A DNA stretch of 64,000 bases from positions 196,001-260,000 of the forward strand of contig NW_024881864.1 in NCBI RefSeq assembly GCF_019059575.1. Reading direction: 5' to 3'. Made by a program: the position numbers and the translations under genes. The notes beneath the pieces were generated by a model. The model searched no databases. It had not been told where the DNA came from and saw only the letters and a list, made by a program, of their open reading frames with translations. Of this stretch, positions 1-64,000 are shown one piece after another (position 1 is the first letter of the stretch; each line of letters begins with the position of its first letter). The DNA comes from Amphibalanus amphitrite. Its lineage: Eukaryota > Arthropoda > Thecostraca > Balanomorpha > Balanidae.

Positions 1-40
1 GTTCTAGGATGGGAAAATGGCATGTGCGGGCGAGGGTTAA
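1..40. mobile_element. Right end of a TTAA-flanked non-autonomous element
   Basis: The first 40 bases end in GGGCGAGGGTTAA, the right terminus of the TTAACCCTCGCC family seen throughout the window. They match the inverted start of the copy at 29517 almost base for base, including the CATGTGCGGGCGAGGG segment. The rest of the element lies before the window. Confidence 0.7.
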
Positions 41-1413
41 AGATCTACATTTTTGCATAAAATATTTTCAGGTCAGGTCAATATTGAGATCACCAGAGGT
101 CATCAACGATGAAATGTTTTGGAATTAGTTAAACATATAACTTTTAAACTAAGACACATAGAGACATAAAATTAATACATTTTTTGTTGCTCTCGTCGAG
201 GCGATGCGAAATAAGTATGCAATGACCTTCACAGGTCAATTTGACCCGAGGTCAAGGTCAGGTCATTCATCAATGAGGTTGTGGGGTATGGTCATGCTGC
301 ATACCAAACGACGCGCCTAGACGAGGCGAGCAGTTTGGTACCACTTACAAGTCTTAAGCACCATCATGTCGTGATTTATTGACAGAAAAACGATTTATGA
401 CGTCACATGACCTCAGATGACCTTTCCCGGTCCCCCTGTTAATTAGCGGCACCAGGATCATCACCGATGAGATAATCTTCCATAATACTGAAAGAATTGG
501 GTGGTTTTGACTCGTTTACACGAAGCAGGAGGCGTTTCAATATTTTCCCATAGGCTTGCAATGTAAAGGTCGCGAGTCTGGCCTGACCTCAGGTCACAGA
601 TATAAAAATTCTGAGATATACAAATTGCACATACTGGTACCCTTACTAAAACCTGAAGAGAAGAAATTGATCCCTCAAAAACTCTAGCTCTGGCGTGATT
701 GCAAACTTTTCTGAGGTGGGGTCACCAAACCGCCTCTGGTGACCTGACCTGACCTGACCCGGCAACTTCTTTGTTGTCAAAATGTGCGCAATGAATGTTC
801 AGAAAACGTCACCGAGTATGAGCTTTCAGTCTTGCGGCGTTTGGCAATGGCACAAGATAAACCTGAAGGGGGGGGGCCTTAAAGGCCCCTCCCCCGGAAT
901 AGGGTTAAAGTGGGTATCATCGTCTTCCTCTCGTCACGGGCAGCACGTTCGTTTTTTTTCTGCGAAGCTCTAGCTCGATCAGCGGCCAAACGGCAAGGGG
1001 CGGGGTCCAACGAACCCCTCCCTCTACGTTCGCGGCTGGCAAAACGCCAATACGGGCGAGGGTTAAATCCATATACATTCAGACATGAGACAAGAAAGCA
1101 CTCCTGAACTTTTGAAAATCCCCTCCTGGTTAATAATGTTAATGAAGAAGCTTCAGCTATTAAGAAGCTTCTGAAATCTCTCAAGCGGAAGTTCATTATC
1201 TCAGTGTTTCTATGATCATTCCTCAGAACTTTCTGACAAGAATCACACAGTTGGCCATGGCAAACGTTGAAAATACAATTTCTTTTTAAAACATGCCTAA
1301 TGTGCATCTTATTTTCCAACAAATTTGCAATTAAAACCAACCAGTACACAATACAAAACACGTGCCTATAAATGCGAATAACAATGTGATATCATGTCGA
1401 TTTCTCTTGCATG
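41..1413. other. AGGTCA-rich repetitive stretch with decayed element ends
   Basis: No gene is visible. The stretch carries many AGGTCA/TGACCT hexamers, often in direct tandem. Two right termini of the TTAA family can be read, ending near 906 (AATAGGGTTAA) and at 1063-1066 (GGGCGAGGGTTAA). The latter is preceded by the same C-run and GCGAAGCTCTAGCTCGATCA segment found at 4960-5070. No matching left ends were found, so these are truncated copies. Confidence 0.5.
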
Positions 1414-2229
1414 TTAACCCTCGCCCGTAAACGGTGTTTTGCCATCTTCGCCCATGCAGGGGGGGGGGGGTTGGTGCGACCCCCCCTGGCGTTTGAAAAT
1501 GGAGCGTCGTAGAGCTTAGCGGAAAAGACCAACGGATTGCTCTCAACAAGATCTCGCGATTGGTGGTATATTTTGACGTCCTAGGTCAACATTTGACCTA
1601 CTTATGACCAGTCAAAGGTCAAATTTTCGGAAAAATCTATCTTTTTCAGATTTCTGCGCCGATTGCGGCAAAACGGTAAGAGATATCGACTTGAAACCTT
1701 CACTATCGTGATCCTTGATCAATTCTCTATCGTTTGGTGTGTATTTCGATGTCATAACTCTAAAAATGATGCGTTGGGAGCATCGGAAGTCTGCAAGGTC
1801 ATTTGTGCATTGGGTCACGTCAGGTGCGTGACGTCACTGACCTGACCCTGACCCAAAATGAACTACAAGAAACAACCGACGATGCCTGAAATGGATAGCA
1901 AACTCGAATTCAGGGCATCAAAATACCCGAAATACAAGGCATGCAAGTGCAAGAAGTCATTACAGGTCAACCGAGGTCACTGACCTTACCTTGACCTTTA
2001 GTAACCTTCAAAATGTCAACGGACATTGTGCTAATGTCAAATCAGCCAGTTGTGATTCTAAAACAATCCATCAGTGTGTCAGGTCAGTCGGCATTTATAC
2101 CAATGTGAAGCAATCTCCAATTTAGCGTAAATCTGGCTGGAGGTTGTTCCCTTTATGACGTCATAACTCCGTGACCTGACATGACCTTGACAAAAAAACC
2201 AAAAGTTGCACAAAGGATGCCCCATAGGG

Positions 2230-3409
2230 TAGGGGAGAGTGGGGTAAGATGCCCAGGGTGGGAAAGACGCCCCACCCCCTCTAGCGGCGAAACAAAGAAC
2301 CGAACCTGGAAATTAATGTTTTTAGCGTAAAGCGGAAGCCTGCCTTGTTAACTGCACAAAAATTTGCGGAGCTCAGTTGGGCAACGGCTGGTTGGTGATT
2401 GCATGTTTTTTATTTGCTGCTTTCAAAACATATTTTGGTGTCAAAACATTGTAAATATCAAAGAAGGTAGATAATTTTTGCGTCCCTTGCTATAGTCGTG
2501 ATACATTAACATGCGTGTACTGTGTCCCAAACAGTTTATTTCAGGATGTAGTTTTATGGCTAACAAATTGTACTGATTTAATGTTGCTTCGGTACCTTGG
2601 GGTAGGATGCCCCCTGTCCTGATGGGGAGAGACGCCCCCCTAAATCCGTAGGCTGTCCTTCAAGCAGCCCGTCAAATTATTTATTACATACTTGTGATGA
2701 GAGACAAAAGCCGATCTGGGACTAATGGGAGTCCAGTACGGTCGGGTGCTCCCCATGCCGGTCTCTCGGCCCACACAGCGACTTTTTGGGCGGCATCTGA
2801 CTCTGAGAGCCCTCACGACGGCCTCTGTGGGCCCCATTATTGGCTCCAGGGCCCCTCACGACATCCTTTGAGGGCTCCCACGTTGGCTCCACGGGCCGCC
2901 CTGGCATCTGAGGTCCCCACGATGAGCTCGAGGGCCCTCAAGCATCATGAAGACCTATAAGGGCCCCACAGTGGTCTCCAAACGCCACCACAGAGGCTTG
3001 TTTGGCTGCGCTGGACTATGATGGCCCTAACGATGACCTCTGAAGCCCCTTACGACTACTTTTGAGGGCCCTTACGATGACGTTTGGTGTCTACTGCAGG
3101 CTCGAAGGGACTACTGATTCGTTCAGGCGATTCACGTGCCCATTTATGTCACTTATAGTGCAGGGGGCATCTTCTCCAACGCCAGGGGGCGTCTTTCCCA
3201 CCCTGTGGGGTAAGATGCCCCCTTTCACTTCTTCAGGAAAATGCTTAATAGCAAAAAAAGTTATCATATTTCAGGCACGGAAGTGTGATATTTTTGGAGA
3301 AAAATGATGTCGGCTTCCGTTGAAACTCCAAGTTTTTGCTTTCCGATCGTCATTTTCGAATAATATATGACATAGTAAAACCCTGGGCATCTTTCCCCAC
3401 TCTCCCCTA
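2230..3409. mobile_element. TA-flanked DNA transposon with GGGGAGAGTGGGG inverted repeats
   Basis: TA at 2230-2231 is followed by GGGGAGAGTGGGGTAAGATG. The right end reads CATCTTTCCCCACTCTCCCC followed by TA at 3408-3409. Related motifs (GGGGTAAGATGCCCC and its complement) recur internally near 2597-2640 and 3164-3230. No transposase frame is seen, so it is non-autonomous. A second element with the same terminal core lies at 10400-11298. The TA target fits Tc1/mariner-like integration, but other TA-targeting families are possible. Confidence 0.75.
2750..3075. repeat. Degenerate GGGCCC-rich tandem repeat
   Basis: Loose repeats of about 30-36 bases built on GAGGGCCC-CACGATG-CTCTG run through this stretch, inside the TA-flanked element. 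The same wording returns at 31790-32860. Open frames here are repeat translations, not genes. Confidence 0.55.
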
Positions 3410-3507
3410 CTGAAAATTTGAGCAGGCTATCTGAAACGGTTCGGCGTGTAGCTAAGAAAAACCTCAGGGGGGTTGCACCAACCCCCCCCCCCCTACATGG
3501 GTGAGGG

Positions 3508-5182
3508 TTAACCCTCGCCGGCACAGGCCATTTTGCGTCCTTCGACGGGCCAAGGGGAAGGGGGGGTTAGTGCGACCCCCTCGCGTTTGGCCCATAATTG
3601 ACGAAGCCAACGGTACCCGGTTTTAAGGTCATAGTCAATGACCCAAAAGTCGGGAAAAATGGGGCCTGTTAGAACGTCGTAAAGTGTGGCTGTTTCAGGG
3701 GTTTTCGGGATGCTGATCACGAATATCATGTTATTTTTTTATTACAGATGATGTCTTTACTACAGATGGGCCTGCCGGGTGTTCGTAGTACGTGTCAGCT
3801 GCCTCTGACAGCTTCGTAACATGTTACGAAGGCACCAAAACTACTTCGTAAATGTTTTGCTTTATGAATTTAGTCAAATGTTTGCTAAATTCGACTTCCG
3901 CTCCAAAACCTAGCCTAGAAACATGTAAAACTCGAAAAAGTGAACCGAGGTCATCAAAGGTCAATGACCTGACCTGTCCTTGACACCCACCCTAATGTGT
4001 AGGACCAACATCATATCACATGTATGAACGTTTGAAACCATGAAAAGACGGCAAACGCGCGGCTAATGCGGGATGACATACGCCAAATCGCTATTACGGC
4101 CAAACATTGTCTGGAAAGATAGGTCACAGTTCAAAGGACATTTGGGTCAGGGTCATGAAATTTTGGGGTAGGTGTAAAATTGACCCTCGCATGTGTAGGG
4201 GGGGGGGTCGGATGGACCCCCCCCATGGTTTTTCGCGAATAACTCGCGTAAAAAGCGGCTGATCGCGACGAAACTTTCAGTACCCTCGTATTGATCAATT
4301 TTACACCTACCCTGAAAATTTCATGACCCTGACCCAAATGACCTTTGACCTGTGACCTCTTTTCCGAGACCATGTTTGGCCGGAATCGCGATTTCGCGTA
4401 TGTCGGCTCGCACTAGCCGCGTGTTTGCAAGCTTTTCGTGGTTTCAAACGTTCAAACATGTGATTTGATGTTACTCCCGTGTGTGTCAAGGTCACCTGAA
4501 GGTCAGGTCAGGTCATTGACCTTTGGTGACCTCGGGTGACCTCGGGTCACTTTTTCGAGTTTTACATGTTTCTAGGCTAGTTTTTGGAGCTGAATTCGAA
4601 TTTAGCAACCATTTGAACATTTACGAAGTAGTTTTGGTGACTTCGTAACATGTTACGAAGCTGTCAGAGGCGGTTGACACGTACTACGAATACCCGTCAC
4701 GACGCCTACTGGTTGACCTGACCTGACCTGACCCGACCTGGTCTAAATGCTTCAAGACATCATCTGTGATCAAAACTAACACGATATTCGTGATCAGCAC
4801 CCCGAAAAACCCCTTAGCAGCCACACTTTACGACTTTCTAACAGGTCCCGATTTTCCCGACTTTGGGTCATTGACCTGACCTGGAAGGTCAACCAATGAC
4901 CTAAGACCTTAAAATTAGGTATCATCGGCTTCCTCTCGTCACGTGCAACACGCTCGTTTTTTCCGCGAAGCTCTAGCTCGATCAGGGGCCAAACGGCAAG
5001 GGGGGGTCCAACCGACCCCCCCCCCCCCTACACATTAGAAGCTGGAAAACGCCGCACACATGCGAGGGTTGATCAACCCGAGGGTACTGAAAGGTTCGTC
5101 GCGATCGGCCGCTTTTTACGCGAGTTATTTGCGAAAAACCTTAGGGGGGGGGCTGCATCAACCCTGTGCCAGCGAGGGTTAA
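3508..5182. mobile_element. TTAA-flanked element (outer copy) interrupted by a second copy
   Basis: TTAA at 3508-3511 is followed by CCCTCGCCGGCACAGG, and the right end is CCTGTGCCAGCGAGGG plus TTAA at 5179-5182, so the terminal inverted repeat is nearly perfect. The interior holds AGGTCA repeats, a pair of G/C runs near each end, and a nested copy at 4184-5068. No transposase coding is seen. Confidence 0.7.
4184..5068. mobile_element. Nested TTAA-family element with a TTGA target duplication
   Basis: Left end CCCTCGCATGTGTAGG and right end CACACATGCGAGGG form the inverted repeat. The flanks are TTGA (4180-4183) and TTGA (5069-5072) rather than TTAA. The insertion splits a segment of the outer copy whose intact paralogue is visible, inverted, at about 4275-4315 (AGTACCCTCG...TTGATCAATTTTACACC). 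Joining the flanks there gives a continuous match, which acts as an empty site. Confidence 0.75.
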
Positions 5183-5627
5183 AATAAACCAATGACGTAG
5201 TTCTTTTTTTTAACAATTGTGAGCGCAACTTTCGAAACAAGAGTGTTTTGACCGATGACATCATCCTATTCCACAGCTCTGGCTCCTCAGGCCTCATGAG
5301 CTAGTGACGTAATCTCATGCATTGGATACATCTAATCGTACCATGGTCTGCCCATGATTCGTATTTTGTTTCGAATGAAACGCTTCATTGCGCGCGGATC
5401 AGGCTGCCAAACTCTGGTTGGCAGAGTTTTTCACGTTTTCCCCAAGGTCACTGCATCATCAAAGCAATATTTCAGTTTTTCAGCATAGGAAGCTTGAGAA
5501 TGTTTATTTTTTATCTTTCTTGACTTATGTCTTGGGGGGGCCAAAACATAGTATGGCCCCCCTTTGACCGTCTTGGGGGGGGGGGGCATGGCCCCGTTGG
5601 CCCCCCTGGATCCGCCCTTGGGAGTGG
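5183..5627. other. No gene seen
   Basis: Short unrelated open frames only. From 5534 there is a GGGGGGCC-rich segment that resembles the right end of a further element (GGATCCGCCCTTGG). Confidence 0.4.
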
Positions 5628-5635
5628 TCCCCGAT

Positions 5636-6981
5636 CAGTGGCGCAGCCAAGGGGTGAGATCTCATCCCCATCTCTCATCCAAGGGGCCCATCGTCGATTC
5701 GAACTGTAACGTTATGCAGCGTGACAACAATTTATTCATATAAAAAATGATTTTTTCAGGTTTCGGAAGGCCCGTTACAGGACTGAAAAACAGTTTTCCG
5801 GCATGATAGGCCCCCTTTTTAGGATTTATAGTCCCATTATAAGTTTAAGAGGGTATAGCCTAGGCCCGAAGGAACCAATCCAAGGGCTAAGATGGCCCGT
5901 TCCAGAGCATGAGAGGGCCCATCTCAGGCCTGAGAGGGCCCATTCAGAGCTGAGGGGGCCCATTTCAAGTTTGAGAGGGTCCATTCAGAGCTGAGGGGGC
6001 CCATTTCAGGCCTGAGAGGGGCCATTTCAGGCCTAAGAGGGGCCATTTCAGACCTGAGAAGGCCCATCTTAGGCCTGAGAGGGTCCATTTCAAGGTTAAG
6101 AGGGCCCATTTCAGACCCTAGAATGCCTGTTTGTGGCCTAGGGGCCCTTTTCAACCCTGAGAGGGGCCATTCAGGCCTAAGAGGGACCATTTCAGACCTG
6201 AGAGGACCCAATTGCGGTATGAGAGGGCCCATTTTCGACATGATAGAGGCCATTTCCGGGCTGAGAGGGCCCATTTCAGGTCTGAGAACGCCCATTTTAG
6301 ATTCGAGAGGGCTCATTTCAGGCTTGAGAGGACTCATTTCAGGCCTGAGAGGGCCTATTTCAGGCCTGAGAGGGCCTATTTCAGGCCTGGAAGGGCCTAT
6401 TTCAGGCATGTGAGGGCCCATTTCAGGCCTGAGAGGGCCCGTTTCAAGCTTGAGAGGACCCATTTCAGGCCCTAGAGGACCTGTTTGAGGCCTAAGAGGG
6501 TCCATTTCAGGCCTGACAGGGGCCATTTCAGGCCTGACAGGGGCCATTGCAGGTCTCAGACTTCAGAGGGCCCAGTTCAGGCCTCAGAAGGCTCATCCAG
6601 GGCATGAGAGGAGTGAGGACCGTCCTATGTGTGGGAGGGTCCGTGCCTGGTCTGGGTCTGAAAGGGCCTATCACAATCCTGATTGTGCTGATATCATGCC
6701 TGATATGTTCAGGTCAGATCTGATCTGACCTGATAAAATGAGACAAGTTTAGTTAAGATAAAATGAGACAAGTTTTTTTAACTAACAAGTTTAAAAATGA
6801 GACATTCATATTCAGTGATAATTCAAATGGGTTTGTGATTTTCCGAGAATATTCGGCAATACAGCGACTGTTTTCGTTATTAGAAGGGGGGCCCAATTTG
6901 GTTCAGAGGGGGCCCACTTTGCTAGGGGGCCCATCGCGAACGTCTCTCACCCCCCTCGCCAGAGTTCTGGCTGCGCCCCTG
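5636..6981. mobile_element. hAT-like element carrying a 21-bp minisatellite
   Basis: The left end CAGTGGCGCAGCCA and right end TGGCTGCGCCCCTG are imperfect inverted repeats of the CAGTGGCG type common among hAT non-autonomous elements. TCCCCGAT occurs directly left (5628-5635) and again at 6989-6996, seven bases past the right end, as expected of an 8-bp duplication with a small terminal extension. No transposase is present; the interior is dominated by a minisatellite. Confidence 0.6.
5880..6640. repeat. 21-bp minisatellite
   Basis: More than 30 imperfect copies of a 21-base unit, GGCCTGAGAGGGCCCATTTC plus one base. Because 21 is a multiple of three, long frames without stops exist on both strands: a 207-codon minus frame repeats GPLRPEM, and plus frames repeat LRGPISG. 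These are by-products of the repeat, not a protein gene. Confidence 0.9.
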
Positions 6982-7019
6982 GGCCCTGTCCCCGATATGT
7001 CAGAAGGCATTTGAGGTTA

Positions 7020-7310
7020 AGCGCCTTTTGACCTCTGCGCCGGTCCTAAGATTCTATGTACAACACCGCCGCAGACGCGACGGACGCGACCGTACAGTAG
7101 GTCTACTAAAAAAGTCCCCCGCTCCAGAGGCGGCCGGCCGGCCGAACCCCCGGATTCCAGCCCCGACTCTATTGCGCAGACCGCGGCAGCGACACGGGTC
7201 AGGTCGCGGCGCCCGGCGAGTGGGTCAGTTGGCGGCGGCCGGCCGTGGAGTGAGGACGCCGTGTGTGGGGCGCAGAGATGCCGCAGTGCAGAGGAGGGGA
7301 AGATAATGAC
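7020..7310. repeat. GC-rich dispersed repeat, intact copy
   Basis: GC-rich segment containing ACAGTAGGTCTACTAAAAAA next to GTCCC and, on the other strand, CGGGGGTTCGGC. The same motifs occur inverted at about 11538-11584 and 14606-14633, where an LTR element separates them. It therefore acts as a paralogous empty site. Function unknown. Confidence 0.55.
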
Positions 7311-10300
7311 TGCACGATGCCGGAAATGATGCCTTTGTGATCTAAATTAAACACCTGCAGTGCATATCCTCTCTTATCCCATTCCTATTTTATCATACTC
7401 CTTCAATAATCCGTAATGACCATTCAACCCAAGCAAGCAAACAAAACAACCCGTTTAGCGGCGACATCATCTCTGATAAAAAAGCGACAGTGATGATTAG
7501 AATAGACTTAGAGCGAGGGCAAATCGAGGGGTATAACTATATGTATCACATACCGAGTATTTTATTCCCATCTAGCGAATTAAGATTGGGGATATTGTCC
7601 AACAAGTCACCGGCCGTTCTAGACACAGATAAATGCTTTATTTTCGGTCGCATCATTATCTGCAATAATTCGAAGCGAGGTTTAACCGTCGCCGGCCGAG
7701 AAGAATGCTTTGTTTTCGGTCGCATCATGCCGATGCCGCCACCATGTATTTTTTTTTTGCGGTAGCTCAAAGCACACTGATGACAGAAGGCTCACATTTG
7801 ACATGCCTTACATTTCATTCAAGCCGGATCACTTGACATCAATCACGTTTTCAGGTCAGGTCATCTATGACGTCTTAAGTAAACCTCTGCACGGTTGTCG
7901 GTTATAAAATGATGCAATCCGCAATGCACAGTGTCGCGTAATAAGCATAATGGGGAATTATGGAAACTGTAAATTTGGCGTCGGAAATGATCTGAAACTA
8001 TACCTCAAGCACACTTCATACATTCTTGGCAAGGTCTAATGCTTCACTTTTGCATTGTTCACCTTTCGTGACGTCATTTATGACGTCACTAGGGTCATAG
8101 GAGGGCTTCGTCAATAACTCCCGATCAAAATGAGCTAGCCAGTCCGGACAGCCATCAATGGACTTTGCAAGACTTGCCGAATCAAATGTTATGCAACATG
8201 TCTGTCCTCCTTTCAACAGCTTCGTGACCTGCGTTGCCCTAACATGACATTGACCTAAGGTAAACATCCTACTATAAATTGCTTCACCTAAACAAAAAAG
8301 CATACAAATCGACTCGTCTGAGAACAGAAAACACGATTGTATCGAAATGACGATAATGCGTTTAGTTGTTTACCAAAAACCGATCAAATGCCTTGGGGCC
8401 CTTGACCTGCCCTAAGAGGTCACTGATGTTTTAAAATGGGGTACCAGTCGCTGCGTCACGTAACGACGCAAGCGCTCGTTTTTTTTTTTCGCGAGGCTCT
8501 AGCAGCTCTAGCTCAATTATAGGAGCTAAACATGGGGTCGGGGAATCGCTCCCTTCTCACGCACTATTTGGCCGGGATAGTGTTTGCAATTATTGTTAAA
8601 ATCTAGTATTTTAAGATTTCAAATGACCCATTTTTCCCGCCCAAGTCTTTCAATTCAAGGTCATAACACCAGGTCACGTCAAGTGACCTTACGGTCCTTA
8701 CCTCAAGGAAAGTTCCTGTGCTCATCATATCTAAATACACCGACTAACCGATCGCTTCAGAACTTTCAGCGATTTTAATGGGCCACAGTATATGTATTTG
8801 AAACGTTTGCTTTGCAAGTTTGACATTGTTGACAAAAAGGCCGGGTCAATTTTGAGATCGCTCAAGTCAATGGGAGAAAATTGAACTGCGCTTTTTTGGA
8901 CGGAACGCATAATAAACACTGAAAACATGTGGTGCTTGATGAGATACAATACTGAATGAGAAAATTTTTTGTTTTGTTGGGGGCCATCTTTTTCGGTCTG
9001 AAAAGGCCCTTGCAGAGATATGACATAACTATGCTCTGGTGTAGTAATTGGGTTGTGCGAGCCAGCGACAGTGATCTTTGGAAGCGAGACTGTTCCCGTG
9101 GGACGATTGCCCTGTCGGGACGGTCCAGCCGTCTCCCAACCGGTCACCCGAAGAAGATTATGTGCCCTGGAATGGATCCGACATCAACTACAGGTTGGCT
9201 GTTGGGGTGAACTCCAGTCCAGAGAGGGAAGCATGAAGACTAGGGGCGATGCGGAATGGTTTTTCCTGAGGATAGCGAGGACGGAAGGAATCTAGCACCC
9301 TTGAACCTTCCTTTTACTGAATGTATCTCAGGCTGTTAAAAATCTCCTAAGCGTTTTTTTTCGACATCATCAAGGTGTCATTAACAAAAATATGAAATCC
9401 GGGAGGATAAATTAAATATAGAAATTGTGGCCAACAGAACATTATCAGTTGCGTTCAACATACTCGTAAGCATGTTCACACACCCAGCTTACATATGAGC
9501 CATGTAATAATTATTTTTGATAGACATGCTTAAGTTATGAAATCATCTGAAGTGTTTGTAAAATTCCACGATACGGATCTAATATCCTGCTATGCATTAT
9601 GACCATTTCTGATCAGGTCAGGTCTTTGCACATAGGCCAAATTTTTTCAAATGACCTTTAAAGATAAACTTTTGATTCATTCGAAGCGTTTTGATAGAGG
9701 AACACGAGGCTGGTAAAATTAATTCCATGCAAGTTTTAAGCTAAAAACTTTTAAGTCTTTGTGGAAAAGCAATTGGTTTTCTCATGATACCGATGGTGGC
9801 AGTTGTCGTTATTTACATGCTAAGCCGTTGACCTTCATTAAATCTGACAATATTATTCAGACATAGCGGTAAACGAGCTGATTGTTGTGTTAGGTTAGGC
9901 TCTTTCGGTCGATTTCAGAGTGAGAAGGATGATAGGAATTCGGGGGAGACAGGGGGCCTGGGCGGGAGTCCTGGACCTCATGCTCCGCAGGGGCCGAGCC
10001 CATCACGTGGGTTGGATTGCCCTGACACATGGATAGCCCTGGGTGGTGTTTCACGGCCCCGCGCTGCAGCACGCTGCGCTGCGCTGCTGCATTGTTGCGG
10101 CGGTTGATATGAATTCGGCTCCACGCTAGCGTTGCGAGCTTCCGAGTCTGTTGATGTATCCATGGAAATTGGAAACCCAATGCACCGGTGCGCGCAACGC
10201 ACCCTGTCTAAGCAAAATTTTACCATCGATGACCTCTAGTGACATGACCTCTGGCTATGACCCGATCCAAAATTGGCTGAAGTATTTTTTCTTCTTTTTG

Positions 10301-10399
10301 CTACTTTTGACGCTACTTCGAATACCACTTAAATGCCCAAAGCTGAGTTATGAACTAATGAGAATGATGCCCCATTTCCCCTCCAACAGGGCGTGAGAG
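7311..10399. other. Gene-free stretch with diverged repeat fragments
   Basis: No convincing coding region. Recognisable pieces are a CRE-like pair at 8069-8088, in sequence also found near 21593 (inverted) and 47559, and several AGGTCA clusters. A GC-balanced patch at 9040-9300 and a CA/GC-rich patch at 9900-10200 have short open frames on both strands. Neither shows a known domain or splice context. Confidence 0.4.
8069..8088. promoter_or_regulatory. Paired TGACGTCA (CRE-like) sites in a dispersed repeat
   Basis: TGACGTCA-TTTA-TGACGTCA: two perfect CREB/ATF-type palindromes four bases apart. The same arrangement occurs inverted at 21593-21612 and with one change at 47559-47578, always inside the same repeat context. 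No gene promoter is visible nearby, so a regulatory role is only a possibility. Confidence 0.5.
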
Positions 10400-11298
10400 T
10401 AGGGGAGAGTGGGGCAAAGCGGCCACCCGGGGCAAAGCGGCCATCCATCGTTTTAGCACTCCACAGCTGGCGTCAGTTCCAATTTATGATTTCCAATTAT
10501 ACTTCTCTTTGCGGTCGTTCGAATGAGCCAGACCGGGGTTTCAGGCCCATCGCCATTGTTCTGTGAAACACGAAAAAGCATTTCTTGCCAGGTTACCAAT
10601 TATGTTTACAATTTTTAAATGTTATTTTATTCCATAACCGTTTGGAATTTTTATAAGCGTTTTTGTCCATGCATTGCGTGGTTATCGTACATGCCTTCTA
10701 CCAATTTTAATGCTTTTTACCCCACTAATAGCTGAGCTGGAATATTTTTGTCTCGGACGGTATGCGCGGGGCAAAGCGGCCGGGGCAAAGTGGCCAGCCC
10801 CCAATTGGCCATAAGTTGTTTCCATCTGGATAAAAACATTATTTATATTCAAATGTGTCGTCATGCATTCATCTTGGCCACTTTTCGGTTACATGAGTTA
10901 CCAAATTATGCAATTAAATGTTTTTCCAAGAAAATTCTTTCTTTGTTTAGCAATAGGTGGGAAGATAACAAAGTAAACATCCATCTTCCCTTAAACCTTG
11001 TCACCATCAAATACCCTAGTCGTGCATGAGGCAACTATTCTGTTTCTCATATCGGGACTTGAGAAGTCGCCAGTGGCCGCTTTGCCTCAGGGATGGGGCA
11101 AAGTGGCCAATATGCTATAGGTTTAAAGTTTTGTCAATATCTCCCATATGTGAACGCCTTTGGAAATGAAACGCAGTTGGAATAAAAGACAATTTAATAG
11201 GGATCACATTGGTATAGAAAGAATCTTTCCAAGTTTAAAAATCAAGCGTCGGCATCGTTAGAAACGTTAGGGTGGCCGCTTTGCCCCACTCTCCCCTA
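10400..11298. mobile_element. TA-flanked DNA transposon, second copy of the GGGGAGAGTGGGG family
   Basis: TA at 10400-10401 is followed by GGGGAGAGTGGGGCAAAGCG. The right end mirrors it, CGCTTTGCCCCACTCTCCCC, followed by TA at 11297-11298. The inverted repeat is about 26 bases long with no visible mismatch. GGGGCAAAGCGGCC or its complement also recurs internally near 10425, 10770 and 11075. No transposase frame. The outer 13 bases match the element at 2230-3409; the next bases differ. Confidence 0.8.
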
Positions 11299-11579
11299 TA
11301 GGCATTCCTGTGGGGCACGGGCTAACAATGACCATCTCATAACCATTGTGGCCATGAACATCTACTGCCATTCTTTAACACCGGTTTCGCTGCGCTGAGC
11401 GGTGGCCGTCCCGTTTGTTGAATTCTACAGCTGGCTGGTGGAAAACGTTACCGGCCGCCCGTCCACCGCCCGCGGGCCGGACCGAGCGGTCCCGCTGACC
11501 CTACCTGACCTGAGCCCGGCGCGATATGGGACAGGCAGACGGGGGTTCGGCTCAGCGAAGGCAGCGCCCACTGGTGCTG
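11299..11579. repeat. GC-rich dispersed repeat, left part of a split copy
   Basis: No gene. The last 45 bases, from CGGGGGTTCGGC, match the inverted sequence of the 7.1-kb copy up to the LTR insertion point, and the match resumes after the element at 14606. Confidence 0.5.
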
Positions 11580-11584
11580 GGGAC
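11580..11584. repeat. Target-site duplication GGGAC, left copy
   Basis: GGGAC directly before the LTR element and again directly after it (14606-14610). A 5-bp duplication is typical of LTR retrotransposon integration. Confidence 0.85.
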
Positions 11585-11864
11585 TGTTATGTTTTGGTTC
11601 GTTTGAGTGAAAGAGCACACAATCAATGAAAAACGCGATTTATTATACTGCGATACGTTCAGGCCGAAAGAGTGTCCAAAAAGATAACAAGTATGGCGAG
11701 CGCCGCGCCTAGTCGCCCGCGCCAGCTCTGCCGCTCGGCGCGCAGTCAGCTGGCGGCGGCAGAGGCGCTCACAGGCATGTAGCCGGGGCGGCCAGCGGTG
11801 GCGGCGGCAGGGGCGCGCGCAGGCGCGGCCAGCAGCCGTGCGGGGGTTGGACCATAACACAACA
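11585..11864 (-). repeat. 3' LTR
   Basis: 280 bp starting TGTTATG and ending CATAACACAACA on the plus strand, so on the coding strand it opens TGTTGTG and closes CATAACA. It contains AATAAA on the minus strand (GTATAATAAATCG), a plausible polyadenylation signal. Confidence 0.9.
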
Positions 11865-11866
11865 CC

Positions 11867-11880
11867 TCCCCCCCAAGACG
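11867..11880 (-). promoter_or_regulatory. Polypurine tract
   Basis: On the minus strand the purine run GGGGGGGAGG abuts the 3' LTR, which is where second-strand cDNA priming starts in LTR elements. Confidence 0.75.
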
Positions 11881-11881
11881 A

Positions 11882-14278
11882 TCACATCGTCTTCACTTCA
11901 AAGCGCCACAGCGGACCCTCCGGGGTCCGGGCGCACAAGGCCACCGCAGCGCGGTGCAAACGGCGGCGCCTGCGCTCTCTTCCGCGGCGTCTCGGGCGCT
12001 TCTTGCAGCGGACGCGCCCGCCGTCGCGCGGGGAGGTCCGCGGCAGGCGTCGCTCCGGTGTCGGTGGCGGCCACGGGTCGCGGTCAGCGGCGGCTCTGGT
12101 CACCCCTGGACTCGGGGCCACGAGCGGCGGCAGACGCGAGTCGCACTCCGTATCCCGCTCAGCGAGCATAGCTGCGACGGCAGCTGCGTGAAGCGGGTCC
12201 TCATCCACCACCTCGACCGAGTGGAGGGTGGTGTCACCGAGGTTCGTGTCACCGCGCCGATCGGACTTGTCACCGGCGGACACGCATCCCTGCGGCGTAC
12301 GGAGGAGCGCGGCGGCGTGAGCCGCTACCATTTGTTCGGGCGGGTCTCCGTCCCCACTCCGTACTGGCAGGCCTCCCGCCAGCGGCGGCGAGGCTCCGTA
12401 GGCGTCAGCCAGCTCGGTAGGCTGCGCCGCATGACTACAGCCGGCTTGGCCGGTGCCCGCCGGCGGCGGCGACTCGGCGGTGCTGGCGGCTGGGCCTCCA
12501 TCCGTGTTTCGAGTTGGCATGCCTCCCGCCGGCGGCGGCGAGGCTCCGTAGACATCAGTAGTCTCACTCAGCTCGATGGGCTGTGCCGCACAACAGTCGG
12601 CTTGGCTGGTGTCCCCCGGCAGCGGCGACACGGCGTAGCCGGCGGCTGTACCTCCGTCCCTGGTCCGCATGGGTAGGCCTCCCGCCGGCGGCGGCGAGGC
12701 TCCGTAAGCTGCAGCCGGCCTGGTAGGCTGCGCCGCGGTACACCCGGTCCGGACGGTGTCCGCCGGCGGCGACGACACAGCGGTGCCGGCAGCTACGCCT
12801 CGGCCCGTGCTCAGCGTTTGTAGGCCTCCCGCCGGCGGCGGCGAGGCTCCGTAAGCTACAGCCGCTGCATCCGGGCCTGCAGGCTGCACCGCAGTGGCCC
12901 CGGGTTGGCCCGTGTCCGCCGGCGGCGGCAACACGGCGTCACCAGCGGCTTCGTTTCCGTGGCTGGTCCGCGTTGGAAGGCTTCCCGTCGGCGACGGCGA
13001 AGCTCCGTGGGCGTCAGCCGGCTCTGTAGGCTGCGCCGCGGTACATCCAGCTCGGTCCGTGTCCGCCTGCGGCGGTGACACGCCGGGGGCTGCCTCCATG
13101 GTCTGTGCCGGCCAGCCTCCCGCCGGCGGCGGGCAGGCTCCGCGCGCGCCAGCCGGCTCGGTGGGCTGCGCCGCGGTACGGCCGGTGCGGTCCGTGTCCG
13201 CCTGCGGCGGTGACACGCCGGGGGCTGCCTCCATGGTCTGCGCCGGCCAGCCTCCCGCCGGCGGCGGGCAGGCTCCGCGCGCGCCAGCCGGCTCGGTGGG
13301 CTGCGCCGCGGTACGGCCGGCTCCTCGGCCCGTGTCTGCCGGCGGCACCGACACGGCGGCGCCGGTGGCTACCGATGGGCCTCCCGCCGGCGGCGGCGAG
13401 GCTCCGTGCACTCGGTCCGTGCTCCAAGTTGGGATGCCTCCCGCCGGCGGCGGCGAGGCTCCGTAGGCGTCCGTAGCTCCGTCCGGCTCTGTGGGCTGCG
13501 CTGCAGTACTCCCGGTGCGGCCCGTGTCCGCCTGCGGCGGCAACACGGCGGTGCCGGCGGCTACCGTTACTGGCGCCACCACCGGCGAGTCGCGTACTCT
13601 CGTCACTGCAGAGGTCGCCACTGGACGATCGGCCGCGGCGGTGGCCCTCTCGTGGCACACTACCTCAAAATGTCCTGGTTCGCCACACGCACGACAGATG
13701 GCGCCAGCGGCGCGACACGTGTCTCCGCCGGCGTGCTGGCGACGGCCACAGGTAGGGCAACGCTCAAGAAACTGACGATTGGTGGCGGCGGCGGCATGGG
13801 CGACACTCGGCCGACTGCGGTCCCTCTTGTAGGCCGACAGGTGGGCCACGAAATGTCCCTTGGTGCCGCAGAGGTCTGGGCACGTGACACGGGCACCCCA
13901 CGTTGCCCCCACTGTCACGGCGTGTCTGAGCGTCGACTCAGAGTCCTCCAGCCTGCTCACCGCTCCTGTCTCACTGTCGCGCACACTGCACTCGGCACGG
14001 GCCTTGCACGTCGAGGCCGACTTCGCTTGCGGGGCCGGAGTCGCCGACGCCGGCAGGCAGACAGTCCGGCGGGCGGCGGCAGCTGGTCCAACGGATCCAT
14101 CAGCGCCTCGCTCAGCCCCCGACTCTGACACTCCGGCCGTCGTGCCCGTCCCGGTCCCGGCGGAGGGCTCTCTGTACAGCAGCCTCTCCAAACGCTCCAG
14201 GCGCTTGTCGGCCTCGGCGGCTCTCTCCGTCTGCCTCTCCAGCAGCGCCGTCAGTTCTTGAATCAAAATTTTCTTCAT
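11882..14278 (-). CDS. Gag-like nucleic-acid-binding protein of the LTR element (798 aa)
   Basis: The only frame of the LTR element. The ATG at 14278 lies about 47 bases after the 5' LTR, and the stop sits just before the polypurine tract. Residues 1-36 look like a charged coiled coil. C133, C137, H142 and H146 form a C2H2-like cluster. Two zinc knuckles follow: C174-C177-H182-C188 and a canonical CX2CX4HX4C at C195-C198-H203-C208. From about residue 240 to 660 the protein is an imperfect tandem repeat around GASPPPAGG with VSPPPADTGRTG spacers, so it is probably disordered. A basic, arginine-rich C-terminus ends the frame. Zinc knuckles are typical of Gag nucleocapsid, but I do not recognise a capsid domain. 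Plus-strand frames over the same bases are shadows of the GC-rich repeats. Confidence 0.8.
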   Translation of the reverse strand: MKKILIQELTALLERQTERAAEADKRLERLERLLYREPSAGTGTGTTAGVSESGAERGADGSVGPAAAARRTVCLPASATPAPQAKSASTCKARAECSVRDSETGAVSRLEDSESTLRHAVTVGATWGARVTCPDLCGTKGHFVAHLSAYKRDRSRPSVAHAAAATNRQFLERCPTCGRRQHAGGDTCRAAGAICRACGEPGHFEVVCHERATAAADRPVATSAVTRVRDSPVVAPVTVAAGTAVLPPQADTGRTGSTAAQPTEPDGATDAYGASPPPAGGIPTWSTDRVHGASPPPAGGPSVATGAAVSVPPADTGRGAGRTAAQPTEPAGARGACPPPAGGWPAQTMEAAPGVSPPQADTDRTGRTAAQPTEPAGARGACPPPAGGWPAQTMEAAPGVSPPQADTDRAGCTAAQPTEPADAHGASPSPTGSLPTRTSHGNEAAGDAVLPPPADTGQPGATAVQPAGPDAAAVAYGASPPPAGGLQTLSTGRGVAAGTAVSSPPADTVRTGCTAAQPTRPAAAYGASPPPAGGLPMRTRDGGTAAGYAVSPLPGDTSQADCCAAQPIELSETTDVYGASPPPAGGMPTRNTDGGPAASTAESPPPAGTGQAGCSHAAQPTELADAYGASPPLAGGLPVRSGDGDPPEQMVAAHAAALLRTPQGCVSAGDKSDRRGDTNLGDTTLHSVEVVDEDPLHAAAVAAMLAERDTECDSRLPPLVAPSPGVTRAAADRDPWPPPTPERRLPRTSPRDGGRVRCKKRPRRRGRERRRRRLHRAAVALCARTPEGPLWRFEVKTM

Positions 14279-14308
14279 CGCGCTGTAAGCTGCTCAGTCA
14301 CGTAATTA

Positions 14309-14325
14309 CAAAACCGACCGCGCCA
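14309..14325 (-). promoter_or_regulatory. Candidate primer-binding site
   Basis: Directly downstream of the 5' LTR on the minus strand, TGGCGCGGTCGG begins with the TGG expected to pair with a tRNA CCA end. The tRNA species is not identified. Confidence 0.55.
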
Positions 14326-14605
14326 TGTTATGTTTTGGTTCGTTTGAGTGAAAGAGCACACAATCAATGAAAAACGCGATTTATTATACTGCGATACGTT
14401 CAGGCCGAAAGAGTGTCCAAAAAGATAACAAGTATGGCGAGCGCCGCGCCTAGTCGCCCGCGCCAGCTCTGCCGCTCGGCGCGCAGTCAGCTGGCGGCGG
14501 CAGAGGCGCTCACAGGCATGTAGCCGGGGCGGCCAGCGGTGGCGGCGGCAGGGGCGCGCGCAGGCGCGGCCAGCAGCCGTGCGGGGGTTGGACCATAACA
14601 CAACA
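14326..14605 (-). repeat. 5' LTR
   Basis: A 280-bp copy with the same sequence as 11585-11864 as far as can be read, followed on the plus strand by the GGGAC duplication. Confidence 0.9.
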
Positions 14606-14939
14606 GGGACTTTTTTAATAGACCTACTGTACATACGTGCCGGACACCCGCCGACCGCTCGCCCATAACGGAGACGGTCACATGACACCGACTCCAGCGG
14701 CCACAGGGGGAACGGAAGACGAGAGGCCGCAGACCCCGCGGATCCAGAGGTCACCCGAGCAGCCGTCGCCGCGGACCACAAAGCCTGCTCCGTCCCCGTC
14801 GCGTCGGACGACTCACAGTGGCCCTTTTTCAGAATTAGCACGCATAAATTCAAAATATTTTTTCTCTTCTTTTGAGTAAAAAGCAGTCTAATCGTGTGCA
14901 AAACATTCCAAACTATCCGATGGTGTCATTTTTACCTCC
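14606..14939. repeat. GC-rich dispersed repeat, right part of the split copy
   Basis: After the GGGAC duplication, TTTTTTAATAGACCTACTGT continues the repeat also seen inverted near 7095-7120. Near 14826 the motif CCTTTTTCAGAATTAGC occurs, and it is found inverted at about 35890. No gene. Confidence 0.5.
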
Positions 14940-15069
14940 TAGAAAATAATGTCCGTGAAGTTAGCGTCAGCAACAGCAACGAATACAGCGTCGGATTCAG
15001 AATCGCTTAAAAAACTCATATTTGGTCCATTGGGGGACGGGGAGCAAGAATATGACCTTTATTTGGCCC

Positions 15070-17029
15070 TAGCTCTTACCCCTTACCCCTTAATCGGCCC
15101 TTAAAGGAAGGGGCGCGTCAAAAGTGCCTCAAGGGTTCGTCTGATCGCCAAAATAAGAGTCGCAATCGATTCCCCGGGTCAATATCTAGCCGCAGCCTCG
15201 GGTTCCAGATGTGTGCAACTTACCCCTTACCCCTTAATCGGCCCTTAAAGGAAGGGGCGCGTCAAAAGTGCCTCAAGGGTTCATCTGATCGCCAAAATAA
15301 GGGTCGCAATCGATTCCCCGGGTCAATATCTAGCCGCAGTCTCGGGTTCCAGATGTGTGCAACTTACCCCTTACCCCTTAATCGGCCCTTAAAGGACGGG
15401 GCGCATCAAAAGTGCCTCAAGGGTTCGTCTGATCGCCAAAATAAGGGTCGCAATCGATTCCCCGGGTCAATATCTAGCCGCAGCCTCGGGTTCAAGATGT
15501 GTGCAACTTACCCCTTACCCCTGAATCGGCCCTTAAAAGAAGGGGCGCGTCAAAAGTGCCTCAAGGGTTCGTCTGATCGCCAAAATAAGGGTCGCAATCG
15601 ATTCCTCGGGTCAATATCTAGCCGCAGCCTCGGGTTCCAGATGTGTGCAACTTACCCCTTACCCCTGAATCGGCCCTTAAAGGAAGGGGCGCGTCAAAAG
15701 TGCCTCAAGGGTTCATCTGATCGCCAAAATAAGGGTCGCAATCGATTCCCCGGGTCAATATCTAGCCGCAGTCTCGGGTTCCAGATGTGTGCAACTTACC
15801 CCTTACCCCTTAATCGGCCCTTAAAGGACGGGGCGCATCAAAAGTGCCTCAAGGGTTCGTCTGATCGCCAAAATAAGGGTCGCAATCGATTCCCCGGGTC
15901 AATATCTAGCCGCAGCCTCGGGTTCAAGATGTGTGCAACTTACCCCTTACCCCTGAATCGGCCCTTAAAAGAAGGGGCGCGTCAAAAGTGCCTCAAGGGT
16001 TCGTCTGATCGCCAAAATAAGGGTCGCAATCGATTCCTCGGGTCAATATCTAGCCGCAGCCTCGGGTTCCAGATGTGTGCAACTTACCCCTTACCCCTGA
16101 ATCGGCCCTTAAAGGAAGGGGCGCGTCAAAAGTGCCTCAAGGGTTCATCTGATCGCCAAAATAAGGGTCGCAATCGATTCCCCGGGTCAATATCTAGCCG
16201 CAGTCTTGGGTTCCAGATGTGTGCAACTTACCCCTTACCCCTTAATCGGCCCTTAAAGGACGGGGCGCATCAAAAGTGCCTCAAGGGTTCGTCTGATCGC
16301 CAAAATAAGGGTCGCAATCGATTCCCCGGGTCAATATCTAGCCGCAGCCTCGGGTTCAAGATGTGTGCAACTTACCCCTTACCCCTGAATCGGCCCTTAA
16401 AAGAAGGGGCGCGTCAAAAGTGCCTCAAGGGTTCGTCTGATCGCCAAAATAAGGGTCGCAATCGATTCCTCGGGTCAATATCTAGCCGCAGCCTCGGGTT
16501 CCAGATGTGTGCAACTTACCCCTTACCCCTTAATCGGCCCTTAAAGGACGGGGCGCGTCAAAAGTGCCTCAAGGGTTCGTCTGATCGCCAAAATAAGGGT
16601 CGCAATCGATTCCTCGGGTCAATATCTAGCCGCAGCCTCGGGTTCCAGATGTGTGCAACTTACCCCTCACCCTTTAATCGGCCCTTAAAAGAAGGGGCGC
16701 GTCAAAAGTGCCTCAAGGGTTCGTCTGATCGCCAAAATAAGGGTCGCAATCGATTCCTCGGGTCAATATCTAGCCGCAGCCTCGGGTTCCAGATGTATGC
16801 AACTTACCCCTTACCCCTTAATCGGCCCTTAAAGGAAGGGGCGCGTCAAAAGTGCCTCAAGGGTTCGTCTGATCGCCAAAATAAAGGTCGCAATCGATTC
16901 CTCGGGTCAATATCTAGCCTCAACATCGGGTTCCAGATGTGTGCAACTTACCCCTTACCCCTTAATCGGCCCTTAAAGGACGGTGCGCGTCAAAAGTGCC
17001 TCAAGGGTTCGTCTGATCGCCAAAATAAG
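15070..17029. repeat. 144-bp satellite array, left block, with trimeric higher-order repeat
   Basis: About 13-14 units of 144 bp, each containing CTTACCCCTTAATCGGCCC, CAAGGGTTCGTCTGATCGCC and CAATATCTAGCCGCAG. 144 is divisible by three, so a 641-codon open frame runs through the array (repeat start MCATYPLPLNRPLK). Diagnostic variants (GAAGGGGCGCGTC versus GACGGGGCGCATC; TTCCCCGGG versus TTCCTCGGG; GTTCCAG versus GTTCAAG) recur in the same order every three units, giving a 432-bp higher-order repeat for at least three rounds (about 15209-16500). I do not regard the frame as a gene. Confidence 0.92.
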
Positions 17030-17030
17030 C

Positions 17031-18393
17031 CGTTATGCGCCAGGCGCGGCCATAGCGCGGGACGCGACGCCAGCGCCGCCTATCGGCAACGCCAGAGAAC
17101 TAAGGTCGGTGAGAGCACGGATTTTGATGGGTGATAGCGCAGTGTGAAAAAATAGGAAAGTTACATGAAAATATCGCTATACTACGGTATAGTTCACCAT
17201 CTGAGCGACATATTTATGTATTTTTATCCATGGCGGATAAAAATTGGACCCGGGATCTGGCCATGGAAGAAAAAAATATTGGTCAGTGTAAGCACGGATT
17301 TTCGTGGAAATGAGCACAGTGTGAGAAAATAAGGAAGTTACATAAAAATGTCGCTATACGACGTTGTAGTTCGCTATCTGAGCAACATATCTATGTATTT
17401 GTTATCCATGACGGATAAAAATTGGACCTGGGATCTGGCCATGGAAGAGAAAAATGTTGGTCAGCGTAAGCACGGATTTTCGTGGAAATGAGCACAGTGT
17501 GAGAAAATAGGGTAGTTACATAAAAATGTCGCTATACTACGCTGTAGATTACCATCTGAGCAACATATTTATGCATTTTTTATCCATAGCGGATAAAAAT
17601 TGGACCTGGGATCTGGCCATGGAAGAAAAAAATATTGGTCAGTGCATGCACGGATTTTCGTGGAAACTAGCACAGTATGAAAAAATAGGCAGCTTACATA
17701 AAAATGTCGCTATACTACGCTGTAGCTCACTAACTGAGCAACACATCTCTGCACTTTTTATCCATAGGAGAGAAAAATTCGACCCGGGATCGGGACATGG
17801 AAGAAAAAAATATTTGCACCACCAAATGAAATTAAGATACATCACTCCCGTTATATTTGTATTGAGTCTTTCATGAAACAATTTCGCTATACTACGGCAA
17901 ACAGCATGACGTCTCGCATATATTGAGACATATTTTGACAATGCAATGTAGGTATAATACAATCTGGAATGTTCATAAACATTTTATCTTCTCCTGCCAA
18001 ATCCCGGTGCCAATTCTCCCCGAATATTGGTAAAAAATACGTCAGGGTAAACGCATATTACTGAATTTAATTGCATTATATCGCATTTTTCAGTTTATCG
18101 TTAAGTCTCCACACAGGGACGTTTTCATCTGAAGTTTGGCCGCCGGAGCCACCGCGAGGCCTAGTTGCACGAGTAGCCGATAGTCGGCGCCACCGTCGCA
18201 CTCGGCCGCAGCCAGTATACTGCCAAAAATGGAGCTATTATGATATCGCTCGTTGGTAACTAAGTGTGGCGTGCTTCATAAATGATCGCCGCATAGAGAA
18301 ACAACCGTTTAATGAAGTAAATGACTTATATTTTACTCATAATAACAATCTGAACCCCAATGTCCGCTTCTATATGGAGTTTGGCGCATAACG
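17031..18393. mobile_element. Element nested in the satellite array, with its own tandem repeats
   Basis: The 144-bp unit is broken after CCAAAATAAG and resumes at GTCGCAATCG. The inserted 1.36 kb begins CGTTATGCGCCA and ends TGGCGCATAACG, a 12-bp perfect inverted repeat. No clear target duplication is visible. The interior holds about four 180-bp tandem units and otherwise no coding. Confidence 0.7.
17125..17860. repeat. ~180-bp tandem repeat, four copies
   Basis: AGCACAGTGTGAGAAAATA starts recur at about 17136, 17312, 17490 and 17669. Each is followed by TCGCTATAC, ATCCATGGCGGATAAAAATT and GATCTGGCCATGGAAGA. Short open frames reflect the repeat. Confidence 0.85.
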
Positions 18394-20013
18394 CGTCGCA
18401 ATCGATTCCCCAGGTCAATATCTAGCCGCAGCCTCGGGTTCCAGATGTGTGCAGCCTACCCCTTACCCCTTAATCGGCCCTTAAAGGAAGGGGCGCGTCA
18501 AAAGTGCCTCAAGGGTTCGTCTGATCGCCAAAATAAGGGTCGCAATCGATTCCTCGGGTCAATATCTAGCCGCAGCCTCGGGTTCCAGATGTGCGCAACT
18601 TACCCCTTACCCCTTAATCGGCCCTTAAAGGAAGAGGCGCGTCAAAAGTGCCTCAAGGGTTCGTCTGATCGCCAAAATAAGGGTCGCAATCGATCCCTCA
18701 GGTCAATATCTAGCCGCAGCCTAGGGTTCCAGATGTGTGCAACCTACCCCTTACCCCTTAATCGGCCCTTAAAGGAAGGGGCGCGTCAAAAGTGCCTCAA
18801 GGGTTCGTCTGATCGCCAAAATAAGGGTCGCAATCGATTCCCCGGGTCAATATCTAGCCGCAGCCTCGGGTTCCAGATGCGTGCAACTTACCCCTTACCC
18901 CTTAATCGGCCCTTAAAGGACGGGGCGCATCAAAACTGCCTCAAGGGTTCGTCTGATCGCCAAAATAAGGGTCGCAATCGATTCCCCGGGTCAATATCTA
19001 GCCGCAGCCTTGGGTTCCAGATGTGTGCAACTTACCCCTTACCCCTGAATCGGCCCTTAAAAGAAGGGGCGCGTCAAAAGTGCCTCAAGGGTTCGTCTGA
19101 TCGCCAAAATAAGGGTCGCAATCGATTCCTCGGGTCAATATCTAGCCGCAGCCTCGGGTTCCAGATGTGTGCAACTTACCCCTTACCCCTTAATCGGCCC
19201 TTAAAGGACGGGGCGCGTCAAAACTGCCTCAAGGGTTCGTCTGATCGCCAAAATAAGGGTCGCAATCGATTCCCCGGGTCAATATCTAGCCGCAGCCTCG
19301 GGTCCAGATGTGTTCAACTTACCCCTTACCCCTTAATCGGCCCTTAAAGGAAGGGGCGCGTCAAAAGTGCCTCAAGGGTTAGTCTGATCGCCAAAATAAG
19401 GGTCGCAATCGATTCCTCGCGTCAATATCTAGCCGCAGCCTCGGGTTCCAGATGTGTGCAACTTACCCCTCACCCTTTAATCGGCCCTTAAAAGAAGGGG
19501 CGCGTCAAAAGTGCCTCAAGGGTTCGTCTGATCGCCTAAATAAGGGTCGCAATCGATTCCTCGGGTCAATATCTAGCCGCAGCCTCGGGTTCCAGATGTG
19601 TGCAACTTACCCCTTACCCCTTAATCGGCCCTTAAAGGACGGGGCGCGTCAAAAGTGCCTCAAAGGTTCGTCTGATCGCCAAAATAAGGGTCGCAATCGA
19701 TTCCCCGGGTCAATATCTAGCCGCAGCCTCGGGTTCCAGATGTGTGCAACTTAACCCTTACCCCTTAATCGGCCCTTAAAAGAAGGGGCGCGTCAAAAGT
19801 GCCTCAAGGGCTCGTCTGATCGCCAAAATAAGGGGCGCAATCGATTCCTTGGGTCAATATCTAGCCGCAGCCTCGGGTTCCAGATGTATGCAACTTACCC
19901 CTTACCCCTTAATCGGCCCTTAAAGGAAGGGGCGCGTCAAAAGTGCCTCAAGGGTTCGTCTGATCGCCAAAATAAAGGTCGCAATCGATTCCTCGGGTCA
20001 ATATCTATCTAGC
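18394..20013. repeat. 144-bp satellite array, right block
   Basis: About 11 more units in the same orientation as the left block. They are more mixed in variant order and include small length changes that break the open frame (near 19305). Units identical in variant pattern to the left block occur, so the two blocks were one array before the nested insertion. Confidence 0.9.
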
Positions 20014-20019
20014 TTACCC

Positions 20020-20330
20020 TTAGCTAGGGTAAGGGGTAAGTTGCACACATCTGGAACCCGAGGCTGCGGCTAGATATTGACCCGGGGAATCGATTGCGAC
20101 CCTTATTTTGGCGATCAGACGAACCCTTGAGGCACTTTTGACGCGCCCCGTCATTTAAGGGCCGATTAAGGGGTAAGGGGTAAGTTGCACACATCTGGAA
20201 CCCGAAGCTGCGGCTAGATATTGACCCGGGGAATCGATTGCGACCCTTATTTTGGCGATCAGACGAACCCTTGAGGCACTTTTGACGCGCCCCTTCCTTT
20301 AAGGGCCGATTAAGGGGTAAGTGGTAAGAG
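20020..20330. repeat. Inverted satellite units forming the inner right arm
   Basis: Two units of the 144-bp satellite in reverse orientation (GGTAAGTTGCACACATCTGG, then CGGCTAGATATTGACCC). They follow a short junction (TATCTATCTAGCTTACCCTTAGC) where orientation flips. They mirror the first units after the left arm, so the terminal inverted repeat includes satellite DNA. Confidence 0.88.
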
Positions 20331-20463
20331 CTAGGGCCAAATAAAGGTCATATTCTTGCTCCCCGTCCCCCAATTGACCAAATATGAGTTTTTTAAGCGA
20401 TTCTGAATCCGACGCTGTATTCGTTGCTGTTGCTGACGCTAACTTCACGGACATTAGAAAATA

Positions 20464-21072
20464 ATTATCGTTGGTAAAACTGACCGCAAAATCGAAGTTT
20501 GTCGAGAGGCGCTCGGACACCACCGGCGGACCCTAAGTAGGGTGAGATGAACATCAATTTGTAAGGCTTTCGGTGAGAAAATATGAAAAATTAGTGGCAT
20601 GGCTGTGAAGCTGAGTTTACGTAGAAGCCCTAGAAACTAACATTTTCATTGTATAAACTTAAATAGACCACTTTTGCCGAATATTGTGGACACAATAACA
20701 GGACAATTATTAACTGGAGATGGCGGCATACATATGAAGCTTTATGTTAAGTAGCACACTCTGGAACATGTCGTATTATACATCGTTCGAATCGCCGATC
20801 TCTTCTGACCATGTCCACCAAAGGGCATCGCGCCATTTTGCGCCATTTTGCTTCTACGGTGGATAACGTGAGCCAGTTCAGTCCGCGAGCGGCTGTGGCT
20901 CCTGTTCGATACGACTAAGCTCATTGACCTGGCTCGAAGCTGGTGTCACCTGGTGTGCGCCTAAATGTGGCTTGACTTTTGCCATAAGATGTGCCATAGA
21001 CCCCTTTAAACATGGACTGTGCAGTGGCTTAGCCTAATCGACATTTGATTGAGGCAAAATTTTACAAGCTTC
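20464..21072. other. No gene seen; contains one arm of a dispersed inverted repeat
   Basis: Short open frames only. Bases 20996-21064 (GACCCCTTTAAACATGGACT to GAGGCAAAATTTT) recur inverted at 35359-35423. That marks a dispersed repeat, interrupted here at 21073 by a TTAA element. Confidence 0.5.
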
Positions 21073-22114
21073 TTAACCCTCGCCGGACCTATTGGTTTTC
21101 TACATACGCGCCGGCCGAGGGGGGGGGGGGGGGGCGGGTACGACCCCCCCTCGCCGTTTCGCCCCTGGTGGAGCTAGCGCGTCGCGGAAAAAACGAGCGT
21201 GTGCGTTGTTACGAGACGCAGAGATTGGTACCCGATTTTAAGGTCCTAGGTCAACCGGTGACCTCTGAGGTCAGTTCAAGTGCCCCAAGGTACGGTTCAG
21301 TTTTTGGTGAATAACTTCGCAAAAAACGGCCGCAGAGCGCCGATTTTGGCAGCATCGTGTTCGTCTCGCTCAGGCGCGTCGAATGATATGCTTTTTGTCC
21401 GGGTCAGGTCAACTTGGGGTGTTGACCTCAGGTCAAGGTCAGGTCAGCACCCCCAGGTCACGAAGTTGGTCGAAAGGGGTCATGTCGCATATCATTCGAT
21501 TCGGCAGGTCTTCCTGAGTCCATTGGTGGCTTTCCCGACTCGCTAGCTCAATTTGATCAAGAGTTATTGACGAAAAACTAATATGACCTTGATGACGTCA
21601 TAAATGACGTCACGCAAGGTCAACATTGCAAAAGTGACGCATCTAACCTTGCAAGGAGTGCATAAAATCACGATTCTGTGTGCTTGAGATAGTTGGAGAT
21701 CGTTCCCGGCGCCAGAATAGCAGTTTGAATTTTTCCCCATTGACTTATAATGGTGAGGTCACGAAAATGACCTGACCTCATATGACCTTTAGGAAAAATC
21801 CGAGATATACAAGTTGTGGGACTCATAATGGATACTAGATCCTGCAAGTTTCATTTCCCTGTGACATCTCCTCTGGCAGTGAGGGCGTTGCGAAGTTGCG
21901 ACATCTGAAGACCGTGCAGAGGTTCACTTATGACGTCATAGGTCAGTGACCTGACCTGACCCAAAAATGCGGTTGGTGTCAAAAGATGCGGCTTGGATCA
22001 AAGGTCAGGTATGCCAAGTTTCAGCTCTCTATCGCCAGCGTGTTCGGAGCTATCGCGAAAAAAACCCTATGGGGGGGCGGCACCCGCCCCCCCCCCTCGG
22101 CCGGCGAGGGTTAA
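21073..22114. mobile_element. TTAA-flanked element with G-run termini
   Basis: TTAA (21073-21076) is followed by CCCTCGCCGGACC. The right end CCGGCGAGGG precedes TTAA (22111-22114). Each end continues into GGCCGAGGGG, a long G run and a C run. The interior carries AGGTCA clusters and the paired CRE-like sites at 21593-21612. No transposase. Confidence 0.78.
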
Positions 22115-22296
22115 ATCACTTTAAGTTGGTAGAATGGCCGCGAAAATTTATCTACAGATTCGTCTGGCCTTCATCTTTTGAATGAAAGTTCTATAATCAT
22201 AAACAATTAAATATTTTTGGATAAAATTGATCTTTTGTAGACTCTGTTCTCTATTGCAACTGCAGGATTAAATATGCAACCGAACGGAAGTGTCCC

Positions 22297-23490
22297 TTAA
22301 CCCGCGCGGGGCTGGGGTCTCCAGCCGAACGCGCGGGGCTGGGGGGGGGGGGGGGGGTAAATTTTACCCCCCCTCCCCTGTTATCTCCCAAACTAATGGT
22401 CCGATTTGGAAAATTCAAACGCCAATCGAAAGCTCTCATCACGAACTACTAAAAACATGTACTTAATTTAAAGTTTGAGGTCAAGGTCAAGGTCAGGTCA
22501 AGGGTACAAATTGCAAGTTTCTACAGTATCGGCCTTGCACCGTAGTTGCCGAAGAATGGAGTCATGGACTGAGACTGATCGCCCAAAACGTGTTCTTAGG
22601 CTACCAAGACAATATTCGTTGCATACAATATCATTCAGAGGTCAAGGTCAAGGTCAGGTCAGGTTAGGTCAGGTCACCAAAAAACAAAATATAGAAAAGG
22701 GCATGTGCGACACATGTTTTATGGGTCATTTTACTCATAGAATTCAATAGGCACACTCAATAAGTGATATGGACCACCTCTGGATGAATTTCAGGTCGAG
22801 GTCAGGTCAAGGTCAGGTCAAGTGAGGTCAAATTTTGAAGTTGGTTGTTAAGGCCTAAAAAGGTGTCTATCTGATGCAGTTTTTCACGGCGAATCGAATG
22901 GTGCTATTTTTGTTTCCGTACGAGGTCCAGAACTTCCAAAAAAGTCATTTTTCAAAAAATTTGTGTGTCGTGACGTCATAAAATTTTGAATAACTCCCAC
23001 ATTTTTGAACCGATTCTTCTAAAATTTGGTATGTAGGTGCACATATACCACTTCTCTGACATATATTCCGGTTTTTTCGATAGACTCAAAATTTTCGATT
23101 TTATAATGATTTTCCCAAAAAATTCAGTTTTTTGAAAAAATTTAGGCCAAAATCCAAAATTTTCAAAAAACCGAGATAGCCATTTGATAGACAAAGTAAA
23201 ATTACGTATAACCTTTTTTGTTACGTCTTGATTCCTTTAAAAATGAAGATGTTAGCGGCGTTTGAACTTTTGCCGTTTTTGAGGCGAAAATGGCGAACAT
23301 GACGTCACTAAAACGTCAATTTCTCAAAAATTTTCCGACGGATTTCGCTCAAATTTACAGGGAACGTGTCAAATTGATGTAAGAAAAGGTACTGAAAGTT
23401 TGGCGGCGCTGCGCGCCGCCGTTTTTGAGATATCGCAAAAATTCGCGAGGGGGGGTAAAATTTACCCCCCCCCAGCCCCGCGCGGGTTAA
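22297..23490. mobile_element. TTAA-flanked element, GCGCGGGGCTGGGG subfamily
   Basis: TTAA at 22297-22300 starts CCCGCGCGGGGCTGGGG. The right end CCCCAGCCCCGCGCGGG is followed by TTAA at 23487-23490. A full-length inverted relative lies at 40706-41886 and a truncated one at 32880-33285. The interior has AGGTCA arrays on the left and an AT-rich right half. No protein is encoded. The right TTAA is shared with the adjoining MITE. Confidence 0.82.
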
Positions 23491-23952
23491 AGGGACCCTC
23501 CCACCTTAACATTATATTTGAGTTGAGATAGCCAAAATGGGGTCCCTGGCTCACAATTACCGGTTTCGGCACTCACAACATCGAGAAATGCCTTAAATCG
23601 GAAATATTGAATTTCAAAATTGCAGCATTTTGATTCAGAGGGGCTAATGCTTAGGTGTGACGTCAGCGCAAATATCTAACGATTTTTAAATGTTTGACTA
23701 AAACGTTTTGTAGCACGCGGTGGTATATGCTATTTGCGCGCAACATCTGCCGCAAACGCCGCACTTCTAAAATAAAGTCGCTAGAAACAGCGGAGATCCC
23801 AAAAAAGTAAACAAAAGTAAAAGTCTAATATCTTGAAAACCAGTGAATATTTTTCGGTGAAATTTGGTAGATATTTGTTTTCGCTCTTTCTGAACCGAGC
23901 GACATCACTTTCATGCCAATTCATAAGCTTTTTTGAAGGTGGGAGGGTCCCT
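23491..23952. mobile_element. MITE with AGGGACCCTCCCACCTT inverted repeats, copy 1
   Basis: Starts AGGGACCCTCCCACCTTAAC right after TTAA and ends AAGGTGGGAGGGTCCCT. The right flank reads AAGAC, so the second TTAA has apparently lost two bases. It matches the copy at 28255-28721 over most of its length. TTAA targeting fits piggyBac or Kolobok families. No coding. Confidence 0.8.
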
Positions 23953-24151
23953 AAGACGACAAACGTGACGCGACATGCAGCGAAATTTTGGAAAATGAAA
24001 TCTATCACATGGTTGTTATGCACATCGAAGGACATCTCTGTCCATCTTGCTGTCCATCTGTCAGTTTTTGAAGTGTATTGGTAGGTTTATTCATGTTTTA
24101 ATTGTGAACACTTCGCTGATATGTAGATTTTAGTAGGCATACATTTTTAAA

Positions 24152-24427
24152 ATGGCACGTAAATGTGCTGTTCTTAAGTGTAGATCTGGTTATAAACAGA
24201 AAAAGTCTGTTTTCAAATTCCCTGTGGAAAAAACCCGTCGTCAGAAGTGGATAGAGGTACTAAAGCCCCTGAAGCCAATATGTCTGGACTACAGTGGAGT
24301 GTGTGAGCTGCATTTCTCGACGAAGAGTTTTTGCGAGGAAGCACTAACAGCCAGAAGAACTGACCGAAAAAATCTGCGTTTGAGACCAGATGCAATTCCA
24401 AGCATATATACGCTTCCCATCAAGTAA
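24152..24427 (+). CDS. THAP zinc-finger domain, N-terminal part of a P-element-like gene
   Basis: The 91-codon frame from ATG 24152 opens with a THAP C2CH zinc finger: C5 and C10, a conserved tryptophan in RQKWIEVL, and a final CX2H in VCELHF. This domain binds DNA in P-element transposase, THAP9 and many host THAP proteins. The frame stops at a TAA inside GTAAGTACAAGTAAGT, which looks like a duplicated splice donor, so the real product may splice onward rather than end here. Homology to the P-element transposase C-terminal region resumes only 20 bases later, so the coiled coil and catalytic front half are missing between them. Confidence 0.7.
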   Translation: MARKCAVLKCRSGYKQKKSVFKFPVEKTRRQKWIEVLKPLKPICLDYSGVCELHFSTKSFCEEALTARRTDRKNLRLRPDAIPSIYTLPIK

Positions 24428-24434
24428 GTACAAG

Positions 24435-25514
24435 TAAGTATAGAGCGCGTGAACGTGAAGCTGGCAGACTCCGCCACCCACGAGACCACCATAGCAGGGC
24501 TCATGGTGTACAGTAAGGAGCCTGGGTGCGACGGATTCGCAGACACTGCCGAGCTCCTGAAGATAGTAAGGACTTGGTTCAACATTGTGAACGTGAAGTC
24601 GCCATACAAGCACGTGGCAAAAAGGGACGATTTACTCAAGCCCATCTGCCTGGAGAATGAAGACGGTCTGAAGTACCTGGAGAAGTTTGGCGCTCTGATG
24701 GAGGACTGGGATCGACAACCGGGAGCGGCAAAAATCTCCTCTGACACTCTTCGGGGTCTCGTCCTGACATGCAGAGGCCTGGTGGGCCTGTCAAAGTACC
24801 TGACCTCAGAAAACTTGCCGGTGGCAACTTCTGGGCCAGCCCGCGCCAGTTTACAGAAGGCGAGGCTATCATCCGTGCCAAGAGCCTGCTGTGGCTGTCT
24901 GGGTAGTGGGTACACTCCGGATGAAGTAGCGGTAGATATGCGGCTCGTTACTCAGCAGCGAGAGGAGAACGACCACCGTGTGGCAACAGAGCTAACACAG
25001 ATCGCTGCGGAGTCTCTCCCCGCTGAGGAAGGTCCAGAAGAAGGCAAGGACGCGGTGTTTCACATGGCCGGCTACTTGGCCCACGCTGTGCAGAAGAAGC
25101 ACAAATGCAACCCTTGTCATGACCTTCTCGCGGATGGCCATCGCAAAATTTCTGTGAAAATAGCAGTCAGCGGAGCTGAGGAGCAGGAGGCTGCCGCTAC
25201 ATTCACAGACCTGCTGAACCGGGGAAAGCTGCTCCAGCCATCTGTCACTTGTCTCAAAATCACTGAGGACATATGCTCCATCTTCAGGTCCCTGAGAGTT
25301 GAGGCTAAAACCCGCGCCATTTTGTTTGGGTGCACACTGCACAAACCCCAGGAGTGTGTTTAAGGAGATCTCGCTGAACCTCTTGGAAGAAAAAGAAGGC
25401 TCCCAGCTGGAGTGCGCGGCTGGTCACAAACTCAGCAAACTCATCTTGCCCACCATGGCGGGGGGGCTGTTCAACGCTTGCGTCTCCAATCATGCCAAGG
25501 ACCGAACAGCCTAG
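24435..25514 (+). pseudogene. P-element/THAP9-like transposase C-terminal region, degraded
   Basis: A 304-codon frame (read from about 24449) carries P-element-transposase-like segments: VKLADSATHETTIAGL, GFADTAELLKIVRTWFNIVN with SPYKH, then TLRGLVLTCRGLVGLSKYLT, and a late FHMAGYLAHAVQKKHKCNPC that fits the conserved YxAGY...CxxC region. Near 24820-24910 the better-looking reading changes frame (PGGNFWASPRQFTEGEA) and runs into a stop, and the usual NQDxLExFF block is not visible. Near 25330-25360 homologous-looking sequence moves to another frame that ends at 25514. With the catalytic front half absent, it cannot encode an active transposase. It could be a domesticated fragment, but the frame breaks favour decay. 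Confidence 0.6.
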
Positions 25515-26597
25515 CACACGCCGAAAAGAGGCCAAAGCAAGCACAGGGACGCGCTCAGAGGTGAATAAAACTCAAAAGCTGTCACCTACGCGATGTCTAG
25601 CTGTCACGAATTTTTTACAAGCCATCTTGAAACAGTAGGTACCCTATTTTACGTTTTCTCATCACCTTTGAAGGCCAAATTTCGGCCTCTGGGCATTACA
25701 ACGCATCACCACATTTCAGTGACACAGCAACAAAAAATAAATCACTTTCTTCCAACTTACCTAAAGGTCTGATCGATTTCCTAGCTTCTCCTGGCTCCTG
25801 GCTTCCAGATCCAGTTCAATCAGAACTCACGAAAGGATTGTCAGCTTTGTCACTGATTCACTTGCCTTTGCTTCAGCAGTCAGAAACAATTATCAACGCT
25901 CCTACCAAGTTTCTGGGACCGATGGTCATGGACCTCACCCCAGTTGTGGCCCAGATGTGACGTCCCCCATCCCAGTCGTCCGGTCCTCCCCTACTCCGGC
26001 GGCGGCCAAGGCCGCGCCGGTCCCCGCCACCGCTCAACCGGCGACGAGCGGGGACGAGCTGTCGCGCTGTCGCCGTTTTTCCTGCGTTGTCTATGGCGAT
26101 TCACAACGCACCGGCTGTCGCACCGGCGGGATTTTTCAGCCCCAGCTGTCTACAAAGAGATGACGCTGTTAAATTTTTGTGCCGTGGTCCATAGTGACTC
26201 TCTATGGGAAGACAGCTCTGATTTTAGCGGAAACGGCCTAGTTATCAATTTTAGATGCATTAACTAAGATGCTCGAATCTGTCTCCTTATTCCTATGGCT
26301 GTCACCTACGCACGCAGGCGAGTAGCAGGTTTTTTTCACCTCTGGACGCGCTGGTCGAAGAAACTCGGATTCCGACAAGATCCGAAAGCTGACTGGATAA
26401 AAATGAGTGAACATTTGAACGCCTACGTTCTCCGGTACCTGATCTCAGGTTCTCAGGTACATTCAGACTTCGGGTCAGAGTTGGGTGGGAAACTACTGAG
26501 AGAAGTAAATAGGAAGGCATGCATGTGTATTTTTGCACAATACAAAATAAACTAATCGCAGCATTATTTAATAGTTTTCGTTTGAAAGGTGGGGTGT
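25515..26597. other. No gene seen
   Basis: Short frames only. CTGTCACCTACGC occurs twice (25577 and 26299). A small GC-rich patch at 25940-26150 has overlapping frames on one strand without any domain I recognise. Confidence 0.4.
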
Positions 26598-27938
26598 TTA
26601 AAGGTAGTGTGCCAGCTTTCTTGGACCGTATGGAGTTAATGGCCCAGATAAGGAGAACCGGATTTTTAGAACTTATCCATACCTTCAAAACTCATGGAAA
26701 CGTCTTAAATTCTTCAAATTTTGAGTACCCCAGTGCGAAATTCGCCCCGACGGGTTGTCGGTCGTACCCCAACCACATTTCACACCACTATGAACAATAA
26801 ATGCACACACTGAAATCGCTATTACCGATATGCTCATCCAATCAAGTTTCGATAAACCCGTTCATCATCAGCTCCTGCGGTTTCGAACACGCCTGTTAGT
26901 TGGCTTCTGATGCTCGTCGAGGTCGGAATTTCCAAATACGCGTGGTGCGTCGGGCCGCGCGCTCTGACTTCGGCCAAGAAAAATGCGTCAGCTGATCATT
27001 GTCATTTCTGCCACTTACGTGTGGTGAAATGGGGTCATAACTTATAAGACGGCTTTTTCATATCAATTATTTTACATAAAATCATATTTCAAACAGGGCG
27101 TATTATAAGGGATTTTCACTAGGTCGGCAATCACAATTAGGGGCGGCATTTTGCACTCATAGGGGCGGCACTTGGCATCTGAGGGGGGCGGCATACCTAC
27201 TGATATTTAATGACAAAAAAGACACGTTCGACGGTTCTTTTATAACTCTTTCTATAAGTAATGATTTCAGATTCAACCTAAGCTCAGCGGTATTACGTTT
27301 ATTTTTCCGTGATATAGTATTTCTCTCATCATAATGCGATAAATGAACTACATATAATTTGACTACAAAAAATAATTTTAAAATTTTAACTGAGGTCAAG
27401 TTCATGACCTCACCAGAAATAAAACATGTTGCATACCAGTCGATCCGTATCGTCAGCTTAAAATATTCACGGTGTTTTATGGCTCTATCTAGAACAGTGG
27501 TCAGCAGGTCGCACGAGTGGTGCCCACTTTATGGGCGCTGGACGGGGCCATTACCCCCACTTGTCATACCCAATTGCTTACACGGCAAGGTTCGCTGATA
27601 TTCGGCCATATCCTTTGACTCCTCTATTTTTCTGCATAGATATAAATAAAATGCAACACAATTAACTCTCTTTTTATGGAGAGGGAGAGCGGGTGGATAA
27701 GGATGAACTCGTACATTTTTTATTTGTTAGTTACTCGCGTAATGAACAGTGTATTGCAACGATACGTTCATCCCTCCCCCCCCCCCCAAGTTAATATGAA
27801 TGTTATACCTAACTACTCAAACATTTTCGTGACCCCAGTGACATTGTCATTGAGTTTTTGAAATTTGAATGACCTTCACTCGGTAACTTTCTCTCCGGCT
27901 CGGCCGGCGGACAAAATGCAAGCGAAGACAATGCGGGG

Positions 27939-27968
27939 AGTCCGGTGCTCTACCAACTGAGCTACGGA
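27939..27968 (-). other. tRNA-like fragment (box A only)
   Basis: On the minus strand CCGTAGCTCAGTTGGTAGAG matches a tRNA D-arm, with box A TAGCTCAGTTGG and a GCTC/GAGC stem. No box B or acceptor stem follows at the right spacing. It is therefore a tRNA-derived or SINE-head fragment, not a tRNA gene. Confidence 0.45.
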
Positions 27969-28254
27969 ACAGGCAAATGCTCACCATAGATATACCGACT
28001 GAACGATCCCTTTATAACTTCAGCGATTGATAAGACAAACAGTGTGTAACTGTATATATAAAATGTAAGTCGTAAGTCTCAAAATTGCGATGTCTTTGAC
28101 CTGACCAAAGGTAAGGACAATTTTGCGACCCTTTCATTAGGTATAATGAAATGGGAGGAAATCAGGGCATGTGCCTCTTTTTATAGGTAGACAAATGTCA
28201 AAGTTAACGAATTTAAACATAACATAAGAAAACAATTAAAAATGACACACTTAA

Positions 28255-28721
28255 AGGGACCCTCCCACCTTAACATTAGTTTTGAGTTGAGATAGCCAAG
28301 TTTGCGGCCAGGCTCAGAAACCACCATTTATCCTGGTCGCAACCCCCGCAGCTTTATGGTGTTCAATAAATTTCTTCCCTTTACTTGCAGGGTGGGACCA
28401 GCGTGGTCCCTATCTCTTAACCATTACGGGAATCTGATGACGTCATCAGGGTTTCGAACGTCCGTTTAATGTTTGACTAAAACGTTTTGTAGCACGCTGT
28501 GGTATATGCTGCTTTGCGCGCAACAAATGCCGCACTTTCAAATAAAGTCGCTAGGAACAGCGGAGATCCCAAAAAGTAAAAAAAAGTAAAAGTCTGGTAT
28601 CTTGAAAACCGGTGAATATTTTTCGATGAAATTTGGTAGATATTCGTTTTTGCTCTTTCTGAACCGAGTGACATCACTTTCATGCCAATTCATTAACTTT
28701 TTTGAAGGTGGGAGGGTCCCT
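28255..28721. mobile_element. MITE with AGGGACCCTCCCACCTT inverted repeats, copy 2
   Basis: AGGGACCCTCCCACCTTAAC to AAGGTGGGAGGGTCCCT, 467 bp, with intact TTAA on both sides (28251-28254 and 28722-28725). The right half matches copy 1 closely (GTTTGACTAAAACGTTTTGT onward); the left third has diverged. Confidence 0.88.
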
Positions 28722-28725
28722 TTAA

Positions 28726-29516
28726 TCGGAAAATTGCCACCCACGACCCCTCGTTATGTCCTTGAGGTAATGTCAGGTCATGGAAGGCCTCCAGCAGTTT
28801 TTTTTTCTTCAATAACTTCTGATAGAGACATGCGATATGCCTGAGCGATGAAAACACCTTAGATGATTTCAGTTTGGCGATACAAATCGACTGATATGCA
28901 ACATGACCTTTGCCAGTTAGGTCATGCCCTGGACCTGAGCGCTAATTTCCCAAATGACATTTGAATGTCAAATAATAGTTCATTCGACGCATCTCGACGA
29001 GAGGAGCACAGTACTAAAAAAACAATGTCATAACTTTCGTGAGTCAATAATTATTACAGTAGAAAGGTTCCTCATTAAAACAGCTCAGTAGAGGGGCGGA
29101 GGGGGTCCACTGTCCCCTCGAACCCTCCCCGGCCCGGCACGGGTTAAACAAGTTGTGCTATGGAGGTTAAGCCGTTGATGTTAGGTCAAGTCGATGACTT
29201 TATAGGAACGTTGAAGAGCTATCGAATGCGCTTTTTCGCGGTGCTGTAGTTCTATTCTTCCCCGAGTTATGCGCCAGTTTGTCAATAAATGTTGAAACAG
29301 ACAACATTTCACCCACATTTCACCTTTGATGACCTCTGGTTACCTGATATTTGACATTTGACTTGACCTAACCAAAGTACGGTTAACCAACTAACCCAAT
29401 TGTAGTTTTTGACACTCTTTCGAATGCCGCTTACCGCGTGTCGCTAAGTGGCCCAGTATCCAAGTTATAGGGGTCGGGAGGGGGGAGGGGGTCAAACAGC
29501 CTCAGCCCGGCGTCGG
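28726..29516. other. Gene-free repeat sequence
   Basis: AGGTCA motifs and one right terminus of the TTAA family (GGCACGGG plus TTAA at 29144-29147) are visible; the matching left end is missing. No coding region. Confidence 0.45.
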
Positions 29517-30393
29517 GTAACTCTCGCCCGCACATGCCATTTTCCCATCCTAGAACGCACATGGGGGGGGGGGGGGTTGCCACCGCCCTCGCCATTTCGT
29601 TCCTGTTCGAGATAGAGTTTAGCGGTAAAGACCAAAAAGATTCTTTGGGAAGAGACGAATCCAATGATACCCAGTTCAGGTCAAACTAAAAAATGTTGCT
29701 GTTTTGGGTCACCGCTGGATATCAAGTGCGCTGCTTATCATATACCGATGACGATGCTGTTTTCCGATGCCAAGCCAGCTAGAACCTCTTTGTCACACTA
29801 CCCGACCAGATTTTTGCCGCTGAGGTCATTTCAGGTCAAGTTAGGTCAAGGTCAATTATATGTGTTTGTATGTCTGTGTGTGTCTGTGTGTATACTGATG
29901 TGTGCACCGATTGTTTTTGTGTTCATATTACATGAAATAATGATCTGAGAAGCTTTTACCAAAAATGCAGTAAAAAAAAATTCACAAAAAGTAAATTCAG
30001 CTTGCCTAAAACGCAATTATCTTAGATGACCTAGGTTGACCTTGACCCTGACCTTGACACCTGTACCTCGTCGAACAACATGTTCCATGATAGGTGGGAG
30101 GTAAGACTGGCAAAAAAGACCGAAATCAAGGTGTCAAAAGCTCACAAGGCCCATGGCAAACGCAAGGTGTTGAGAATTGGCCATTTGGGTCATGACATGA
30201 CCTGAAAAACAAAGTCATATCTCCGAAACCAAAAATCACAGAAACTTGAAATTTTCAGTGGACATCAAGAAAGGATAGAGGAGCAGCTATACGAAAAATC
30301 AGCTTTCTAGCTCTAAAAATGTTGAGTGCAGAGCAGAAAGACTACCTGGGGGGGTGGCAACCACCCCACCCCCCCATGTGCGGGCGAGGGTTA
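29517..30393. mobile_element. TTAA-family element
   Basis: The left end CTCTCGCCCGCACATG follows GTAA, a decayed TTAA. The right end CATGTGCGGGCGAGGG precedes TTAA at 30390-30393. G and C runs flank TTGCCACCG near the left end and are mirrored on the right. The terminal sequence matches the truncated copy at window base 1. Confidence 0.65.
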
Positions 30394-30960
30394 AGGAAAG
30401 GCACTATCATTTTGGGGGCGCAGCAGATATGCTAAGGGACGACAACATCATTTCGAGACGCGTCACCAATTTTTTTTAGGGTACTTTAACCACTTTGAGG
30501 GGCACCACCGACACTGTGAGGAGCGCAATTATCTCGTTGAGCGTTGAGGGGTGGCACCATTACATTGAATGGCGCCATGTGAGCAGTGATGTGGGGCAAA
30601 ATGACAATGAGGAGCGCCTCCGATACTTAAAGAAGAGATGCCACCATTACTCGGGGGAGGGGGGGGGGCAACATCACTTTTATTTTGAGGACGCCACCCA
30701 CATTGTAAGGGGCGGCACTGTAACTTTAAGGACCGCCGCGGATACTTTAAGGGGCGGCTCCATCATATGGAGGGGCGCTACAGATCGTTAATGGACGGCA
30801 ATAGGTATGATAGTTATTAAGGGACTCCGATACTTCGAAGGGCGCCACCGTTTGTTTGAGGGTGACATCATCACTTTGAGGGGCACCACCGATATTGTTC
30901 GGGGCGCCACCGACATTATAAGGGGCGCCACCGACACTGCCAGGCATAAGCGTAACTTTA
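30394..30960. repeat. Degenerate GGGGCGCCACCG minisatellite, left block
   Basis: Roughly 30-36-base imperfect units of the form GAGGGGCGCCACCGACACTT or GGGGCGGCACCATCA. The block resumes at about 33490 after inserted sequence; GCTGCCAGG-type wording occurs at both break points. Open frames are repeat artefacts. Confidence 0.75.
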
Positions 30961-31222
30961 TATCTCTTTGTGGGTGCTCAAGCACCCCCAATCCTGAGCT
31001 CAGCACCCCCTGCCTTCTTAAAGCACCCCCAGCCTCCTCAAAACATTCCCAGCTGACTCAAGGCCCTCAATAATCATAATGTCCATCTCCTAGTACCGTA
31101 ATGAGCCCAGTGAATCATGCAAATACTATGCTTACTGAATTCAGTGACTAATAGAATATACATTGAATAAATAACCACAAAGTAAGATACATGACATTTG
31201 TGTTAACACCGCTGATGGTTAA

Positions 31223-31763
31223 AGGAAATAGTTCACTTTCACGAAATTATTTTTTTTTTGCAACGATTTATTATTTTTTATGTTCAAAATAATCAGCAAA
31301 GAAAATAAAACCTTTTTATAACAAAATATTTTTTTTTTCTATATTTTGATATAGGAAGAACTTTTCAGTTTCTGTAAGGCACACGCGATCCAGTATGAAA
31401 AGAGCATGGGTCCCGAAAATTCTTCAGAAACAGAGAAATTATCGCAGCCACCGGCATTTGGGCGATCTGCTCGATCTGATAATGTTCCCCTGAATGTCCT
31501 AATTGATCAGTACGAGAATTTCTCTAGAGTTCTCGTAGATAATTTCTTTAGTTTCTGAAGAATTTTCGGGACCGATGCTCTTTTCATACTGGATGGAAAT
31601 TTATGCAAGGCACACATCCTCAACGCAAGACACCTTTTTCGGGAATATCTTTGCCTAGGGTGATCGTTGGGCTGTAAAAGCTCCTGATTTATGCTCGTCT
31701 CAGCTCAAGCTACGGAACTGCTATTCCAGTTCAAAACCCATGTTAAAAAGTGAACTATTTCCT
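31223..31763. mobile_element. MITE with AGGAAATAGTTCACTTT inverted repeats
   Basis: AGGAAATAGTTCACTTT at the left and AAAGTGAACTATTTCCT at the right, with TTAA duplications at 31219-31222 and 31764-31767. Inside is an additional long hairpin: GATCCAGTATGAAAAGAGCA near 31389 is inverted near 31575, with about 60-base arms. No coding. Confidence 0.85.
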
Positions 31764-31789
31764 TTAACGATGGCTATATTTCTACTCAG

Positions 31790-32860
31790 AAGGGCCCCGT
31801 GGGGCTCGTTAGAGCACCTCATGGGCCCTAAATAGCCATACTAAGGTCTCCATAAGGGCCCCACGCCGACTTCTGAGGGCCTCTCGCGGCTTCGGTGGTC
31901 TCCAAAGGCCCGTTAAGCCTGAAACAGACTCTTTACGCAGTCAGGAAATCGCATGCGAGAGCCTATTCAAATACATGGAAGCACGCTCGCATCAATCGCA
32001 CGCACCTCCCGCGAGCGGTTGATGCGAGAGGAATTACAATGTATTTGAATAGGCTCTCGCATGCGATTTCCTGAACGCAGAAAGAGTCTGCTTCAGCCTT
32101 TACTGGCCTCTGAGAGGTCTTACCGGCCTATGAGGGGACAGTTCTAGGGGCATTTCCTTTCCCACCTGTGATAGTCCCACACTTATTTTTCTGAGGGCCC
32201 CATAACGGCAACTGTGGGGCCCTTATCGGTGCCTATGAGGGCCCACACCGGTGTCTCTGAGGGTTTCACACCCCCAAACTCTGAGTGTCTACACCAGTGC
32301 CTATTAAAGCCCTATATCGGCGGCTCTGAGGACCCACCCAACACCTGTGCATCTACATAAAGGCCACCCACTGATGACTTGAGGGCCCCACAACGGTGAC
32401 CCTGAGGGCCCTACCGGCGTCTGACAGTACCATGCCGGTCTCTTAGGACCCCGCAGGACTTCTTCTGCCGGCCTAAGCCCTAAGGACCCCTTGCCGGTCA
32501 CTGAGACCCCCTGCCGACTTGTAGAGAGTTCGCGTCAGCAGCTCTAAAGGCCCCACACCCGTCTGTAACGGCTCTACACCAGCGTCTATGAGGGCCCGGA
32601 GCAACGCCTGTAAGGACCCTCATCGGCGCCTCTGAGAGAATCACACTAGCACCTCGAAGCGCCCACACCGGCACCCGCATGACGGCCCCACACCAGTGCC
32701 TCCCTTACCGGCGGCTCTGAGGGCCCTACGCCAGTGATTCTGAGGGTGCCACCGATAACTGAAGGCACCACACAAGCCCTTAGTGTAGCTGAGCTTTAAT
32801 CCCATACCGGCCCTCCGAGGGCGCCACGTCAGTGCACTCATTGCCCCACATCCCTCCCTC
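31790..32860. repeat. Degenerate GAGGGCCCCACACCGG minisatellite
   Basis: Loose 28-38-base units around CTGAGGGCCCCACACCGGTG, related in wording to 2750-3075. They are interrupted by the hairpin element at 31915-32102. No coding. Confidence 0.6.
31915..32102. mobile_element. Small foldback element
   Basis: Arms of about 60-70 bases, beginning GCCTGAAACAGACTCTTT and mirrored by AAAGAGTCTGCTTCAG. Both include TCGCATGCGAGAGCCTATTC. They face each other across a short centre with CGCACGCACCTCCCGCGAGC. No coding. Confidence 0.75.
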
Positions 32861-32879
32861 ACACCCGGAGCGGGTAAAC

Positions 32880-33285
32880 TGTGTTATACCTATAGCAACG
32901 ATTTTACCACCGTTGTACGTTATGTATTTCTCAAAGTTGACTCAAAATGGTCCAGTACAAAATCTGGCCTGCCAAACTTATGGCCAAGGTCGGGCTCAAA
33001 CACGTTTTGGGCAATCAGTCTCAGCCCATGACTCCATTCTTCGACAACTATACGGTGCAAGGCCGATACTGTAGAAACTTGCAATTTGCACCTTTGACCT
33101 GACCTTGACCTTGACCTCAAACTTTAAATTAAGTACATGTTTTTACTTATTCGTGATGAGATCTTTCGATTGGCGTTTGAATTTTCCAAATCGGACCATT
33201 AGTTCGGGAGATAACAGGGGGTAAAATTTATCCCCCCCCCCAGCCCCGCGCGTTCGGCTGGAGACCCCAGCCCCGCGCGGGTTAA
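32880..33285. mobile_element. Truncated TTAA element, GCGCGGGGCTGGGG subfamily
   Basis: The right end CCCCAGCCCCGCGCGGG plus TTAA (33282-33285) and about 400 bp inward match, inverted, the left part of the 22297 copy, including the TTGCACCGTAGTTG region. The other end is missing. Confidence 0.75.
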
Positions 33286-33489
33286 TGCATTGGGTGAGCC
33301 AAAATTGTTTTACAGTGGCGCTATTAAAACAAGCTCTCGAACCGATTTAACATCATTTCTTGCATGATGCCTGATGGCTACAGTAAAAAAGAACAGCTAA
33401 AAAAACTACAAAAACTATGGCATGCCTTTCTGAAAGCTATTGAGCACCCCCAATGATTTTTGGAAAACTACACCCATGCTGCCAGGAGT

Positions 33490-34640
33490 ACTTTGACCGG
33501 CGTTACTATCACATTTAAGGGCGCCGTGAGCACATTGGGGGCGGCACCATGACGTGGAGGGGCGTTACGGAAGGTTTGAGGGGCGGCAACATGACATTGA
33601 GGAGCGCCTCCGACACTTCGAGGGACACCAGCATTTCTTTGAAAGGCGGCACCTTGACTTTTGAGGAGACACCACCGACACTGTAAGGGGCGGCGCCATC
33701 ACTTTGAGGGGCGCCACGGATGGTTTGAGAAGCGGCACCATTATGTATATGGAGGGGCGCTACAGAAAGTTAGAGGGCGGCAACATTGTATTGATGAGTT
33801 CCTCCAAAACTTTGAAGGGCGCCACAGACACTGTAAGGGGCGGCACCAGCACTTTTAGGGGCGGCAACATCATTTTGAGGGGCGCCAACGACTCGTTGAC
33901 AGGAGACACCATCACATTTAGGGGCGCCACTGGCACTTTGAGGGAGGCACCATCACATTGAGGGGCGCCACCGATACTGAAAGGGGTGGCATCATCTTCT
34001 TGAGGGGCGGCATCATCTGCTTGAGGGGCAGCTCCATCACAATGAGGGGCTATGTGGATACCTAGAGGGGCGGCACCATTATATTGGTGGGTTCCTCTGA
34101 CACTTCGAAGAGCGTCACTGACACTATAAAGGGGTGGCACTAACACTTTTAGGGGCGGCAGCATCATTTTGAGGGGCGCCACCGACTCGTTGGCGGGCAG
34201 CACCATCACATTCAGGGGCGGTATCATCTTCTTGAGGGGCGGCAATGGCATCATCTGCTTGAGGGGCGGCGCCAACACTTTAAGGGGCGGCAGCATCATT
34301 TTGAGGGGCGCCACCGACTCGTTGGCGGGCAGCACCATCACATTCAGGGGCGCCAACGGCACTTTGAGGGCGGCACCATCACATTGAGGGGCGCCACCGA
34401 TACTGAAAGGGGCGGCATCATCTTCTTGAGGGGCGGTATCATCACATTGAGGGGCTCCACAGATGCTTAGAAGGGCGGCACCATTACATTGAGTGGGGCT
34501 ACTAACGTATTTAGGGGCGGCACTGTCACATTGAGTTGCGGGATCATCACTTTCTATAGACGGCTGCTTCACTTTAAGAGGCGGCATTATCATTTCGGAG
34601 GGCAGCAGCCTCACTATGAATGACGGCACCTAGCCTGCAT
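33490..34640. repeat. Degenerate GGGGCGGCACCATCA minisatellite, right block
   Basis: About 33-39-base imperfect units (GGGGCGGCACCATCACATT, GAGGGGCGCCACCGA). A longer internal duplication is visible: GCGCCACCGACTCGTTGGCG with flanking text occurs at about 34178 and 34309. The 289-codon minus frame over it is a repeat translation. Confidence 0.8.
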
Positions 34641-34712
34641 GTGCGTGCTGCATCCTAGAGGGGGCGGCAACTGGGTCGGCAAACGGCTGTCACTGGGTCG
34701 GCATTCTCCGTG

Positions 34713-34749
34713 ACTGGGTCGGCAATTGCCGACCCAGTTAACATGTTAA
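34713..34749. repeat. Perfect 26-bp palindrome with adjoining 12-bp palindrome
   Basis: ACTGGGTCGGCAA is followed directly by its exact complement (34713-34738). TTAACATGTTAA, another perfect palindrome, follows at 34738-34749. Two more ACTGGGTCGGCA copies precede it. It sits just inside the right end of the hAT-like element. Confidence 0.9.
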
Positions 34750-34768
34750 AATACGCCCTGATTTCAAA

Positions 34769-36030
34769 CCATAAATAATGTTCGACAGCCAAATAAAAGA
34801 AACAATATTAATACGGGCTTACAGTTTAAGGCTCGACATTGTGTTGTCTACGATTAGACAGCTGATAACTCATTCCCGTACGTCGTATGGTCGTAACACT
34901 ATAATGACCTTTGCTTATTGTCACAAGTGCGCCGCATTCGCGATTGTTGCCCGACGCCTGTTTGCAGGTGAGCCCACTACAGTTGTTATACATATCTAAA
35001 AACCGATAAACTTTTAGGCGAAAAAGGCACTATTCCAGGCCCATGTTTGATTTTTTTTGCGATATTAGGTAAAAACAGAAGCTTCTTATCCTAGGAAAAA
35101 TAAAATGGGAAATCTTTCAAAGGTGGCACACTACCTTTAACTAAGCGTCAAGTTTCGAGGAAAACGCAACTTTATGCGGGAGTCGATCCCCGATCAGTGC
35201 AGGGGTCGCCCCCCTCGCCCTGACCTCTCCGTTGGCCATGTCCCTTAGAATAAGTTAGTTGCGTTTCTTTTAAAGCTATTGTGATTATGAATTATCTAAA
35301 GCGCAACAAAAAGCACCGAATCGAATGTAATGCTAGATTCATTGTTTACATAGAAGGCAAAATTTTGCCTCAAATGTCGATTAGGCTAAGCCAGTGCACA
35401 GTCCATGTTTAAAGGGGTCTATGGATGTGCTTATTGAAATGTCATGTAGGCATAACGCTGTGCTCAAGAAAAACTGTCCGATTTCTTGTCGCGTTTGATG
35501 TCCAAGCCGCACAAGTCCCGTGGTCGGCGCCGATGTGTTTGTATTGTTCGCGTCGCGCTGACCTTAGTTGCTGCCCGGCCGGGGCCGACTATCGGTGGCT
35601 GGCAACAGCTGTAGATGCGGTCACGTGACGCCCTGGGGCGTCCTGGTGGTCAGTGCAGCGTGGTCGGCTGGCCGGCTCGCCACACTTGCGTTCGGAGCGG
35701 CCTGGGCCGGTGGGCGAGCCGTGCGAACGTGCGCCAAATCTTGGGCCGAGCGGCCTGTCGCTGTTGGGCAGAATCTCCTTGGGCAGTTCGTTTCTTTTCT
35801 TCTCTTTGCATTGGCAGGGAATACCTACGTCCTTGATCACGTGGTGATGTCTTGCACCACTTTCAGGTAATGTGGGAATTAATGCGCGCTAATTCTGAAA
35901 AAGGGTCGCGTCAGCCCGCGCGCCCAATCCTGACACGATCGGGACGCGCCTCGGTGGCCCCCACGCGTTTGGATCTGTAGAGGGCCAGTGTCGTTTGCGT
36001 AGGATGTGTCTCAGTAAAAAGGGGGAGAAT
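34769..36030. other. No gene seen; dispersed repeat fragments
   Basis: Bases 35359-35423 are the inverted partner of 20996-21064. A GC-rich patch at 35480-35860 has overlapping frames on both strands, none with a known domain. ATTCTGAAAAAGGG at 35896 is inverted near 14827. The last 130 bases may be internal sequence of the LTR candidate that follows. Confidence 0.4.
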
Positions 36031-36244
36031 TGTCGGAATATTGCAGCAGTTTAGTGTAGTGACACTTCTGGCGCTAGTGTTCTGATTGTGGTGGCCACGA
36101 GCCACTGAACTCTATAATGCCACGAGCACGACGCTGTCATGCTTCATCCATGACGCTGTGCATGCTGTGTGTCCGTCAATAGTGTCTGTTGATATTGGTT
36201 GATACGGTTAGGGTTGATACAATAAAGAGTCGCGGGCTGAGACA
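36031..36244 (+). mobile_element. Candidate 3' LTR of a retrotransposon
   Basis: AAAAAGGGGGAGAAT, a polypurine-like tract, directly precedes TGTCGGAATATTGC. About 210 bases later, AATAAA (36221-36226) and GGGCTGAGACA give a TGTC...GACA-bounded unit with a polyadenylation signal. No second copy or target duplication is visible in the window, so this is a tentative 3' end or solo LTR. Confidence 0.45.
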
Positions 36245-36836
36245 CTAAATATTGTAAGTAAGATGGGAAAGAAATTGATCATTAACATGGCACAAATGTA
36301 TTATTTTAGCAATTGAAAAGACCGAAATACAGAATGAGCTTTCGCCGCTAAGGCATCATCAGATTCTATGTATTTTTTTTGGAACACTGAATCAACATCA
36401 ATCATGTAAATCACAATACACGTGCACAATGGCCGACAAGGCTATTGTGTAGTTGGGTAAGACCATGGATTACCTACTACCCATGGTACTACTTCATCCA
36501 TGGTAAGACTAAATATTGTAGTTGGGTTGTAGGTTGTAGTTGGGTTGTAGGATGCTGGTTGAGGTTGGTAGGTCTGTTGTTATGCTCCACTCTTCAGCTG
36601 TGGGTTGGTAGGTTGTGGGTCATTAGGTAAGTGTTAGGTCAGGTTAGATCAATATTACTTAGGTACCTAGAAGTTGTTACCCAGAAGTTCTGGTAAATGT
36701 CAAGTTTAAGTCCTAAGAAGAGTTCATTGATAAATTTTTCATATTTTTACATTATTCGACATCCTGAATCCAAAAATGATACTCATATGTCTCGCAAATA
36801 AAAGAAAAAAACATAATCAAACCTGACCTAACCTTA
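36245..36836. other. No gene seen; TTGGG/AGGTTGT-rich simple sequence
   Basis: Bases 36440-36640 are rich in GTTGGGTTGTAGG repeats and ACCCATGG pieces. The complementary wording (ACCTACAACC) occurs after the next element at 39569-39690 and near 40230. Confidence 0.45.
36340..36367 (-). ncRNA. Hammerhead-ribozyme-like motif
   Basis: On the minus strand CTGATGA, then T, a GCC/GGC stem closing a UUAGC loop, then GAAA: the invariant hammerhead core in the right order. Helix I can form between AGAAT before CTGATGA and ATTCT (plus-strand 36331-36335), four bases after GAAA. The bases GCTC in between leave only a one-pair helix III and a C at the expected cleavage position. Such minimal hammerheads are known from Penelope-like elements. 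Activity is unproven. Confidence 0.5.
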
Positions 36837-36954
36837 CCTACATACAGGGGCGTCGCCGACGGGGGGGTCGGGGGGGTCGCGACCCCCCCACTCGTCAGAA
36901 CCGGGGGGGTCGAACCCCCCACTTTTGGCGATGCTGAATATGCTTTTTTTAGCT

Positions 36955-37205
36955 ATCATGTCAGGGAAGTTGGCGTCAGCAACATCAACAAATACAACGT
37001 CAGATTCAGAATCGCTTCAAGAGCTCCCTAGTCCCTATTGCTTATAGGTCAATAAGCTGTGGGCTAGAACATCAGCATGACAATATGATTTTAGTCCCTT
37101 TTTATCCCTCAAATGAGCGAGCGCGTCAAAACTGGCCTAAGCGTTCGTCTGATTGTCAAAATGATGGTTGCAGTCGATTCGTCGGATGACGTATCAGTAA
37201 CTACG
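36955..37205. repeat. Relic of the satellite-bearing element with a single monomer
   Basis: ATGTCAGGGAAGTTGGCGTC, then TCAGATTCAGAATCGCTTC, follows the left arm of the 14949 element at roughly 80-85 percent by eye. It then continues into one diverged satellite unit (GAGCGCGTCAAAACTGGCC, GCGTTCGTCTGATTGTC, CAGTCGATTCGTCGG). There is only one unit. Confidence 0.75.
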
Positions 37206-37926
37206 AGGTACCTGGCTAGCCTCAGCCCTGCTACCCTCGGACCTGCCTGCATAGGGGAAATGGGGTCAGATGGTGGATCCCTCTGGGGCTTTCCTAATAA
37301 GACGCGCAAAAAGGAGTATATTGCAACGAAACTTCCAGTTACCTCGAGTTAATGAATTTTACACCTATTCTAAAAAAATGGCCCTGATTCGAATATGGAT
37401 GACCTTGGTTAACTTTTTTGAGTTTTATTTGCTTCCACTTACAAGTGTGGTTTTTGGGGCTGATTTCGAGTTTAGCGCCCGTTTGAACCGTTTGAAGTAG
37501 TTTTGATAAATGATGGTTATGTAACATGTTACGAAGCTATCGTTGGTGGTTGTCAGTCACCCACTCTAGATGGCCGGGAGGAAGCCTGCTGGTCGACCTG
37601 ACCTGACCCGACCCGATCTACCCAAAATGCATGGAGTCATCATCTTTGTTCAAGACTAACATCGAACTCGTACTCGGGACCCCGATAACAGCTACGGCTC
37701 ACTAAGTTCTAGCAGGCGGACAGATTTTTCCTACTTTTGGGCGTTGACCTAAGATGACCAGGCCAAGACCTTGAAATTGGGCATCATCGGCTTTCTCTCA
37801 TCACGGGCAGCATTTTCGCTCTTCCGCGAAACTCTACCTCGATCAGGGGCCGAAAGCACGCCTTATGCGTTACGTTGGTAAACGTTTTACCTTAGCGACC
37901 CGCAAAATACGAATAAGAGTAACTAA

Positions 37927-38388
37927 TACGAATACTGTATCACAATTTACGGCAACGGTTCGAAGAAGAACCTTGGTGCCATTCAGAAGATTATAAATTA
38001 CGGGGCCAAAACAATTTTCGGACGCAAAAAGTACGATCATGTATCGGATCTGCTCGAGAAGCTGCGTTGGCTCAGTGCGGAGAATCTGGTGTCATATCAC
38101 ACACTGTGTATGATCCACAAACTGCTGCGCTTCCGGGAGCCCGATGAATTGTCGGCCGGCCTGTCTACAGTGGCCGAGACCCGGGGTGTGTCGGGAGCCC
38201 TAGACAGGGTCACCAGGCAGGACCGCGCACCGTATGTGCCCCGGTCCAAGACCGAGACGGGGAAGAGGCGCTTCAGGTGCCGTGGTCCAGCCCTGTACAA
38301 CACCCTACCACCCGAACTGCTGGAGCTCCCTGTGCCCATTTTTACACGCCGACTCAAGCAGCACTTGTCCGCTCGACCACCAGACTGA
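37927..38388 (+). pseudogene. CR1-like LINE reverse transcriptase, C-terminal fragment
   Basis: Open reading to a TGA at 38386. It has the wording found at the C-terminal end of CR1/L2/Jockey-type ORF2 proteins: KNLGAIQKIINYGAKTIFGR, KYDHVSDLLEKLRWLS, the YHTLCMIHKLL segment, RFRCRGPALYNTLPPEL and FTRRLKQHLSAR. The upstream polymerase and endonuclease regions are absent, so this is a 5'-truncated insertion. The retained part has no stop. Clade assignment is from memory of the family pattern. Confidence 0.75.
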
Positions 38389-38580
38389 TTATACTAACTA
38401 CTTTTTAGCCACGGGGTGTATGTGTTATGTTGTATGCTCGTATGTGAATGTGTGCGTGTGAACTGTGCATGAACTCCATGTTGAGCCTAATGATGACCAG
38501 CCCCATTTTTTACTATATGACGAGAGGTATTAAAAGCCACTCCAAGTGGAGCACCTCAATAAATGTCTGAGTCTGAAAGA
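38389..38580 (+). mobile_element. LINE 3' untranslated region
   Basis: After the stop comes a TGTGTGCGTGTG-type tract, then CTCAATAAATGTCTGAGTCTG with AATAAA at about 38559. That is an expected 3' terminus for a polyadenylated or CR1-type element. Confidence 0.5.
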
Positions 38581-39568
38581 GCTACAGCAACACAGAAAGC
38601 GTATTCGATAGCTTTTTAAAGCTCTTTCGCCAACTTCGCTTCAGATATGACTTCGGGTCTATGGCTTGTGTACCATAGAGTCCAAACAGCTAAACGGACG
38701 GATTTTGCCGAAACATTTGTTCTGTAACAACCTATGATTCAGTGAATGTGTATGATATTCATGTTATCACCATCGTTTTTGCTTCGTCGAAACACGTCGC
38801 ATGGCTTACAATTTGAACTTAAAAACTTGAATAGAAAACTTGACATCAGGTAAAGGTCATGACCTGACCGGAAAAGAACCTGCTGCATATGGATCGATCT
38901 GTGTTACTGAGCTGAACACACTCCAGGTGCTGTCATCGCTCTACAACGTCTCCATCAAAAGTTGTTGTCGAAAATGTGTTAGAGACCTTTGATGACCTAA
39001 TGACTGACCAGTGACCATTTCAGTCACCACTGGTCATTAGCTGCACCTTATCTCTAAAATGAACAAGGTGCCATGGCTACAAAAGTATCTAGTGTTTTTA
39101 GCATATTCTTTCAAAGCAGAGGGCATCGTGCTTTTTCCCATATCTTATCATGATTGGTGAGGTCACACACCTATTTGACCTGACTTCGCTTCTCAGATGT
39201 AAAATCCCAGATTCATGAACTGTTGGCACTTATAATCCCATTCATTACACCAAATTTCAGACTGATAAGAGTCAGGAGATAATCTATAGGAATGACAAGA
39301 TTGCAGTTTTAAGAGGCATTAAAACTGAACTTGACATGACATTGTGACCTTACCTCAGGTGACCTCTGCTAGATTTTTATGCACGATGCAAAATTGATGT
39401 ACAATAAGATATACCGCTGCTTTCGCGGCACTGCGCGCCGAGGTTTTTCTCCGGGCACACGAAAAAAACCGGGAGTGTGGCTAAAAACACCCCTACCCAT
39501 CAAGACGAAGACCGGAAACCCGACCCCCCCCCCACTCAAAAATCCGTGGCGACGCCCCTGCCTACATA

Positions 39569-39690
39569 CCTATAACCTACCAACCTACAACCTACAAACC
39601 TACCCTAACCTAACCTAACCTACAAACCTACCTACCTACAACCTAAAACCTACAAACCTACAACCTAACCTAACCTAAAACCTAAAATTT
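39569..39690. repeat. ACCTAC/CCTAA simple repeat
   Basis: Alternating AACCTAC and CCTAA words (CCTAACCTAACCTAACC at about 39603). CCTAA is the arthropod telomere unit, but the tract is short and mixed. Confidence 0.75.
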
Positions 39691-39896
39691 TTGCTGTTTC
39701 ATATTCGTATCAACAGCGCCACAATTGTAGTTAGGACCTAAACTTGACATATACCGAAGTTCTTACCTAGAGGTTAGAAGGAGAGGATAAGGGAACAGGA
39801 AAGCTTGTGATGCTGCCTCTCATCGGTAGTCGTAAAGCAGGCGCCACACTTGTTTTTTTTTTTTTTGCAATCAAGGAGAGGCGCGCCCATACCAAT

Positions 39897-40186
39897 ACCC
39901 AGGGATGTAGAATGACAATAATGACTCAAGTTTATTTTTAAAGACAAAGCTTTTTTGATAATACATCATACAGTATCTTGATCACTGTCAATGAGATGAA
40001 GAATATTTGTCTATAAATATTTTTTTGTCTATATATGAAGAATATCTGTCAAATATTCTTCAGCCCATTGCAATTGACAGTGATCAAGATACTGTATGTA
40101 TCAAAAGCTTTGTCTTTTTACAATAAACTTGAGTTATTATTGTCATTCTACATCTGTCATGGATCCGTCACAACACCCAGGGATGT
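39897..40186. mobile_element. Hairpin (foldback) element
   Basis: Arms of about 110 bases: GATGTAGAATGACAATAATG at 39904 is mirrored by TATTGTCATTCTACATC ending near 40153. Matching TTTATTTTTAAAGACAAAGC and CAGTATCTTGATCACTGTCA blocks lie within. ACCCAGGGATGT occurs at 39897-39908 and 40175-40186, a possible 12-bp duplication around the insertion. Confidence 0.7.
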
Positions 40187-40705
40187 TTTCTAATCAAACC
40201 GAACCTAACCAAGCCTGAACTAACCTTACCTATAAGTTACAACCTACAACCTACCACTTGAAGTATGATGCTTTACTACTACCATTTTTATCAAAATTTT
40301 ACTTTAATTTTTATTTGAATACTGTTTTTATGATTTTTTACTTTTACTGGTTCAGATAATTTGATGAAGAAGCTGGGGAGTCTACAAGGCAGAATTCCAT
40401 TTTTTAAAATCAATAAATGGATTTTTATGATCAAATATGGGGATAAATGCTGCCCTTGCTTTGCTTTATCAAGTAATTAACAGAGTAACAAACCAATACT
40501 TGTGGCATCCGGTCCACCCTTTTGAGAGAAAAGCTTCCATTTCCCATTTCAACTTAGAATGAATGCTTTGTGTGAATACTTGAGGAAATTCTGTGAAATC
40601 ACTCAGAAATGACTAAAAATGTTTTTTTTTGTAGGTTCTGAGCACTACAATCAGCTGGCTATTATATAACTTGATCAGTGGCCAGTGCTATGAAAAAACA
40701 TTGTT
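40187..40705. other. No gene seen
   Basis: AT-rich sequence with no coding region or repeat structure that I could support. Confidence 0.4.
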
Positions 40706-41886
40706 TTAACCCGCGCGGGGCTGGGGGGTAAATTTTACACACCCTCGCGAATTTCTGCAATAACTCAAAAACGGCGGGGCGCAGCGCCGCCAAACTTTCA
40801 GTACCCTTTCTTACATCAATATTCAATTTGACACGTTCCCTGAAAATTTGAGCGAAATCCGTCGGGAATTTTTTGAGAAATTGACGTTTTAGTGACGTCA
40901 TGTTCGCCATTTTCGCCTTAAAAACGGCAAAATTTCAAACGTCGCTAACATCTTTATTTTTAAAGGAATCAAGACGTAACAAAAAAGGTTATACGTAGCT
41001 CTACTTTGTATATCAAATGGCTATCTCGGTTTTTGAAAATTTTGGATTTTGGCCAAAAGTTTAAAAAAACTGACTTTTTCGGGAAAATAATTATAAATCC
41101 AAAATTTTGAGTGTATCGAAAAACCGGAATATATGTCATAGATGTCGTCTATGTGCACCTACATACCAATTTTTAGAAGAATCTGTTCAAAAATGTGGGA
41201 GTTATTAAAAATTTCATGACGTCACGACACACAAAATTTTTGAAAAATGAATTTTTTAAGTTCTAGACCTCGTACGGAAACAAAAATAGCACCATTCGAT
41301 TCGCCGTGAAAAACTGCATCAGATAGACACCTTTTTAGGCCTTAACAACCAACTTCAAAATTTGACCTCACTTGACCTGACCTTGACCTGACCTCGACCT
41401 GAAATTCATCCAGATGTGGTCCATATCACCTATTGAGTGTGGCTATTGAATTCTATGAATAAAATGACCCATAAAACATGTGTCGCACATGCCCTTTTCT
41501 ATATTTTGTTTTTGGTGGCCTGACCTGACCTGACGTGACCTTGACCTTGACCTCTGAATGATATTGTATGCAGCGAATATTGTCTTGGTAGCCTAAGAAC
41601 ACGTTTTGGGCAATCAGTCTCAGTCCATTCTTCGGCAACTACGGTGCAAGGCAGATACTGTAGAAACTTGCAATTTGTACCCTTGACCTGACCTTGACCT
41701 TGACCTCAAGGCTCAAACTTTAAATTAAGTACATGTTTTTAGTTGTTCGTGATGAGATCTTTCGATTGGCGTTTGAATTTTCCAAATTGGACCATTAGTT
41801 CGGGAGATAACAGGGGGGGGGGGATAAAATTTACCCACCCCCAGCCCTGCGCGTTCGGCTGGAGACCCCAGCCCCGCGCGGGTTAA
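40706..41886. mobile_element. TTAA-flanked element, GCGCGGGGCTGGGG subfamily, inverted full-length copy
   Basis: TTAA 40706-40709 with CCCGCGCGGGGCTGGGG, and a right end CCCCGCGCGGG with TTAA 41883-41886. Its sequence follows the reverse complement of the 22297-23490 copy throughout, so orientation is opposite and length nearly equal (about 1.18 kb). The AGGTCA array lies at the right end here. No coding. Confidence 0.85.
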
Positions 41887-41888
41887 AC

Positions 41889-42029
41889 CAGGGCTGCGGA
41901 GTCGATGGATTTTCGGCGACTCCGACTCCGACTCCGCCTTTCAAAAACCAGCTCCGACTCCGACTCCGACTCCGGGCAGAATTGTCGACTCTGACCGACT
42001 CCAACTCCGACTCCGACTCCGCAGACCTG
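41889..42029. mobile_element. hAT-like MITE with GACTCC hexamer repeats
   Basis: CAGGGCTGCGGAGTCGATGG to GACTCCGCAGACCTG, with (CTCCGA)n inside. The flanks GGTTAAAC and TTTTAAAC agree at 6 of 8 positions, as expected of an older 8-bp duplication. Same family as 61099-61399. Confidence 0.7.
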
Positions 42030-42383
42030 TTTTAAACATCAAAGGTCATTGCAATAAAAACAAAAGAGTGAATTTTGAATGATAATTTTGTCTTAGATGG
42101 CAACATCATTAAGAAAAAAGTAAAAATAGTGTCATTTTAAAATCAATGTTACTCACTTTTTCTGGCACATCTGTTTCAATCAGCAATTGTTGCCAAAGTA
42201 AGATTGACCTTGAATTGTAACTTAGTGATTTAGAAGTGCCAGTTAATCGTGCACTGAGTAGCTATGGCAGGCATTGCAACTTTTTAGGCCACTTGATGTG
42301 ACCTTCTGACCTGACCTTGAAGACCTTGGTCTGAAAGTGCTGCTGTCTGAGATATTCCTGTACAATAACATCCTCTTTTCCAG
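42030..42383 (+). other. Upstream flank or 5' intron of the MAT2B-like gene
   Basis: The first coding exon is preceded by a good acceptor (CCTCTTTTCCAG, ending 42383). A 5' non-coding exon and the promoter must therefore lie further upstream, but I could not locate them. An AGGTCA-type cluster occurs at 42298-42330. Confidence 0.4.
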
Positions 42384-42490
42384 AGCATGGCTAAGGTGGT
42401 GGTCACTGGAGCATCAGGCCTCCTTGGAAGAGCTCTGTATCAGACATTCAAAGAAGAAGGATTTACTGTCACCGGCTTCGCAAAATCAAG
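42384..42490 (+). CDS. MAT2B: MAT2B exon with start codon
   Basis: Acceptor CTTTTCCAG ends at 42383, the ATG is at 42387 and the donor is AAATCAAG|GTGAGA. It encodes the Rossmann nucleotide-binding loop (residues 1-34 plus two bases). The bases before the ATG are 5' UTR. Confidence 0.9.
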
Positions 42491-45400
42491 GTGAGATTCA
42501 CATGTCCCACTACTTGAAGTCACAGATTGTCCCAAACTTTCTATTGGACTCGTCTGAAGCCCATGCCAGTGTGAGATCAGATTCTTGCCCTTCTTTGGGT
42601 CCTCTCTGGAGTTTCTCTGTCGCTCAGGGTGTCTGCTGGCCTGCCCCTGAGTCCCCTAGTTTGACTCGTCGCTGTGGCGCAGGGTGTCTGTCGGCCTGCC
42701 CCTGAGTCCCCTAGTTTGACTCGTCGCTGTGGCGCAGGGTGTCTGCCGGCCTGCCCCTGAGTTGACTCGTCGCTGTTTGACTCCCCTAGTTTGACTCGTC
42801 GCTGTGGCGCAGGGTGTCTGTCGGCCTGCCCCTGAGTTGACTCGTCGCTGTTTGACTCCCCTAGTTTGACTCGTGGCTGTGGCGCAGGGTGTCTGTCGGC
42901 CTGCCCCTGAGTTGACTCGTCGCTGTTTGACTCCCCTAGTTTGACTCGTCGCTGTGGCGCAGGGTGTCTGCCGGCCTGCCCCTGAGTCCCCTAGTTTGAC
43001 TCGTCGCTGTGGCGCAGGGTGTCTGCCGGCCTGCCCCTGAGTCCCCTAGTTTGACTCGTGGCTGTGGCGCAGGGTGTCTGCCGGCCTGCCCCTGAGTCCC
43101 CTAGTTTGACTCGTGGCTGTGGCGCAGGGTGTCTGCCGGCCTGCCCCTGAGTCCCCTAGTTTGACTCGTGGCTGTGGCGCAGGGTGTCTGCCGGCCTGCC
43201 CCTGAGTTGACTCGTCGCTGTTTGACTCCCCTAGTTTGACTCGTGGCTGTGGCGCAGGGTGTCTGTCGGCCTGCCCCTGAGTCCCCTAGTTTGACTCGTG
43301 GCCGTGGCGCAGGGTGTCTGCCGGCCTGCTCTCGGTGGACCTGCTGGACAGTGATGAGCTGCGCGCGCGGCTGCGGCAGCTGGCGCCGCAGGTGATCGTT
43401 CACTCGGCCGCCTACCGCTCGCCGGACCAGGTGGAGGCGGACGCGGCGGCCGCGCGCCGGATGAACGTGCACGCCTCGCAAGTGATCGCCGAGGTGGCCG
43501 GTGAGTGCCCGCGAGACGAAGCGGTAGGATGAACGGTACCTGCTCTTATGACGTAAAATTGATCTTGCCGACGTAAAATTCATGCTGTGTGATCTTTTCA
43601 CCTTTCTATTGATATGTGGGGCATTCCACGATAGATCGTATCACTTTTTTCCAATTTGACACCCTCATCTCTCGGAATTTGACGAGAATTGGTCTCAGGG
43701 GTAATCAGGGGCTCTGAATCCACCTGTAACAATTTCAGGCTTATCAGATAAGTATTTTTTGAGTTATGGTGTATAACATTTTTTGGATCTTGCTTTGCAG
43801 CGCTAAGTTTGGCGGGCTGTAACTCTAAGACGGATTATTCAAATGCCAAATGTTATATAACATTGAACTTGCAATGAAACAGAGATTAATATGTATTTTT
43901 GAAATTTCGAAAAATACGCTATTTTTGATATATGACATATCGAGTTTTCTTTCGTTTGTATTTTTGGACTTTGGGACCAATTTTTTTTTTGAATTTTTAT
44001 TTCTTTAAAAAATATTTGGCTCATTGTTAAGAAGTATTCGAAAAATTAGGAAGGTGTTCTTTCTATAAATGTATTTATTTTACGTCACGATAACGGTTTC
44101 GAATAGTGATTTCGGGAGGGGAGCTTACAAATGGCGTGGTAAAGCTGCCTAGTAGGGTTGTTAAAAAAAAACGATTTTTGGAAAAGTATATGGGCTCATG
44201 GCTCATGTGGTGCGGTATTCTTTTCTGAGTCCAATGATACCTTTTTTTCCGAAAAGTATTACTGCTAGGCGCTGCTCAAACGGCTTAAAGAGGACCATGT
44301 TACGCCCGCCGACCGGCCGGTGTCAATAAGGGCGAGAACTCGACGCCGCGCGCCGGCGGCAGCGCCTTATCGGCGCCGCGCGCCACGGCATCTGCCGGGC
44401 GGCCGGCTGGGCGGTGGGAAGTTATAAGTGCGTGGTCTTATTGCACACGATCGGGGTGCGCTATCCCATGTTTTCGGGGCGGAACGTTTCAGTGCAGCAT
44501 CGGTGCGTCTGCCATGGTGGTCTGTGTCGATGGTACAGAAAATAACTCAAACAGAGCTCAGAAAAGACTGAATGATTCTGGGTAGTTGCCTCGAAACAAT
44601 CCGTTTCAAGAATACAGCTGCCTTCTTAACGTACTGTATCACTTTTTAATTCTTCAAAAAGCAAGCTCTGAGCAATAACAGACTTCTTTGCATTGCTGTT
44701 GACAATTTAAGTTGCTTTTGGACGGTGGCTCGCAGCCCCAATATGCTGCCGCGTAACTCTATTCCAACGACGAAACGGCAACTTAGCGAGAATCGAAAAT
44801 TTAACGAAGTAGGTACAACAGGAGCTGGCAAGGCTCCTGCATTGGTCTTTCCGTCATGAGTGACACACCTGGGTAATGCGTCACGTCAGGGCAGAGCTGT
44901 GTTCTATGCCGGGTCTGGATTCGGGTCTTGATCGGCATCGGTGGGCACGGCCGCCCTGGCCGGACTGCCGGCGTCGCTTATGCTCGAAGGATTGGATAAA
45001 AGGCGCTTTATATGTACTCCGGCTAATGTCTCTACTCATGTCTCACTTCGTCACACTGTCAGGTTGGCCACCCTGTCATTCCCGGACATGTTTTATTTCG
45101 GCCTGCTAATCTAAGTTAAACCTGGCGTCGATTCTGTTGCTTCAGCATTTGACATCAACGTATCTGCATAATGACATTGGTGACGCCCATGCTCGTCAAA
45201 CCCACCCCCAAACTTGGACCGATGACTTCCGGGTCTCCATATTCTGTTCTTGTGCATTGCCAGCTCTTGCTGTACGTAAATCGTGAATTTTCGATTCTCG
45301 CAAAGTTGCGCGTTTCGCCGTTAGATTTAACCCGCGACCGCCTGGGGGGGGGGGGTCGGATCCGACCCCCCCTCCGTTTTTCTTGAATAACTCATGAACC

Positions 45401-48400
45401 ACTTTCGCTATCTACTTGAAACTTGGCATACCTTCTCCCCTATCAATTTGACGTCTCCTGTGCAATTTTTAAGAAAAAATTCCCAAAAATTTTTGAGATA
45501 TATCGATTTTAGTGATGTAACTACATGGCGTTTTTAGTCAAAAAGTGGTAAATGTTTAAAAAATCGCCAAAAATCAGGATTTTAAGCAAATTGCAAATTA
45601 AGGACATGAAAAGACGCAGCTCAACGAGTTCTTTAAAATGACTATCTCGGATTTTCCATAAAATGCGTTTTTCACCCCTAAAAATTCAAAAAACTATATT
45701 TTTTGGAAAACAGCTAATAAAATCCAAAATTTTGGGAATTTCCAAAAAACCGGAATATATGTTGTAGAGCTCTATTAGAACATTAGATGCCCCAAATTTC
45801 AACTTTCTATCTTGATTTTTGACCCCCAAATTGTAAAAAATAGCTCCAACATGCATAGGGCATGGTGACGTCATAAGCATTTTCGTGAATTAGAGGCACT
45901 TCTGAACATCGCATGTGAAAACAAATGGCACCACTAGATTCCTGGGACAAAGCTCGTCTAGAAAAGTGCATTTTTATGTGAAAAATAAAAAGTTGAAAAA
46001 ATGACCTTTTTTCTCAGCCCTCGTATAGTATAAACGATTTTTTATGCTTTCAATGCACACTTATCACCAGCACAGTGACTTGGGGTCACATATAACCATT
46101 ACCATCGGATTCGGCGTGAAAAATAAGCCATAAAACATGTGTCGCACGCCCATGTAACAGAAATTGAAAACCGTGACCTTTCGTGACCTGACCTGACCTT
46201 GACCCGTACTTAGTATGACCCCTATACGCACATGGTACCTTCACTAGGCCTTTGAGGGCATTTTTGGTGAGTTTCGAGCAGCAGCTATCGATTCCGCTGT
46301 CCGTAAGCCTAATCATGCAAAACCCCTGAATTTGACCTTTGACCTGACCTTGACCCGAAAGTTGACCTCAATCTTAAAATCTTAAGAGTGCTTTGGGAAG
46401 GTCTCGTAGAGACCTTTCGAACGCCGCCTCGCGGGGCTCGATACGACCATTGGTTCTCGAGATAACAGGGGGGGGGGGGGTCGGATCCGACCCCCCCCCC
46501 CCCAGGCTGTCGTGGGTACTGAAATAGCCCAGGCGGTGCCGGGTTAAGATGCGTGGCAGCATATTGGGGGTGCGAGCTACCGTCAAAAACTAACGTAAAT
46601 TGTCAACAGCAATGCAAAGAAGTCTGTTATTGCTCAGAGTTTGCTTTTTAAAGAATTAACAAGTGATACGGTACGTTAAGAAGGCAAATGTATTCTTGAA
46701 ATGGATTGTTTCGAGGCAACTACCCGGAATCATTCAGTCTTTTCTCAGCTCTGTTTGACTTATTTTCTGTACCATCGACACAGACCACCGCGGCAGCCGC
46801 ACCGATGCGGCACTGAAACTGTCCGCCCCGAAAATATGGGATAGCGTACCCCGATCGCGTGATAAAGACCACGCACTTATAACTTCCCACCGCCCGGCCG
46901 GCCGCCCGGCAGATGTCGTGGCGCGCGGTGCCGATAAGGCGCTGCCGCCCGTGCGCGGCGTCGAATTCTCGCCCTTATTGACACCGGCCGGTCGGCAGGC
47001 CTAACATGGTCCTCTTTAAGCCGTTTGAGGAGCCCCTAACAGTTAATACTTTTCAGAAAAATGGGCATCATTGGACTCAGAAAAGAATACCGCACCACAT
47101 GAGTCATGAGCCCGTATACCTTTCCGAAATTCGTTTTTTTTAACAACCCTACTGCCTAGTGACATCACGGGTTACTGAAATTTCAATTCAAGTCTGAGTC
47201 ATCTGAAAAAAAGTGAAAAGAGCATTCAACCCTCTTTCCTATAAGCGCGAGGGTGAAAAAGGCTGTTTGGTTCTGACATTGTTTTGGACGCCAATGACCA
47301 TAGCTGTCCGAGATGAAAGTTACAGGACGCATACATGGTGTCCTCCAGAGGTCTCACAACTTGTATATCTGGGAATTTTTCAAGGTTACATGAGATCAGG
47401 TCGGTCACGTGACATCACTGTTATAAGTCAATGGGGAAATATAAAAACTGTTATTTTGGCGCCGAGAATGATCTAAAACTATCCCACGTACATGGTATCG
47501 TGATTTCATGCACTCCTTGCAAAGTCCAATGCTTTACTTTTGCATTGTTAATCTTGCGTGACGTCATTTATGAAGTCACTAGGGTCGTACGAGTTTTTCG
47601 TCAATAACTCCGGATCAAATAGAGCTAGAGAGTCGGGAAAGCCACCAATGGACTCGGGAAGACCTTCCGAATCGAATGATATGCCATATGATACCCTTTG
47701 CCCAGCTTCGTGACTTGAGGGGCTCTGACCTGACCTTGACCCCAGGTCAACTACTTAAGTTGACCTCACCCTAGCAAAAAGTATACCATTCGATGCACCT
47801 GAGCTAGGCGAACACAATGATGCCAAAATAGCGGCTCTGCGGCCATTTTTTTAGAAGTTATTTACTAAAAACCGAACCCGTAACTTCAGTCACGTGACCT
47901 GACCTCAGACGCTACCGGTTAACCTGAGACCTTAAAATCGGGTACCAATCGCTGCGACTTGTAACGGCACACACGCCCGTTTTTTCCGCGAGGCTCTAGC
48001 TCTATTAGAAGCGAAACGGCGTGCTGGGGTCGTATCAACCCCTCCGAAACCCATTTTGTTTGCGGGAAAATGAGGAACTTATAGAAAGAACACCTTTCTA
48101 ATTTTTTGCATGTCGATTTGCAATGACATGAAGATTATTTTGAAAAAATAAAAATGTGAAAAATTTTGGTCCCAAAAGTCATTAGAGGCAAATGAAAAAA
48201 GATTAAGGTTTTTGCTCAACAATGAAATTTTTTCTTTGGAATTTTTAAATAGTAATATTAATTTTTGATTCATCGCAAGCTTAGTGTTGTTTACATTTTG
48301 TTGGTTGCTTAACCCGTTCTTGAGTTATAGGCCATCAAACTCACCGTTACATACCGAAGTTTAAAAAAAATGTAATGCAATATAACTCAAAAAGTTTTGA

Positions 48401-51400
48401 TCTGAGAAGTCTGATAGTTTGCCAGGCGTCTTTGGGGCCTATGATTACCCCTAGGACCGATTTTCATTAAAATCTGAGAGATGAGGGTGACGGGCCTGGT
48501 ACGATCTATCGTGGAATGCCCCATGTAAGAAGACAAAACAATATTTATCCGCGTCATTTTTGTTTCGTATAGCGTCCAGGAAAACTTATTGTGGATCCTC
48601 TCAGGTCGTTAGAACCATTCACTAAACTTAGATTAGTGTTGTTAAGCCTAATTTTAATGTGTCTGTTAGTGATATTATCGTGTGGGAACAAATTCTTCAT
48701 TTCGTGGCTCACTTTTGGGTCGAGTCCATTGGACCCATATTATTCAGCTGCTTTTTTTATTCCGTTGCCACGATGCAGCAGCTACTGGTCGCACCAATCA
48801 AAAATACATACCACCACACATGCCGCTGCCAGCATCGTATCGCTGCGCCGGTCCGCCGGCCGCGCTCCTCACGCGCCTCCCACGGCCTCCCCCCGCCGAC
48901 AGCCGAGCTGGGCGCGCAACTGCTTTACATCAGCACCGACTACGTGTTCGACGGCTGCTCGCCGCCCTACAAGGCCGACGACCCGCCCAACCCCCTCAAC
49001 CTGTACGGCCAGACCAAGCTGGAGGGGGAGCGGGCCACCCTGCACGCCTGTCCCGGTGAGCTGGCGGTAACCCAGCGGGGGATAGTTGGGATCGGACTTT
49101 GTCTAGGTGGGCTTGGTTTTAGGCGTGTGGTATGATCGTCGACTGTCAGCTATAATTTGCTGTAAGTGTGCGCTCGTAACCTTTTTATTCTCTGCCGCAC
49201 TCTGGCCACCACCACCACCCCGCCGCTGTCTGTATTGTGTGACGCCGCCCCCACCACCCCTGCCGCTGTCTGTATTGTGTGACGCCGGCTCCACCACCTC
49301 GCCGCTGTCTGTATTGTGTGACGCCGGCCCCACCACCCGGCCGCTGTCTGTATTGTGTGACGCCGGCTCCACCACCCCGCCGCTGTCTGTATTGTGTGAC
49401 GCCGGCCCCACCACCCCGCCGCTGTCTGTATTGTGTGACGCCGGCCCCACCACCCCGCCGCTGTCTGTATTGTGTGACGCCGGCCCCACCACCCGGCCGC
49501 TGTCTGTATTGTGTGACGCCGGCTCTAACACCCCGCCGCTGTCTGTATTGTGTGACGCCGGCTCTAACACCCCGCCGCTGTCTGTATTGTGTGACGCCGG
49601 CTCCACCACCCCGCCGCTGTCTGTATTGTGTGACGCCGGCTCCACCACCCCGCCGCTGTCTGTATTGTGTGACGCCGGCCCCACCACCCGGCCGCTGTCT
49701 GTATTGTGTGACGCCGGCCCCACCACCCTGCCGCTGTCTGTATTGTGTGACGAGGGCCCCACCACCCCGCCGCTGTCTGTATTGTGTTACGCCGGCTCCG
49801 TATCGGCAGGGGCTCTGGTGCTGCGCGTGCCGGTTCTGTACGGACCCGTCGAGCGGCTGGACGAGTCGGCTGTGACCGTGCTGCTACGCTGTCTGCTGGA
49901 GCCGCCGGCGGCCGGCTGCGCCGTCTCCGACCTCGAGAAGCGCTACCCAGCGCACGTGCGTGACGTGGCCGACATCTGCCACCGGCTGCTGGAGAAGCAG
50001 CGTGAGGTGAGCGCCCGTGGTCCCAGCCAGTGCCCTGTACAGTCTGGGGGCTGGGTGGCTGGTTTTGCGGCTGATACTGTTGTCGTCTTACAAGGGCTGT
50101 AAGGTGGCGTATCGTACTAGGCCGCGTTGACTCCACGCTGCAGTTGCTTTTATTAATTTGCCTCATGAGTCTTATTGTACGGTGATGAAGGATGATGCTG
50201 GTATTGCGCTGTTAACCCGCGCCGTGGTGGGGAGGGGGAGGGGGGGGGGAGCCTGGAGGAGGGGCTGTTTTTGCCCCCTCCAGTCTTTTCGTATTATCTC
50301 TAAAACTACGGCGCCGATCGTCTGGGAACTTTCAGTACCCTCTCGTACATCACTTTAACACATTGTGTCCAAAAGTTGTTCCAGAGCCTTTGACAGGTTG
50401 TCCCTAAATGACGTCAGGGACGTCATATTCAGCCATTTTCGGGCCCAAAAAGGTTTTGTGGGAAGAGTTATCATGCCTACAGTTTTTCAGATAGAGCAAA
50501 TTTTTCAACATCAAAAAGATGTAAAATGAACAGGGCTACACAACTGCTATCTCGTTTTTTTTTTTAGTTTGACCTTTTTGAAAAAGTTCAAAAAAGTTAT
50601 TTTTTAAATAATACCCTGAATATACCAAACATATTCAAAATTTCGAAAAGAGCCAGAATATTTGCTATAGACCTATTAGTCAGCTATCAACATGCCGAAT
50701 TTGAGCTGCGTAACTATTTTGGGCGAAGTTTTGGCAAAAAAAGAAACTGCTAAAAATGATGGCGTCAGATATTTAAACTCAATTTTTAGCTCTTATAGAC
50801 CACGTAGAAGTAAAATAAGACCACCATTTGACTCACCCTGATGAACTGCATTGAATAGATATCCTTTTTATGCAAAATATTAACTTTGAAATTTGACCTT
50901 TTTTTACCTAACCTTGACCTGACCTCCACCAGAACGTAACCCTCATCGTCCCTGATGGTCGTCTAACCGACATCGTTAAGCTGGAAATGAAAAAAATGGC
51001 CACAAAACATGCATCACACGGTCCTAATAAAGTTGGGTTTATGACATATGTTGACCCTAGGTGACCTGGCATCAGTGACCTCTTTTGACAACACATGCAC
51101 TAGACAACCGACGCTCTAAGGATGATTTTCGATAACATGTGTTTTACTCGATGCTATAACGTATTTTCTAGAAGACACGTGAACGGTGAAACGTTTTAGA
51201 TTTGACGTGACCTGTGACGTCATCGGTGACCTCGAGGTCAATGAAATTAATTTTCCCGTGACAGTGTTTACAAGGCTTAAGGCTATCGAACGCCGCTCGA
51301 TTTTTGCGTATCCGTCCAGTAGTTTCGGAGCTGGTGGGGGGGGGGGGGGGGGGTGGCGGGCAAAAAATAGATCTCCACCCCGGCCACCAGGTCACGTTAT

Positions 51401-53187
51401 ATTAACCCGCACCCTGCTGGGGGTCCTGGATTTCCACGCCCTGCTGGGGGGGGGGGGGTGTCTGAACCCCCCCCTTCTAACTCGGCTCCTGGGCCACGTA
51501 GCGATACGCGGAAGGCGGCGTTCGAAAGAGCGTCAAAAATAATGACGAAATCATTTCGGTCAATTTTTTGGTCAGGTCAAAGGTCAGGTCACCAGAGGTC
51601 ATTGAAGGCAAAATTTCGCCGATTTGCAGGTCGAATGTCGACAATTTCCATGATGCCAACGCATAACTCGGGAACCAATAGAGCTACAGCGCCGCGGAAA
51701 AGCGCATTCGATAGCCCTATTAACGCCCTTTCTGAGTAATTGTCTCAGATTTGACCTAACGTCAACGGTTTTGCCTGCAGGGGGCAAAAACTGCAAAAAT
51801 AGCCGATTTTTTCGGAAACAGTTTTTCTGCAATAACTTTTGACCCAAGCCTTGCACGAGCTTACTTTTACCGGCATCGTGTTCCTCTCGTCAAGACGCAT
51901 CGAATGATCTATAACTTGATCTTGAAAGGTCAACTTGAAAATTTGACCTCAGGTCAAGGTCATGACCTGACCTGAAAGGGTCATGTTGCATATCAGTCGA
52001 TCCGTATCGTCGAGCTGAACACATCTAATGCGTTTTCATCGCTCTAGCATGCCTCTATCAAAAGTTATTTGCGAAAAACTGTTAGATACCATTCGTGACC
52101 TAAGATGACCTCAGGGCATAAACAGGGGTCACGGACATCATTTTCATGTTCAGTGTGTCTAAATCACTTGTAATTCAGTGTTTGGGAGTGTTTATAATGC
52201 CTTTCGTCCAAAAGAGGCGCATTTCAATTTTCTCCCATTGACTTATAATGGGGAGGTCGCAAAATTGACCTGACCTTAGGTCATCGATATCAAAATTCTG
52301 AGATATACATTTTGTACGTGCTATTGCTCTTAGCAATCGCTGAAAGTTTCAAAGCGATCGGTCACTCGGCGTAGCTATGACAGACATTGAAACTTTTTAT
52401 GAGGTGAGGTCACTTCAAGTGACCTGGTGACCTGACCTTGAATGACCTTGGTCTGAAATTTTCACAACATGTGTAGAATTGATGTATGATAAGGTGTACC
52501 AAAAACCACAAGGGGGGGGGGGGTGTTCAAACACCCCCCCCCCAGCAGGGCGCGGGTTAATCAGACCCCACCAGGGCGCGGGTTAAGAACATGTATATTG
52601 TATAGGCATGGCTCGGATGACGTCTGTAAATTCGAACGTTTCTCCTCTGATCCTAGAGCCGCTCACAGCGCGTGGGCTGGAGCCATGTGGTGTGTGATGA
52701 ACCGAGCTAACCCCACTCGCCCACCACTAACCCAAATGACCCCGACTGCCCCTCAGCTGATTGCTTCCGCCCTGTCGGCGGGTCCCACCTGTTCACCCGG
52801 CAACCAAACTCAGCTGACCCCATCGTGTTATTGTTTTTTTTTTTTGCGGCCCACCATACCCTCAGCGCACCCCAGCCATCTCAGCTGACGTTTGCGCTGA
52901 CTGTGCGGCAGGACCGGGCGGTCGTGCGCGGCGTGTACCAGTGGAGCGGCTCGGAGACGCTCACCAAGTACGGCATGGTGCGCGCCATGGCCGCCGTGTT
53001 CGGTCTGTCGGCCGAGCACGTGACGCCGGTGCGCGCGCCGCCGCCGGCCGGCACGCGGCGGCCGCTCGACAGCCGGCTGGACACGGGCCGGCTCGCCGAG
53101 CTCGGCATCGGCACCCACACGCCGTTTGCGGAGGGCATCGAGCAGTGCCTGAGCGCCTGGCTGGAGAAGAAGGACGCGCCGCAGTAG
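42387..53187 (+). CDS. MAT2B: MAT2B-like protein (methionine adenosyltransferase 2 regulatory beta subunit homologue), 5 coding exons
   Basis: Coding exons 42387-42490, 43313-43500, 48903-49055, 49810-50006 and 52912-53187 splice at GT-AG sites in matching phase (2, 1, 1, 0) to 305 codons; human MAT2B has 334. The product is an NADP-binding short-chain dehydrogenase-like fold of the RmlD/MAT2B family. It has a GxxGxxG nucleotide loop at residues 8-14 ([11 protein letters not shown]), [21 protein letters not shown] (107-115), the Tyr132-x3-Lys136 pair in [19 protein letters not shown] and a C-terminal [13 protein letters not shown] block. In animals this subunit binds MAT2A and tunes S-adenosylmethionine synthesis in cytosol and nucleus. 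It lacks the N-terminal extension of the human protein. Introns 2-4 hold transposons and minisatellites. No frame break is seen, and the gene looks intact. Confidence 0.92.
42621..43312 (+). repeat. 55-bp minisatellite in intron 1 repeating the exon-2 acceptor
   Basis: About 11 units, either 55 bp or a variant longer by about 24 bp. Each contains GTGGCGCAGGGTGTCTGCCG and GCCTGCCCCTGAGTCCCC. The last unit runs into exon 2, and its GCGCAG is the acceptor used. Upstream units carry the same acceptor-like bases. Confidence 0.9.
43313..43500 (+). CDS. MAT2B: MAT2B exon 2
   Basis: Starts after GGCGCAG and ends GTGGCCG|GTGAGT. It encodes residues 35-97 ([20 protein letters not shown] onward to VIAEVA) and joins exon 1 in phase 2. 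The first 16-17 bases are minisatellite-derived or shared with it. Confidence 0.88.
44153..47151. mobile_element. hAT-like long-inverted-repeat element nested in the foldback element
   Basis: TAGGGTTGTTAAAAAAAA at the left and TTTTTTTTAACAACCCTA at the right, flanked by the perfect 8-bp duplication CTGCCTAG (44145-44152 and 47152-47159). The arms extend about 600 bp inward: TGTGGTGCGGTATTCTTTTC and AGACTGAATGATTC... both have inverted partners. Removing the nested TTAA element leaves about 1.8 kb. No transposase. Confidence 0.85.
45327..46547. mobile_element. TTAA-flanked element nested in the hAT-like element
   Basis: TTAA 45327-45330 with CCCGCGACCGCCTGGGG, and a right end CCCAGGCGGTGCCGGG with TTAA 46544-46547. 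Each terminus carries a G run, TCGGATCCGA and a C run. Its interior has AGGTCA clusters and AT-rich sequence, with no coding. Confidence 0.8.
47559..47578. promoter_or_regulatory. Paired CRE-like sites in a TTAA-family remnant
   Basis: TGACGTCA-TTTA-TGAAGTCA, the third occurrence of the pair described at 8069, with one substitution in the second site. Confidence 0.4.
48903..49055 (+). CDS. MAT2B: MAT2B exon 3
   Basis: Acceptor CCCCGCCGACAG ends at 48902, and the donor is TGTCCCG|GTGAGC. It encodes residues 98-148, including [10 protein letters not shown] and the YxxxK pair in [11 protein letters not shown]. Phase 1 at both edges. Confidence 0.92.
49195..49795 (+). repeat. 39-bp minisatellite in intron 3
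   Basis: About 15 units of CCGCTGTCTGTATTGTGTGA plus CGCCGGCCCCACCACCC. The array ends about 15 bases before the exon-4 acceptor. 39 is divisible by three, so open frames of 331 and 220 codons cross it on both strands; they are not genes. Confidence 0.95.
49810..50006 (+). CDS. MAT2B: MAT2B exon 4
   Basis: Acceptor TATCGGCAG, donor CAGCGTGAG|GTGAGC. It encodes residues 149-214, with [20 protein letters not shown] and the [16 protein letters not shown] block typical of the family. It leaves phase 0. Confidence 0.92.
50212..51405. mobile_element. Probable TTAA-family element in intron 4
   Basis: TTAA 50212-50215 with CCCGCGCCGTGGTGGGG and a G run. The right end is less clear: a G run at about 51333-51352 and a poor terminus before TTAA 51402-51405, which also starts the next copy. 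The interior has AGGTCA repeats and an AT-rich centre. Confidence 0.5.
51402..52586. mobile_element. TTAA-flanked element in intron 4, CCCTGCTGGGG subfamily
   Basis: TTAA 51402-51405 with CCCGCACCCTGCTGGGG. The right end CCCCACCAGGGCGCGGG precedes TTAA 52583-52586. Each end has a second internal copy of the terminal motif (GCCCTGCTGGGG; CCCCAGCAGGGCGCGGGTTAA) followed by a G/C-run pair. No coding. Confidence 0.78.
52912..53187 (+). CDS. MAT2B: MAT2B terminal exon
   Basis: Acceptor ACTGTGCGGCAG ends at 52911. The 91 codons plus TAG at 53185 encode residues 215-305 ([19 protein letters not shown], then [12 protein letters not shown]). GC-rich third positions contrast with the AT-rich transposon sequence upstream. 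No clear AATAAA was found in the next few hundred bases. Confidence 0.93.
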   Translation, partial: DRAVVRGVYQWSGSETLTKYGMVRAMAAVFGLSAEHVTPVRAPPPAGTRRPLDSRLDTGRLAELGIGTHTPFAEGIEQCLSAWLEKKDAPQ

Positions 53188-55980
53188 CCGAGCACACCGG
53201 TCGGTCGGAGGGCTGGTGGGCCGTAGCTCGCGCGGGAGGGCCGCCACAGAGGAAGGTGGGAACGGCGGGTGCGCCCGTGGCACCGCTGGTAGAACTGTGG
53301 TAATCAGCAATATCTTAGAAATTAACTTCTGCTGTGTGATAGTGTAATCGTGAATGAGATTATATGTATGAAGTCTTCCAATATCTTCAACCATGTTGTA
53401 ACAATCGTATGCTCTATCGTTTCTTCAGACTCGCTTTCACGATCCACGTCATTAATCTAACGGTCGGAAATTTTCTTTATTGTCACTCAGGAGAACACTA
53501 ACGTATATTGATATTTGATAAGCCGGAGCTTCCTCGCGTAGCAATCAACCACTGGTCAGTTTACGATGCAAACTGCACGCCATATCTATATTTCTTTGCT
53601 TATAGCCCAAGCGGGTTCAAATGACGAAACCCGGAATGGTCAGGATCTCGCTCGCCGGCTTCCTTTTTATCACCACCACAATTCTACGTGTACCTTTACT
53701 GCACTTATAATGCTGATAGCATGGACAATTCTGGAGCTTGTTACGAGGCCCTAGGCGTTCCATGATACGATAACCAGGCGATTTCGTGCTTTGCGTTTTA
53801 TCCTGTAGTGGCGTGTCTCCGCTCGGCGGCTGCGTTCACCCCAGTCCCGCCGTCGCGGACGTTCGTCTTCCCCCCTTCCCCCGGGTGCTTGAGGCGGGGG
53901 TGAGGTGGGGTTGGGGGTCGCTCCTGGTACGCGGCTCGGGGCCACCGCGGTCCATGCACGCCGTGCGGCTCCCAGCCCGCAAGTTGGTGGTGGTTGGTGG
54001 GCTGCCAGTTCAGGCTAACCACCAGGACGACGAGGTGACCTGTCTGCCACTGGGACCTCTTCGAAGGCGTGATGCAGCCTCCCTTTTGATTGCCCCGACA
54101 CTTGGCGGGGCGGGGACTGGCCCACACCGTTTACATCGTGAAGGCGGAGCCTCCCAGATGGCAGTGTCAACTAGATGGCCAGTCTGAGGCATCATCAAGG
54201 TCGCATAGGCTCTTTTTGAATGCCTGTGGCCTGTATGTGCCAGGTCGTTTGTTGTGAATCTATGCGGCTGTCCTCTGCCCGCTCCATGTTTGCCACAGTC
54301 GACAGTGTTCTCCCGAGTCTCTTTTCCAGTTGCGATCAGTTTCTTCAGCTTATCAGCCACCCGAAGTGGCGGCTTTGGTTTAAACCGGTCGCCGAGGCGG
54401 CTAGCCTTCAGTTACTCACAGACAGGCTGGCGTCTGTGCGGTTACAGCGAGTTTGCAAAGCATTGCTTTGGCGTGAGTGTATTGCGTGGTGTTGCAGCTG
54501 CAGCGCCTGGCAAAGACGTTTGTACCGGTGTGATTTCGCAGTGTGGTAATGAGTAATGACCTGTCACTGAAACGTTACATTGTTGGTGGCATGGCACGGC
54601 GCGGAGCGTGTGCAGCAGCGACAGTGGTTGCCTTGCTGCACCGCGCCCGAACCGCCTCGGGCAACTCACCGCTCGGCGACACCACAGCTGTATTGTGCAC
54701 ACGAGCACCTCTCAGACAACACTGACCCGTTGGCCACTCGCTGCCCAGCCGCCCGGCCCTGCCGGCCATGCCAGGGCGCTTGGCCCGTAACACAACATCT
54801 CTCCGAATGGTACGAGGTGGGCGGACGTCTCCAAACAAGATACCTACCCAAACAAAGAGCAACCGCGGTCCATAAACAGTAAGCATTTGTTCGCCACAAT
54901 ATGCATGTCAGGAGAAACACACCGCCGTACCGTCAGCGCGCACACATACGTACTGAATACCCAGGACTACTCATAGTAGCGGGAGCCAAAACACATCAAA
55001 ATGAGGCTTCACTATGTTGGCAGACTTATTAAGGAAACACGAAAACACAAGAGCGACCCGCTCACTGCGATCGTCTGCCAGTCTATGCAGGCCCATGCAT
55101 GCAGGCATGCGACACGGTATATACATAGGGCCTTGTGCCGGACTCTGCCGGACCACTGCCCGTCCCGCCAGGGCCAGCCACTGACCCCGCCCCGGGGCAA
55201 CGCGGCAGGGGCGGCGCCGGGCACGGCTAGTCGGTAGGCGCCACGGGCGGCGCCAGGCGCGCCACGACGGACGCCGGGCGTTCACAGCCGCCCGTAACAA
55301 TACGGGTGTGCGTCCCAGCGGACCTGTAGCCGCCGAGGCTCCTGTCGCTGGCGGTTTCTAGGACGCAATCCCTGTCAGCGCCGTGGAGTCCGCTGGGGCG
55401 GCTGGCGGACTGCGCGTCTAAGTGGACGGCCGAGCGCCGCCGCCCACCCCAACTGCCGCGGCTCTTGCCCGCCGCGGGGTCCGGAAGGGCAAAGGTGGGT
55501 GACGATTCGCGGGCCGGCTCCGAGGAGGGAACGCAAGCGCGCTGATTGGGCGACCAAGTGTCCGGCAGAGGCGCTGGCGTCGCCACCTGTAGTGATGGTA
55601 AAAACTGTAGAGGAAGACTGCTGCATAAAGTGTTGTGAGTCTTCAGCATTGGAAAACTGGATATTCTAGAAGCCTCAGACAGCTTCAGGCTGGCGTCAAT
55701 GACGTCCATGTTTTTAATGTTCAGCTCCAGGGCGCCGCCGCGTCCTGTTCGCACGCAGTGGCCGGGGATATGGTATGTGCTTGATGCTGTTTATTTCAAG
55801 GTCGATTGGGCGGCTCTCCCACGTGTTGAAAAACGGTAGGGGTAGTGAGTCGTCGCCGCGGAGGTGGACCTGTGTATTCGTACGTTTGTACACCCGTCAT
55901 GCACTTTGGGTGCAGATTACGCTTACACAGCCAGCAATGCATGGAAACACAGTACCACAGGCGGCGGCGGGGTGGCGGTG
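53188..55980. other. 3' flank and gene-free stretch
   Basis: After the MAT2B stop there is 3' UTR-like sequence, then GC-rich DNA with many overlapping short frames on both strands. None shows a recognisable domain or consistent splice context. GGCGTTCCATGATACGATAA at 53754 loosely resembles the end of the foldback element at 43618. Confidence 0.4.
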
Positions 55981-56260
55981 GACAATCGGAAAGACAAGAA
56001 CGCTGAACAATGTGTAGGATCGGTGCTCGCGGCACGGCGTGGGCGCACAGACTGAGCCAATAGTGTTGGAGCCACACGGCAGGTGTCGCTGCAGTGGCGC
56101 CCGCGGACAGAGAAAGTTTTTGCCGCACGACCCCGTAGGTGTCGCTCGTCAAATGCATTTCTCCGTTCCGCTGCGCTTGCAAATGCATGACTGATGAATA
56201 TGGGTCTGTGTATTCGTACGTTTGTACACCCGTCATGCACTTTGGGTGCAGATTACGCCC
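55871..56260. repeat. 50-bp direct repeat around the duplicated block
   Basis: TGTGTATTCGTACGTTTGTA, then CACCCGTCATGCACTTTGGG, occurs at about 55871-55922 and again at about 56210-56260, on either side of the 178-bp block. Confidence 0.75.
55983..56160. repeat. 178-bp duplicated block, copy 1
   Basis: CAATCGGAAAGACAAGAACG to GCTCGTCAAATGCATTT matches 57855-58032 at the same length with only a few changes. Unknown repeat family; no clear terminal repeats. Confidence 0.85.
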
Positions 56261-56261
56261 A

Positions 56262-56524
56262 ACACCCCCCCGCGTCAGTTCCTGGAGGTTGGCGAGCCAC
56301 CGCTGAACGCGGCAGTCCCTTCTGGCGAGGTCATTTCCGCCCGCCCCGAGCGTGACCACGCGAGGACGGGCACGAACTGCGGCCCGGATGGCCCAGCGCC
56401 TGAAGCCGTCGTCATTGACGCAGCCTCCGCGAACACCGGCCGCCGCCACGGCAAGGTGGGGCGAACAGCGGCGGGGGAGGTGGACAGCATAGCTGTCCCC
56501 TACGACGAGCATGCCTGCAATGAG
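56262..56524 (-). CDS. SGNH-hydrolase-like N-terminal segment, possible exon
   Basis: On the minus strand, TTTTTCTCATTGCAG (an acceptor-like site) is followed by an open segment. It encodes GMLVVGDSYAVHLPRR with the block I GDS serine motif, a block II-like AAGVRGG, and TLGAGGNDLARR with the block III GxND motif. These are the order and spacing of an SGNH/GDSL esterase N-terminus. The block V DxxH is not found downstream before the frame enters the duplicated repeats. It may be one exon of a gene, or a remnant of a mobile-element esterase; CR1/L2-type LINE ORF1 proteins carry such domains. Confidence 0.5.
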
Positions 56525-56599
56525 AAAAACAAAATTACGTAAGCCCGGGACGCTCCCAGAGTGGGACGCGGACGAAACCGATATAGCATACACGGTTGC

Positions 56600-57065
56600 G
56601 TATACGTCCAGCCAATCTGTGACCGACTAACGCTGCAGCTCAGGCATACACCGTTGCGTACACGTCAGGCCAATCTGTGACCGACTAACGCTGCCTCTCA
56701 GGCATATACGGTTGCGTACACGTCAGGCCAATCTGTGACCGACTAACGCTGCCTCTCAGGCATCCACGATTGCGTACACATCTGGCCAAATTGTGACCGA
56801 CTAACGCTGCGTCCCACAGAGTGGCATACGGCCAGCAGTGAGCTGACTCCAGCCCATACACCGTTGCGTACACGTCAGGCCAATCTGTGACCGACTAACG
56901 CTGCCTCCCAGGCATATACGGTTGCGTACACGTCAGGCCAATCTGTGACCGACTAACGCTGCCTCTCAGGCATACACGATTGCGTACACGTCTGGCCAAA
57001 TTGTGACCGACTAACGCTGCTTCCCACAGAGTGGCATACAGCCAGCAGTGACCTGACACCAGCCC
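56600..57065. repeat. 58-bp minisatellite with longer periodicity
   Basis: About seven copies of CAGGCATATACGGTTGCGTA then CACGTCAGGCCAATCTGTGA and CCGACTAACGCTGC. A block with CACAGAGTGGCATACGGCC recurs after about 212 bp, so there is a second-order repeat. Confidence 0.9.
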
Positions 57066-57854
57066 AGATGGCCCGCTGCAGACCCGGTGCAAGACGACCC
57101 CCAATCAGCTGCGGACCTGCGGTCCGGTCGCCGGGCCAAAGGCCGCTAGGCCACGGTCACGGTCATCTGACGACACGGCGGGTGAATCAACCGGGCCGCC
57201 TCACGGCGCGGATGACGGTTACGTAATGACACGCCCGCGCCTGCGCCGCTGGCGGCCACGTGGCTACCAGCAGTTGCTGTCGCTGCCGCCGCGGCGCCAC
57301 CAGCGCTGGAGGTGTCCACACCTACCGCTGACGTCACGATCACGCGATCGCTGGGCAGAGGTCACACGATTGCTGCTCGGACCCGCCAAGATGGCGTCAG
57401 GGTGGCTTGGCCTTGGGTGCACAGAGACATTAGGTCATGCGCGTGGACAGGGCGATGAATACAACAAGATACGAGGCTAGCAGTCTGGTGGCAGCATAAG
57501 ACGTAACTCCCTGAATTGCGGCACGAGCGTAACTGCGTATACGGTCGCCGGCGCAAACGCGCTATGGCCGACGACGCGATCGCGGGCCGCGGCGCGCCCC
57601 TGCGGCCGTAGGGGACACCACAGTTGTCGGTGGTGCAGGAACCTGCGGCAAGGGCCCTAAGAGGCAATGATAGAAAAAAAATATAAAACAGCCAGCGACT
57701 GGTACTTTGGTCTGGCAGTTCCTAACTGAGAGCCGGCTGCCAGTGCCGCGAGCCCACTGGGCGAACATAAACATACGACACCACGGCCCAGCCAGGCCAT
57801 CTCGGCGTAATGCACCCACCACGTGGGGAGAACTCACCAGATGTGGTCCAACTA
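57066..57854. other. No gene seen
   Basis: GC-rich sequence with short overlapping frames. No domain or repeat structure could be supported. Confidence 0.4.
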
Positions 57855-58032
57855 CAATCGGAAAGACAAGAACGCTGAACAATGTGTAGGATCGGTGCTC
57901 GCGGCACGGCGTGGGCGCACAGACTGAGCCAATAGTGTTGGAGCCACACGGCAGGTGTCGCTGCAGTGGCGCCCGCGGACAGAGAAAGTTTTTGCCGCAC
58001 GACTCCGTAGGTGTCGCTCGTCAAATGCATTT
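57855..58032. repeat. 178-bp duplicated block, copy 2
   Basis: Second copy of 55983-56160, in the same orientation. The flanking sequences differ. Confidence 0.85.
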
Positions 58033-58204
58033 ATCCAAGTTTCAGAATTCAGACCATCCAATAATTTTCAGCTCAGTTGTGTACATCGAAGTGATCGTTA
58101 TCGTTGCCCATTCACTCTCTGCTCAGCTCTGCATCTCGACGTGACCCCCACCGTTTCCCATTCGTTTTTTGCTCAGTTGTGCACCTTTACGTGGCCTCTA
58201 TCGT

Positions 58205-58606
58205 TTTGGATCACTTTCTCGAGTTGCTCGCTGTACGCCAGCGCGACTTTCTGGCGTAAATGCGCATCTCGACGGTGATCTTCGTGAAGGCGGCTTTCAT
58301 CCGACTTTTCAGCTCCGGGATATTCGCCGCCCGCGTCACGTATACCTTCGACTTCACAAACCTCCACATGTGTCACACGGGGTGAGGTCGGGCGAGTTTG
58401 GTGGACAGGGCAGATTGGGCGAAGCGAGCCCCATCCATCGCTGCTCGCTCAGTCACTCGCCAACCATAGTGGCGCGCCGTCCTGCATAAGCAGGATCTCG
58501 TTGGCCCTCCCCTCCTCCTCCACCACCGACCAGAGCTCCTGAAGCATCTGCAGGTGGCGCCCCTTGTTCACGGTGCTATCGAAAAAGAAGGGCCCGTATT
58601 CTGTGA
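58205..58606 (-). pseudogene. IS630/mariner-type transposase fragment
   Basis: On the minus strand EYGPFFFDSTVNKGRHLQML leads to LLMQDGAPLW, the second catalytic Asp motif. A stop follows, then in another frame NSPDLTPCD, the third acidic motif region, then after one more frame change FVKSKVYVTRAANIPELKSR. One stop and at least two frameshifts show decay. The N-terminal helix-turn-helix part is missing. Confidence 0.7.
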
Positions 58607-59370
58607 GGGGGGCTTAGGCCGGTCCTGTGGGCCCTTCGTTACTTCCCCTCCGGATCTCTACTCTACTCTACAGGAATAGTGGTCGGCCGGGACGTCTCCC
58701 AGTCTTTTACCCGTCTGCCACCCGGGCCACTGTCCTCTAAACTAAATGTACTAAACTATGCATCGTTGTTCAGTTGAATAACTCCGCCGTTTTGGGGCAC
58801 ACGCGGTTGGTAGCGAACCCTGAGTTTGGAGCTAAGCTCCTGAGCCATAATGACTAACTAGGCACCGACTGAATAAGACTCCGCTCAAACTCCGTCCTCC
58901 TTCGACTCATCTCATTACCAAAAGACGTTATCGATTCATCCCCCCCATTTATTCACATTTATCAAATTGCCGAAATCAGTATAACGGGACTGCCGAATGA
59001 AATATTGTAATCGTATTACACACAAACCATGACTCTACCCTAACACTACCCTGCGCCACGCGAATCAACCTAACCCTCCTCCCGGTTGCTCCTACCTAGC
59101 TAGGGGATGTCCGTGAGCCCGCGACAATCCCTGCGTGGTCGGAAACTACCTCGAGCCAGATGCCAGCGGCGTGAAGAGCGGTCGGGTGCTCAGCGTTGCC
59201 ACCACCTCGGGTAGCAGACACTAAGCCCCCCTTTGCTGTCACGCTGCGCTTACATACCAGCTCAAGGCGGATACGCCCCCGTCAGCCGGTCGAGGCTAGA
59301 CCAATCGGTTGACGGTGGCGCACGGTTCCGGCCTCGCTGGCCTCCTAAGCGCCACCCTTACCCGCACAAA
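58607..59370. other. No gene seen
   Basis: No supported coding region or repeat. Short plus-strand frames near 59230 run into the minisatellite. Confidence 0.4.
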
Positions 59371-59390
59371 AACACCGCGCCGAATACACC

Positions 59391-59475
59391 ACACTCCAGC
59401 GCCGGGCCGCCGGCCTGCACCGCGCCGTCCGCGCCGACCCGGCATTACCCCTACCAACAATATCCTGACATAATA
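59391..59475. repeat. ~80-bp direct repeat, copy 1
   Basis: CAGCGCCGGGCCGCCGGCCTG to CATTACCCCTACCAACAATA recurs at 61551-61640, where 9-10 extra bases (CTCGCAGCCGG) are inserted. Confidence 0.8.
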
Positions 59476-59569
59476 CCCCCTTCTTTGGTACTGGGGAAAA
59501 ATCCCCTTACTTGGGGGGGGGGGGGATCAGCCACGGCTAGTGGCATCGCCCTGGTCGCAGCAGTGGGCG

Positions 59570-59960
59570 GCGGCATCTTCCGTCATCGTCTTTGCGGCGA
59601 CAGCAGCTTCCGCAGCATCTCTCCGCGGCGGCATTTTCACCCCAGCGTCATCGTCTCTGCGACGACAGCAGCTTCCGCAGCATCTCTCCGCGGCGGCATC
59701 TTCTACCGCAGCGTCATCATCTCGGCGGCGACAGCAGCTTCCGCAGCATCTTTCCGCGGCGGCATGTTCTACCGCAGCGTCATCGTCTCCGCGACGACAG
59801 CAGCTTCCGCAGCATCTCTCCGCGGCGGCATGTTCTACCGCAGCGTCATCGTCTCCGCGACGACAGCAGCTTCCGCAGCATCTCTCCGCGGCGGCATCTT
59901 CCACCGCAGCGTCATGGTCTCTGCGGCGACAACAGCTCCCGAAGCATCTTTCCGCAGTGC
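59570..59960. repeat. 66-bp minisatellite
   Basis: Five to six units containing CAGCAGCTTCCGCAGCATCT, CTCCGCGGCGGCAT and CGCAGCGTCATCGTCTC. 66 is divisible by three, so long frames exist in several registers (repeat SVIVSATTAASAASLRGG). These are repeat translations. Confidence 0.9.
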
Positions 59961-60429
59961 ATCGAGCCACCTGTCATGTCCTTGCTACCGTGGCGTCGAT
60001 CTATTTCTCGTCCTCTTTCTACCGCGGCGGTTATCTACGTCTCTTCATTTTTCTATCGCGGCGGCATCCCGTTTCGCGGCGGCTGCTTCCGGGGTGTCCT
60101 TGCTCGCGCAGCCACTTCCGCAGCGGGACCATTTGCATTGCAGTGCAACAGATGGGACCTTTGGTGCAGCAGCTGGGGCTTCTGCTGGGGCTCGGCGTTT
60201 CGTACCTTTGGCGTGGTAGGTTAAGCTCCAGCGCAGCAGCTGAGACTCCGTCGTGATCGGCGGCCATGCGTCGTCGCTGGGCATTCGACGATGTTAGTGC
60301 CTTGGACGCGGTCGGCGGTCGTCATCCCTTTAGGACTGCAGCTTGGCTTTGGAATGATAGTTGCGCTCTGCCCCCGCTGCGCCAGCTGGGGCTCCGGCTG
60401 CGCTGCCCGCCGGTGGGGATGGCGCGCTG

Positions 60430-60660
60430 GTCGATGCAACGGCGCCAGCGCCGGGACAAAGCTGCATCAGAGCGCTCGCGGCGTCCATCGCGGGGCGTAG
60501 AGACGGCGCTGCTACCGGCTTAGATGACGTGCCGGTTGATGCCACAGCGCCAGCGCCGGGACTATACCGCGTCAGAGCGCTCGGGCGACCGTCGCGGGGC
60601 GTAGCGATGGTGCTGCTACCGGCCCAGACGGCGTGCCGGTTGGCGCAGAACCCACCAGCC
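60430..60660. repeat. ~104-bp tandem duplication
   Basis: GATGCAACGGCGCCAGCGCCGGGAC and GATGCCACAGCGCCAGCGCC start two adjacent units that share CAGAGCGCTCG, TCGCGGGGCGTAG and GTGCCGGTTG. No gene. Confidence 0.7.
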
Positions 60661-61090
60661 GCTGAATAAGCCACCCCGATGTTGTTCGGCGCCGTTCCGC
60701 TGTCGCAGCGCCGCAGAGGTTCATGGCGGGCCGATGTGCAGAGTCAGACTGCGGGGGCGTGACCTCAGTCGCGTCGCCTCAGCGCCTCGCGCCGTCGTAC
60801 GCAGTGGCAGGTCTGCATGTCTGCTGGCTGCCGCCGCGTAGATGTATGCGATCCAGGTAGCGCCCCTGACCGTCACACCAGATGGCAGGAGTAGCCCAGA
60901 GGGTTGTGCTCCACGATGGCGCTACCGTCGGCGAACGGGTGGTCAGACAGGCGCAGCGGAGTCGGTTCGTCGTCGCCCGTCTCGCTGTGGCGTGCTGTCG
61001 TTAGCGTCGTACCCTCATACCAGCAATAATGAAAAACGTTTTTACGACTTACTGTTAGCCCTTTGTTTACACAGTTTAAGATTTACAAAA
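60661..61090. other. No gene seen
   Basis: GC-rich then AT-rich sequence with no supported feature. Confidence 0.4.
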
Positions 61091-61098
61091 CCACGTAC

Positions 61099-61399
61099 CA
61101 GGGCTGCGGAGTCGGAGTCGGAGTCGGAGTCGGAGTTGGTCGGAGTCGACAGTTGTGACCGGAGTCGGAGTCGGAGTCGGAGTCGATTTTAGAAACCCGA
61201 GCCGGAGTCGGAGTCGGAGTCAGCGAAAATCTGTCGACTCCGCAGCCCTGCTAGGTCTGCGGAGTCGGAGTCAGGAGTTGGAGTCGGTCGGAGTCGACAA
61301 TTCTGCCCGGAGTCGGAGTCGGAGTCGGAGCTGGTTTTTGAAAGCCGGAGTCGGAGTCGGAGTCGGAGTCGCCGAAAATCCATCGACTCCGCAGCCCTG
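61099..61399. mobile_element. Dimeric hAT-like MITE with GAGTCG hexamers
   Basis: CAGGGCTGCGGAGTCGGAGT to CGACTCCGCAGCCCTG, with an internal CGACTCCGCAGCCCTG at about 61234-61249 dividing it into two units. (GGAGTC)n tracts fill the inside. A perfect 8-bp duplication, CCACGTAC (61091-61098 and 61400-61407), shows it moved as one piece. Confidence 0.88.
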
Positions 61400-61550
61400 C
61401 CACGTACTAACAAGCGATTCCGGACTTTACGGCAGGGCGTTTCATTAACACAGTTTAAAATTTACATAATGGCGTGCCTGACCTACCGGGAGAAAAACGT
61501 TGTTCAGCCGAATTTTACTTAAAAGAACGTTCCCGGCCGATTAGCACCAC

Positions 61551-61640
61551 ACGCCAGCGCCGGGCCGCCGGCTCGCAGCCGGCCTGCACCGCGCCGTCCG
61601 CGCCGACCCGGCATTACCCCTACCAACAATATCCTTACAA
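61551..61640. repeat. ~80-bp direct repeat, copy 2
   Basis: Second copy of 59391-59475, same orientation. Confidence 0.8.
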
Positions 61641-61774
61641 TTCCAAAGTATTCCAAAGACTGCGAGAACAGGCAAATGTCACCGCTACCCCACCGAGACC
61701 GCTGTCCAACATTTCTACAATATTTACATAATACACATCCACTGCGAGTGGATGGACAGCGTACAAGGAAGCCG

Positions 61775-62192
61775 TGCTAAATGGAGCTTTCGGCAGCTCA
61801 GGCGATGACTTATTTGTCAGTCTCCCCCGACGATTCAAATGTAAATATGGTATACATTTGAATCTGCAGAACTGATCGTCGGGAGACTGACAACGAAGTC
61901 ATCGTTGTCAGTCTCCCGACGATTCAAATGTAAATATGGTCTACATTTGAATCTGTATGTATGTATGTATGTATGTATGTATGTATGTATGTATGCATGT
62001 ATGTATGTATGTATGTATGTATGTACGTATGTATGTATATTGTATGTATGTATGTATGTATGTATGTATGTATGTATTGACACCAAAAGCCTTACACATA
62101 TGGCGTGGTGATTACGGATCTGCAAAACTGATCGTCGGGAGACTGACAACAAAGTCATCATCTGAGCTGTCATATGCTCCATTTAGCTTGGC
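61775..62192. mobile_element. Inverted-repeat element containing a TATG microsatellite
   Basis: GCTAAATGGAGC...CAGCTCAG at the left is mirrored by CTGAGCTG...GCTCCATTTAGC at the right. TTGTCAGTCTCCCGACGAT and its complement occur three or four times inside, so smaller hairpins sit within the larger one. Confidence 0.7.
61956..62078. repeat. (TATG)n microsatellite
   Basis: About 30 TATG/GTAT units with a few interruptions (GCATG, TACG, ATATTG). Tyrosine/cysteine/methionine-rich and isoleucine/histidine/threonine-rich frames over it are artefacts. Confidence 0.97.
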
Positions 62193-62696
62193 TCCCTTGT
62201 GCGCTCTCTTGGCGACCTTGGATGGCTTCGTGAAAGTTTTTGCTTCATTTTTCTTCTGTCGCTTTCGCTTTGCTGAGAAGAACCTTGCTTGCTTAGGGAC
62301 GTTTTTGTTTACAGGCTCACGACCTGCCCGTGCAGTGTGAGCGCAGAAGCGACTCTGAGACGTCTCTGCGCGCGGACCTGGAGACGAGCTCTTTGAAGAC
62401 ATCTGGATCTTCGTGCCAGTACAGCCTTCGATAGGGGAGATTGTTATATCCTGGAATAATAAGGGCCCCAAAGAACAGAGAAGCGAGTCATGGGAAGCGT
62501 TCGGTTGGTTCAGTCCTTGCTGTGTGGCGTACGTCTTTGTCTGCGTGGAGACGATGTCTAGGAAGTCGTCCGACAGGAAGAGCCTGAGGAATTCGTATGC
62601 CGAAGAGCAATGACTTGCTATCCAGGCGTCTGTTGAGGGACCGTGTTTTGCTTGGAACTCAGGAATGTTAGGGACTGTTTTCTGAGATTTTGTCAA
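62193..62696 (-). pseudogene. Possible piggyBac-type transposase N-terminal fragment
   Basis: The minus frame from ATG 62696 encodes about 190 residues. Residues 29-56 (SSAYEFLRLFLSDDFLDIVS, then TQTKTYATQQ) resemble the PLDYFxLFFxDELLxxIVxxTNxYA block that opens the piggyBac-family transposase domain. The following W-P/MG block is absent and the frame runs into a KR-rich stretch and then the inverted-repeat element. Either a rearranged fragment or a chance resemblance; no catalytic Asp region is present. Confidence 0.4.
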
Positions 62697-62728
62697 CTGT
62701 GCGTCACCTTGCGTTTCATGCTCTGCTC

Positions 62729-62790
62729 CACATCTCCGGATGCTTGATCCGGAGATGTGATGTGATGCTCATGCCACAGCATGAGCATCA
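62729..62790. repeat. Two adjacent perfect hairpins
   Basis: CACATCTCCGGAT (62729-62741), loop GCTTG, then its exact complement (62747-62759). TGATGCTCATGC (62763-62774), loop CACA, then its exact complement (62779-62790). Only three bases separate them. Confidence 0.9.
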
Positions 62791-62904
62791 GCAGAAACAT
62801 AACCGATATTCATTGCATCAGCTCGTGCGGAACGCCGCAAAGTGGCCTCAGATTCGGATGCGAGAAGTCGTCTTGGGAGGTAATCAAATAGCGCAGTCGG
62901 TTCA

Positions 62905-63640
62905 TCACTGTCGTTTGGAATTACAGTCGGACTGAGCCTCTGCCTTATCCTCTGGTAGACAAAGTACAACGTCGGCAACGTCGAAATCGCCAACCTCCTC
63001 TTCCAGAATATCAACTTCTGCCACTTTTTCCTCGTCTGCCACTTTCTGGTACCCCTCAGGGGAAAGGTGGATACCCTCTGGTAGGTACCACCCCTCGCAT
63101 CCCTTGAGGCCATGCCGATTCTTGCTGATCTTGCGGGTGAGCGCGCGCCCCAGAGGGACGATCTTCGCGTCCGTGTCCATCTTCAACGTGCGCTCAATAT
63201 GGTAGTTACGCTGCGGTGTATTCCCACGTGACACCGTGCCTTTCACCGGCCAGACGAGGGAGCGGCCCGAGGACGATGACTTGGTCCGCGCTCCTGAGTC
63301 TGGCGATTGCGGCTCCGGCAGTGCGTCCCACAACAGTCAGCAGCGCCTTGTCGAAGTTGGCCAACAGGGAAAGCCGGCTGTACGGTTCATTCCCCGTCAG
63401 CTAGAGGACGACGATCCCTGGAAGCAGGTTCGCCGCGGTGGCCGCCGTCTGCCACGCTACCACCTCAGTTTCGAGTCGCCCCAGCAGGGACTGCCAGGTT
63501 TCGCCTCATTTGGCGCGGTTCAGAATCCGGTCGTCCGGGAGCCGAGACGATATGGTGGCTCGGCGGGCGATCGAGTTCCCGAGGACCAGATGCATACGGG
63601 GCCGGTAGTCCCGCCCCGGCCCGGTTTACCAAACTGCGCT
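62905..63640 (-). pseudogene. Decayed SGNH-hydrolase-like domain
   Basis: On the minus strand, starting near 63590, one frame reads MHLVLGNSIARRATISSRL (block I-like, GNS in place of GDS), then GETWQSLLGR, VVL-stop-LTGNEPYSRLSL (block III-like, GNE) and VIVLGPLPRLAGE. Near 63210 the reading moves to the frame that gives RNYHIERTL, PLGRALTRKISKNRH and WYLPEGIHLSPEGY, the last resembling block V with its catalytic His. At least two in-frame stops and one frameshift make this a pseudogene. It differs from the segment at 56262-56524. Origin (host gene or mobile element) is unknown. Confidence 0.55.
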
Positions 63641-63660
63641 ATCCAGGCTGGCGGAGGCTA

Positions 63661-64000
63661 GTTACGGGCGATCCAGCCCGGCGCCTCACATGTGGTCTCC
63701 GGTGGCTGCTAATGGTTTCTTAGATATGCTATGGCTCCTGGTAGTCTGTAGTGCCAAGTGGCAGCTGGAAATCATCGGGACACCCCAGTAATTTTGTAGT
63801 GTGGTATACATATTATACATAATTGTGATGGCGCAATTGAGCGTATGCGAAATATGTTCCAAGATGCATTCCTCGAGATGTACTTCTCAAAGTCCACCAT
63901 GTAGGTACTTCCCTTGTGTCTGCCCGGTCAGTGCCGGCCTGAGCTGCCACCTGCAGCATTGCTGTGCTGCTCATCTGTTGCGAGCAGCTGACGGAGCAGC
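63661..64000. other. No gene seen
   Basis: No coding region or structured repeat could be supported to the window end. Confidence 0.4.

What the first reader, a model, noticed from the sequence alone, without database searches (positions are those of the whole stretch)
14949..20454. Mobile element built around a satellite array, with satellite inside its inverted termini
A 5.5-kb element has a perfect 9-bp duplication (TAGAAAATA), ~125-bp unique arms and a satellite of about 25 units between. The last two units are inverted so that the terminal repeat itself includes satellite. This links a transposition event to a whole satellite array and gives a route for satellites to spread.
Basis: partly seen in the sequence, partly recalled or inferred. 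Interest (0 to 1): 0.75.

Follow-up and report, generated by a model that had tools for sequence, protein, structure and literature searches.

The report
Jumping DNA palindrome carrying satellite repeats
This is a real mobile DNA element of a known general type: two short end sequences enclose two facing blocks of a 144-letter satellite repeat, and about two hundred such elements have spread this satellite through one genome of some 800 million letters.

Summary
A 1,365-bp foreign insert splits the array.

In its 807.5-Mb genome the arm tip occurs 449 times (reversed-pattern control 0); 81 of the 100 listed places form 40 facing pairs of 0.45-18.2 kb. Of 36 elements with both ends read, 26 have perfect 9-bp duplications, 3 have 8/9, 7 have none. 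All 21 two-armed copies read in full are palindromic: arm, forward array, junction, inverted array, arm. They are non-autonomous foldback transposons, closest in design to Tetris of Drosophila virilis, with far longer arrays.

Two additions. (1) The centre differs: 22 copies show 20 distinct junctions, and four copies sharing end units have three centres, so centres are broken and rejoined, and arrays resized, during spread. (2) A repeated hAT-like family (one copy at 36845-39560) holds one contiguous arm-plus-single-unit homologue, a probable source.

The MULE assignment rests on the 9-bp duplication alone; no transposase-bearing partner was found, in capped lists.

The parts
14940..14948 (.). 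left target-site duplication TAGAAAATA
14949..15074 (+). left arm, 126 bp, outer part of the terminal inverted repeat; tip ATGTCCGTGAAG
   Evidence: 449 tip matches genome-wide
15075..17029 (+). satellite array, forward, 13.6 units of 144 bp
17030..18394. foreign insert splitting the array (inverted ends CGTTATGCGCCA / TGGCGCATAACG, internal 178-bp tandem repeat); no match in the 20 stretches or the 30 loci
18395..20007 (+). satellite array, forward, 11.2 units
20008..20026 (.). central junction with 19-bp filler where the array turns round
20027..20328 (-). satellite array, inverted, 2.1 units
20329..20454 (-). right arm, 126 bp, inverted
20455..20463 (.). right target-site duplication TAGAAAATA
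36958..37183 (+). single-copy homologue of arm + about 100 bp of one satellite unit, inside a separate hAT-like element (36845-39560); probable source or captured relative, not part of this element

Best explanation
A non-autonomous foldback DNA transposon family. The terminal inverted repeats are a 126-bp arm followed by a variable tandem array of a 144-bp satellite, and the two arrays meet directly in the middle. SHOWN by sequence: insertion at many sites with 9-bp duplications outside the arm tips, of whole structures from 0.45 to 18.2 kb; arrays that differ by whole units between sister copies; centres remade many times, with short overlaps or filler. INFERRED: the transposase comes from elsewhere and is Mutator-like (9-bp duplication only); arrays resize by unequal exchange or slippage; the centre of the large palindrome is prone to breakage, by hairpin cutting or by interrupted gap repair after excision, and is closed by end joining, so most lineages have their own centre. 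The arm and unit probably descend from one stretch of a hAT-like transposon.
For: 449 arm tips, control 0; 81 of the 100 listed places form 40 convergent pairs of 455-18,178 bp. 9-bp duplications perfect in 26 and 8/9 in 3 of 36, including the 18.2-kb, 14.7-kb and 455-bp copies. The 21 two-armed copies read in full, the window copy included, show arm-forward array-inverted array-arm, some with inserts. 22 copies, 20 distinct junctions. C748 and C135 share the junction and end units but differ in duplication and in unit number (99 against 42); C83 and C75 share end units (up to 16 windows of 144 nt at >=98%) with other centres. C7 and C9b, duplicates of one locus, have the same junction and right array but 4 against 7 units on the left. 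Overlap in the 10 junctions without filler averages 3.6 bp (2.4 without C18) against 0.68 for random joins; leaving out the 10 filler junctions overstates this.
Against: No transposase recognised in the copies read and none linked to the arms, but inserts were only inspected, not searched with profiles. 7 of 36 elements lack a direct duplication: C7, C9b, C61 and C128 share one inverted flank (150-163 bp in C7 and C9b; 12 letters seen in C61 and C128), C15 has a 76-bp inverted flank, and C111 holds two elements tip to tip. Of the 18 loci, six do not show two arms: three run off the stretch or contig (C1507, C740, C534), C284 keeps only part of the left arm, and C1207 and C459 show no left arm in the 10 kb read. 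One array (C85) has no arm on the side seen. Left and right lengths, inserts included and one end estimated, correlate only weakly (Spearman 0.41, P=0.10, n=17). About 50 of roughly 225-250 elements were read in whole or part, and the 18 loci were taken from the best-scored arms.
Confidence: 0.83

Rival explanations
1. Centres differ because of transposition-coupled, interrupted gap repair: after excision the broken donor site is refilled from both ends out of a sister copy and the two unfinished ends are joined. Same family, one account of the centre.
For: Ends of C748, C135, C83 and C75 are shared for several to many units while there are three centres; filler and overlaps at junctions; the inverted flanks of C7, C9b and C15 look like copying from the opposite terminal repeat out into the flank.
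Against: Whole-unit gains and losses also occur away from the centre. C748 and C135 kept one centre through at least one transposition, so renewal is not obligatory.
Confidence: 0.4
2. Centres differ because palindromes break at the hairpin tip whether or not the element moves (centre-break revision, a model recalled from palindrome work, not read here) and are joined asymmetrically.
For: Two near-symmetric centres exist (C284 and C5: forward and inverted phases differ by 1 base), as expected of freshly turned palindromes; most others are not symmetric.
Against: The window copy has 24.8 forward and 2.1 inverted units, an asymmetry too large for trimming a symmetric palindrome at its tip alone.
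Confidence: 0.35
3. An ordinary satellite array that happened to be flanked by a MITE pair or by two solo copies; no transposition as a unit.
For: Arrays are long (up to 99 units in the copies read) and units are alike, as in satellites.
Against: 9-bp duplications around the whole structure, one shared centre at two sites with different duplications, and satellite seldom found away from arms in the sample examined.
Confidence: 0.03
4. The palindromes are foldback artefacts of long-read sequencing or assembly.
For: Such artefacts exist (PMC12870357, seen only in the listing). C7, C9b and C15 have inverted flanks of 76-163 bp, and C16 holds an inverted duplicate of one locus.
Against: An artefact would give inverted flanks, not the direct 9-bp repeats (perfect or 8/9) seen around 29 of 36 elements; left and right unit strings of one copy are not mirror copies.
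Confidence: 0.04

Closest known systems
Tetris (Drosophila virilis foldback element, PMC4079207; Results part 1 and Discussion part 1 read)
   Same: Non-autonomous; flanking domain plus ~220-bp tandem repeats inside the terminal inverted repeats; 8-10-bp duplications; repeats homogeneous and also found as satellite; transposase unknown.
   Different: Tetris: three structurally complete copies, a middle domain, and 408 of 610 repeats on contigs without the flanking domain. Here: roughly 225-250 elements, no middle domain in the copies read, arrays to 99 units, and satellite mostly bounded by arms in the sample examined.
Galileo subfamily F (D. mojavensis, PMC3573991; passages)
   Same: About 210-bp tandem repeats inside terminal inverted repeats, varying independently in the two ends.
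   Different: P superfamily, bounded by 7-bp sequences, up to three repeats.
Tm1 (Meloidogyne Mutator/foldback, PMC3169594; passages)
   Same: Foldback-like termini with tandem motifs; 8-10-bp, mostly 9-bp, duplications in 45 of 53 elements; MITE-like members.
   Different: ~14-bp motif; transposase-bearing members known and Phantom-like.
Rehavkus and aphid Phantom MULEs (PMC6446971; passages)
   Same: 9-bp (Rehavkus) or 8-10-bp (Phantom) duplications and a minisatellite near one end.
   Different: Encode a transposase; the repeat lies at one end, not as facing arrays. No sequence comparison could be made.
Xenopus MITEs with satellites (Xstir, miDNA4; as told in the review PMC12628747, section 6 part 1)
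   Same: A satellite array of variable length rides inside a non-autonomous inverted-repeat element.
   Different: miDNA4 is Tc1/mariner; the part of the review that I read describes no facing arrays within the terminal repeats.
Drosophila FB/NOF (recalled, from no call)
   Same: Long internally repetitive inverted ends, 9-bp duplications (recalled).
   Different: Short repeat units and, in some copies, the NOF gene (recalled).

Membership tests
Foldback (structural class of DNA transposons) | Long terminal inverted repeats containing tandem repeats of variable number | tested here: met
Foldback (structural class of DNA transposons) | Target-site duplication on insertion | tested here: met
   26 perfect and 3 at 8/9 of 36
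Foldback (structural class of DNA transposons) | Little or no coding middle region | tested here: met
   No middle domain in the 21 copies read in full. The window's long frames are satellite read-through; Pfam gives two hits above cut-off to unrelated families (CILP_C, PsV_CP_C), each over 19-23 residues of the repeated peptide and with no stretch passing on its own
Mutator/MULE superfamily | 8-11-bp target-site duplication | tested here: met
   9 bp; range from PMC6446971
Mutator/MULE superfamily | MULE transposase inside some copies, or sharing the same termini | tested here: inconclusive
   111 PF10551 hits in the genome, none within 90 kb of an arm listed (capped lists, compared by eye). 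100-base samples of the 18.2-kb and 14.7-kb copies: 15 of 20 satellite, 5 other sequence not identified
Rehavkus | PHD-finger transposase with 9-bp duplication and minisatellite | not tested
   No Rehavkus sequence at hand; definition from PMC6446971
hAT superfamily | 8-bp target-site duplication | tested here: not met
   9 bp in this family; the hAT-like element at 36845-39560 has 8 bp. hAT rule, label and tip are recalled
Tetris | Sequence homology with Tetris TIR-FD / TIR-220 | not testable with these tools
   No Tetris sequence held; unit here is 144 bp, not ~220

The most novel reading that the evidence does not exclude
The satellite exists in this genome almost wholly as cargo of a self-remodelling mobile palindrome: spread carries up to dozens of units to a new site, and the centre of the palindrome is repeatedly broken and rejoined, so that junctions are a natural record of germline palindrome breakage; and the arm plus unit arose from one stretch of a hAT-like transposon that was taken over by a different transposase.
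Probability: 0.4. Interest if true: 0.66.

Novelty: new variant of a known kind. Interest (0 to 1): 0.54.

Why it matters
How satellites reach many places in a genome is an old question. Here one genome holds roughly 225-250 elements, most of the sampled ones marked by a 9-bp duplication, with arrays from under one to about 100 units and with sister copies that share ends, a centre or both. That makes array growth, transposition and palindrome breakage separable and measurable in nature.

Tried and rejected
Autonomous partner: MULE-domain scan compared by eye with the arm lists; none within 90 kb. L043 (C9:955450) has 45 bp of arm followed by other DNA; its frames suggested nothing to me, no profile search was made, and I read it as a truncated end. 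Non-satellite stretches inside copies: of 14 insert boundaries printed for the fetched copies, 10 have TTAA at both joints with CCC..GGG ends, that is piggyBac-like (label recalled); 4 do not (L019, L022, both in L027). They were inspected for frames (longest 155 aa), not searched with profiles. C101 and C112 hold further unidentified non-satellite DNA.

Exceptions: C7, C9b, C61 and C128 looked at first like failed duplications. C7 and C9b share about 1 kb of left flank and the same centre, and C61 and C128 show the same 12 flanking letters, so the four are probably one event amplified.

Arm tip (exact) in IMG/VR viral contigs: 0. Rfam on the window: 0. ARAGORN's tRNA-Arg at 36845 is the GC-rich end of the hAT-like element, so probably false.

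Full report
What is there. The window lies in an 807.5-Mb genome (G000, contig C367). The element spans 14949-20454, 5,506 bp, between perfect copies of TAGAAAATA. From the outside in: a 126-bp arm; a forward array of a 144-bp satellite (13.6 units, a 1,365-bp foreign insert at 17030-18394, then 11.2 units); a 19-bp filler at 20008-20026; 2.1 inverted units; the inverted arm. The terminal inverted repeat is 428 bp at 98% identity.

Copies. The 26-base arm tip with up to 2 mismatches has 231 forward and 218 reverse matches; the reversed pattern has none. Of the 100 places listed (all 0-mismatch, C2 to C173), 81 make 40 convergent pairs (one with a doubled left arm) of 455 to 18,178 bp, and 19 are single; some partners may carry mismatches and so be unlisted. 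Two subfamilies differ in the inner arm and by several letters per unit: 259 and 243 ends at <=2 mismatches (a few ends could match both patterns). This makes roughly 225-250 elements.

Plan. Twenty stretches covering 18 loci were fetched, chosen from the 40 best-scored arms, and read together with 30 loci of 3 kb and 43 small pieces. Twenty-one copies with both arms were read in full: window, C748, C438, C135, C83, C75, C1693, C1333, C1329, C1159, C887, C397, C314, C5, C7, C9b, C15, C18, C28, C61, C128. All 21 show arm, forward array, one switch, inverted array, arm, with or without foreign inserts. Six of the 18 loci do not show two arms: C1507, C740 and C534 run off the contig or stretch, C284 keeps part of its left arm, C1207 and C459 show no left arm in the 10 kb read. 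The smallest copy, C28 (455 bp), is arm, 0.7 unit, 0.7 inverted unit, arm. The 18.2-kb C112 and 14.7-kb C101 were only sampled (20 pieces of 100 bases: 15 satellite, 5 not). Of 14 insert boundaries printed, 10 have TTAA at both joints and CCC..GGG ends, that is, piggyBac-like (label recalled); the unit contains TTAA.

Duplications. For 36 elements both ends were read. Perfect 9-bp direct repeats: 12 (window, C438, C135, C83, C75, C1693, C1333, C1329, C1159, C887, C748, C397), 7 (C5, C6, C9:155403, C13, C16:1592843, C18, C19:696917), 7 (C28, C112, C101, C36, C43, C63, C24). Eight of nine letters: C2:2623076, C107, C314. None: C7, C9:1727989 (C9b), C61 and C128, whose flanks are inverted copies of each other (150-163 bp in C7 and C9b, 12 letters seen in the other two); C15, with 76 bp inverted; and two elements on C111 that touch tip to tip. 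The second C16 copy is an inverted duplicate of the first locus and is not counted; C284, whose left tip is missing, is not counted. The 26 perfect duplications show no strong consensus.

Is the satellite ever without arms? A 27-base unit probe (<=2 mismatches) finds 6,806 units, about 0.98 Mb if each stands for 144 bp. Its first 100 listings lie in only three loci: two arm-bounded elements and one unit (C2:474878) about 5 kb from an arm. A rarer unit variant gave 60 hits. On C1-C433, where the arm lists reach, these fall in 20 loci (C16 counted twice, being duplicated): 17 in or beside listed arms of the right orientation, four of them by one listed tip or inner-arm word only or with a damaged end (C132, C138, C284, C397:524775, the last 10.8 kb away); 2 (C123 and C126, duplicates of each other) with a decayed partial arm; 1 (C85) starting abruptly with no arm on the side seen. 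Hits beyond C433 were not assessed as a set. This is a sample, not a census.

The centre. In 22 copies the switch point was placed on the unit. There are 20 distinct junctions: 10 with 1-44 bp of filler, 10 with 0-14 bp of overlap. Two junctions occur twice. C7 and C9b are duplicates of one locus and have 4 against 7 units on the left. C748 and C135 have the same junction in opposite orientation, different duplications (GAACGGGGA, GGGTCAGGT), and 99 against 42 units, part units included: a transposition pair. C83 and C75 share end units with that pair (for example C135 left and C75 right: 16 windows of 144 nt at >=98%, about 2.3 kb) but have two other centres. So within one recent lineage ends are inherited, arrays are resized in whole units, and the centre has changed at least twice. 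Overlap at random joins averages 0.68 bp; the ten overlap junctions average 3.6 (2.4 without C18, whose overlap lies in an internal repeat), a comparison that favours overlap because the ten filler junctions were left out.

Homogenisation. The two ends of one element are more alike than ends of different elements, among 17 elements: arm 0.989 against 0.971, units 1-2 0.978 (16 elements) against 0.955, units 3-4 0.971 (10) against 0.927, units 5-8 0.965 (8) against 0.932. Left and right lengths correlate weakly (Spearman 0.41, P=0.10, n=17; lengths include inserts, and the left end of C284 was estimated), which does not separate the models of the centre.

Origin. Window 36845-39560 is a hAT-like element by its tip and its 8-bp duplication CCTACATA (label recalled; it was not searched for a transposase). 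From 113 bp inside its left end runs a stretch homologous to the arm (86% over 69 bp) and, collinear with it, to one satellite unit (77% over 75 bp). Forty copies, this one included and as many as the tool scored, match the first 416 bp at 96-100% over nearly the whole length, so the stretch belongs to the family and is not a stray insertion in one copy. The simplest reading is that arm and unit derive from this stretch and the unit was later tandemised; the reverse, capture by the hAT-like family, is not excluded.

Mechanism. Shown: insertion with 9-bp duplications, movement of whole arrays, whole-unit array change, repeated remaking of the centre. Inferred: cut-and-paste by a transposase supplied in trans; Mutator-like by duplication length (8-11 bp, PMC6446971 passages). 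The genome has 111 MULE-domain hits, so a helper may exist, but none is within 90 kb of a listed arm. For the centre I weigh interrupted gap repair and hairpin-tip breakage about equally; the inverted flanks of C7, C9b and C15 look like repair that copied from the opposite end and overshot into the flank, which leans towards gap repair.

Known relatives. Foldback elements with tandem repeats in their inverted ends are an established kind. Tetris is the nearest in what was read (Results part 1 and Discussion part 1), then Galileo F (passages) and Tm1 (passages). A review tells of Xenopus MITEs carrying satellites (section 6 part 1). In six searches of the open-access library, judged by their listings, I saw no report of a foldback family made only of arms and facing satellite arrays with copy-specific centres; most subscription papers are not held, so this is a limited statement.

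Verdict. Observation confirmed; interpretation right in its main point, unproven as to MULE. New variant of a known kind. The copy-specific centres and the probable source make it more useful than another satellite-bearing transposon, but not a new category.

Noticed in passing
window 36845-39560: hAT-like element with 8-bp duplication CCTACATA, a stretch that by eye reads like part of a reverse transcriptase (not searched), and a single arm-plus-unit homologue; ARAGORN calls its GC-rich end a tRNA-Arg, probably falsely.
   Followed up: partly
window 17030-18394: Insert inside the satellite with 12-bp inverted ends CGTTATGCGCCA and its own 178-bp tandem repeat (3.9 copies): a second repeat-carrying element nested in the first.
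   Followed up: partly
L062 (G000:C111:796700-796930), between elements at 789381-796812 and 796813-803532: Two elements of the two subfamilies joined tip to tip with no base between and no common outer duplication.
   Followed up: partly
L039/L040, L044/L045, L060, L061, L049/L050: Copies whose outer flanks are inverted repeats (76-163 bp where measured) instead of direct duplications; four show the same flank letters.
   Followed up: partly
L031 (C2:2623076): Left end doubled: arm, 22 bp of satellite, then arm and array again.
   Followed up: no
L011, L020, L021, L024, L025: Ten piggyBac-like TTAA insertions inside the arrays; the satellite unit contains TTAA and seems a landing site.
   Followed up: partly
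C16:1592843-1597618 and 1931221-1935996 (L051-L054): The same element repeated in inverted orientation about 338 kb apart, with at least 1.5 kb of one flank and 130 bp of the other: segmental duplication or assembly duplicate.
   Followed up: no
window 42617-43329, 49212-49796, 56586-57066, 59581-59955: Several further tandem arrays (units 55, 39, 58 and 66 bp) in the same window.
   Followed up: no
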